Of a stretch of 30,187 nt of DNA, positions 1-30,187 are shown one piece after another. The translations under genes were made by a program, and so were the position numbers. Numbering within the stretch: the stretch's first letter is position 1; every line of letters begins with the position of its first letter. Source of the DNA: a virus; IMG/VR virus record IMGVR_UViG_3300049595_000850, positions 1 through 30,187 of that record; one strand, given 5' to 3'. The notes beneath the pieces were generated by a model that was not told where the DNA came from, did not search any database, and saw nothing but the letters and a program-made list of their open reading frames with translations.

Positions 1-1831
1 AATAAGAACTTATAACCGCATTATCTGAATCAGTAAATTCAATCGTTGATGGACCTGATGAACTAGTTGAAGGTCGAATTGACAAAATTGATAAAGGACT
101 AGTCGTCCCAATCCCAACGTTGCCGCTTCCTGTTATTGTTAAACGAGGTAAATTATTTGTTTCCAATGACAATGGAATATTTCCGTTAGTGTATAAAGAA
201 AAAATTGCGCTAGTATTATCCCAAGAAACTCCGCCTTTAACTGAGCTTGAATTTGCAATGCTAATTCCACAGTATTGTGAGGTAGTATTTAAAAACAATT
301 GATTACCATTTCCGCCGTTTACTTGCAATTTATAGCCAGCGTCTGTGGTTGTGCCGACAAGTACATTTGCTCCAGTTAAAACAATATTTTTGTTTAAATT
401 ATTTCTTATAACCAAATCACCCTGAACACCTCCGCCAACAATCTCACTTCCCCCCTCGTATCCTATTGTCCCACTTTCAATATTGTTTCCATAAAATGTA
501 ATTGCCGCTAATCTATTAGCTGCATTTGAGGACAATCTTAAAACGCTTCGATTTGTCCCTGTAAATCCAACGTCTAATTTAAATCCAGAACTTGGAGTTA
601 ATCCAATTCCTACTTCAGTGCCGTTATCAATTACTTGACTATTTCCAATCGTTGTTGACCCTGTAAACTTTGGCAAATAATTAGTCGTGCCAGTTCCCGT
701 TACTGGGTTAGTAAGCGCGTTTTGTTTGCCGTTAAAGGTTGTCCAATCGGTACTCGATAATAAGCCATTTTGCGAGCCGCTGGCCGTTGCAATTGCTAAG
801 GTAATTGTTCCGCTTGTTGTTATCGGAGTTGAGCCAATAGTAACGCCGCTAGTCGCTGAGGATAGGCCAACCGAGGTAACTGTTCCAAGATTAGATGTCT
901 TATTGTTAAACGTAGTCCAATCCGCCGAACTTAAAGCGCCGCGATTTGTCGCGCTTGCCGTTGGTAAGTTAAAGGTATGGGTATCGGTTGCGCTAGAAAT
1001 TGCAAAGTCTGTTCCGCTAGTCCCAACCGCAAAGAATTGGACTTGGCTAGTCAATCCGTTTAAAGCCGTTAAACCAGTTGTAAACGTGGTAATAACTTGG
1101 CATAAATGGTTGTTTTCTGTATGCAAAGTAATTGTACGACCTGAGGTGTTAACGTAGTATCGAAGCGCAAGCCTATCCGTTAAAGCCAAGACTGTCTCGG
1201 GAACTGCTAAGGTTGAGAAATATGGGTTTAGGTTAGTTCCAAAAGCGATTAATTCAGGCGCTGAGCTACTTGATGCAATTAAAGTAAATGTCGAGCCATT
1301 GTACTTGTAAAGCTCAACATAAAACGACGGCGTTCCACCATTAGAAGACGCAGAAAAAAAGGTTTCTAAGTTCCAGTTTCCAGCTGGAATAAGTAGTTTA
1401 TTAGGGTCTCCAGCGTCGGTAATAAACGAGGCAATATATCCGTCGGCGTTTATGGTTATATCTGTTCCAGCGCCAAATATTGGCGTTTTGTTAAGTTCCT
1501 TATAAGCGACTCCGCCGATTGTGCCTTGGCTTACCGAGCCGTTTAAATAGTAACTTACAGATGAGCCGCCGCCAGTAGTTGCTGGAAAGTCAGCCAAAGA
1601 GCCATCGCCTCGAATGTATTGCCCAACCGTGCCAGCGCCTGAAAGTATCTGAGACTCTGTAATAGACAAGCCAGTTGCTGCCGTTGCAATGGTTACGGGT
1701 AAATGATTCTGACCGCTTCCACTTGGGTCGACTGGATTTTGTCCCTCGGAAACAACAAAGCCAGGAGAGGCTGGAGTTGAGCCAGACCTAACAACTTGCG
1801 CTCTAAATTTGCTAATATTTACGTCTTCCAT
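1..1831 (-). CDS. Tail fibre / receptor-binding protein, partial (C-terminus beyond left edge)
   Basis: An open frame of about 610 codons starts with ATG at 1831, directly after the stop of the upstream tail gene (TAA then ATG, no gap), and runs without a stop to base 1. The N-terminal ~120 residues are Gly/Ser/Thr-rich and resemble a virion-attachment segment. Two DWTTFN modules lie near residues 302 and 359, followed by a VGIG-type repeat and, near residue 570, NVGIGTTSP, which is typical of phage fibres in Bacteroidota. Such fibres often end in an intramolecular chaperone (peptidase S74) domain, which would lie outside this window. Position after the large distal tail protein supports host recognition. 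A G6 run lies at 450-455. No enzymatic motif was seen. Confidence is high for a fibre; receptor unknown. Confidence 0.85.
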   Translation of the reverse strand, partial: MEDVNISKFRAQVVRSGSTPASPGFVVSEGQNPVDPSGSGQNHLPVTIATAATGLSITESQILSGAGTVGQYIRGDGSLADFPATTGGGSSVSYYLNGSVSQGTIGGVAYKELNKTPIFGAGTDITINADGYIASFITDAGDPNKLLIPAGNWNLETFFSASSNGGTPSFYVELYKYNGSTFTLIASSSSAPELIAFGTNLNPYFSTLAVPETVLALTDRLALRYYVNTSGRTITLHTENNHLCQVITTFTTGLTALNGLTSQVQFFAVGTSGTDFAISSATDTHTFNLPTASATNRGALSSADWTTFNNKTSNLGTVTSVGLSSATSGVTIGSTPITTSGTITLAIATASGSQNGLLSSTDWTTFNGKQNALTNPVTGTGTTNYLPKFTGSTTIGNSQVIDNGTEVGIGLTPSSGFKLDVGFTGTNRSVLRLSSNAANRLAAITFYGNNIESGTIGYEGGSEIVGGGVQGDLVIRNNLNKNIVLTGANVLVGTTTDAGYKLQVNGGNGNQLFLNTTSQYCGISIANSSSVKGGVSWDNTSAIFSLYTNGNIPLSLETNNLPRLTITGSGNVGIGTTSPLSILSIRPSTSSSGPSTIEFTDSDNAVISSY

Positions 1832-4800
1832 TTATGTCGTTGGTTCTATTCCTAAATCGTAAAGCTCAATTCTCGCCGTTCCTTTTCTGCAATCAAGTTC
1901 GTAACTCATTAACGCCCAATATCGTCCGTTAAACAAGAAACTCCTAAAAGGGTCGATTGGTCTTCGCTCAATCGTTGCTAAAACTCTGTAATTCGTTCGG
2001 CCTTTCAAGTTAGCTAATTCTTGCACGATAATGTCTAGCAAAGGTAACTCTTCAACTCCATCTCTTGTCCAATCCGTAGAAACCGCGTTGTCAAAATCTA
2101 GCAATCTAATTGCCGAAACTGAGTTGCTCGTTATTGCGTCTCCAATGTATGTATTGTAATCGGGATGCACGTTTGCATAAGGTGAGCCAGTAACGGCTTT
2201 AACTCCTAGCTTAGACAAAGATAAGCCATCCGTTTTCTCAATCTTTAAAGATAGATTTTCATACCTTACAACGTATCTGTTAGCCGTTCCTCCGTTGCAA
2301 ATAAGTTGATGCAATCGAATCTCAACCTCACCGTCAACTGGAACTAAAACATTGTTTATTGCAATGCTATTCCAAACAGAGCCAGCCGTAACCGCGAATT
2401 CCATGACAGTACTTGTGCCAGTCCAAGCAAAGGTTGTTGCTCCGCTTCTTGACAAGTATTGGTTTCCAATCTTAATCATAAGTCCAATGGAATGAGCGCC
2501 AGGAGTTATTGCATAACTCGTGCTTACTCTTTCAACCATGTATTGAAAGGTCAAAGAAATAGTATTGGCCGTCTCCTCTGCAATTGTAATTGCTCCTCCA
2601 GTTGTGTTTGTGCTTGCTGAAATCCAAGACAAGTTTGGGTCTGCAATTCCAGCAGTTGTGGTTGTAGTCCATATTTGCACATACTCCCCCCCACCTGAAA
2701 CATATTGCACCAATGCCGTTGCTCCACTTGGAACGCTGCTTGGCTGGTTAGTCGGGATTGCCTTGTGATAATCCCAAAGATTTAATTCATATATATTAGG
2801 GTAAGGAGATGATGGACTATTTAAATTCCACTCCTCAATACCAAATTTAGCATCAAATACCCCGCCTTGGCTATATACGTCTAAAACTCCAAGATTTAGA
2901 TAAGAGTTAAATTCTGTAAAGACTCGTCTAGCCGTCTCTTCAGGAGAGTTAATATCGGCGTTTAAATCGTCGCCGTTTACAATTGTACTTGTTGCCGTTA
3001 AACTTAAATCGGGTAAGAATTCATACATCTTATAAGATAACTTGCCTAACTCGGTCAATCTCACAACATAGAATTGATTTTTCCATAAAAACACTCGACA
3101 AAGGAAAGGGTTAACCATTCTCTCAATCGTATCTTTTAGGTAAAGTTGCTCGTTTTCAATCCTTACTCCGTTGCTAAATTTAGCGTCTTGTCCATCGCTA
3201 AAAATTGCGTTTTGTGGCACGTTAAACTGACGGAAGACGCTTTCGTCAGAATCCATTCTAGCCTCGTGGATTTCGCAACCAATAAAGACTGGTCTTTGCT
3301 CAATAAATGATTGGTTCAAAGCTCCAACAACTGCCGACAAAGCTTGAGTTCTAGGGTCAGGCCAAGAGGTAAAATTTGAGCGTATAGAGTCTAAACCTTT
3401 TAATCCATCAACCGCGGTAAAAGAGAAAAGCTTTGGCCCACTTTTATATGGCGATGTAATAAAGTCAGGAGAAATGTATCCGCTAAAGAAAGAGATAAGA
3501 GCAGTAAAATTATTAACTATTGAGCTGCTATTTTGAGAGCCTCCGACAAATATGTTGTTACCAAAGGAAAAGGTATAGAATGCATCGTTATCCAAAATAT
3601 TTGCCAAATTCAACCAGGTAACTGCATCACTTGAATAATATAAATTATTAATATTAGTTCTAACCCCAACAAAATACCCATTACCATAAGCTAAACCTTG
3701 AAAAGCAAAACCGCCACTTGAAAAAGACCAGGTTATGCCATCTGAACTGTAAGCCGCTCCAGTAGTAAATTTGCCATCTGCAAAAATTAAATTAGCCGAG
3801 CCAAAATTACTATTTGCATTTACATTCCAAGTTATTCCATCATAAGAATAAGAGCTTAAATTTGTTGCTGCTCCAATTGCATTTGCAACCGCAACCCAAA
3901 TTCCATTACCATAAGCTACTCCTGTATAATTTCTTGAGGTAATGTTAGTTGATGTCCAAGTTATTCCATCATTAGAATACATTACCAAATTTGTATCTCC
4001 AGCGGTTTCATAATTTGCGACTGCAACGTATAAACCATTTCCATACCTTACTCTTTCCCATTGTTGATTTGCTGCCGCCGTTCTACTTGTCCAAGTAACA
4101 CCATCGGGAGAGGTGTATGCAAAACCAAGAGTTGTGCCTACAATTGCCCATCCAACTGCAACAAATTGACCATTACCATAGGTAACATCTCTAAAAGCTT
4201 TTCCAAAAGGTAATGTATAGGTATTAGTCCAAGTTATTCCATCAAGTGACGTGTAGGATTTTCCATTGTCAACCGCCACAAATTTACCATTACCAAAGGC
4301 AATGCTTAGGAAATTTAAAGTAAAACCAACTTGAGATATATTCCAATCGGTAATATCATTGTTCGCACTAATTTGATTTAAATCTACTCTCCAAGTCCTA
4401 TTTCCACCAACTAGAAACTCATTAAAATCTCCAGTCTCGCCAGCAATTGTAAAGTCAACCGAGGAGCCTATAATTGTCTCTAATGGGTCATTTCCAGTAT
4501 TACCCCAATTGTAGGTAATATCGTTAATCAGCAAAGGAGTAACCGCGCCTGAATATCCAGCTTTGAGTATTTGCAAGTTCCAAACATTGCCGCCGTAGTT
4601 GGTAGCATACCCCCCCTCGTATTTTAATCCGTAGTCATTTACAGGAGCGTTTTGGCCAGTTAGAATAACATAGCCTTTAACATCCTCACTTGGCATGGTG
4701 TAGCTAAAAGACAAGCTCGAAGACAAGAAAGTATTGCCTGGAGAGCTATACCACATAGCAGTATGGTAACCCGATTCTGGCGCAACTGCAATTGTCAATA

Positions 4801-4900
4801 CATCGCCTTCGGTGTAGAATAGTGAAGGAGCAACGCCGTTAATCGTAATTGTCCCAAGACCTTCTCGAACTGCAAATTGTAATCTGAAATCGTTAGCCAT
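1832..4900 (-). CDS. Large distal tail / tail-tip protein with inserted Asp-box propeller-like domain
   Basis: A 1022-residue protein between tape measure and tail fibre; its start ATG overlaps the tape-measure stop (TAATG). Residues 1-80 look like a small beta-sandwich; residues ~90-175 and ~470-1022 look like one tail-structural protein. Between them, residues ~196-467 hold six repeats of the type YGNGxFVAV ... S-x-DGITW, with Asp-box-like motifs near residues 218, 264, 309, 352, 386 and 423. Asp-box repeats are a hallmark of sialidase/BNR-type beta-propellers. The flanking segments WRVDL and FFSGYISPDF look like two halves of a strand pair that normally adjoin, so the propeller is probably a domain insertion, plausibly for binding surface glycans. 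G7 runs occur at 2686-2692 and 4610-4616. Role in tail tip is inferred from position. Confidence 0.78.
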   Translation of the reverse strand: MANDFRLQFAVREGLGTITINGVAPSLFYTEGDVLTIAVAPESGYHTAMWYSSPGNTFLSSSLSFSYTMPSEDVKGYVILTGQNAPVNDYGLKYEGGYATNYGGNVWNLQILKAGYSGAVTPLLINDITYNWGNTGNDPLETIIGSSVDFTIAGETGDFNEFLVGGNRTWRVDLNQISANNDITDWNISQVGFTLNFLSIAFGNGKFVAVDNGKSYTSLDGITWTNTYTLPFGKAFRDVTYGNGQFVAVGWAIVGTTLGFAYTSPDGVTWTSRTAAANQQWERVRYGNGLYVAVANYETAGDTNLVMYSNDGITWTSTNITSRNYTGVAYGNGIWVAVANAIGAATNLSSYSYDGITWNVNANSNFGSANLIFADGKFTTGAAYSSDGITWSFSSGGFAFQGLAYGNGYFVGVRTNINNLYYSSDAVTWLNLANILDNDAFYTFSFGNNIFVGGSQNSSSIVNNFTALISFFSGYISPDFITSPYKSGPKLFSFTAVDGLKGLDSIRSNFTSWPDPRTQALSAVVGALNQSFIEQRPVFIGCEIHEARMDSDESVFRQFNVPQNAIFSDGQDAKFSNGVRIENEQLYLKDTIERMVNPFLCRVFLWKNQFYVVRLTELGKLSYKMYEFLPDLSLTATSTIVNGDDLNADINSPEETARRVFTEFNSYLNLGVLDVYSQGGVFDAKFGIEEWNLNSPSSPYPNIYELNLWDYHKAIPTNQPSSVPSGATALVQYVSGGGEYVQIWTTTTTAGIADPNLSWISASTNTTGGAITIAEETANTISLTFQYMVERVSTSYAITPGAHSIGLMIKIGNQYLSRSGATTFAWTGTSTVMEFAVTAGSVWNSIAINNVLVPVDGEVEIRLHQLICNGGTANRYVVRYENLSLKIEKTDGLSLSKLGVKAVTGSPYANVHPDYNTYIGDAITSNSVSAIRLLDFDNAVSTDWTRDGVEELPLLDIIVQELANLKGRTNYRVLATIERRPIDPFRSFLFNGRYWALMSYELDCRKGTARIELYDLGIEPTT
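2686..2692 (-). repeat. G7 homopolymer (C7 on plus strand)
   Basis: Seven consecutive G on the coding strand, within codons GGT GGG GGG GAG of the distal tail protein (Gly-Gly-Gly-Glu). One of five coding-strand G runs of seven or more in this AT-rich window. Confidence 0.85.
3827..4244 (-). repeat. Internal DNA repeats of the propeller domain
   Basis: The 16-mer CCAAGTTATTCCATCA (plus strand) occurs exactly at 3827-3842, 3956-3971 and 4229-4244, with diverged copies near 3728, 4098 and 3617. It encodes the DGITW core of the Asp-box repeats. Near-identical copies in register could allow repeat gain or loss by recombination. Confidence 0.8.
4610..4616 (-). repeat. G7 homopolymer (C7 on plus strand)
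   Basis: Seven consecutive G on the coding strand in GAG GGG GGG TAT (Glu-Gly-Gly-Tyr) of the distal tail protein. The flanking TACGA-like context is shared with the G6 run at 450-455 in the fibre gene. Confidence 0.85.
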
Positions 4901-6687
4901 TAGCCTTTATTTATCTTATTGTTTGCTTGTCCTAAAACATAAACCAGGTCTTGACCTCTTACTACAAACTCGCCGCTTACGTCTCTGTTTTGCTCAAATA
5001 AACCTCCTTGGGCGCCACCAGTAAAAGAAGAGCCACCGCCTCCAACACCTGAGGTTCCAACGGACGAACCACCACCGCCTCCACCGCCTCCAATTCCTGA
5101 TGTAATACCTCCTCCGCCTCCGCCTCCGCCAATCTTAGCTCTAATATATCCAGCCAATGCAATCAAAGCAACACCAGCAGCAATCGCCGTGGCTGGATTT
5201 TTAAATGCTAATTTAATTGCAATCATTCCGACACCTACTTTAATAGCCGCTTGTCCCAATCCCTCGGCAATTGTAGCAACTCCACCTAAAAGAGCCTTAC
5301 CAGCTGCCTTTACAACATCGCCTCCAGTAGCTAAAGCCTCACCAATCGCAAAGCCAATATCTCCTAATCCATTAACCGCTCCATTTGTTATAATAGCCGA
5401 AGCTTCAGCGTTAAACTGCTGTAAAGAGGTTATAAACTTAGTTTTTTTAGAGTCGTCAATATCTGCAACTTCAGGCTCTATAACTATACTTTCCGCTAAT
5501 TTATCTAAATCTAATCCAATCGGCATTGGCTTTGCAAGTGATTCGGCCAATGAAATAAATTTGGCATCTAATTCTTTTGCGAGTTTAGTTTGCCTTTCTA
5601 GTAGAAAATTGGCGGTATTCATTTCAGGATTTCCAGCCAAAATTACTTTATTAAGCTTGTCCCATCCTTTGGAATACTCTTCAAACGCTTTAGCTCTTTC
5701 CTCTGCCTTTGTTTCGTCGCTTACTTCGTTAAATTGTTCAACTCCAGCCGCAGCTTCAACCGAGGCTTTCTGAATTCCCTTAATTAATATTGCCTGGCCT
5801 TCTAATTTATTGGCATAAATTGGATTTAAAAGAGAAAGTAATTGCTTGCCAAAAGTTACAAAGCCATTTTCTCCAGTATACTGAGCAACTGTATTTACTG
5901 CGGTTAATGAGGTTACTAATTTGCTGGTTAAACTATTGGCCAAATCTAAAACACCTGAAACCAACCCACTCGAAGAGTTACCAATTGCTAATTGTAATTG
6001 AGTAAAGTTGTCTCCTAAATTGGATATTTTACCGCCTACGGTCTCAGAAATTGCAGCCATTGAGCCTGTAACTCCTTCAGCCTCTCCAAGGCTAATTAAA
6101 TACTCTTGTATAGCTACGTCTGTTTTTTCTACTTCAGTAGTTACACCTTTAAAAGTAAACGCGACGTTATCTCCTTCGGCTTTGGCCCTAACGCCAAATT
6201 CTTTTAAACGCTCAAACTCTCCAGTCATTGCGTCCAAAGTTGCTTCGGCTAATTGGTCAAAAGATTTTCCAGTTGAGGATGCCAAGTCACCTAAAGCCGT
6301 CATTTCTTTAACTGTTGGCGTAAATCCTCGGTTGGCTAATTTTACAAAAGCGTTGGTTAATTCGTCAACCTGGAAAGGAGTTTTTGAAGCAAATTCTACA
6401 ATTTGATTCATTGCAACCTGGGCCGCTGAGCTACTACCTAAAGTATTGGTTAAAACCGCTTCCATTTTTTGGAATTGTGCGGTCGTATCAATTATCGCCT
6501 TTCCAAAACTTAAAACCGCTCCCACAGAAAAAGCAGCTCCCAAAGATGTTAATGCAGTTGAGGAGATTTTTTCAAATTTGCTAAATTCTTTTCCTGACTG
6601 GTCAAGTTTAGAATTTACTTCATTAAACTTTTTATCAAACTCGCTAATTTTAGCGCCTATCTCAACCTCTATTCTTGGATTTGCCAT
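4900..6687 (-). CDS. Tail tape measure protein
   Basis: A 595-residue protein that sets tail length and is threaded in the tail tube lumen. Residues 1-60 are a charged helical segment (EVEIGAKISEFDKKFNEVN); the next ~200 residues resemble tape-measure N-terminal domains with AxxxLG and FxVDELTNAFVKLANRG motifs. Hydrophobic stretches lie near residues 470-515, as usual for tape measures. Residues ~518-550 are glycine-rich and are encoded by alternating GGC/GGA codons rather than a G run. It starts with ATG at 6687, overlapping the frameshifted chaperone by 26 nt, which matches the conserved order chaperones then tape measure. The length suggests a tail of under 100 nm by the usual ~0.15 nm per residue rule (inference). 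Confidence 0.88.
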   Translation of the reverse strand: MANPRIEVEIGAKISEFDKKFNEVNSKLDQSGKEFSKFEKISSTALTSLGAAFSVGAVLSFGKAIIDTTAQFQKMEAVLTNTLGSSSAAQVAMNQIVEFASKTPFQVDELTNAFVKLANRGFTPTVKEMTALGDLASSTGKSFDQLAEATLDAMTGEFERLKEFGVRAKAEGDNVAFTFKGVTTEVEKTDVAIQEYLISLGEAEGVTGSMAAISETVGGKISNLGDNFTQLQLAIGNSSSGLVSGVLDLANSLTSKLVTSLTAVNTVAQYTGENGFVTFGKQLLSLLNPIYANKLEGQAILIKGIQKASVEAAAGVEQFNEVSDETKAEERAKAFEEYSKGWDKLNKVILAGNPEMNTANFLLERQTKLAKELDAKFISLAESLAKPMPIGLDLDKLAESIVIEPEVADIDDSKKTKFITSLQQFNAEASAIITNGAVNGLGDIGFAIGEALATGGDVVKAAGKALLGGVATIAEGLGQAAIKVGVGMIAIKLAFKNPATAIAAGVALIALAGYIRAKIGGGGGGGGITSGIGGGGGGGGSSVGTSGVGGGGSSFTGGAQGGLFEQNRDVSGEFVVRGQDLVYVLGQANNKINKG

Positions 6688-7027
6688 TTCTTTCTAGTTT
6701 ACTTGCAATTTCTAACAATTTCTTTGCTTTAGCAAAGTCTTCAGGCGTTGACTCTAAAGGCTTTGGATTATTATCCCAGGACAAAGGCCAAATTTTTGTT
6801 GGGTCTAAATTTACTCCCTTCTTTAAATGAGGTTGCAATAAAATTATAGCCTGTTTACGCATTGCCTCTACCATGTCTTTTTGGTCTATCTCGTGGCCTT
6901 TTATTAAAACCTTTAACTCTTTACGGCTTAAATGAAAAAGCTGCTCATAAGGGATTTTTGTCCGACCTACGAGCAGCAATAAATTTTCGCGAGCATTATA
7001 ATTCTCGCTTTCGTCTTCATTTACGTT
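6662..7027 (-). CDS. Tail assembly chaperone, frameshifted C-terminal part (T of G/GT)
   Basis: This frame has no convincing ATG start: its earliest stand-alone candidate is a TTG at 6979. It is open without a stop back to the A9 run at 7026-7034 and lies in the -1 frame relative to the upstream chaperone. A -1 slip on AAA AAA gives ...EQKK-NVNEDESENYNARENL-LLLVGRTK..., a fusion of about 229 residues. In lambda and most siphoviruses the equivalent G and GT proteins are made in this way and load onto the tape measure. The 105-residue portion from 6979 is helical and basic (KxxVxLIKGHEID). It overlaps the tape-measure start by 26 nt. I treat the region as expressed by frameshift, not by independent initiation. 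Confidence 0.75.
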   Translation of the reverse strand, partial: NVNEDESENYNARENLLLLVGRTKIPYEQLFHLSRKELKVLIKGHEIDQKDMVEAMRKQAIILLQPHLKKGVNLDPTKIWPLSWDNNPKPLESTPEDFAKAKKLLEIASKLERNGKSKNRG

Positions 7028-7350
7028 TTTTTTTGTTCGGTATTTTCACCAATCCCCAACTCCAAAAGCAAGTCGGCCAAAACGTCGTTAAATAAATTAA
7101 TTACCTCTTTACCCTCAACCCAAGTTTTTAACTCATCTAAGCTAATTGGATTTGCCGATTTACGAATGCAAGCAACTTTATGGCATTCAATAAGCAAAGC
7201 GTAAATTAAATCTAGCTTTGGCATTTTCCCATTTTGAAAAACTTCACCTAAACTTTTTCCAGTAAAGTCCTCGAAATTAGCCAATGCCCCAAGATTTGGG
7301 TAAAAGAAAATCTCCCCTTCTTTAAAAGGAGTAGAATGGTATTTAGCCAT
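7021..7350 (-). CDS. Tail assembly chaperone (G-like)
   Basis: A 109-residue protein between major tail protein and tape measure, the conserved site of the tail assembly chaperone. It is mostly helical (LDLIYALLIECHKVACIRK) with an acidic C-terminus. The final codons are GAA CAA AAA AAA ACG TAA, so the gene ends inside a run of nine A. Starting ATG at 7350 lies 9 bp after the major tail gene stop. Sequence alone would not identify it; position, size and the slippery run do. Confidence 0.78.
   Translation of the reverse strand: MAKYHSTPFKEGEIFFYPNLGALANFEDFTGKSLGEVFQNGKMPKLDLIYALLIECHKVACIRKSANPISLDELKTWVEGKEVINLFNDVLADLLLELGIGENTEQKKT
7026..7034 (-). promoter_or_regulatory. Programmed -1 ribosomal frameshift site (A9)
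   Basis: The coding strand reads C AAA AAA AAA C, with zero-frame codons CAA AAA AAA ACG TAA. The stop follows two codons later. Slipping back one base opens 16 further codons without a stop and then the downstream chaperone frame. A poly-A run can act as a slippery heptamer (A AAA AAA). Transcriptional slippage at A9 would be an alternative with the same product. Confidence 0.78.
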
Positions 7351-7359
7351 ATATGTTTA

Positions 7360-7776
7360 TTAGGTTGGTATAACGCTAATTACTGGAGCGCCAGCAAAGT
7401 CGAAAGTTCCTGAGAAAGATACTTGAGAGTTTCTTTCTGCGGTAATTTCAAGAGAGTTTAACTGAGCGTCAACTGTAATAATTTTGTCTCCTGAGTCAGT
7501 ACCTCCAAAAACCAATTCAAACACTTTTCCGATGTCTTCCATCAAGTCAAAAGCTGATAGGTTGGATGCTCCAGTAGATGCAAAATCTAGGTCTCCTGAG
7601 AAAGAGAAAGAACCTGACTTGTCGCCGCCTTCAAGTCTAACTCCGTAATCGCCTGTGCAATCGTTTCTTACAATTACAGACTCGTTGGAAATTGAAACAG
7701 AAGCGGAGGTTTTACAAACGACTGGAAGAGAGTTCCACTCGAAAGTAAAGAAATTGCCTAATTGATATGTTGCCAT
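7360..7776 (-). CDS. Major tail tube protein
   Basis: A 138-residue beta-rich protein with alternating strand patterns (NSLPVVCKTSASVSISNESV, then FSFSGDLDFAS and VSFSGTFDFAG). The order tail terminator, this gene, chaperone, tape measure is the canonical place for the tail tube subunit. Its own TATATTTG promoter lies exactly 16 nt upstream of the ATG, consistent with high demand. Family assignment rests on position and fold pattern. Confidence 0.8.
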   Translation of the reverse strand: MATYQLGNFFTFEWNSLPVVCKTSASVSISNESVIVRNDCTGDYGVRLEGGDKSGSFSFSGDLDFASTGASNLSAFDLMEDIGKVFELVFGGTDSGDKIITVDAQLNSLEITAERNSQVSFSGTFDFAGAPVISVIPT

Positions 7777-7792
7777 TGCTTATTCGTTTTAA

Positions 7793-7820
7793 CAAATATA
7801 CATAAATTTTTATTTATCAA
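7793..7820 (-). promoter_or_regulatory. Promoter for major tail protein (TTG-N17-TATATTTG)
   Basis: On the minus strand TTG (7820-7818) is followed after 17 nt by TATATTTG (7800-7793), an exact match to the Bacteroidota TAnnTTTG -7 box. The ATG at 7776 is 16 nt past the box. The 16-nt leader TTAAAACGAATAAGCA is nearly identical upstream of the protease and portal genes. Confidence 0.85.
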
Positions 7821-8266
7821 GATACTTGGAAAATATCCAAGGTATAAGACAAGATTTTTTGGTAAGCGATTTGGCTACTCCCTTGCTCAATTTGAGTTCT
7901 GCTAAAGTTCTTTCTAATGTTTATAGCTTGCAAATCGGCTGGCAATGTCAAATAATCCAGAGTCATTTTTAATTGAATAGCATTGGAAATATTTTCCGAA
8001 AGCTTTTTACCTCCGTTGCCTTGTGCGAACTTGGTAACGATATTAATTTGAAATGTTGCGTTTTGTCTAATCGAGCAATCGTTGCTTGTTGTCTCGGCTT
8101 CGTTTTGGTCTGTAATGAGGACGTAAGCTTGTGAGCCTTGGTAGATAGCTGGATTAATACCAGGAGGCAACTCCGTGTCGTAAACTGGCAAAGTCACACC
8201 GCTAAGCGTTAAAGGTGAGATTGCGGCAATAATTGCCTTTCTTATGTCCGTAGCGATTTCTCTCAT
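7817..8266 (-). CDS. Tail terminator / tail completion protein (gpU or gp17-like)
   Basis: A 149-residue protein starting with REIATDIRKAIIAAISPL, and containing PVYDTELPPGINPAIYQGSQ and YVLITDQ, the pattern of DUF3168/gpU-like tail terminator proteins that cap the tail tube and dock to the head. It overlaps the upstream gp10-like gene by 4 nt (ATGA) and sits immediately before the major tail gene, its usual place. The family call is from motif pattern and synteny. Confidence 0.65.
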   Translation of the reverse strand: MREIATDIRKAIIAAISPLTLSGVTLPVYDTELPPGINPAIYQGSQAYVLITDQNEAETTSNDCSIRQNATFQINIVTKFAQGNGGKKLSENISNAIQLKMTLDYLTLPADLQAINIRKNFSRTQIEQGSSQIAYQKILSYTLDIFQVS

Positions 8267-8727
8267 TTAATATCTTTTTTAATTTCGTTTTCGATTTCTT
8301 GCACCAAGTTAGCGGTATTCTTGAAAAAGGATGGCATTAAATAGGGACGGCCAATAATACGGCCTTGTCCATTTCTGTAAAACCTTCTTGCAATATCTCG
8401 GACTTCTTGCGTGTATTCTGCACGACTTAAAATTTCCCTTGCACTTAATCCAGTTCCAAATTCCAACCAAGCTTCAATCTCAAATACTGGGTCGCCTGAC
8501 TGCACGCCAACTCTCCAAGCTAATCCATTGTTTTCAACTACTTTATCAATCCTTTGCTTAATGTTTAATGGTAAACCATTCCAACTACTTGGAGCGTTTC
8601 TTATAGCCTCTATTTCAATATCCGTTGCGGCACTTGCCAAAGCGTCTTTAACCGCTTCAACAACTGCATCGCTTTTTTTATTTAAATCAATTAGAGCTTT
8701 GTCCAAGCCTTTTACAGTAACCGCCAT
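8263..8727 (-). CDS. HK97 gp10-like head-tail completion protein
   Basis: A 154-residue protein with the gp10 pattern: N-terminal helix VKGLDKALIDLNKKSDAV, a run of Ala-rich helix, then GLAWRVGVQSGDPVFEIEAW with EFGTG, and PYLMPSF near the C-terminus. EFGT/RP(Y)LxPA-type motifs are diagnostic for the HK97-gp10/neck family that joins head and tail. It overlaps neighbours by 1-4 nt within the connector operon. Confidence 0.8.
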   Translation of the reverse strand: MAVTVKGLDKALIDLNKKSDAVVEAVKDALASAATDIEIEAIRNAPSSWNGLPLNIKQRIDKVVENNGLAWRVGVQSGDPVFEIEAWLEFGTGLSAREILSRAEYTQEVRDIARRFYRNGQGRIIGRPYLMPSFFKNTANLVQEIENEIKKDIK

Positions 8728-9053
8728 TACACTCCGACCATGTTTATAATGTACTCTTTGTGTTGGCGCTCGTCATTCAATTGAACGCCAGTAATTTTGT
8801 AATATTTGCTTCGATAAAAAACCTGATAGTTTTCGCTTGGCACAAAGGAAACTCGGTATTGAATTGCAATTTGAAAGGTATTTGGTAATACCATTTCTCC
8901 AGCCTCTAAAGCGTTATTGGCTCTAGTCTGTTTAACCGATGCAAACGTAGACAAGAAAGTACCTGGAGTAACAGTTGTGCCTCCAGCTCCGTCGCTTATA
9001 GTTTGAAAGGAAACAAACTCAACTTTTTGGTCGTATTTTCCAAAGTTTATCAT
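8727..9053 (-). CDS. Head closure (stopper) protein, SPP1 gp16-like
   Basis: A 108-residue protein with the head-tail adaptor pattern: INFGKYDQKVEFVSF, GAGGTTVTPGTF, a central tract FASVKQTRANNALEAGE, VSFVPSENYQVFYRSKYYKI and GVQLNDERQHKEYIIN. That order (short N-terminal strand, GG-turn, W/F-A-x-hydrophobic, Y/YKI, D(E)R) is characteristic of gp16/HK97 gp7-type stoppers. ATGA overlaps link it to both neighbours. Confidence 0.78.
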   Translation of the reverse strand: MINFGKYDQKVEFVSFQTISDGAGGTTVTPGTFLSTFASVKQTRANNALEAGEMVLPNTFQIAIQYRVSFVPSENYQVFYRSKYYKITGVQLNDERQHKEYIINMVGV

Positions 9054-9517
9054 ACGAATAAGTCCGCTCTATATTTTAACTCGGTTGAAATACTAGCCTT
9101 TTGGGCATAATATTCTTGGTCATTTAATAAATTCTGACGATACGCAAAATCCGTTGCAATTCTTTTAAGCATTGCAACGTGCAAATCTTGAGGCAAAGGA
9201 TTGGAGTTATTAAATCCAGCCGTATAAGTGTAATTGGCTACCTCTGTTTCGTCGGTTGTTACATCCGCCACCCAAGGGCCAATTGGGTAAATTCTTTGGC
9301 CAGTTTTATTATTCGTGATAACCACATTTCTTTCCACATAAAGCATTCCACTTGCCTTTTCACTTTCAATTCTAGCCGCTGGGATTAGTTCGTTAGTAAT
9401 CAAGGTATCCCAGTCTGAGAAATCAATTTGCATCCAAGCCTTAGCTTCTGCCAAAGTAATTGGCTCCGTTGCTACTTGGGTACTGTATCTAATGTCGAGG
9501 GGTCTTACTACGCTCAT
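9050..9517 (-). CDS. Head-tail connector protein (gp6/gp15-like adaptor)
   Basis: A 155-residue helical protein with the gp6-type pattern EPITLAEAKAWMQIDFSDWDTLITNELIPAAR (N-terminal helices binding the portal ring), a beta hairpin with NNKTGQRIYPIGP and C-terminal helices (PQDLHVAMLKRIATDFAYRQ). Such adaptors bind under the portal. It is the first of four densely overlapping connector genes (9517 down to 7817). Confidence 0.8.
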   Translation of the reverse strand: MSVVRPLDIRYSTQVATEPITLAEAKAWMQIDFSDWDTLITNELIPAARIESEKASGMLYVERNVVITNNKTGQRIYPIGPWVADVTTDETEVANYTYTAGFNNSNPLPQDLHVAMLKRIATDFAYRQNLLNDQEYYAQKASISTELKYRADLFV

Positions 9518-9654
9518 TTTTTCTTATAGTCTTGTTTGTCCACTTTAATCCAAACCGCCAAGCCTTTGTCGACCAAATAGGTGTCGTAGGTCTTGCCTAC
9601 GGTCAATATTTCGCCTTTCTGAAAGGGTGCCAGGTCAATTAATAATTTTATCAT
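9514..9654 (-). CDS. Small beta-rich phage protein (46 aa)
   Basis: ATG at 9654 and a TGA that overlaps the next start (ATGA at 9517-9514). The 46 residues (MIKLLIDLAPFQKGEILTVG, then KTYDTYLVDKGLAVWIKVDK) suggest a small SH3-like barrel. It bridges the glycosyltransferase cassette and the connector genes and may be co-translated with the latter. No function is recognised; it was found by reading the gap between larger genes. Confidence 0.75.
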   Translation of the reverse strand: MIKLLIDLAPFQKGEILTVGKTYDTYLVDKGLAVWIKVDKQDYKKK

Positions 9655-9665
9655 AAAGATACTAT

Positions 9666-10208
9666 TTATTTCATTAAATGTTTTTTCTCATTCCAAGGCT
9701 CAAAATCAGTCCAAGGTCGATAACTATGGAAAACGTAAAGAGAGCGGATTAAACCAATCTTTAAGCCAATCTCTTTAACTCTCATCGAAAACAAAGAATC
9801 AAAAGCCAGGCTATTTTCGGTAAACTTAATTTTCTTCCAGGTCTTGTACTGAAATGCCATAAAGAATCCAGCAATGTACTCTTGGATTTCTTGTACCCCA
9901 CCCCCCCCGTATGACATGGCGATGTTGTAATGATTTCTAATGTTTAAATCGTTACTAAAGGCTTTACCGTGCAATTGGTGCTTTGACCTTAGCCGATTGG
10001 TATAACATCCAACCAAGCCAAATTTGTCTCCATCTAAAGACAAAGCATCGTGTATTCTTTTGCCCCAGTCAGGAGTCAGATACAAAATATCACCGTCTTG
10101 TAAAACAATCCAATCCTCGTCATTTGCATTTATGCTGGCCAAGTATTCGTTGTAGGCTTTGCCAATGTCTTTCTCTAAACTAAAAGGATTTGAGTAAAAT
10201 ATTCTCAT
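9666..10208 (-). CDS. GT-A-fold glycosyltransferase-like protein
   Basis: A 180-residue protein with a nucleotide-sugar binding signature: ANDEDWIVLQDGDILYL, where D38-G-D40 is a DxD motif that would coordinate metal and UDP/GDP-sugar. It lacks the very N-terminal nucleotide-binding strand of full-length GT2 enzymes and is short, so it is a compact or diverged member. It overlaps the preceding glycosyltransferase by 4 nt (ATGA). An unusual G8-T-G4 run (9901-9908 plus downstream) encodes Tyr-Gly-Gly-Gly-Gly-Val near residue 101. Target may be virion proteins or host surface glycans (inference). Confidence 0.75.
   Translation of the reverse strand: MRIFYSNPFSLEKDIGKAYNEYLASINANDEDWIVLQDGDILYLTPDWGKRIHDALSLDGDKFGLVGCYTNRLRSKHQLHGKAFSNDLNIRNHYNIAMSYGGGGVQEIQEYIAGFFMAFQYKTWKKIKFTENSLAFDSLFSMRVKEIGLKIGLIRSLYVFHSYRPWTDFEPWNEKKHLMK
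9901..9908 (-). repeat. G8 homopolymer followed by T-G4
   Basis: Coding strand TAC GGG GGG GGT GGG GTA in a glycosyltransferase gene. The 14-mer GGGGGGGGTGGGGT is repeated exactly in the metallophosphoesterase gene (28859-28872). A one-base slip would truncate the enzyme. Confidence 0.88.
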
Positions 10209-10897
10209 TTGTAGTTTACAAATTCAGGATGTTTTGAGAACTCTTCGTAAAGCTTTAAATTTATTTTACCGCTTTGTCTTCTTTCATTAATTGATAAAGA
10301 CGAATCGACGGCAAAACGCCAATCTAAAACATCAAATAAATCAAGACTATTTTTTACATCCATAAATGGTTTAGGAGTTAATCCTAAGTCATGTATTCTT
10401 TGACTGTATTCGACGTGTTCAAATCCCCACAAGCCAAATTGAGGCCTCATTCCTCCAGCTACCTGAAGACATATATTTTTCAAATAAAGCATACATCCAT
10501 TAGGAGCGGTATATGTCATTAATCCTTTATCTTCTCCAGTAAATCTAATTGAGGGACTATAAATAATGTTATTGCTTTTTTTATCAAAGGTCAAGCACAA
10601 ATGATTGACTTGAGAATTAATGTAAGGCTTAAACCAATCATGTGTTTTTGGTCTTACATCGTCATCACAAAGAAAAATGTGGTCATGTTTGTCCGCTAAT
10701 TCTAAACACTTGTTTTTAGCCTTAGCTATTCCAACATTTTGCTCAAACCGATAATTAGATTTTACAGGTGTTTTGGATGCATCATCAACCACATAAATAG
10801 TAGCATTAATTGGTAAATATTTTTCCCATTCAATTAATGTTTCCTCAAATACTTCTTTTCTATTGTGCGTTGTTAAACAGACTGCAATTGTTTCCAT
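10205..10897 (-). CDS. Family 2 glycosyltransferase
   Basis: A 230-residue GT-A enzyme. The N-terminus AVCLTTHNRKEVF with YVVDDAS is the GT2 nucleotide-sugar site; IFLCDDDV (D78-D80) is the DxD motif; NGCMLYLKN, GGMRPQFGLWGFEHVEYSQR matches the acceptor-side helix with an (E/D)-(D/H) catalytic base region. Cytosolic transfer of a sugar from an activated donor is expected. It overlaps the upstream glycosyltransferase by 25 nt. The DNA is visibly more AT-rich than the neighbouring capsid genes, suggesting separate acquisition. Confidence 0.85.
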   Translation of the reverse strand: METIAVCLTTHNRKEVFEETLIEWEKYLPINATIYVVDDASKTPVKSNYRFEQNVGIAKAKNKCLELADKHDHIFLCDDDVRPKTHDWFKPYINSQVNHLCLTFDKKSNNIIYSPSIRFTGEDKGLMTYTAPNGCMLYLKNICLQVAGGMRPQFGLWGFEHVEYSQRIHDLGLTPKPFMDVKNSLDLFDVLDWRFAVDSSLSINERRQSGKINLKLYEEFSKHPEFVNYK

Positions 10898-12192
10898 TCT
10901 AAGAATTTTGGATGTTCTGAAAATAAAGTTTGATTATATTTTTGATTGAATAATTCTAGCTTAGACCACATTAAATCATTTCTATCACTTATGCTTCTTT
11001 CTTTTAAGGTTTGGCTACCTAAATGATTTACTTTAGCTGAAACAACCAACATTGGAGGCACATTAATTTTCTTTAATTGCTCAACTAATGAATTGTCAGC
11101 AAACCAAAAATCAAAATCCTCATCTAATCCGCCAATCTCTTTATATAATGACCTTTTCATCATAAACGCCCAACCTGATAAATTTCTACCACATTGCCAG
11201 CCTATTTCATTTTCTGTAACATCCTTTTGCCTAAAGTCAGCCATTGCAATAGGACTAACAATAGGATAATCCGCGGCTAATAAACCATGTAGCCAGCCAT
11301 TTTTAAATATCAAATCATTATTACAAAACATTACCCAGGGAGCATTACCACGAACTGCTCCAAAATTTAAAAATTTGTTATAATTAAATTGGGAATGAGG
11401 ATTGTATGTGGCTGCATTTTTATAGAATAAATTAGTCTTCTCTTCTATTACAATACAATTGACTTCCAAACCATTTGCCGACTGAATACAACTATCAATT
11501 GCATTTTGAGTCATTTTTGACCCTAGTTTTGAAGCGTTAGAAATAAAAATTACATCTACAATTGGATTCATACTGGTTTTTCGTTTGTTTCTAATGTTGG
11601 GGATATATTCTTGAGCAACGGTTGTTAAATCGCTATAATCATAATGATAAAGGACTTTATTTATTTTAAACTCAGACTTTAAATGTGGTTTTAAAATCTT
11701 TGCGTAACCAGCGTCCTCCGCTCTTGGTAAACTTGGAAAAGAAACCTTAGTTGAAACTTCTTTTTTTATTACTGGTATGTGATTTGGCAATCTATAATAA
11801 GCCTCCTCAGTATTGTAGTCGTTAGGAAAATCTTTAGAATAGTAACAGATTTTAGGATTGTTGCCATTTAGTGAAACCGAAACCTCAAAGGTTATACAAT
11901 CTGCATTTGAATTAATTGCCTCTAAAATACTTAAAATGTAATCTGACTCAATTCGGTCGTCACAATCTACAAAGGAAATGTATTTTCCACTTGCTAAGCC
12001 TACCATAAGATTTCTCTTATCTCCTAGCATAATGGTTTTGTTATCAATTAAATAAATAATCTCAACCTCTTTTTGTTTATTTGCCTCCAAACTTTCTAAC
12101 TGACCATAAAGCATTTCTAAAGATTTAGGCAAAAAAGTATTTCTCCTTTCAGATACTGAGGGGACTAAAATTGATAATTTAATATCGCTCAT
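10873..12192 (-). CDS. Two-domain family 2 glycosyltransferase
   Basis: A 439-residue protein with two GT-A-like domains. Domain 1 (~1-205) has LSILVPSVSERR, GDKRNLMVGLASGKYISF and VDCDDRIE (DxD at 76-79). Domain 2 (~210-439) has VDVIFISNASK, an FNYNKFLNFGAVRGNAPW segment, MFCNNDLIF (NND in place of DxD), SGWAFMMKRSLYKEIGGLDE and FWFADNSLVEQL, the usual GGLDExFF(x)DxxL acceptor motif. Bifunctional or processive transfer is possible. It is the first glycosyltransferase after the four-cysteine gene (gap 11 nt) and is AT-rich. Confidence 0.85.
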   Translation of the reverse strand: MSDIKLSILVPSVSERRNTFLPKSLEMLYGQLESLEANKQKEVEIIYLIDNKTIMLGDKRNLMVGLASGKYISFVDCDDRIESDYILSILEAINSNADCITFEVSVSLNGNNPKICYYSKDFPNDYNTEEAYYRLPNHIPVIKKEVSTKVSFPSLPRAEDAGYAKILKPHLKSEFKINKVLYHYDYSDLTTVAQEYIPNIRNKRKTSMNPIVDVIFISNASKLGSKMTQNAIDSCIQSANGLEVNCIVIEEKTNLFYKNAATYNPHSQFNYNKFLNFGAVRGNAPWVMFCNNDLIFKNGWLHGLLAADYPIVSPIAMADFRQKDVTENEIGWQCGRNLSGWAFMMKRSLYKEIGGLDEDFDFWFADNSLVEQLKKINVPPMLVVSAKVNHLGSQTLKERSISDRNDLMWSKLELFNQKYNQTLFSEHPKFLEWKQLQSV

Positions 12193-12203
12193 AATTTATT
12201 GAA

Positions 12204-12380
12204 TTAGATTTCTCCGCAAGGCTTACAATTTTTCTTAAAATACATTTCGCAAGCCGTGCCGTCGGGATTGCTTGGCTCCTCATTAAAGTAGATTTGAGCC
12301 TCGCTAGGCTTTGCAGTAAAGCGCTGGCAAGTGTTTTTAAGCTTGCATCTTTGAGGCTTACACATCGTAAATGTTGCCAT
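12204..12380 (-). CDS. Four-cysteine small protein, paralogue of the 27.4-kb protein
   Basis: A 58-residue protein read from ATG 12380 to TAA 12204. Cysteines at 7, 12, 18 and 44 are in the pattern C-x4-C-x5-C-x-RFTAKPSE ... C-[DE]-MY, with extra Cys at 52 and 55. The same pattern and the identical block RFTAKPSE occur in the protein at 27360-27557. Four spaced cysteines suggest Zn or Fe-S binding. It is the first gene after the capsid terminator and heads the glycosyltransferase cassette. A longer open frame over the same DNA (12179-12427) has no such conservation and is rejected. Function unknown. Confidence 0.82.
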   Translation of the reverse strand: MATFTMCKPQRCKLKNTCQRFTAKPSEAQIYFNEEPSNPDGTACEMYFKKNCKPCGEI

Positions 12381-12425
12381 ATCCTATAATTTATTTTAAA
12401 GTAAATGATTTTGAACGCGTTAAAC

Positions 12426-12455
12426 AAAAAAAGGCTGGAAAAATTCCAGCCTTTT
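12426..12455 (-). terminator. Intrinsic terminator after major capsid gene
   Basis: A near-perfect hairpin: AAGGCTGGAA (12431-12440), loop AAA, TTCCAGCCTT (12444-12453), extended by A/T pairs and followed on the minus strand by a T run (to 12426). It lies 29 bp after the capsid stop and separates it from the glycosyltransferase cassette. The flanking A and T runs could make it bidirectional. Confidence 0.9.
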
Positions 12456-12483
12456 AACCACTAAACTAAACACACACTAAATA

Positions 12484-13755
12484 TTAGGTAGTCTCAAGAA
12501 GCGCCTTTGCAGTTGCAAACACACCTTTAACCAATACTGGAGTATCGTTAGCTGAGATAAATTGTACCAATCTCTGCTCGATTCTTACAGTCTTCAAGTT
12601 GTCGATAAAGTCATCGCCAGACTCTCCGATTGCTACTTGCAAACCACTTCTCAAACGTACGTTGATAACTGAAAGGTCACCACCTACGAATTGTGCAGCC
12701 GTTCCAGTCAAAGCGTTTGTTGGGATAATGTTTACACCCCAAGCAGAAATTCCACCTTGTGCGTTGAAAGTAACGCCAGCTGGTAGGATATAATTCTTGT
12801 CTGCATCCTTCTCAGAAAGCATTAGGTGATACTGTCCAGTCTCAACGAATACGCCAGTAGCAGTTCCGTTTGCAGCTCTTACTTGAGCGATGATTCCGTG
12901 GATTACATCCCAGTTAGTAGCAGCCTCAACACCACCAGCCATTGAACCGCCAGTAAATGTGGTAGACTTAGAAAGCAAACCAGCAAGCTGAGGAGATGTA
13001 CCGTTACCAGTAAACAATTGATTTTCGATAACTGTCTCTACACGCTTAACTCCATTGGATTGGATGTAAGAAGCCAAGTAAGCGGCATCTTCCAACATTT
13101 CCATAGAAACCTTCATATGAACACCAATCTTCTCAACCTTAGCTCTCTGCTCCTTGTATTGAACGTCAAGTTGGGTTTTCTCAACACCTTCACCAATCAT
13201 TACTGGAGTTCCCTCCTGGTCGTACTCTTCAACCCATACTGCATACTGAGTTCCGATTGCTCCTACGCTTGCGTTAGCAAGGTAAACCAACAAACGCTGA
13301 CGGATAGGAGAAACAACACCTGTAAACTCAGAGATTGTAACTTGTCCTGAAGACGCTTCGTTAGCGATTGTAGAAGCTAGAGTAATAGTTCCAACTGCTT
13401 TCTCATTGATTTCGAATACCAAAGGAGCCTTTAGACGAGCGTTAGGCTCAGACTTCAATCTTTCGATTTCAGCTTGCACAGGAGCGTAAGCCTTCATGAA
13501 AGCGGTTTTGAAATCTTCAGCGCTTACTTCTTTGTCTACTGCATTCTTTTGCATTGCAATGTCCAACTTATCAAGTTGCTTTTGCATTTCTGCTGCCTCT
13601 TCTTTGGTTACTACACCATTAAAAGACTTTAATAGGCTTTCAGCCTTTTCGAAAGCCTCGTTGGCTTTAGTTTCTGCATTTGCTGCTTTTGCCTTTAGAG
13701 CCTCGCCAGCCTCTGCAATTACTGCCTTTACGGCATCAATTGTTAGATTTTCCAT
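12484..13755 (-). CDS. Major capsid protein, HK97 fold
   Basis: A 423-residue protein. Residues 1-105 form an Ala/Glu/Lys-rich coiled coil (EAGEALKAKAANAETKANEA), typical of the HK97 delta/scaffold domain cleaved by the protease. The rest matches the phage_capsid family: EASSGQVTISEFTGVVSPIR, VGAIGTQYAVWVEEYD, the E-loop-like segment with VEKTQLDVQYKEQRAKVEKI, then ENQLFTGNGTSPQLAGLLS and a C-terminal domain with VRIEQRLVQFISANDTPVLV. It overlaps the protease stop by 13 nt and is followed by a strong terminator. The mature form is expected to begin near residue 105-110 (inference). Confidence 0.93.
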   Translation of the reverse strand: MENLTIDAVKAVIAEAGEALKAKAANAETKANEAFEKAESLLKSFNGVVTKEEAAEMQKQLDKLDIAMQKNAVDKEVSAEDFKTAFMKAYAPVQAEIERLKSEPNARLKAPLVFEINEKAVGTITLASTIANEASSGQVTISEFTGVVSPIRQRLLVYLANASVGAIGTQYAVWVEEYDQEGTPVMIGEGVEKTQLDVQYKEQRAKVEKIGVHMKVSMEMLEDAAYLASYIQSNGVKRVETVIENQLFTGNGTSPQLAGLLSKSTTFTGGSMAGGVEAATNWDVIHGIIAQVRAANGTATGVFVETGQYHLMLSEKDADKNYILPAGVTFNAQGGISAWGVNIIPTNALTGTAAQFVGGDLSVINVRLRSGLQVAIGESGDDFIDNLKTVRIEQRLVQFISANDTPVLVKGVFATAKALLETT

Positions 13756-14765
13756 GATTCAAATTGTTTTTTAAGTTCGTTAATTGTTATTATTTCGACC
13801 GCTTCGGCTTCTTTAATTTCCAAAGTAGGCGAGGCTGGCTTTAGAAACTCCAAAAGTGATTTAAGTTGATTTTCTAGTTTTTCAATTGTTTCGTCGGTTG
13901 CGTCTGAGGTCTTTACAAACTTTTCAAGTCTGCTAAGGTATTCGAATGCGTCCGCTTCGCTTTTAAGGTCAATAAATGTGGTCTCAGGGTTAGCTCCCAA
14001 GAATTGGACTGCTGAGCCTTCATACATCATTACCTCCTTAATTAGGTTCGCTTTGGCCTCCTGGTCGAACTGTTCTTTAATAGTTCTAAAGCCAAACGAA
14101 TGCTGGTTAATTAGTTCACTCTCAATCATTTTCTGAAAGTCTTGCCCAGCTGCATGACTACCAATTTTAGCCTCGTAACGCAAGCCTTTATTGTCTTCGT
14201 AAAGATTGGTGATTTTTGCGACAACCTTGTTTTTATCGTGGTCTAGTAAATACTTGATTAACTGCTTGCCTTGTGGCCCACGCTCCATTACAGTCTTGGT
14301 AAACGCTCCTGGCTCGATTACATCTCCATCGAGGTCTTTGTTGCCAAATACTGCAAAGTAACCCGAAACAATCCCTTGTTTCATGTCGCTATCTGTAAAG
14401 CCTTGGTTTAATCCTTTTTTTACAAAACCCATATCGCTAGTCTTTTCTAATTCCTTTATTTTATTTCTACTCCAAACCAAAGCCTCTTTGCCTCCCCAAG
14501 CGTCGTACATTAAACGACCGCAACCATCTTCATAAGAGCTAGAGGTTTGTAAATCAACCTCGTGACGGCTTAAATACGAAAACATCCTTTTAATCGTATC
14601 AACCGACACAGGCTCGCCGTTTGCAAGCTGGTTGGCTCTTTGTTTGCCTACTGGCGTTCCGCAAGGCCCCCAGCCGTTCTCATCAACATATTTTAAAACC
14701 CTTCTAGCGTTGTTTCTGACCGCCTCGGGATAATCTGAATATGATTGCTCGGCTTTGTCTAGCAT
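13743..14765 (-). CDS. Prohead protease (S78-like) with extra N-terminal domain
   Basis: A 340-residue protein. Residues ~125-285 match HK97 prohead protease: GYFAVFGNKDLDGDVIEPGA, KYLLDHD with H176, and INQHSFGF with S223 as the likely His/Ser pair. Residues ~8-105 are an additional conserved-looking domain (YPEAVRNNARRVLKYVDENG, then GTPVGKQRANQLANG and YDAWGG) not present in HK97. Residues ~285-340 are a charged helix. It cleaves the capsid delta domain and is in the head precursor. It has its own TATATTTG promoter, 16 nt upstream of the ATG. Confidence 0.88.
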   Translation of the reverse strand: MLDKAEQSYSDYPEAVRNNARRVLKYVDENGWGPCGTPVGKQRANQLANGEPVSVDTIKRMFSYLSRHEVDLQTSSSYEDGCGRLMYDAWGGKEALVWSRNKIKELEKTSDMGFVKKGLNQGFTDSDMKQGIVSGYFAVFGNKDLDGDVIEPGAFTKTVMERGPQGKQLIKYLLDHDKNKVVAKITNLYEDNKGLRYEAKIGSHAAGQDFQKMIESELINQHSFGFRTIKEQFDQEAKANLIKEVMMYEGSAVQFLGANPETTFIDLKSEADAFEYLSRLEKFVKTSDATDETIEKLENQLKSLLEFLKPASPTLEIKEAEAVEIITINELKKQFESWKI

Positions 14766-14781
14766 TGCTTATTCGTTTAGA

Positions 14782-14813
14782 CAAATATACAAATAAAAAA
14801 AATTAGGAAACAA
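14782..14813 (-). promoter_or_regulatory. Promoter for protease/capsid genes (TTG-N21-TATATTTG)
   Basis: TATATTTG at 14789-14782 (minus strand) with TTG at 14813-14811, spacing 21 nt. The ATG at 14765 is 16 nt past the box, and the leader TCTAAACGAATAAGCA differs by only two bases from that of the major tail gene. Confidence 0.82.
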
Positions 14814-14833
14814 AAGGGGATTACAGTCAAAAT

Positions 14834-15028
14834 CTAGGCCTCAAGAATTTCCCTATATTTTAAAGGAATATCCTCAATTCCTTCAATGACGTTGTTAATC
14901 AAATAAAACAAAAGACCAGTAACCAATTCTGCTTTTGTCTTTGGCATTATTCCATTATTTGCCATTTTTAGAGTAGCCTGGTAAATAGATATTTTTTTAG
15001 CTACCATTTTTTCGAATTCTCTTGTCAT
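14834..15028 (-). CDS. Small helical protein (64 aa), function unknown
   Basis: A 64-residue, mostly helical protein (MTREFEKMVAKKISIYQATL, then TGLLFYLINNVIEGIEDIP). It overlaps the minor head gene stop by 4 nt (ATGA), implying translational coupling, and lies before the protease. Its position suggests a head-assembly role, but no motif is recognised. Confidence 0.75.
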   Translation of the reverse strand: MTREFEKMVAKKISIYQATLKMANNGIMPKTKAELVTGLLFYLINNVIEGIEDIPLKYREILEA

Positions 15029-16629
15029 AGCTTTCCTCTTAATGTTTGTGGCACTATTGTTTTAGTTCTGTTTAAAGTGACAACAAAGTCCGTGTATTTT
15101 ATTCCTAATTGTCTAAATGATGCCGTAGGCGCTTTTATCGTATAACCATCGTATCCCTTGGAGGTTGCCCAACCTCCAAAATCTATATATAACTTTAATT
15201 CAGTCATCATTTCGGCAAATTCAACTGGATTTGAAGCTGCAAATCGACCATCAAATAACTTAGTTTGATTTGTTTTGGCTTCCCAATTTTTTATAACCAT
15301 TTTTTCATAAGCCTCCCTTTCTGTTTCCCATTGCGAATAAAGAGAACCATAACTGTCTATTTTCATATCTGATTTTTTAATCAATGCTGGCAAAACATTT
15401 TTATCTTTTCCAATAGCGTAAAGATTTGCAACTGAGTATTGTGATTCAGCCGCCCAATATGTACCGTTTCCAAAAGCGTTATCTCTAGCTCCATACAATT
15501 CGCCTTTAATATATCTGTTTATTAAATTTTCAGCTTTTAGATTTTGAGAAGGCACATCTGAAATACCTCTGTAAAGAATTGTATATTCAGGGTCTTTCGA
15601 TAATCTAATAAACTCCTCGTTTGATACAACCTTTGGAAGGCCTCTAAATCCTTGAAGTTCTGCAATTGCATTTTGTACGGTTTCATACTTTCCGTCAATA
15701 AGTTCAGGGTCTGAAATGTTTTTATTGCCTTTTACTATTTTGAGATATTCATTTTTAAATTGGTTGTAATCTGTATATTTTGCTTGAGTTGGTATAAACG
15801 CTTGCTCAGCTTCTATTCTAGGCGTAATACCTTGCGACGGCGTGGCTGGAATTCTTGGAGTTGCATTAAACCATTCAGGGAAATTACGACGCGCGTAAGC
15901 CTCGGAAACATAGACAACAACGCAACTGCAATTAATTGTTTGAGATGGGCCGCCATTTATATCGCCTGGCTTATCCATTAAAACAACCTCGCCTTTTGGT
16001 GTTAAAAAATCAAAAAATCCGTTTGCTGGTATTGGTTTATTTTGCGCTTGGATATGTTGAAACCTTGGCTCCTTAGCTCCTCCATGTATCCACAATTTCC
16101 AAAGAGTTGTTCCAGTCTGTTTGGCCCAATCCTCGGCGGAACGTTTCTTTCCTTCGTTGTAAGCTCGTGTCGATTCAGTCCTAGCAATTGCCCTGGCTCT
16201 CGCAATATTTGGTATTTGCTCAAGTAAAAGACGCTCCAGCTGGAACGGGTTTAAACCTTGCTCAATTCCTTCGCCAAGTATATTTTGGATTTGCTCTAAC
16301 GTGTTATCATTTACGCTAGTAATTAGATTTCCAAGGTTTTGCAAAACCCAATCCTTAATCCATTCTCTCCAGGTATTTAAAAAGAAATCGTCAGGAATGT
16401 AAGCCTTTTCGCGGTTGTCTTGTCTTATTCTGTTAAACTCTTGCTTAGCCGACTCAACAAAGACCGTTTGGTAGAACTTAATATAAGCCTCTTGCATTGG
16501 CAAAGGCGACGGATTTGGCTTGGCTTGTAGCTTTAGAGCCGCGGTAAATAGCTTAATCCCAAGGCGCTCGTATTTCTTTAGGTCAGATTGTGCCGACCTT
16601 CTAACCTTGGAATAATTTATAAGCTTCAT
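15025..16629 (-). CDS. Minor head protein (Mu gpF-like) fused to ADP-ribosyltransferase-like domain
   Basis: A 534-residue two-part protein. Residues ~30-265 match the Mu gpF/SPP1 gp7 head morphogenesis family: IARTESTRAYNEGKKR, WKLWIHGGAKEPRFQHI, and INCSCVVVYV near the end of the domain. Residues ~285-534 have an ADP-ribosyltransferase-like pattern: ILYRGIS with R354, FGNGTYWAA (386-394) resembling the PARP-type G-x-G-x-Y-[FW]-A strand, GYDGYTI and a terminal DFVVTLNRTK. ARTs usually have Glu where this Asp may sit, so activity is uncertain. It follows the portal by 3 bp. Phage T4 Alt is a precedent for a capsid-carried, injected ART. Confidence 0.8.
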   Translation of the reverse strand: MKLINYSKVRRSAQSDLKKYERLGIKLFTAALKLQAKPNPSPLPMQEAYIKFYQTVFVESAKQEFNRIRQDNREKAYIPDDFFLNTWREWIKDWVLQNLGNLITSVNDNTLEQIQNILGEGIEQGLNPFQLERLLLEQIPNIARARAIARTESTRAYNEGKKRSAEDWAKQTGTTLWKLWIHGGAKEPRFQHIQAQNKPIPANGFFDFLTPKGEVVLMDKPGDINGGPSQTINCSCVVVYVSEAYARRNFPEWFNATPRIPATPSQGITPRIEAEQAFIPTQAKYTDYNQFKNEYLKIVKGNKNISDPELIDGKYETVQNAIAELQGFRGLPKVVSNEEFIRLSKDPEYTILYRGISDVPSQNLKAENLINRYIKGELYGARDNAFGNGTYWAAESQYSVANLYAIGKDKNVLPALIKKSDMKIDSYGSLYSQWETEREAYEKMVIKNWEAKTNQTKLFDGRFAASNPVEFAEMMTELKLYIDFGGWATSKGYDGYTIKAPTASFRQLGIKYTDFVVTLNRTKTIVPQTLRGKL

Positions 16630-16632
16630 TTT

Positions 16633-18015
16633 TTACGCTGGGAAATCGCTAAAATCCGTTTGTGCATTACCTAAAGCCTCATCGCTTGGAATTACGTTGC
16701 TAGGTATCCAATGCACGTCCATTGCTGGGTCTTCGCTAGCGTGCCAGTTTAACAAGCTTCTAACTTCGTTGCCTGTAAAGTATGGAGATTTTCCGTATGT
16801 ATCTAGGATAACTTGCACGTCAGGTTGCAATTCGCTAAAGCTGGAAATATCGAAATCAATAACGTAATCCATGCCGTAAGACTTGCCAAGCCATTGCGTA
16901 AATTTCTCCTCAATCATTTGAAGTTGTGGCATAATTACATCGGTAACCAAAGCCTTTTGAGCGCCTTCCAAATTGGCATAGGTCGCGTTAGATGTAAACA
17001 AAACAGGGTTAACTCCCCAAAGACCGCAAAGCGTTTGCAAGTCCATGTTCTGAGAGTTAATAATGTCCATCGCAACTGGCGACAATCCGATTGCATCGTA
17101 ACGCAAAGGAATAGAAGACGCAACGATTTTATTAATGTTTTTATTGCCGTTTATCCTCTCATCAATCCGTTCGTCCATCTTGGCTCTTTGGTCAGGGGAC
17201 GGCCAAAACTCAGGGTTTGTAATATTTGGCGAAATAATTCCTTTGGCTCCTCCGTTTTGGAAAGTCTTTTGCTTGGCAAAGGTCGCCTCGTTATTAGCTT
17301 GTAAGGTTGTTAAACCAGCCAAAAGAGGAGGCATTCCACGCAATTGCGCGCCATTCAAATCCCAGGTTAAATTGGTTGTTTTAATGTGTAATACCTGGTT
17401 AGCTGGTATCTCAATATTTTGGTCTCCAATTATCAATTTGTAGCCTCGTACTGGCTCGAATAAGCTACCAGCCACAATCTCGACATAGTTAGACGGCAAA
17501 ACGTACATCTCCTTAATTTTGCCCTTATTAAGGCCATCCTGAGGAGCAAAGCCGTAAACGAAAATCTCGCCGCTAGTATTGTACCACGTTAGCATCGAAT
17601 CCAAAAACTCGCTCCAAGTTTGCATTGGATTAGGGTTTTTAATTAGCTGGCTTACTGGGTCGGTATAACTTACATTCTCAAGCTCCTTTTTACGAAATGC
17701 TATGCTTTGCAATCTGTTAAGTTCCTTCGAGTTATACTTTCCGCCTCTGTATTTCTTGGATGCTTCGCTCTCTTTGTAAACGTAGGTCGGGCATTGCTTG
17801 CCTTTCTCGGCTATCTTTCTAATGATTGAGTAAACCAGAGCGTTTCCTTTGTATCCCTTGTCGATAAAAGTTTGCTGGTTTGAGTCATACCAAACAACAA
17901 GCGTGGAGGCCGTAAACTGGCCGTAAAGTATCTGATTGAGTAGGTTTACATCGGGGTAAGTCTTTGTCGGCGTTACTTGTGGCGTGATGTAATTCTGAAG
18001 AGCCTTTAATAGCAT
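16633..18015 (-). CDS. Portal protein, HK97 family
   Basis: A 460-residue protein with the HK97 portal pattern: YDSNQQTFIDKGYKGNALVY near residue 43, PVSQLIKNPNPMQTWSEFLD, GEIFVYGFAP, EMYVLPSNYVEIVAG, VLHIKTTNLTWDLNGAQLRG, PPLLAGLTTLQANNEA, then LCGLWGVNPVLFTSNATYAN (the usual IPP..L... motif region). Forms the dodecameric portal through which DNA passes. It lies between terminase and the minor head protein and has a dedicated promoter 16 nt before its ATG. Confidence 0.92.
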   Translation of the reverse strand: MLLKALQNYITPQVTPTKTYPDVNLLNQILYGQFTASTLVVWYDSNQQTFIDKGYKGNALVYSIIRKIAEKGKQCPTYVYKESEASKKYRGGKYNSKELNRLQSIAFRKKELENVSYTDPVSQLIKNPNPMQTWSEFLDSMLTWYNTSGEIFVYGFAPQDGLNKGKIKEMYVLPSNYVEIVAGSLFEPVRGYKLIIGDQNIEIPANQVLHIKTTNLTWDLNGAQLRGMPPLLAGLTTLQANNEATFAKQKTFQNGGAKGIISPNITNPEFWPSPDQRAKMDERIDERINGNKNINKIVASSIPLRYDAIGLSPVAMDIINSQNMDLQTLCGLWGVNPVLFTSNATYANLEGAQKALVTDVIMPQLQMIEEKFTQWLGKSYGMDYVIDFDISSFSELQPDVQVILDTYGKSPYFTGNEVRSLLNWHASEDPAMDVHWIPSNVIPSDEALGNAQTDFSDFPA

Positions 18016-18031
18016 AGCATATTCGTTTTAA

Positions 18032-18066
18032 CAAATATACCTATTTATTTTTTTCTAAAAATGCAA
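18032..18066 (-). promoter_or_regulatory. Promoter for portal gene (TATATTTG)
   Basis: TATATTTG at 18039-18032 on the minus strand, 16 nt before the portal ATG (18015). The leader TTAAAACGAATATGCT is nearly the same as at the major tail and protease genes. The nearest upstream TTG (18066-18064) is 24 nt away, longer than usual, so the -33 element is uncertain. Confidence 0.75.
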
Positions 18067-18205
18067 GTCCATAAAACCAAATTACAACCATAACCACGCG
18101 AGCTAGCCAATGCCAGGTAAGCGGATTAAAATCCAAGGTCACAAATACGATTAATAGGTAAGTGATAAACATCAAAATAAGCGAGGCAATTGTTTCTTTT
18201 GTCAT
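18041..18205 (-). CDS. Small membrane protein (54 aa)
   Basis: ATG at 18205 overlaps the terminase stop (ATGA); TAG at 18041 abuts the portal promoter. Two predicted membrane segments are visible: TIASLILMFITYLLIVFVTL and RVVMVVIWFYGLAFL, with a charged end EKNK. It could be a holin-like or membrane-tethering protein, but location between terminase and portal gives no direct clue. Confidence 0.78.
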   Translation of the reverse strand: MTKETIASLILMFITYLLIVFVTLDFNPLTWHWLARVVMVVIWFYGLAFLEKNK

Positions 18206-19371
18206 ATTGAGAATTTAAATTCTTGTTTCTTTTTTAATTCCATCATTGCCAAATATCTCAACGCGTCAATCGCGTGGTTATAATCGTCAATAGGACTGTT
18301 TAGGCTTTTACCAGTCTTGTCTTTATCCCAAGTATAAGAGCGCAATTCCTTTATTAGATTTGTGCTTTCTTTAGTAACTAATAGCTTATGTTCTTGCAAA
18401 ATCTGAATGCCAAACTTAATCGAGTCGGCTCCCTTTAGGACTGGTTTAATGTTAAATCCTGAGCGGTAAATTTCCTCAATACTTTTCGGTTCGGCCGAGT
18501 CTGCATAGATTTTGTCGGTTTTATTTATTCCTAATCGGCTCATTTCTCCAATGATGTCAGAGTTTAGCATCCCTTGGCGGTAAATTTTCTCATCAACAAT
18601 TAAACAATCGTCGTATTGATAAACTCCAACCAATGTCGTTGGGTCGTTTGTAAATCCAAAGTCCATGCCGTAGCCAATTATCTTTGCATTTGCTGGCACT
18701 TGGTCGATTGATGACCAATTAGAGAAAATAACACCGTCTAAACTTCCAACCTGACCAAGGCCGTAAACCCTCCACCAATTCTCCCAGTACTTAGATGTCT
18801 TAGCCTTTTCTTTTGCCTTCTCTATTTCCTTTACAATTGCAGCGTCTAAGGCTTCGTTGTCTTTGTAGGTCAATATTACAAAGTCCGAGTCTTCGTCTTT
18901 TATAAGCTCTGTATGCACCCAAAACTCTTGGGTTGGATTATAATCTAAATAAATAAAATCCCTTGTACGGATTGATAATTGATTGTAGGATTCAAAGTCG
19001 ATATTGTTGCACTCATTTACGAATAAAACGTGCCTTCTTGCTCCTCTTAGTTTGTCGGGTTGGTCTGCCGAAAAAAACTCAATAAATGAGCCGTTTAAAA
19101 ACTTATATTTTAGGTCGGACTTATTGAATTGAGCGTCTCGATAATTGCCAGTCATGACCATTATGTTCAAAAAGTCTTTAACCGCGCCACGTTTTAAGTG
19201 TGGGATTGATTCAGCCACAACCGAAATTTCGGTATAAGGAGTCTGCATTGCATGAGTAATGAGCAAAGGCAAAATTGAAAAGGTTTTGGACGATGAGGTG
19301 CCACCTTGTACAATCCTTACTCTTTTTCTGAGCTTTGAGATTTTAGCTTGCGCCGTTGTCTTTTGGAACAT
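18202..19371 (-). CDS. Terminase large subunit
   Basis: A 389-residue packaging motor. N-terminal ATPase: Walker A GGTSSSKT (23-30), Walker B HVLFVNE (114-120), and a C-motif-like LDYNPT. C-terminal RNase H-like nuclease: YGMDFGFTND (D237), IYADSAEP (D291) and DDYNHAIDALRY (around D362-D369), three acidic sites expected to bind metal. The pattern is of the PBSX/Terminase_3 type. It overlaps the small subunit by 29 nt. Confidence 0.95.
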   Translation of the reverse strand: MFQKTTAQAKISKLRKRVRIVQGGTSSSKTFSILPLLITHAMQTPYTEISVVAESIPHLKRGAVKDFLNIMVMTGNYRDAQFNKSDLKYKFLNGSFIEFFSADQPDKLRGARRHVLFVNECNNIDFESYNQLSIRTRDFIYLDYNPTQEFWVHTELIKDEDSDFVILTYKDNEALDAAIVKEIEKAKEKAKTSKYWENWWRVYGLGQVGSLDGVIFSNWSSIDQVPANAKIIGYGMDFGFTNDPTTLVGVYQYDDCLIVDEKIYRQGMLNSDIIGEMSRLGINKTDKIYADSAEPKSIEEIYRSGFNIKPVLKGADSIKFGIQILQEHKLLVTKESTNLIKELRSYTWDKDKTGKSLNSPIDDYNHAIDALRYLAMMELKKKQEFKFSI

Positions 19372-19789
19372 TTAGGTCGATTCCTGTAAATATTGGCGTT
19401 TCCAAAATATGGGTTGTTTCTTGCTTGTCGCCGTACTTCTTAGGCATTAGCTTAGACAACTCCCATTTCTTTGCGTCTATCTTTAACCTTTGCAAGCTCA
19501 CCCATCCTGGGTCTATCTTTCCAGTTTCCGAGTCTCTTTGTGGAGGTTCGGAATAGTCTTGCTCGATGCTTTCAAACTTTAACTCCGCTCTAACAGTCAT
19601 TGCCTTCGCGTATTTGTTACTCATTTCCTCATTTTTAACAACCCAATCTAAAAAAGTCTTGTATGCTGGTAGATTGTTTTTGTCTGAGTCAATTATAGAT
19701 TTTAGGCTTTTACCTTGGCAAATTTGCTCAATTATAAGGTCAAACGCCTTTTGTTTGTCTTTTTCGTCCCAATGCAAATGCTTTTCCAT
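19343..19789 (-). CDS. Terminase small subunit
   Basis: A 148-residue protein next to the large subunit. It has an N-terminal helical DNA-binding region (KQKAFDLIIEQICQGKSLKS, then PAYKTFLDWVVKNEE), then KYAKAMTVRAELKFESIEQD and WVSLQRLKIDAKKWELSKL with PKKYGDK, a pattern typical of small terminases that recognise the packaging site. I use ATG 19789; a GTG at 19795 would add two residues. A TAAATTTG box sits 5 nt upstream. Confidence 0.85.
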   Translation of the reverse strand: MEKHLHWDEKDKQKAFDLIIEQICQGKSLKSIIDSDKNNLPAYKTFLDWVVKNEEMSNKYAKAMTVRAELKFESIEQDYSEPPQRDSETGKIDPGWVSLQRLKIDAKKWELSKLMPKKYGDKQETTHILETPIFTGIDLNVPKDNGAS

Positions 19790-19794
19790 AATCA

Positions 19795-19802
19795 CAAATT
19801 TA
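19795..19802 (-). promoter_or_regulatory. Possible -7 box for terminase genes (TAAATTTG)
   Basis: TAAATTTG on the minus strand matches TAnnTTTG and lies between the terminator at 19806-19832 and the ATG at 19789. Initiation here would give a leaderless or nearly leaderless mRNA. No good TTG is at the usual distance, so this is tentative. Confidence 0.4.
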
Positions 19803-19805
19803 AGT

Positions 19806-19832
19806 AAAAAAACCTTGCCCGATTGAGCAAGG
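19806..19832 (-). terminator. Intrinsic terminator before terminase genes
   Basis: On the minus strand CCTTGC (19832-19827), an 8-nt loop, GCAAGG (19818-19813) and a T7 run. It separates the regulator pair upstream from the packaging genes. Confidence 0.82.
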
Positions 19833-19861
19833 CTTTCCAGTTAACACTAACCCAAAACTAA

Positions 19862-20110
19862 CTATTTAAGTGTAATGACTTCGCCAGTCTTATTGCCAGC
19901 AAAGTCGCAAAGTACTCCATTCCATTCAAATCGTACCTCTTTCTCTCTAAGTTGATAAGCGGCCGCCAGCGTTCTAATTTGCCTTTGTACAAGCTCGATG
20001 CTTTCAAATTTACCTTTCCCTTTATTCGTCCAAGGCGACCATTGACCATCTCTTAGTCTGTATCTAATCTCTAACGAATAATCGGTTTTAGTTGGCTGAA
20101 TTCTCGGCAT
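19862..20110 (-). CDS. Small basic protein downstream of the XRE regulator (82 aa)
   Basis: An 82-residue protein: TDYSLEIRYRLRDGQWSPWT, then GKGKFESIELVQRQIRTLAA, EVRFEWNG and GNKTGEVITLK, suggesting a small alpha/beta fold with beta strands at both ends. It overlaps the XRE gene stop by 23 nt and ends just before the terminator, so the two genes form one short transcript. An alternative frame at 19858-20049 lacks a comparable pattern. No function recognised. Confidence 0.78.
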   Translation of the reverse strand: MPRIQPTKTDYSLEIRYRLRDGQWSPWTNKGKGKFESIELVQRQIRTLAAAYQLREKEVRFEWNGVLCDFAGNKTGEVITLK

Positions 20111-20306
20111 CTTTTCGTCTAATTATGACCTCTAAGCCAATCTCTTCACAAATTTGTCTAAGTCTGTTTAGGCTTATGCTTTCCCAACCATTTTCAACCT
20201 GGTTAATTGGAGCCAGGGACAGTCCGATTTTCTCGGACAACTGCTCTTGAGTATAACCAGCGGCTTTTCGTGCCTTTCGTATGAGTAACCCTTCGTAAAT
20301 GCTCAT
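20088..20306 (-). CDS. XRE-family transcriptional regulator
   Basis: A 72-residue Cro/cI-type helix-turn-helix protein: LIRKARKAAGYTQEQLSEKI, GLSLAPINQVENGWESISLN and LRQICEEIGLEVI are the classic five-helix HTH_3 pattern. It lacks any C-terminal protease or dimerisation domain. It has its own consensus promoter. Its promoter and that of the early operon (26.6 kb) share TTGGAATC at the -33 position, so it may regulate both (inference). Confidence 0.88.
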   Translation of the reverse strand: MSIYEGLLIRKARKAAGYTQEQLSEKIGLSLAPINQVENGWESISLNRLRQICEEIGLEVIIRRKDAENSAN

Positions 20307-20322
20307 TTGTTTAATCTTTAGG

Positions 20323-20350
20323 CAAATATATCATTCCGATTTGATTCCAA
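20323..20350 (-). promoter_or_regulatory. Promoter for XRE gene (TTG-N17-TATATTTG)
   Basis: TTG at 20350-20348 and TATATTTG at 20330-20323 on the minus strand, spacing 17 nt; ATG at 20306 is 16 nt past the box. TTGGAATCAAAT at the -33 end resembles TTGGAATCTAAT in the early promoter. Confidence 0.85.
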
Positions 20351-20370
20351 GTTAAAAGCAAGATTTTTGT

Positions 20371-20712
20371 TTAAAACGGAACTAATTTATAAATGCCCAT
20401 GTGTATAAACTCCTCGCCTTTTTTAACTAAGCATTTTCGAACATTTAACTCAAATACCATTTTATCGTTAAAGCCATATTTCTTTTGCGCAATATCGATA
20501 AGCAATTTTACTGGGTTGTCTAGGTCGCTGGCCTTGTTGCTAAAGCCAAAGAAAAACTCAATCCTCAACATTTCTTTGGGGTCAATTTCGGCTTTTGGCA
20601 ACATAAATGAAATCGTCCGCTCGTAATTCTTATACTCCTCGGTCTTAAAGCGCTTGCCTTGCCAAGCCTCGTTAACGCTTAGTGGTTTCTCGTTTAGCTT
20701 AAATTGTATCAT
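20371..20712 (-). CDS. rusA: RusA-like Holliday junction resolvase
   Basis: A 113-residue endonuclease. The RusA signature is visible: NKASDLDNPVKLLIDIAQKK with D63, D65, N66, K69 and D73, followed by GFNDK with D83, the acidic/lysine set that binds metal and cuts four-way junctions. The length is usual for phage RusA. It closes the replication operon and overlaps the preceding small membrane protein gene by 4 nt. It probably resolves recombination intermediates made with ERF or during replication. Confidence 0.88.
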   Translation of the reverse strand: MIQFKLNEKPLSVNEAWQGKRFKTEEYKNYERTISFMLPKAEIDPKEMLRIEFFFGFSNKASDLDNPVKLLIDIAQKKYGFNDKMVFELNVRKCLVKKGEEFIHMGIYKLVPF

Positions 20713-20858
20713 TTACATTTTTTATAAACCCAAGACCAAGCCAATGTCCACAAAGCCAAGGCCACTACAAAAAGCAGCAAACTAGAAACCTTTAGCAACG
20801 CCAGTAGGGTAATTCCTACAAGCGCCACAAAGATTGCGTACAAATCATTTTTTTTCAT
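20709..20858 (-). CDS. Small membrane protein (49 aa)
   Basis: ATG at 20858 shares its A with the preceding stop (TAATG); TGA at 20709 overlaps the RusA start (ATGA). Hydrophobic segments LYAIFVALVGITLLALL and SLLLFVVALALWTLAWSWVY suggest two membrane spans with a Lys-rich end. Tight coupling on both sides supports a real gene. Function unknown. Confidence 0.78.
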   Translation of the reverse strand: MKKNDLYAIFVALVGITLLALLKVSSLLLFVVALALWTLAWSWVYKKCK

Positions 20859-21130
20859 TAGAAAGGCAAAGTATCATTTTCAACAATTCGTTTCTCTGTC
20901 GGCTTGTTTGCCACTTGTACTGGCTTCCAGTCGTCTACCTCTAAGTAATGCGTCGGCTTACCTTCAACCTTTTCTTGCTTTTCCTTTAATACCAGGTTTA
21001 CCCATTCGGTATCATTTGCGTTTAGGTATGCCAATAGCTTTTCCAGGTCGCTACGGCTTTGGCTAATCTTTGTCATTTCGCCAAACTTGGTTTGGATAAT
21101 CTTTGCGTTTCCGCCGTAAATCTTGCTCAT
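20858..21130 (-). CDS. Putative single-stranded DNA-binding protein
   Basis: A 90-residue protein placed between helicase and RusA. It has a beta-rich first half (GGNAKIIQTKFGEMTKISQ, then TEWVNLVLKEKQE) and ends in VENDTLPF, which resembles the acidic SSB C-terminal tip (DDDIPF) used to recruit replication proteins. It is shorter than bacterial SSB. SSB function is an inference from tail and context. Confidence 0.55.
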   Translation of the reverse strand: MSKIYGGNAKIIQTKFGEMTKISQSRSDLEKLLAYLNANDTEWVNLVLKEKQEKVEGKPTHYLEVDDWKPVQVANKPTEKRIVENDTLPF

Positions 21131-21137
21131 GGTTTTT

Positions 21138-21317
21138 TTAGTTTATAGTTATTTTAATCGTGTTAAATTTTGTTTCTGAATTCATAGCTTCACTTATTTC
21201 AATTTTAATATCTGAATTTAAATCTATGTTTTTGCGCTGGCAAAACATCTGTATTTGTCTAATCAACTTAAGCGATTTCTTTTCCTTTCTGTTTGATAAA
21301 AAATAGGTAGTTGCCAT
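21138..21317 (-). CDS. Small basic protein (59 aa), replication operon
   Basis: ATG at 21317 follows the helicase stop by 2 nt; TAA at 21138. The sequence is Lys/Arg-rich in the first half (SNRKEKKSLKLIRQIQMF) and ends in alternating strand-forming residues (KFNTIKITIN). Short spacing to both neighbours supports expression. No family recognised. Confidence 0.75.
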   Translation of the reverse strand: MATTYFLSNRKEKKSLKLIRQIQMFCQRKNIDLNSDIKIEISEAMNSETKFNTIKITIN

Positions 21318-21319
21318 TT

Positions 21320-22369
21320 TTAAAATGGGGATTTAGTTTCTGTTTCAAACTCAAAATTATTTATTCCCAAATTGGGAAATTTTTCTACTCCTGGAAATTG
21401 ATTGCTTTTAACATTTGCGTTTGCAAAGTAATCGAATCCATCTTTACCAATGTAACGGTTGCGCTTTCTGTTAAAATCAATTGTAATCTCAAAAGGTATT
21501 CCAACCAACTTTTGTTTTTTGATTTTATCTGTCTTTATTATAACCGTTGTATCGTTAGGGTCGGTTGCTCTATTCGGTCGCCAAACGCTTATTGTGTTAT
21601 CGGTTGAATCTGCAAAGGTACCCCCCCCCTTTATTTGGTAGAGACTTGGAGGCGGATAATTGCCGTCTTTCTCTTTTCGTGGCGTGGTTTGGTGCATTAC
21701 CAAATGATAAGAAACATTATTCTTTCGGGTAAAATTAATTCTATCCATCATAAACCGAGAAGCGTACAAATGCTCTTGCTCTCCTGGGGACATCTCATGA
21801 CGGATTTTTATGTATGGGTCAACAATTACCGCGTTAACTCCTCTCTCCCAAACTAGAAACTCAAAGACACTTTCAATCTGTTCTATCCTAAAGTCAGGAA
21901 CTCCGTTTTTTTCAGGGTAAACAAAAAAGAAATTATCCTTTACCAAATCAAAAGCATTTAAATACTCCTCTTCGCTAAGGTCAAAATTCTTGTAAGCTCG
22001 GTCGGTACTCTTTCCAGTTATCGTGTGTATAATGTCATCAAAAAACTCGTCAGGAGGATAATTTTCAGGAGAGAAAAACGCAAACTTCCAACCCTCATTA
22101 ATTGCCTTTAGGACGCAAAGAAAAATAAGGAATTGCGATTTACCTTCGTTGTTGTAACCCGTCCACAAGTTAAACTCTCCTGCCTTCCATGACCACATCT
22201 TATTTTGCAGTCCTCCACTGGTTACTTGGTCAATATCCCTTACATAGGTTTTACTTCCAGCCTCTTTGCCTTTACGAAAATTGTTTAGCATTGACTCGCG
22301 TTGGCCAGCAAATGTCTTAATTGATGCCTCGCAAAAATCTAGGTCGAACTCTTTGTTGTGTTTTTTCAT
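21320..22369 (-). CDS. DnaB/Twinkle-like RecA-fold helicase
   Basis: A 349-residue ATPase. Walker A is GYNNEGKS (71-78), Walker B is VNAVIVDPY (D184), the sensor is VMHQTTPR (H226/Q227) and KGGGTFADSTDN corresponds to the DnaB H4 loop region that binds ssDNA. The N-terminal primase-contact domain of DnaB is absent, as in many phage helicases. A G9 run (21621-21629) encodes the KGGG motif. It overlaps the gene before it by 4 nt and is expected to act with the initiator at 22670. Confidence 0.85.
   Translation of the reverse strand: MKKHNKEFDLDFCEASIKTFAGQRESMLNNFRKGKEAGSKTYVRDIDQVTSGGLQNKMWSWKAGEFNLWTGYNNEGKSQFLIFLCVLKAINEGWKFAFFSPENYPPDEFFDDIIHTITGKSTDRAYKNFDLSEEEYLNAFDLVKDNFFFVYPEKNGVPDFRIEQIESVFEFLVWERGVNAVIVDPYIKIRHEMSPGEQEHLYASRFMMDRINFTRKNNVSYHLVMHQTTPRKEKDGNYPPPSLYQIKGGGTFADSTDNTISVWRPNRATDPNDTTVIIKTDKIKKQKLVGIPFEITIDFNRKRNRYIGKDGFDYFANANVKSNQFPGVEKFPNLGINNFEFETETKSPF
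21621..21629 (-). repeat. G9 homopolymer in helicase gene
   Basis: Coding strand AAG GGG GGG GGT, giving Lys-Gly-Gly-Gly of the putative ssDNA-binding loop. It is the longest G run in the window. Confidence 0.9.
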
Positions 22370-22668
22370 TCAAAAAAGTATTTATCAATTTCCGTTTTAA
22401 GTTCGTTGTATTTGCCTTGTTTCTTGGCTAGGTCTGTAAACCATTGCCTCTCAAATATCCTGTTTTGCCTTGCCTCTTCTTGCAATGCTAATTTAGTACC
22501 TTTTAAATCGTAATCTTGTAAATTTATAATATTGACGTACTTTTTTTGCAAAGCGTAAAGTCTTTTTAAGTTTACTTCCATTAAGGCCCAATTCTTAGTT
22601 TGCTGAGCTTGTACAATCAATCCCCAAACATTTCTATTTAGGTCGTTTAATTCTTGTATCTCTTTCAT
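22366..22668 (-). CDS. Helical protein of replication operon (100 aa)
   Basis: I take ATG 22668 (one base after the preceding TAA) rather than an upstream ATG at 22689 that would overlap the initiator gene. The ~100-residue protein is strongly helical and charged (EIQELNDLNRNVWGLIVQAQ, then ARQNRIFERQWFTDLAKK). Location between initiator and helicase suggests a helicase loader or replication accessory role. No motif is recognised. Confidence 0.78.
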   Translation of the reverse strand: MKEIQELNDLNRNVWGLIVQAQQTKNWALMEVNLKRLYALQKKYVNIINLQDYDLKGTKLALQEEARQNRIFERQWFTDLAKKQGKYNELKTEIDKYFFE

Positions 22669-22669
22669 C

Positions 22670-23371
22670 TTACCACCAGTTGTCTTCAATTGTTGATTTA
22701 GCGTATTTAGGCTCTTCCTTTTCAGGTATTGGATTGCCTCTTTTTATCCAGTTAACAAAATGCTCTTTAGCGTCTTTCTCATCTACCTTTAACTTTTCTG
22801 TTAATATCATTTCTTGCCTAAAGTCATTTAAGTGATTTCTAACCTGGTCAATTGTAGCCTTATTTTTCATTGCAATTCCTTCTAGCCAAATAGTACTTGT
22901 CCAAAGCTTTCTAAAGATTTCGTTGTGGCTCTCTTCACTTAATACAATTTCTTTTCCTTTCCTTTCCTTTAATTGCATTGCATCCGCATTGCCTTCGCTA
23001 TGCGTTCGCATTGCGTTTGCATCATTGTTTTGATTCCAGCGTTTTTTGGCTGATTCTCTAGCCTTTTCGGAGCGCTCTTCTTTCAATTCCATACGTTTTA
23101 AAAGGCTTTCAGACCAAAAACATTGCTCGTCAATTACAAACAAATCAAAGTCATTAATTAGCTTTTTAACCCTATCCTCTTGCGTTTGCAATGCAAATGC
23201 TATGCTTTTGTAATGCGTTCGCATCCGATAATCGCTTTCGTTTCTTAGCAATTCTATTAAGGCCCAAAATAATCCGTAACCCTCCCATCCTAATTCCATG
23301 CGCAATTGCAAAATCTTAGGGTCATCTTTCGCGTTTGAATCATGCGAAAAGTAATAAGCTTCTTTCTTCAT
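22670..23371 (-). CDS. Lin1244/Lin1753-like replication initiator (DUF4373 type)
   Basis: A 233-residue protein. The N-terminal ~95 residues match the Lin1244 domain: YYFSHDSNAKDDPKILQLRM, then ELGWEGYGLFWALIELLRNE, a winged-helix region found in phage replication initiators. Residues ~95-140 are a charged linker, and ~150-220 resemble the C-terminal helical module (LEGIAMKNKATIDQVRNHLN, FVNWIKRGNP). Two MRTH tetrapeptides come from an identical 12-bp palindrome inside the gene. It is preceded by a promoter and a structured leader RNA. It likely starts phage replication, perhaps binding repeats within its own gene. Confidence 0.85.
   Translation of the reverse strand: MKKEAYYFSHDSNAKDDPKILQLRMELGWEGYGLFWALIELLRNESDYRMRTHYKSIAFALQTQEDRVKKLINDFDLFVIDEQCFWSESLLKRMELKEERSEKARESAKKRWNQNNDANAMRTHSEGNADAMQLKERKGKEIVLSEESHNEIFRKLWTSTIWLEGIAMKNKATIDQVRNHLNDFRQEMILTEKLKVDEKDAKEHFVNWIKRGNPIPEKEEPKYAKSTIEDNWW
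22951..23224 (-). repeat. Iteron-like repeats in initiator gene, candidate replication origin
   Basis: Two copies of ATGCGTTCGCAT, a near palindrome with arms ATGCG/CGCAT, lie at 23000-23011 and 23213-23224. GCATTGC or its complement occurs at 22975, 22986, 23008 and 23188, GCGTTTGC at 23013 and 23182. A purine-rich tract (CTTTTCCTTTCCTTTCCTTT on plus, 22951-22970) adjoins them. Lambda O provides a precedent for iterons inside the initiator gene. Confidence 0.55.
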
Positions 23372-23380
23372 ATTTGTAAA

Positions 23381-23414
23381 TAAAAAAACCCAACTGGTGG
23401 TAGACAGTCGGGTT
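23381..23414 (-). terminator. Intrinsic terminator/attenuator before initiator gene
   Basis: AACCCGACTG (23414-23405) and CAGTTGGGTT (23396-23387) pair over 10 positions, one by G-U, around an 8-nt loop, then a T7 run. It lies 10 nt upstream of the ATG, so transcripts must read through for the replication genes. Confidence 0.85.
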
Positions 23415-23470
23415 CAGGTTAAATTTAACCTATGGAATTATTATAGCTACCACCCTGTAATAATTCGATA
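23381..23470 (-). ncRNA. Structured leader RNA with complementary hairpin loops
   Basis: Between a consensus promoter (23473-23500) and the initiator ATG (23371), the transcript has a 9-bp hairpin (GAATTATTA 23466-23458 / TAATAATTC 23443-23435) with a 14-nt loop, a 16-nt perfect palindrome (23416-23431), and an intrinsic terminator (23381-23414). The loop segment GGTGGTAG (23454-23447) is perfectly complementary to CTACCACC (23403-23396), which forms seven bases of the terminator loop and the first base of its 3' arm. This could be an antiterminator, a kissing-loop or a small RNA. I do not recognise a known riboswitch family. Confidence 0.65.
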
Positions 23471-23472
23471 CA

Positions 23473-23500
23473 CAAATATAAACATTTTGGATTTAACCAA
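23473..23500 (-). promoter_or_regulatory. Promoter for replication operon (TTG-N17-TATATTTG)
   Basis: TTG at 23500-23498 and TATATTTG at 23480-23473, spacing 17 nt, the same as at the major tail and XRE promoters. The predicted start is near 23467. The TTG sits within an inverted pair TTGG-N6-CCAA. Confidence 0.85.
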
Positions 23501-23642
23501 CCAGCGAGCGCTTCTTTAGTTGAAAATAAATACAACCGTATGAAAGTCCCATTTCTTGCGCTATTACCTTTATTTGCTTTCTGTCTTGCCAGGCCTCAAA
23601 TATTAGCTCCTTTTGATACTCAGTTAGATTTCGTCCTCTCAT
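23493..23642 (-). CDS. Small helix-turn-helix protein (49 aa)
   Basis: ATG at 23642 overlaps the previous stop (ATGA); TAA at 23493. The sequence TEYQKELIFEAWQDRKQIKV and IAQEMGLSYGCIYFQLKKR is a homeodomain-like/sigma-4-like helix-turn-helix. It is the last gene of the early operon and ends next to the replication promoter, so it could act on that promoter. DNA target not known. Confidence 0.82.
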   Translation of the reverse strand: MRGRNLTEYQKELIFEAWQDRKQIKVIAQEMGLSYGCIYFQLKKRSLVG

Positions 23643-23827
23643 AGCTTTTCAATTTCTTCTTTTACTTGCTTCCAGTCGTCAGATTCTGCAAATAATTTAA
23701 GAGAATCAATAATCTCATTTACCGCTACTAAAGCGCATTGTTTCGCTAAAAAATCAGTCCCATAAGAGGCATAAACTTCGTTATACATTTTAGTATAAAT
23801 TTCAATAGCTTTTTCTTTATGTGTCAT
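23639..23827 (-). CDS. Small conserved-looking phage protein (62 aa)
   Basis: A 62-residue helical protein (THKEKAIEIYTKMYNEVYAS, then AKQCALVAVNEIIDSLKLF). I recall similar short proteins in phages of Bacteroidota, without known function. It is coupled to both neighbours by 4-nt overlaps. Confidence 0.78.
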   Translation of the reverse strand: MTHKEKAIEIYTKMYNEVYASYGTDFLAKQCALVAVNEIIDSLKLFAESDDWKQVKEEIEKL

Positions 23828-24036
23828 CGTTTTATAAAATATCGTGCTACTCGTTTACCATTTTCTAGCGTAACCATGTCGGTTTGTACGTTCAAACCTT
23901 TGTCTCTGAGGTTTGCAATTCTAGCGGCCAGCCTAAAGCATCCAAACTGGGTAAGTGCCTCCAGCTGCGTAATGGAATAGCCATTTAAAAGCCATCCCTT
24001 AATCAGCGCGTTTTGAGAGTCGGTCGATTCCATCAA
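23824..24036 (-). CDS. Winged helix-turn-helix protein, HTH_39-like
   Basis: A 70-residue protein with SQNALIKGWLLNGYSITQLE and ALTQFGCFRLAARIANLRDK followed by a short wing and C-terminal VARYFIKR. The ITxLEAL-x-x-FGCFRLA-x-RI-x-x-LR core is the recognisable signature of phage HTH_39-type domains. Probably a DNA-binding regulator of early expression. It overlaps neighbours by 4 nt. Confidence 0.85.
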   Translation of the reverse strand: MMESTDSQNALIKGWLLNGYSITQLEALTQFGCFRLAARIANLRDKGLNVQTDMVTLENGKRVARYFIKR

Positions 24037-24332
24037 TTTAAATAGTTTAATAGTTCAACACTTGCTTTTGTAAACTCGTCCTTAAATTCTTGCTCGCTAA
24101 TTGGAATTAATTCCTGTTTAATTGTTTCGTCGTACCATCTCCCAGCGGAATAGCTAATTGGATGGATTGAAATCTCAGGATAAATAAGTAATGTATTTTC
24201 TAAACGAGACTTGACAAACAAGTAATTTTTGTCGTCCAAAATCATTTGGTAGTGATGAGCAATTTTAAAGTACTTAGGTAAATTAAACTCGGTTTCTACA
24301 AAATGCGTGGTTTTAATTTTAATCGTTTCCAT
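24033..24332 (-). CDS. Hypothetical early protein (99 aa)
   Basis: A 99-residue protein (METIKIKTTHFVETEFNLPK, then HYQMILDDKNYLFVKSRLEN) with a beta-rich first half and an acidic helical end. Its leader reads CCAAACACACCTATGG, matching the leader of other early genes. No family recognised. Confidence 0.75.
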   Translation of the reverse strand: METIKIKTTHFVETEFNLPKYFKIAHHYQMILDDKNYLFVKSRLENTLLIYPEISIHPISYSAGRWYDETIKQELIPISEQEFKDEFTKASVELLNYLN

Positions 24333-24353
24333 AGGTGTGTTTGGTTTTGGGGT

Positions 24354-24443
24354 TTAGGATAATTTTAAGCCAAGCATATAAAACAAGGCAAAGATTGGCG
24401 CGAAAGCCAGTACTGCGTAAATGATTTTAAATAGAGTTTTCAT
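24354..24443 (-). CDS. Tiny membrane peptide (29 aa)
   Basis: ATG at 24443 preceded by ACCAAAACACAC, TAA at 24354. The product MKTLFKIIYAVLAFAPIFAL plus FYMLGLKLS is one hydrophobic segment after a basic start. It could be a membrane-inserted effector or a leader peptide. The same leader type as neighbours supports translation, but at this length the call is moderate. Confidence 0.55.
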   Translation of the reverse strand: MKTLFKIIYAVLAFAPIFALFYMLGLKLS

Positions 24444-24502
24444 GTGTGTTTTGGTTTAAATGTTTAGCAATATTAAAACTAATCTTATAAATAACAAAGA
24501 AT

Positions 24503-24835
24503 TTATACTTTTTTCTCAATCATGTTTTTAGCCTCTGCCACATCCAGCAACTTTTTAACCTTTCGAAATTCTAGGTTTTGGTCTTCAGCTATTTCTCGGC
24601 AGCAATAGCCGTAAGTTGCCAAAGTTAGAATCCTACTAATTTGATGGTCGGTAAGGATTTGGAAAATGTTTTCGTCCATTAATTTACGAGGGTAAATCTC
24701 GTGCAGCTTCATTTTTGTGTAAAGCAAATAGCCAACCTTTTGCACATCTAAGCCAAGAGTTTTAGCTATCTTTTTGCGTGTCAATCCCTCTAGATAAAGG
24801 GATTTAATTTGCTGGGTTATTTCATCAAATTCCAT
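24503..24835 (-). CDS. Helix-turn-helix protein (110 aa)
   Basis: A 110-residue protein with two HTH-like segments: LYLEGLTRKKIAKTLGLDVQ and LATYGYCCREIAEDQNLEFR, each with the I-A-x-x-x-(N/L) core and followed by KVxxLL. Such tandem arrays are typical of phage sigma-like or Trp-repressor-like regulators. The specific role is not known. Confidence 0.75.
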   Translation of the reverse strand: MEFDEITQQIKSLYLEGLTRKKIAKTLGLDVQKVGYLLYTKMKLHEIYPRKLMDENIFQILTDHQISRILTLATYGYCCREIAEDQNLEFRKVKKLLDVAEAKNMIEKKV

Positions 24836-24954
24836 AGTCTTTCGAATGTTTCGTTAAAAGGTAATTTCTCTTCGTTAAATGTGGAGGCGACACCTTTTGG
24901 CGCTAGGTCTCCAGGACGTTGTATAAACTTGCCTAAATATGTGTAATGGCTCAT
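24817..24954 (-). CDS. Small protein (45 aa)
   Basis: ATG at 24954 overlaps the Gp157 stop (ATGA). The 45 residues (MSHYTYLGKFIQRPGDLAPK, then GVASTFNEEKLPFNETFERL) end at TAA 24817, overlapping the next gene by 19 nt. Coupled start and tight packing support it. No function seen. Confidence 0.72.
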   Translation of the reverse strand: MSHYTYLGKFIQRPGDLAPKGVASTFNEEKLPFNETFERLWNLMK

Positions 24955-25433
24955 TTGATTTGTAGGTTAAAGTTTTCGATTATTCTAGCGCCAGTAATAT
25001 TTTCGCCGCGTTTAATGGCTTCTTTGATTGCTAACTTGTCAGCGGTTACCACGTTTTTAATGTTTATAAACTCGCTAGGTAAAGCCTCCACAATGTCGAC
25101 CTCCACAGACTCGCTACGGCGTAAAGAGAGCTTGAATAAAGGACTTTCTATTTTGTCGATGGCACTAACTAGCATTGCCTCCCTTAGCGCGTCCTTAAGC
25201 CTTGTAATGGCTCGGTCTTTACTTTCTTTCATTGCCTTGAGTCTTTTAATCTCTTGGTCGATTGCGTCTGAATCGCTTTGAATGTTTGAGATGACCTTGG
25301 CATAGTTGCCAGCCTTTGCCTGGAGTTGCTCTTGGTTAATTACCAGCATTTGCTCCAGCTCAGGTGTAAGCTCGTCAGTTTCAAGTAGAAAGGCTAACTC
25401 TTGAGCCTCTCTTGTTATTTCGTATAAGTTCAT
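24951..25433 (-). CDS. Siphovirus Gp157-like coiled-coil protein
   Basis: A 160-residue protein with N-terminal helices (MNLYEITREAQELAFLLETD), a long coiled coil (~50-95, with DAIDQEIKRLKAMKESKD) and a C-terminal module (KIESPLFKLSLRRSESVEVD, then ALPSEFINIK and ADKLAIKEAIKRGENITGAR). This is the Gp157 family, usually next to a recombinase, as here with ERF. It overlaps ERF by 4 nt. Exact biochemical role not established. Confidence 0.88.
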   Translation of the reverse strand: MNLYEITREAQELAFLLETDELTPELEQMLVINQEQLQAKAGNYAKVISNIQSDSDAIDQEIKRLKAMKESKDRAITRLKDALREAMLVSAIDKIESPLFKLSLRRSESVEVDIVEALPSEFINIKNVVTADKLAIKEAIKRGENITGARIIENFNLQIK

Positions 25434-25981
25434 AATAATCCGTCTAAGGTGTCTTGTTGGTCTTGTGTTAAAATGTATTTACTCAAAGCCTCTTTGGCTT
25501 GCTTTTTTTGTGCATCCGTTCCGTTTAGATATCTAACGATGTAGGCAAATTGCTCGTCGGTCGGTTTGGTTTTTGTAACCGCTGGAGCCTGGCGTACTGG
25601 TCGTGTTGCAGCCTCTCCGTCATCGTCGCTAATTGCTAGGTTTAAAATGCTTGTAATTGCATATCTACGAGCGTAACTAATTGCCGAGCCTTGCGCTTGT
25701 GGGTCGTTTTGTCTCACTACCTGGAGAGTGTAAGTTGCTGAAATGTACTCGCCACTTTCGGCGTGTATTAGCATTGTGGTTAGGCCGTCGCCGTTTGGAA
25801 ACTGGCTAAGGATTAAACCAGCCTTTTCTAGCGGTTCGCTGACCTCTGTAATGATGTGAGGCAAGCTGGCGTAATTGGACTTGAAAAAAGGATTCTTAGC
25901 ATCTTTGCTAATTTTCCCAACCATCGCATGGAACTTGGCTAAGCCTTGCGTTAGGTTTGTGATACTTGGTGATTTTTCCAT
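25430..25981 (-). CDS. erf: ERF-family single-strand annealing protein
   Basis: A 183-residue protein. The ERF signature is clear: NPFFKSNYASLPHIITEV, EKAGLILSQFPNG, GEYISATYTLQV and DPQAQGSAISYARRYAITSI. ERF proteins form rings that anneal complementary strands in recombination and genome circularisation. The C-terminal ~45 residues are a helical extension. It starts in the shared AACACCTATGG context. Confidence 0.93.
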   Translation of the reverse strand: MEKSPSITNLTQGLAKFHAMVGKISKDAKNPFFKSNYASLPHIITEVSEPLEKAGLILSQFPNGDGLTTMLIHAESGEYISATYTLQVVRQNDPQAQGSAISYARRYAITSILNLAISDDDGEAATRPVRQAPAVTKTKPTDEQFAYIVRYLNGTDAQKKQAKEALSKYILTQDQQDTLDGLL

Positions 25982-25995
25982 AGGTGTTTAAGTGT

Positions 25996-26274
25996 TTAAA
26001 GGTGATATCGTTCAATTTGAAAACATACTTCGTAAATCATGGATTGAGTTGGTGTTACTTCGTCCCAATCGTTGGTATCTTCGTTAAATTTTAGAATCGC
26101 TTTGGTTGTTTCAATCTCAACCTCTTGCTCTGAGTCTCCGCAATAATCCCAGTCGGATTCTTCGCCGTGTTGCTTTACTTCGTAATGACCTTGCCAGCAA
26201 TAAGCTTCGCCTTCGTACTCAAATTGTACCTCCTGGTCTAGGTGCATTTCTGAATCGTTAAATAGTTTTCCCAT
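25996..26274 (-). CDS. Acidic early protein (92 aa)
   Basis: I choose ATG 26274 (MGKLFNDSEMHLDQEVQF...) because it is preceded by AACACCT, as in ERF, and avoids overlap with the gene ending at 26285; an upstream ATG at 26316 would overlap that gene by 32 nt. The protein is very acidic (WDYCGDSEQEVEIETTK) and could mimic DNA or bind a host protein, but no family is recognised. Confidence 0.78.
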   Translation of the reverse strand: MGKLFNDSEMHLDQEVQFEYEGEAYCWQGHYEVKQHGEESDWDYCGDSEQEVEIETTKAILKFNEDTNDWDEVTPTQSMIYEVCFQIERYHL

Positions 26275-26284
26275 AGGTGTTTTA

Positions 26285-26548
26285 TTAAAAGTATTTAAAT
26301 CCATTAATTTTATCATTTACACAAATTTGGCAATCAATCATTGCTTTTTTTGCGCTTGTATAGTCTCCATAAGAGTTAAAAACTTTTCCATTGAAATAAT
26401 AAGAAAAATAATATTTTTTTGTCTTCCATGGATTTTTTTCAACATAACCACGAATAATTTTGCCATTAATTTCTGACTCAAATTTATAAGAGACAGAATC
26501 ATAACTTGATGTCGGATTGACTTTTTGAAATTCTAACAAATGGGTCAT
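26285..26548 (-). CDS. Hypothetical early protein (87 aa), first gene of leftward operon
   Basis: An 87-residue, beta-rich and aromatic protein (KIIRGYVEKNPWKTKKYYFS, then YYFNGKVFNSYGDYTSAKKA) with two Cys near the end (DCQICVND). It is the first gene after the divergent control region and is therefore likely among the earliest expressed. Function unknown. Confidence 0.78.
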   Translation of the reverse strand: MTHLLEFQKVNPTSSYDSVSYKFESEINGKIIRGYVEKNPWKTKKYYFSYYFNGKVFNSYGDYTSAKKAMIDCQICVNDKINGFKYF

Positions 26549-26583
26549 AGTTTTGGTGTTTTGGTTGTTGTTGTTGTTATTAC

Positions 26584-26599
26584 TGAGACAAATATCTCA
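26584..26599. promoter_or_regulatory. Inverted-repeat operator candidate TGAGA-N6-TCTCA
   Basis: Perfect 5-bp arms around 6 nt in the 144-bp divergent region 26549-26692. It overlaps the predicted -7 box (GATATTTG) of the leftward early promoter, so a bound dimer would block it. Confidence 0.6.
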
Positions 26600-26619
26600 C
26601 AAATAAATTAGATTCCAAA
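26589..26619 (-). promoter_or_regulatory. Early leftward promoter candidate
   Basis: On the minus strand TTTG at 26619-26616 is followed after 19 nt by GATATTTG (26596-26589), one base off the TATATTTG used elsewhere. The TTGGAATC context recurs at the XRE promoter. The transcript leader has CAA repeats (TTG repeats on plus at 26565-26579) up to the ATG at 26548. Confidence 0.55.
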
Positions 26620-26692
26620 CTATTTGTAAAAATATTTTCATCAAAATCGAATATTTTTTTTTCGTGTCGGTTTTTATGCTTTTAACTTGCAT

Positions 26693-27013
26693 ATGGAAGA
26701 CGACAAAATTTTAAATCCGTTTGGCTACCTGGAGGCTACCAGGGTGCTGGACGAAAACAGAAAGCCAGTAGATTGGTGGATGCAATATTTGGAGTTTAAC
26801 CAGGCGGTCGAGGAAAACGAATTTTACGTTTTGTTTGCCGATGGATTGCTGGTTAAAAAAGGACGGTCTAAATACAAAAGTAGCCAATACACCTTTGGCG
26901 ACGAGTACAAATCATTTAAGCAATATTATGACGAGAAAAAGACTTTTAAGAATGACTCCAACGATAATTGGTATTTTATTGCTCATGGCATTATTGATGA
27001 AAATACTAAGTAA
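26693..27013 (+). CDS. Hypothetical protein (106 aa), plus-strand island
   Basis: I use ATG 26693; a TTG six bases upstream gives two more residues. The protein is aromatic and acidic (MEDDKILNPFGYLEATRVLD, then WWMQYLEFNQAVEENEFYVL). It is the first gene of the only plus-strand transcript and its stop shares an A with the next start (TAATG). No family recognised. Confidence 0.8.
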   Translation: MEDDKILNPFGYLEATRVLDENRKPVDWWMQYLEFNQAVEENEFYVLFADGLLVKKGRSKYKSSQYTFGDEYKSFKQYYDEKKTFKNDSNDNWYFIAHGIIDENTK

Positions 27014-27273
27014 TGGAGAATAATTTCTTTGCCGTCCAAGTTTGTGTTGTACTTGACGAAATACGGGACTTGCTAATTGCAAAAAATCTAAAATACGGAA
27101 ACTCAGCTCTTGAGCCTCTTGGCGTGTTTAGTCAGTTGTCCGCTAAGGAGGGACTACTGGTTAGAATTGACGACAAGCTAAAGCGGATTAAAAATGGTAG
27201 CTTAGAGCGAGACGATGAGGACGTAATAAACGATTTGATTGGTTACCTGGTCTTGCTAAAGATAAATGGATAA
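27013..27273 (+). CDS. MazG-like / nucleotide-modification-associated pyrophosphohydrolase-like protein
   Basis: An 86-residue all-alpha protein with DEIRDLLIAKNLKYGNSALE, RIDDKLKRIKNG and DDEDVINDLIGYLVLLK. This K-x-x-K-Y-G-x-S ... R-x-x-D-K-x-x-R ... E-D-x-x-x-D-L-x-x-Y arrangement is the MazG/dUTPase-like fold (DUF1599, nucleotide modification associated). Acidic residues D70 and D74 would hold Mg. It may hydrolyse NTP/dNTP, adjusting the pool or removing an alarmone or modified nucleotide. Confidence 0.75.
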   Translation: MENNFFAVQVCVVLDEIRDLLIAKNLKYGNSALEPLGVFSQLSAKEGLLVRIDDKLKRIKNGSLERDDEDVINDLIGYLVLLKING

Positions 27274-27301
27274 GGTTAACCATGCTTTACAAAAAGTCCA
27301 T

Positions 27302-27327
27302 TTAATGTGTAATATATTGCACATTAA
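27302..27327. promoter_or_regulatory. 26-bp near-perfect palindrome
   Basis: Arms TTAATGTG (27302-27309) and CACATTAA (27320-27327) flank T-AATATATT-G; only one base pair breaks symmetry. It lies 33 bp before the four-cysteine gene and next to TAGTTTTT (27330-27337), seven of eight bases of a -7 box. Operator, terminator-like stem or protein-binding origin site are options. Confidence 0.7.
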
Positions 27328-27359
27328 GATAGTTTTTACCACTTAATGAATGAAAAATC

Positions 27360-27557
27360 ATGCCTGATATCACAATGTGCCCAGGGACAAATTGTCTCTA
27401 CAAAGAAAGCTGCTACAGATTTACCGCTAAGCCAAGCGAGTATATGCAATCCTATTTTATGAAGCCGCCAATTAAGGACGGCAAATGTGATATGTATTGG
27501 GGAGATTTAAGTGAGGCTATTTGGGGTCAGCTTCAAGATATTGTTAAACCTAAATAA
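27360..27557 (+). CDS. Four-cysteine small protein
   Basis: A 65-residue protein: Cys at 7, 12, 18 and 43 in C-x4-C-x5-C-YRFTAKPSE ... GKCDMYW, then a helix ending in basic KPK. The same arrangement is present in the protein at 12204-12380, to which it is a clear but diverged paralogue. Zn or Fe-S binding is likely from the cysteine spacing. Located on the plus strand after a MazG-like gene; a separate promoter near the palindrome is possible. Function unknown. Confidence 0.85.
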   Translation: MPDITMCPGTNCLYKESCYRFTAKPSEYMQSYFMKPPIKDGKCDMYWGDLSEAIWGQLQDIVKPK

Positions 27558-27743
27558 GGCGAATCTGCCACAATTAGGAAAAATTCATGCATTTATAACG
27601 TGCCAAATGTCTCCATTTTGTCTACAGTTGGTAACAAATATTGTCGATTTTTGGGACGAATTTATGTAAAATAGTAACAAACAATTCGAATAATTTCCGA
27701 ATAGCAACTTATAAGTTTACAGAATGGAAACTTTTGTTAACCT
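27558..27743. other. Convergent intergenic region
   Basis: 186 bp between the plus-strand island and the leftward lysis transcript. It has a 12-bp perfect palindrome AACTTATAAGTT (27706-27717), a 5-bp inverted pair ATTCG/CGAAT around 27683-27701 and repeats of GTAACAAA. No GC-rich terminator and no convincing ORF were found. Confidence 0.6.
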
Positions 27744-28292
27744 TTAGAATAACTTTTTAGAAACTCCGATTTGATGTACTTTCTGCAAAGGCTGGAATTG
27801 ATATTGAAAAATGTATTTGTTATCCAGGTACACAACCGACGCGCTAGGCTGAAGCAACGAATTAACGCCAGCACCCAAGTAAATTCCTTTAGGTTTTTGC
27901 ACAATTGTCTTGGTTTCTGTATTCGTAATCGTGTTGGTTACGACTGGTATTTTAAAATCGCTTGTTGCGGTCATTTTTAGCACCTCTCCAAGGACTTCGC
28001 CGCTTACGTTGGTACTTCCATACTCAAAAGGAAAGGACGCGTTAAACTGGCTAATTTGAGGCTTATAATCGATAAGGATTGTATCCCTAATAATTTGTGA
28101 TTTTATGCCAATTTTAGGCACATAAACTGTGTCTTTAACCTCTAGCATTAAAGTGTCCGTTTTTGTCACGGTTTCAAACTTGTAAACGGTCTCGCTTTCA
28201 GTCTTTGGGAAAAATATGTAGGCAACAAGTATTCCAGCTAAAAATGCCAGCGTTGTTATTTTTATTTTTTGGTTGTCGGTTGAGAAATTCAT
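27744..28292 (-). CDS. Membrane-anchored spanin-like / DTIY-repeat protein
   Basis: A 182-residue protein with one N-terminal membrane helix (ITTLAFLAGILVAYIFF) and a periplasmic or extracytoplasmic region rich in KDTVYV, RDTILIDY and TETKTIVQKP repeats. Proteins with this anchor-plus-DT(I/V)Y pattern are common after endolysin genes in phages of Bacteroidota. A spanin or envelope role is suggested by context; the sequence does not prove it. Confidence 0.6.
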   Translation of the reverse strand: MNFSTDNQKIKITTLAFLAGILVAYIFFPKTESETVYKFETVTKTDTLMLEVKDTVYVPKIGIKSQIIRDTILIDYKPQISQFNASFPFEYGSTNVSGEVLGEVLKMTATSDFKIPVVTNTITNTETKTIVQKPKGIYLGAGVNSLLQPSASVVYLDNKYIFQYQFQPLQKVHQIGVSKKLF

Positions 28293-28510
28293 TGCTCAAT
28301 AAATAAATTGTCTTGCTCTAGTATTTTGCGTAACTCCTCGCGGCACCACTTATAAGCCTGGTAAGTTTCGTCAGATAATTCTTTGTATTTCATTTCAGAG
28401 CGTAATAATTGGTCAAAATCCCAAATTGCGCTCTTATAGTTGTGGCCATTTATTGCCGCTTGGAAATCATCGTTTTCCTCGGGTAAATAGTATTCAAGTA
28501 TTGCTTTCAT
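28289..28510 (-). CDS. Small acidic protein (73 aa)
   Basis: A 73-residue acidic helical protein (MKAILEYYLPEENDDFQAAI, then WDFDQLLRSEMKYKELSDET). It overlaps the phosphoesterase and the membrane protein by 4 nt on each side. No function recognised. Confidence 0.8.
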   Translation of the reverse strand: MKAILEYYLPEENDDFQAAINGHNYKSAIWDFDQLLRSEMKYKELSDETYQAYKWCREELRKILEQDNLFIEQ

Positions 28511-29388
28511 AACGGAAATTTACAACTATCTACAAGCATTTCCCAATTGTCAATATCCTTCGTTCTAATTCGCCTAGCTTCTAAAGTCAAAATTCGACCG
28601 CCAGTTGGTTTGATTGGCGCGCCTCGCTCAATATGCCAGCCACCAAAGCCGTCTTCGTATTCTTCTTTGTAAGCTCCAGTTATTGCCAGGTGAATTTGTT
28701 TCTGTATTAACTCGTGGTAATGCTTGCCTGGGTTGTATTGGATTGTGTCCCTGGCATCGTTACGGCTTGAATTTTCGTGTATATGGCCCATAATAAAAAC
28801 ATCCATATTCTCATACATTTCTAAAGCTCTAGTCAAGTTAATTGCTCCCTTTGTTACGACCCCACCCCCCCCTGAGCCGTGGAAATATTTAACCATTTTG
28901 GTCATAAACGTATTCGTCTCAATTTGTTTTTTGATGACAAGCCAACCGCCATAACCTCCAGTGAAAACGCTAGTTTTGTTCGTATAGTTTAGCAAGTCGA
29001 CAAACCTTTGCAATGGGTCAGTTTCTAAATGCTTTATTATACCTGTCTCGTGGTTACCGTAACCGATAACAGTTAATAAATGAGCGTAATGCGACCACCA
29101 CTCAACAGCATCCTCAATTACGGCGTCTATGTAATTGGCTTTATTATGTTCGGGTAAAATATCCTTTTTGCTTCGTCTAGGGTCATATTTCCCCATCATG
29201 AGGCAAAAGAAATCGCCGTTTATAAAGATAGGCATGGCTTGCTCTTTGCAGTAATCTAAATGCCGCTTTAATTTTTCTCGGTCACATTTAGGATTGTCCC
29301 AATGTATGTCCGATAATAAAGCAATTTTTGACTCTTTTTGGTCGAGGTTGATTTGGTGCAAATTCCTCGATATTTTTTTTATTTCCAT
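28507..29388 (-). CDS. Calcineurin-like metallophosphoesterase
   Basis: A 293-residue enzyme with all key motifs: LLSDIHWD (D27, H29), NGDFF (D59), GYGNHETG (N112, H113), KYFHGSG (H170) and MGHIHEN (H202, H204), a two-metal phosphoesterase site. Such phage proteins cleave phosphodiester or nucleotide substrates; substrate cannot be read here. It lies between endolysin and a spanin-like gene, which is an unusual neighbour. A G8-T-G4 run encodes the GSGGGGVV segment right after H170. Start ATG 29388 shares its A with the endolysin stop. Confidence 0.85.
   Translation of the reverse strand: MEIKKISRNLHQINLDQKESKIALLSDIHWDNPKCDREKLKRHLDYCKEQAMPIFINGDFFCLMMGKYDPRRSKKDILPEHNKANYIDAVIEDAVEWWSHYAHLLTVIGYGNHETGIIKHLETDPLQRFVDLLNYTNKTSVFTGGYGGWLVIKKQIETNTFMTKMVKYFHGSGGGGVVTKGAINLTRALEMYENMDVFIMGHIHENSSRNDARDTIQYNPGKHYHELIQKQIHLAITGAYKEEYEDGFGGWHIERGAPIKPTGGRILTLEARRIRTKDIDNWEMLVDSCKFPL
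28865..28872 (-). repeat. G8 homopolymer followed by T-G4
   Basis: Coding strand TCA GGG GGG GGT GGG GTC next to metal ligand H170. Shares the 14-mer GGGGGGGGTGGGGT with 9901-9908. Confidence 0.88.
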
Positions 29389-29849
29389 TAAATAGGAATA
29401 TAGGTTGTTTTGCCTCCCGACCGAACGGCCTTTAGCTTTTGCTTTCGATTGCCTTTTTTAACATAGCTAACGTGTACCCAGTCAGGGTTAAAATCCGTTC
29501 CGAACTCCCAAATCAACTGGTCAAAATCAAGCTTGTTTTTAATGTAATCAAAAACCATTCTATTTGTCACCTCTCCGTTACTTCCATCCATGTCGATGTC
29601 AATCGCTTGGCCTTTGCAATGCTGAGAGCTTGCGCTACCTTTTATAAAATCATTTAGAGCCTTTGAACGGTAACCGCTAGAAATAAAAATTGGCGTTTTA
29701 AAATGCTCTCTTATTGGCTCAAATACTTTGTCCGCTAGTAACTTGAAATTTTCCAAATGCTCGGCGGTTGGCGTGTTGTCAATGCCTTGGCGCTTGGCCG
29801 TGTCGCTCCTGGTAATCTCGGCAAGGTTTAAATTAGGACTTATTTTCAT
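29388..29849 (-). CDS. Peptidase M15 endolysin
   Basis: A 153-residue Zn peptidase of the M15 type (D-Ala-D-Ala carboxypeptidase/endolysin). Ligands are visible: SQHCKGQAIDID (H77, D84) and WVHVSY (H126), with FISSGYRS before them. It would cut cell-wall cross-links. It lies after the holin-like gene with a 17-nt overlap. There is no signal peptide, so export likely needs the holin. The C-terminus is basic (KKGNRKQKLKAVR). Confidence 0.9.
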   Translation of the reverse strand: MKISPNLNLAEITRSDTAKRQGIDNTPTAEHLENFKLLADKVFEPIREHFKTPIFISSGYRSKALNDFIKGSASSQHCKGQAIDIDMDGSNGEVTNRMVFDYIKNKLDFDQLIWEFGTDFNPDWVHVSYVKKGNRKQKLKAVRSGGKTTYIPI

Positions 29850-30057
29850 TGTCTGCTTTTTTAAATATCTTTTCGGCTGCCGTAATACCTAAAGCGGCCG
29901 CACTTAATGCAGCCACGGAATAAACAAGAGCGTCGTTAGGATTAAAATACAAAGTCCAACAAAGAGCAATCGCAGTTAGGACACCAACAAGCCTTTTGCT
30001 GGATGCTTGCCCATGCTCGGATAAAAATCCTTTTGCCCATGTAAAAAAATTTTTCAT
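29833..30057 (-). CDS. Holin-like membrane protein
   Basis: A 74-residue protein with an amphipathic start (MKNFFTWAKGFLSEHGQASS), two hydrophobic segments (VGVLTAIALCWTLYF and YSVAALSAAALGITAA) and a Lys-rich C-terminus. The size, two spans and location directly before the endolysin fit a class II holin. Starts at ATG 30057, overlapping the preceding stop (ATGA). Confidence 0.75.
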   Translation of the reverse strand: MKNFFTWAKGFLSEHGQASSKRLVGVLTAIALCWTLYFNPNDALVYSVAALSAAALGITAAEKIFKKADNENKS

Positions 30058-30179
30058 CGTCCCTGGCCTCTGTAAGTTTTTGGTTTTTGCTGGCTCTTGG
30101 AATAAGCCTTTTTGGCTTTTCCATTTCTGCGCTTGCCAAAAGAGGTTGGCTTTAAATTTGAGTTACTCCCCTTTTTCAT
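30054..30179 (-). CDS. Small, highly basic protein (41 aa)
   Basis: ATG 30179 to TGA 30054, reading MKKGSNSNLKPTSFGKRRNG then KAKKAYSKSQQKPKTYRGQG. About a third of residues are Lys or Arg, suggesting nucleic-acid or membrane binding. It precedes the holin with ATGA coupling. Function unknown; the upstream region is outside the window. Confidence 0.75.
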   Translation of the reverse strand: MKKGSNSNLKPTSFGKRRNGKAKKAYSKSQQKPKTYRGQGR

Positions 30180-30187
30180 TTTTGTGC

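Follow-up and report, generated by a model that had tools for sequence, protein, structure and literature searches.

Two small cysteine-rich proteins of one phage belong to a widespread and uncharacterised phage-borne family

Why would a single virus carry, at two separate places, two small proteins built around the same spacing of cysteines, and what might such proteins do? The source is a 30,187-base virus record that was analysed as one window, the window being this whole stretch of DNA. The two open reading frames, which we call P1 and P2, were confirmed at the positions given in Table 1; they encode the sequences MATFTMCKPQRCKLKNTCQRFTAKPSEAQIYFNEEPSNPDGTACEMYFKKNCKPCGEI (P1) and MPDITMCPGTNCLYKESCYRFTAKPSEYMQSYFMKPPIKDGKCDMYWGDLSEAIWGQLQDIVKPK (P2).

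The two proteins and their descent

The pattern C-x4-C-x5-C-x-RFTAKPSE...Q-x-YF...C-[DE]-MY, which a preliminary description had given as common to both proteins, is exact. That description called them four-cysteine proteins; this is correct for P2, while P1 has six cysteines because its tail NCKPCGEI adds two. When P1 was used as query against the window, P2 was the sole further match, 51% identical over residues 2-48 at E 3.7e-9. The BLOSUM62 local score of the pair is 99, whereas 5000 shuffles of P2 reached no more than 52, and the motif C-x4-C-x5-C-x-R[FY] occurs twice in the open reading frames of the window versus 0 times in 200 window shuffles in two-base blocks. Judged by these sequence comparisons, P1 and P2 are homologous beyond reasonable doubt.

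Table 1. Features of the window discussed in the text
Feature	Coordinates	Strand	Properties
P1	12204..12380	minus	58 aa; Cys 7, 12, 18, 44 + 51, 54; tail KKNCKPCGEI; PHROG 20586, E 1.3e-8
P2	27360..27557	plus	65 aa; Cys 7, 12, 18, 43; predicted C-terminal helix 49-62; PHROG 20586, E 1.5e-16
Major capsid protein	12484..13755	minus	PF05065, 68.2 bits; directly upstream of P1
Intrinsic terminator	12429..12455	minus	between major capsid gene and P1; compensatory stem changes in relatives
Glycosyltransferase family 2	10873..12192	minus	PF00535, 35 bits; directly downstream of P1
Glycosyltransferase-like protein, same cassette	10205..10897	minus	PF00535 at its cut-off, 23.3 bits
Glycosyltransferase-like protein, last in cassette	9666..10208	minus	PHROG 14179 glycosyltransferase, E 2.4e-35
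Small gene before P2	27013..27273	plus	PHROG 1485, unknown function; no Pfam hit
Operator-like imperfect palindrome AATGTGTAATATATTGCACATT	27304..27325	.	34 bp before P2 start

As had been noted, the DNA of the two genes differs at synonymous sites: four of the eight codons of the RFTAKPSE block differ synonymously. The median pairwise dN/dS is 0.114 for P1 (48 sequences; 799 of 1128 pairs usable) and 0.153 for P2 (29 sequences; 186 of 406 pairs usable), and both proteins are under purifying selection. In a tree of 84 rows the P1 proteins group together as a single, fully supported clade, and the stem leading to it measures 1.9 changes per column. The tree does not place this clade among the P2-type sequences, and the earlier term paralogues is stronger than the evidence; the two copies may have arisen by duplication within this phage group or have entered it separately. 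Among 17 P1-bearing records of at least 20 kb, 13 also carry P2, three carry P1 only and one has two P1 copies together with a third type (P3); a P1-type copy was present in two of the 30 records chosen for P2. Copy types were assigned by score and position, and five were read as sequence. From these copy counts it follows that P1 and P2 are old as a pair and have been kept together stably by this group of phages.

A tandem, slightly overlapping pair of P3 followed by P2 was seen in five loci (L134, L143, L206, L215 and L220). The IMG/VR records 3300033996_000169 and 3300044631_000684 carry diverged copies of the capsid gene or of P1 near both contig ends, perhaps as a result of assembly across strain variants.

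Family membership, conserved residues and predicted structure

Both proteins match the profile of PHROG 20586, P1 over positions 2-42 and P2 over positions 1-59 of its 59 positions, and the same profile was matched by 32 of 33 diverse members (E up to 0.1). The library annotates this entry as 'unknown function'. The proteins had been put forward as not yet described; that stands for their function, but the family had already been catalogued, so the finding, though no artefact, is not entirely new. Since both match an entry of unknown function, the family is catalogued yet uncharacterised. Scanning IMG/VR with P1 gave 73 relatives in 72 loci, scanning with P2 gave 145 relatives, of which 80 were kept, and a broader alignment gave at least 572 family matches among at least 599 matched stretches. 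Hundreds of IMG/VR contigs and a few cellular ones thus carry a member, and nearly all members are small stand-alone proteins. The phages concerned are those of Bacteroidota, cyanobacteria, Celeribacter and Pseudomonas; far from being absent in other phages, the cysteine pattern is present in many of them, and no characterised family was matched. Twenty-two annotated phage records gave a match at E up to 10, with GenBank/RefSeq duplicates counted. The carriers include Cellulophaga, Nonlabens and Maribacter phages, Synechococcus phage S-CBS4, Celeribacter phage P12053L, a metagenomic myovirus, Pseudomonas phage vB_PF_Y1-MI and others, and the copies are labelled 'hypothetical protein' where annotated. 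A stand-alone copy is present on a Pontibacillus plasmid. The copies on seven cellular contigs from very different phyla are probably integrated or mis-binned phage DNA, and in one phylum sample the family was found below E 1e-9 in 2 of 198 genomes. The family is real, widespread, uncharacterised and phage-borne.

To define the conserved residues an alignment of 77 rows was used, composed of the two proteins of the window and 75 locus proteins (the 77 selected minus L104 and L003) with less than 86% identity and an HMM E value below 1e-8. Invariant in all 77 rows are only C7, C12, C18, R20 and C43 in P2 numbering, and the family signature is C-x4-C-x5-C-x-R...C. D3, Q30, F33 and P37 are conserved in at least 90% of the rows. 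The RFTAKPSE block had been regarded as invariant; it varies within each type, for example to RYTAKASE and RYLTKPGE, and since the invariant set comprises only the four cysteines and the arginine, the identity of this block in P1 and P2 reflects local conservation, not a family signature. Because the rows came from similarity searches, members that lost a cysteine could be under-represented in this count. The additional terminal C-x2-C is present in all P1 proteins listed; L413, a P1-like variant from another record, ends before this tail.

AlphaFold models of P1 and P2 are of only fair confidence (pLDDT 77.0 and pTM 0.52 for P1, 80.5 and 0.55 for P2), and the five models of P1 are widely spread. 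They predict mostly loop with a short helix at residues 19-22, to which P2 adds the C-terminal helix listed in Table 1. So little predicted secondary structure combined with four invariant cysteines has the look of a fold held together by a metal, and the suggestion that the proteins bind metal is plausible in view of these cysteines. A metal-clamped mini-domain is probably the physical nature of both proteins, as far as their sequences tell. In CCCH zinc fingers three cysteines are followed by a histidine ligand three residues after the third cysteine; none of the alignments contains an invariant histidine, and the fourth candidate ligand is a distant cysteine. Searches against zinc-finger families, toxins and defence proteins gave no match above cut-off, and the PDB sequence and fold searches found no relative and no solved structure. 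A fold search of BFVD gave 23 matches at E up to 10, eight of them at E up to 0.001; the named ones among these best eight are all uncharacterised phage proteins. No mention of 'DUF6078' (a cellular family discussed below) or 'phrog_20586' was found in the literature searched, and a general search gave unrelated phage papers only.

Genomic surroundings of the two copies

P1 stands at the head of a glycosyltransferase cassette, as had been described, with methyltransferase-like and glycosyltransferase genes downstream. It lies behind the capsid gene in all 72 informative loci (80 capsid loci, eight of which are too short); in 60 of these P1 was recognised by its pattern and in 12 by reading the translations, where FF, HY, HF or YY replaces YF and all carry P1. 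Counted over 56 non-redundant loci, the capsid gene lies one or two genes upstream of P1 in 54, and a glycosyltransferase-like gene is found two to four genes behind P1 in 49. The genes downstream of P1 change between relatives.

The stem of the intrinsic terminator between the capsid gene and P1 is conserved with compensatory changes in 31 non-redundant upstream regions, and it folds with an energy of -21.2, where shuffled sequences reach -12.0 +/- 2.5 (z -3.6). Scanned as a whole for terminators, the region gave three sites versus 3.1 in shuffles; because this is no excess, the case for the terminator rests on its conservation and on the z-score. Given the conserved terminator, the cassette that follows probably forms a unit of its own. 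P1 appears to head its own transcription unit, for which a putative Bacteroidota-type promoter may possibly lie in the gap between the capsid gene and P1. Elsewhere on the minus strand, the product of 15025-16629 resembles a Mu F-like head protein (PF04233, 26.8 bits, below the cut-off of 29.6), and its C-terminal half looks ADP-ribosyltransferase-like by eye (YRGIS...GNGTYW), with no Pfam hit.

P2 is located on the plus strand behind the small genes 26687-27013 and 27013-27273, and is followed by a convergent minus-strand block (28292-27744 and on). The second of these small genes had been described as MazG-like and as lying on the opposite strand. It shares the strand of P2, and the MazG-like label found no confirmation in Pfam or in the PHROG entry of the gene. 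Its cluster was found in 48 of 122 P2 loci. The dyad AATGTGTAATATATTGCACATT is present as one copy in the window. Dyads at family loci lie just upstream of the family gene in 28 of 31 non-redundant copies and further upstream in the other three, and the P2 dyad is kept in several sequence versions among relatives; going by sequence, the dyad is a candidate operator. In annotated phages the neighbours of the homologues are often genes for replication or recombination, polymerases or nucleotide metabolism, such as a primase/helicase in Panino, an exonuclease in S-CBS4 and polymerases in ct2os315. The nearest genes of the replication/recombination type in Celeribacter phage P12053L are several genes away from the homologue, and most neighbours in the Cellulophaga phages are hypothetical.

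Possible roles and relation to known systems

The explanation that we favour, which as a whole is tentative, is that each protein is a mini-domain, clamped by Zn or Fe-S, with an accessory role in gene regulation. P1 and P2 would each be a free-standing copy of the same small domain, C-x4-C-x5-C-x-R-x~22-C, in which the four invariant cysteines would clamp zinc or an iron-sulfur cluster that takes the place of a hydrophobic core, and the domain would bind either to DNA or to the transcription machinery. P2 would be active with an early plus-strand gene set and have its own operator-like site. P1 would be the diverged copy, bearing an extra CxxC in its tail; it would act from a late unit that begins after the capsid terminator and includes the methyltransferase/glycosyltransferase cassette. 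The invariant residues, the dN/dS values, the stand-alone form, a fusion in phage MinM2, the link to DUF6078, the replication-type neighbours and the P2 dyad are in favour of this explanation. The fusion to an AlpA helix-turn-helix and the DUF6078 link point to gene regulation more than to the adaptor or anti-host factor proposed in the preliminary description. Against it, P1 and P2 show no helix-turn-helix match and no recognisable DNA-binding motif, the MinM2 fusion is effectively one lineage, a virion or cassette role would suit the position of P1 after the capsid gene equally well, and the only fair AlphaFold models, the hhalign probability for DUF6078 (given below), the lack of a helix-turn-helix match over a Pfam cut-off in the C-terminal part of that family and a lost cysteine in one of its copies (L345) count on the same side. 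Overall, a regulatory role is a modest inference from these data; like the early and late timing, it is less well supported than metal binding.

The genomic position of P1 would also suit an accessory of the capsid or of its modification, either packaged or aiding virion decoration by the methyltransferase and glycosyltransferases, with another role for P2. The constant place behind the capsid gene, the frequent glycosyltransferase-like gene within four genes of P1 and the single P1 clade on its long stem with its own CxxC tail all agree with this; but a terminator separates P1 from the capsid gene, the downstream genes vary between relatives, the P1-like copy L413 lacks the CxxC tail, and the domain is also found in stretches where neither capsid nor sugar genes are annotated. 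Such a role is possible but unlikely. P2 lies among small genes that differ from relative to relative and have no known function; this could indicate an inhibitor for host takeover or counter-defence which blocks a host protein early, the metal only holding the fold, and the spread of the family over phages of very different hosts is what a conserved host target would give. Such inhibitors usually evolve fast, whereas P1 is strongly constrained (dN/dS 0.11); the PADLOC models matched none of the 33 members, and the P1 copy, which follows the capsid gene in 72 of 72 informative loci, is at an odd site for an early inhibitor. We judge this role to be rather improbable.

The nature of the presumed bound group is a further point on which readings divide. 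A CxxC knuckle is usual in zinc sites, and the conserved core has none; C-x4-C-x5-C with a distant fourth cysteine is reminiscent of cluster-binding transcription factors, and small phage-borne four-cysteine WhiB-like proteins are known. These points would speak for an Fe-S sensor of redox state or nitric oxide, working in the manner of WhiB or Rrf2, instead of a zinc protein. Zinc and Fe-S ligation are, however, indistinguishable from sequence alone, and the spacing and motif that define WhiB are lacking. We consider a sensor of this type unlikely as well. Spurious or decaying reading frames without function, which the short length and the 'hypothetical protein' labels might suggest, are hardly credible: the selection data (dN/dS 0.11-0.15) refute them, and the cysteines invariant in 77 of 77 rows, the fixed position and the recurrence in unrelated phages are equally at odds with them.

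Extending the regulatory explanation, the four-cysteine domain, with metal or Fe-S, might be a phage-wide mini-regulator which steers transcription in phages of Bacteroidota, cyanobacteria and proteobacteria, used alone, in early/late pairs (P2/P1), in tandem or fused to a helix-turn-helix, and captured by cells as DUF6078. This is a speculative proposal that we regard as quite improbable. If true, phages would use metal or redox state to switch the programme of their own genes, and the domain would be a non-actinobacterial counterpart of phage WhiB. The domain is retained by Cellulophaga, Nonlabens, Maribacter, Synechococcus, Celeribacter and Pseudomonas phages and by hundreds of environmental phages, while the libraries searched assign it neither a function nor a solved fold. 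Its invariant core, the two contexts and the links to DUF6078 and AlpA provide concrete hypotheses and culturable phages for testing them.

Among proteins with an annotated role, a connection leads to an AlpA regulator of Synechococcus phage MinM2. The domain is recognisable at the N-terminus of this 178-amino acid protein (25.3 bits, E 8.4e-5, with a model built without MinM2), whereas the C-terminal half matches the Pfam Phage_AlpA helix-turn-helix (21.9 bits, cut-off 21). The protein is annotated as 'AlpA family regulatory protein' and is found in three records of equal length. The cysteine domain is shared with P1 and P2, and the added helix-turn-helix belongs to MinM2 only. With the MinM2 domain as query, a viral scan gave 29 pattern matches and no relative. 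Cyanophage relatives of S-CBS4 (L265-L299) carry about 50 additional residues in frame on the N-terminal side of the cysteine domain, a module which L300 and L301 do not have; in L300 an HNH-like open reading frame, read by eye, replaces it. In L330:2-337 a first half-domain with two of the four cysteines is in frame with a LuxR-type helix-turn-helix (23.8 bits, cut-off 23.5). It is probably a remnant of recombination and was set aside.

DUF6078 (PF19555) is a cellular family of about 145 amino acids. Its N-terminus reads C17-x4-C22-x5-C28-x-R30...C59, with the spacing of the phage family, and four aligned DUF6078 proteins from four genomes share C-x4-C-x5-C-x-R-x2-A...C with the same invariant residues. 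An hhalign comparison of the phage family with DUF6078 gave a score of 28.0 (E 1.8e-4, probability 48%), as compared to a best of 17.2 in 100 column shuffles, and by hmmscan two phage members matched DUF6078 with E 0.016 and 0.024, the same region being aligned. The best phage member reached 16 bits and thus missed the cut-off of 27 bits, and P1 and P2 themselves gave no match to the profile at E up to 5. DUF6078 was found in 0 of 198 genomes of a first draw and four times above cut-off among 395 of a second; in one genome a second copy, L345, has lost the third cysteine. The conserved C-terminal half of DUF6078 (YYRxxR...Q...I) is absent from P1 and P2, and an assignment of this half as helix-turn-helix was unsupported by the Pfam cut-off and by a PDB sequence search. 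On the alignment evidence, the phage domain and DUF6078 are probably homologous.

WhiB-like (Wbl) regulators have the spacing C-x2-C-x5-C and the motif G-[VI]-W-G-G. Small four-cysteine Wbl proteins are also phage-borne, including on mycobacteriophages. Similar to the P1/P2 family, these regulators are small, carried by phages and marked by four invariant cysteines; unlike them, the present family has C-x4-C-x5-C, the Wbl motif is absent from its alignments, and none of 33 members matched the Wbl Pfam at E up to 0.5. PHROG 20586 is the same family as P1 and P2, for which the library assigns no function; beyond that entry, the comparison adds the P1 type, which has six cysteines and follows the capsid gene, as well as the fusion to AlpA and the probable link to DUF6078.

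Follow-up and report, generated by a model that had tools for sequence, protein, structure and literature searches.

Directly upstream of the replication genes of a phage, we found a short leader of three hairpins (H1 to H3) in which the loop of the first hairpin (L1) is complementary to the loop of the terminator hairpin (L3), and this loop-loop complementarity is kept by compensatory change, as in a kissing-loop RNA. The leader is on the minus strand of the 30,187-base IMG/VR phage contig IMGVR_UViG_3300049595_000850 (analysed over its whole length and called the window below), with a series of small early genes on one side and the replication genes on the other. Based on the sequences compared here, we propose, with a probability of about 0.6, that it is an attenuator in which loop-loop pairing would control read-through into the replication genes. 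A preliminary description of this DNA had reported a promoter, a 9-bp hairpin, a palindrome and an intrinsic terminator, all of which are present on the minus strand (Table 1). Its placing of the leader at the head of a replication operon also agrees with the genes that follow, which encode a replication initiation protein (Pfam domains Lin1244_N and DUF7833, both above cut-off), then a small protein and then a DnaB-like helicase. The start codon of the replication initiation gene is at 23371, about 10 nt after the end of the terminator.

By its helicase, the nearest cultured relative of the window phage is Tenacibaculum phage JQ, and most of the others are Flavobacterium phages. Elsewhere in the window, three consecutive genes that are glycosyltransferase-like by sequence stand within the structural gene region (9666-12192), and short repeats such as ATGCGAACGCA and GCAAACGCA, at low counts, are found inside the replication initiation gene (22990-23200), where they might be part of an origin.

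Table 1. Features of the leader and of the genes behind it in the window.
Feature	Position	Strand	Description and basis
Bacteroidota-type promoter-like sequence TTG-N17-TATATTTG (-33/-7)	23473..23500	-	TTG 23500-23498, N17 spacer, TATATTTG 23480-23473; sequence, box also in orthologues
Predicted leader RNA	23381..23467	-	~85-90 nt, three hairpins and U-run; fold, ends predicted
Hairpin H1	23435..23466	-	9 bp, C.A mismatch, 2 bp; fold and covariation
Loop L1, GGTGGTAG	23447..23454	-	complementary to L3 and covaries with it
Hairpin H2 (palindrome), AGGTTAAATTTAACCT	23416..23431	-	directly adjoins H3; found in 67/67 leaders
Hairpin H3, stem of intrinsic terminator	23386..23415	-	fold alone -15.1 kcal/mol
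L3, CTACCACC	23396..23403	-	terminator loop and, with its last C, first base of the terminator 3' arm; perfect 8-bp complement of L1
Terminator U-run	23382..23388	-	sequence; conserved in orthologues
Replication initiation protein gene	22670..23371	-	phrog_2562, E 2.6e-24; directly behind the leader
DnaB-like helicase gene	21320..22369	-	phrog_239 and phrog_19; same gene run

RNA folding of the window leader gave exactly three hairpins packed into about 80 nt (-28.5 kcal/mol, z = -3.6), with the two inner base pairs of H1 closing a loop of exactly 8 nt. As a bare duplex, L1:L3 comes to about -12.4 kcal/mol, and a nested, non-kissing fold in which the two segments pair is much weaker (-19.1 kcal/mol) than the three hairpins. 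From sequence and fold, we infer that the promoter fires, that transcription terminates at H3 and where the leader RNA begins and ends. A TAnnTTTG-like box is found at the equivalent position ahead of the leader in orthologues, and promoter, structured leader, intrinsic terminator and start codon follow each other in a fixed order in the window and in these orthologues, which matches an attenuator leader. A 49-aa protein encoded upstream of the leader in orthologues often ends inside the leader promoter, overlapping the -33 region; the same protein (e.g., 4779-4928 of locus L107) has a weak resemblance to a helix-turn-helix domain (HTH_28, below cut-off).

The preliminary description had considered the eight-base complementarity of the two loops unlikely to be due to chance and had named loop covariation in homologues as the test. 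We collected orthologous leaders by fetching from IMG/VR the relatives of both the replication protein and the helicase, and took L1 and L3 each by position and not by best match; the contigs are metagenomic and overlap between searches, so that counts are of distinct sequences and not of phages. In nearly all close relatives, the leader is directly before the first replication gene. Across 67 distinct orthologous leaders, the loops covary strongly, through 12 compensated L1/L3 types that include GGTGGTAG/CTACCACC, GGTAGGAG/CTCCTACC, GGTGAGAG/CTCTCACC, GGTCGGAG/CTCCGACC, GGTCGCAG/CTGCGACA, GGCGAGAG/CTCTCGCC and GGAGAGAG/CTCTCTCC. The mean number of Watson-Crick pairs between L1 and L3 is 7.58 of 8 within leaders vs 5.54 across types; the observed pairing sum was reached in 0 of 100,000 permutations. 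When 23 leaders of one loop class were aligned, the kissing helix was paired in 97.8% of cells, with four of its eight pairs changed on both sides, three invariant and none changed on one side only, and sliding the pairing by one alignment column abolished the signal. The most compact example is a pair of leaders (L008 and L139) that differ, from H1 to the U-run, by one compensated pair only (T to A in L1, A to T in L3).

The rest of the structure is maintained as well. All 67 leaders fold into exactly three hairpins, both-side changes are seen at 7/8 of the stem pairs counted in H1 and likewise at 7/8 in H3, and H2 is always there, even if its sequence and loop vary (e.g., GGTT/AACC vs GGTG/CACC). 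Across leaders, the bare L1:L3 duplex has 7-8 bp and about -10 to -14 kcal/mol. From phage to phage, the loop-matching letters change together in over two dozen versions; some of these loop pairs came from a scanner that requires complementarity, while the covariation test used orthologues aligned by position. Scanning for the architecture with strict settings gave 9 real matches vs 0 in shuffled sequence, and with loose settings 51 vs 6, the 51 including repeated sites and some chance matches; among cultured phages, there were 2 real matches vs 0 in three shuffles. Altogether, permutations, slid pairings and shuffled sequence rule out a chance match between the loops.

The same architecture, with unrelated loops, also heads replication or early operons of other phages. 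A pattern search with the window loops, together with protein searches, led to unrelated phages that share it: a Spirosoma sordidisoli prophage (L076/L101) with a leader before a replication protein and DnaB, the GC-rich phage L083, L088 and L091, all of which were selected for loop sequence and count for the architecture only. The first gene behind the leader of L088 encodes an HNH endonuclease. In a clade of 74 loci resembling L070, whose primases are mostly about 50-60% identical, leaders with entirely different loops stand before primase, rep or neighbouring early genes; their pairs are GTAGTGAG/CTCACTAC, GTAGTGAT/ATCACTAC, GTAGAGAG/CTCTCTAC, GTACGAG/CTCGTAC, TGTGGTAG/CTACCACA, GTAGCAT/ATGCTAC, GTAGCAG/CTGCTAC, ATTGCAGC/GCTGCAAT and GTCGCATC/GATGCGAC. 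A primase gene is downstream of the leader in L182 and L187, and two loci encoding distant rep relatives (L067 and L068) carry GGTCTCAC/GTGAGACC and CGTCTCAC/GTGAGACG. L212 (near 4958) and L213 (near 6848) have a second kissing-loop terminator, TTCGCAC/GTGCGAA, before an HNH endonuclease-like gene, in addition to a TGTGGTAG/CTACCACA leader, so that one genome can hold two orthogonal leaders. This second site and the first gene of L088 show that replication genes are not the only ones to follow such a leader.

Cultured phages carry the leader as well. It is found at the head of the replication operon of Flavobacterium phage elemoA (TGAGAGC/GCTCTCA) and before the replication protein of Olleya phage Harreka_1 (GTGGTGG/CCACCAC), while the loop pairs of elemoA_15-3D (GTGAGATG/CATCTCAC) and elemoE (GTGGAGG/CCTCCAC) were read by eye after alignment; the genes behind the leader in elemo phages encode a replication protein and a primase/helicase. 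In the minimum-energy folds of 15-3D, elemoE and Harreka, H1 is less clean than in the window clade. The architecture scan gave no match in Tenacibaculum phage JQ, three Cellulophaga phages and Flavobacterium phage 11b, the leader used as a DNA similarity query against GenBank phages returned nothing relevant, and when relatives of the Spirosoma and L091 phages were sought by protein, the query contigs were the only matches. When GTDB genomes were scanned with the GGTGGTAGC pattern, the Spirosoma sordidisoli locus was the only convincing case; the remaining matches were without the architecture, eight contigs of a Clostridia MAG carrying long simple inverted repeats. These near-identical repeats, with GGTGGTAGCCCGAC...GTCGGGCTACCACC, occur on at least eight contigs of that MAG (RGIG4231; L095, L096, L098-L100, L103-L105) and look like a multi-copy miniature mobile element. 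Among viral pattern matches, L077, L086, L087 and L092 lacked the architecture and L084 was doubtful.

Leaders and the genes behind them are exchanged separately. Nearly the same leader precedes three unrelated first genes, encoding Lin1244-type, DUF6291 or 'MSGWIKVHRQL' proteins; judging from these arrangements, the leader outlasts the gene behind it, and replication genes are exchanged under a conserved leader. The replication proteins of L062, L063 and L064 start with MEGKKSF... and match that of the window only from residue 100 or 140 onward; they appear to be chimeras that combine two types of initiator, with the same leader in front. The loops also change over closely related genes: at least 18 switches of loop type fall on a helicase tree with 40 rows, and the window and L108 have different loops with helicases that are 96% identical. 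In 14 pairs with flanks 85-98% identical, leaders of different type are 60-82% identical, vs 96% for leaders of the same type with comparable flanks. Three elemo phages that shared one host strain at isolation (elemoA, elemoA_15-3D and elemoE) were also compared: elemoA and elemoA_15-3D share 97.9% identity over 7.5 kb, in which only the leader forms a deep valley (87/129 columns, 67%), and elemoA and elemoE are near-identical on one side and divergent on the other, with the switch at the leader. By these comparisons, leaders behave as exchangeable, allele-like types, a hint that recognition takes place not only within one molecule but also between molecules. Selection for different specificities would account for such a pattern, but recombination at the border of a module would leave a similar one.

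How may such a leader work? Transcription from the promoter would give an RNA about 85-90 nt long, folded into H1, H2 and the terminator H3; many transcripts would end at H3, before the replication initiation gene. L1 would pair with L3, which leaves the polymerase before the terminator 3' arm, when L1 is already present, so that L1:L3 pairing could delay or distort terminator formation and thereby let the polymerase read on into the replication genes. The balance would tip if L1 or L3 were taken up by another partner, for example by a completed leader RNA of matching allele. Both the direction of the L1:L3 effect and any action in trans are predictions. Among the options of the preliminary description, a kissing-loop attenuator fits best, with antitermination as the predicted outcome; a ligand sensor is unsupported because there is no conserved unpaired core, and sensing by the adjacent replication protein, or its autoregulation, is unlikely because unrelated first genes swap under nearly the same leader. 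The replication genes found downstream of leaders in unrelated phages (L076, L182, L187, elemo and Harreka_1) also speak for the attenuator. What speaks against it is that HNH endonuclease genes come first behind the leader of L088 and the second site of L212/L213, and that a purely cis-acting switch leaves the diversification of the loops unexplained. Moreover, according to a rough geometry with idealised helices, full H1 and H3 with a quasi-coaxial 8-bp kissing helix are too strained for the short linkers when H2 is folded; pairing in cis would thus disturb the terminator or need H2 to open, and the model suggests that pairing between two molecules would not be constrained by the linkers.

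A second reading does not exclude the attenuator (our confidences in the two overlap), and we regard it as a serious alternative, at clearly under even odds: the terminated leader would be a small RNA that uses L1/L3 to pair with leaders of its own allele while these are being transcribed, and enforces their termination. Such an RNA would accumulate with phage copy number, thereby counting genome copies or silencing a co-infecting phage of the same allele, and other alleles would escape. That leaders act like exchangeable alleles on the helicase tree, in the 14 flank pairs and in elemo phages speaks for such feedback, as do the different compensated loop pairs of elemo phages from one host strain and the rough estimate that H2 and the short linkers ease pairing between molecules over pairing within one. 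On the other side, recombination at module borders could yield the same allele pattern, a terminated RNA with self-pairing loops may be inert, and a prophage immunity like that of P4 or P1 is unlikely here, since no integrase was recognised among the window genes examined. More speculatively, and with considerable doubt on our part, these widespread, hypervariable and self-complementary leaders could be the replication compatibility type of a phage, the finished leader shutting operons of the same allele via kissing loops, so that phages sharing a host would diversify their loops, in the way that incompatibility groups have diversified in plasmids.

Loop-loop recognition is known to control replication in plasmids, in the copy-number systems RNAI/RNAII and CopA/CopT and in pT181/pIP501 attenuation, and in the phi29 pRNA a kissing-loop phage RNA serves packaging. 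The leader resembles the plasmid systems in that loop variants would define compatibility groups, but in plasmids an antisense RNA made from the opposite strand does the regulating, whereas here both loops are in one transcript. Phage RNAs offer precedents for feedback in trans. The P4 CI RNA terminates transcription of the P4 replication genes by pairing with its own leader (PMC4825925). A self-complementary leader before phage replication genes is also what we find here, and premature termination, established for P4 (PMC4825925), is predicted for the window; however, processing of a longer leader releases the CI RNA, which pairs with segments on either side of it, whereas in the leader described here, an RNA of ~85-90 nt behind its own putative promoter, the partner of L1 is the very loop of the terminator. 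IsrK of prophage Gifsy-1 is a terminated phage leader acting in trans on its own operon, a short RNA with its own promoter, an intrinsic terminator and partial read-through into a phage operon (PMC4825925); promoter, terminator and read-through are also predicted here, where action in trans is a possibility, but IsrK pairs with a downstream ORF and not with its own terminator loop, and is a single case without known loop alleles. Like the leader, the C4 RNA of P1 and P7 is a small three-stem phage RNA whose specificity loops differ between phages (PMC5320573), but it acts on translation and is cut out by RNase P, and its Rfam model (RF01695) has no gathering-score match in the window or the other loci searched.

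The preliminary description had recognised no known family, and at gathering score Rfam indeed has no match in the window or in the representative loci searched. The best sub-threshold match, the trpB ncRNA motif (RF04312), reached 26.9 bits vs a cut-off of 59, with its paired region poorly matched. We found no description of such a leader in the open-licence papers searched, and no arrangement with a terminator loop as partner loop either there or in Rfam. We place the leader with phage RNA attenuators and kissing-loop regulators, and as an RNA family it appears to be undescribed.

A third reading, which we consider unlikely, is a stand-alone stable small RNA with host or phage targets, or one that forms a kissing dimer or multimer, the terminator just ending the RNA and insulating the replication genes. 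Its own promoter-like sequence, terminator and compact fold would suit it, and intermolecular kissing loops join other phage RNAs, GOLLD and ROOL, whose kissing loops are supported by covariation (PMC12286853); these two are several hundred nucleotides long, often near tRNA islands, form cages and have no Rfam match here. Yet in nearly all orthologues ~10 nt separate the end of the leader from the start codon of the first replication gene, a spacing that a free small RNA would not need, and its loops vary freely if they match each other, contrary to what a fixed third target would impose. Finally, a DNA-level element (an origin, single-strand initiation hairpins or a recombination site) is very improbable even if it borders a replication initiation gene and replication modules recombine nearby, since the orientation of promoter and U-run is conserved, the first gene switches to unrelated families over an unchanged element, and G-U pairs are found in the stems, being at one terminator position more common than any other standard pair, which argues that the element acts as RNA. 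These G-U pairs, and the fact that H2 varies as a hairpin with asymmetric loops, also led us to reject a DNA operator or origin palindrome.

Many Bacteroidota phages thus appear to make a short RNA ahead of their replication genes, in which the loop of the first hairpin matches that of the RNA's own stop signal, and the covariation of the loops points to a previously undescribed RNA switch for replication. To our knowledge, the timing of replication in Bacteroidota phages is largely unexplored, and the recurrence of the leader in otherwise unrelated phages, including cultured Flavobacterium and Olleya phages, makes the switch testable at once. The many natural compensated loop pairs are ready orthogonal parts for synthetic regulators. 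With pairing inside one molecule, the leader would amount to an intrinsic terminator with its loop held by another loop upstream; with pairing between molecules, co-infecting phages would have in it a recognition code made of RNA alone, through which they could sense or exclude their own kind.
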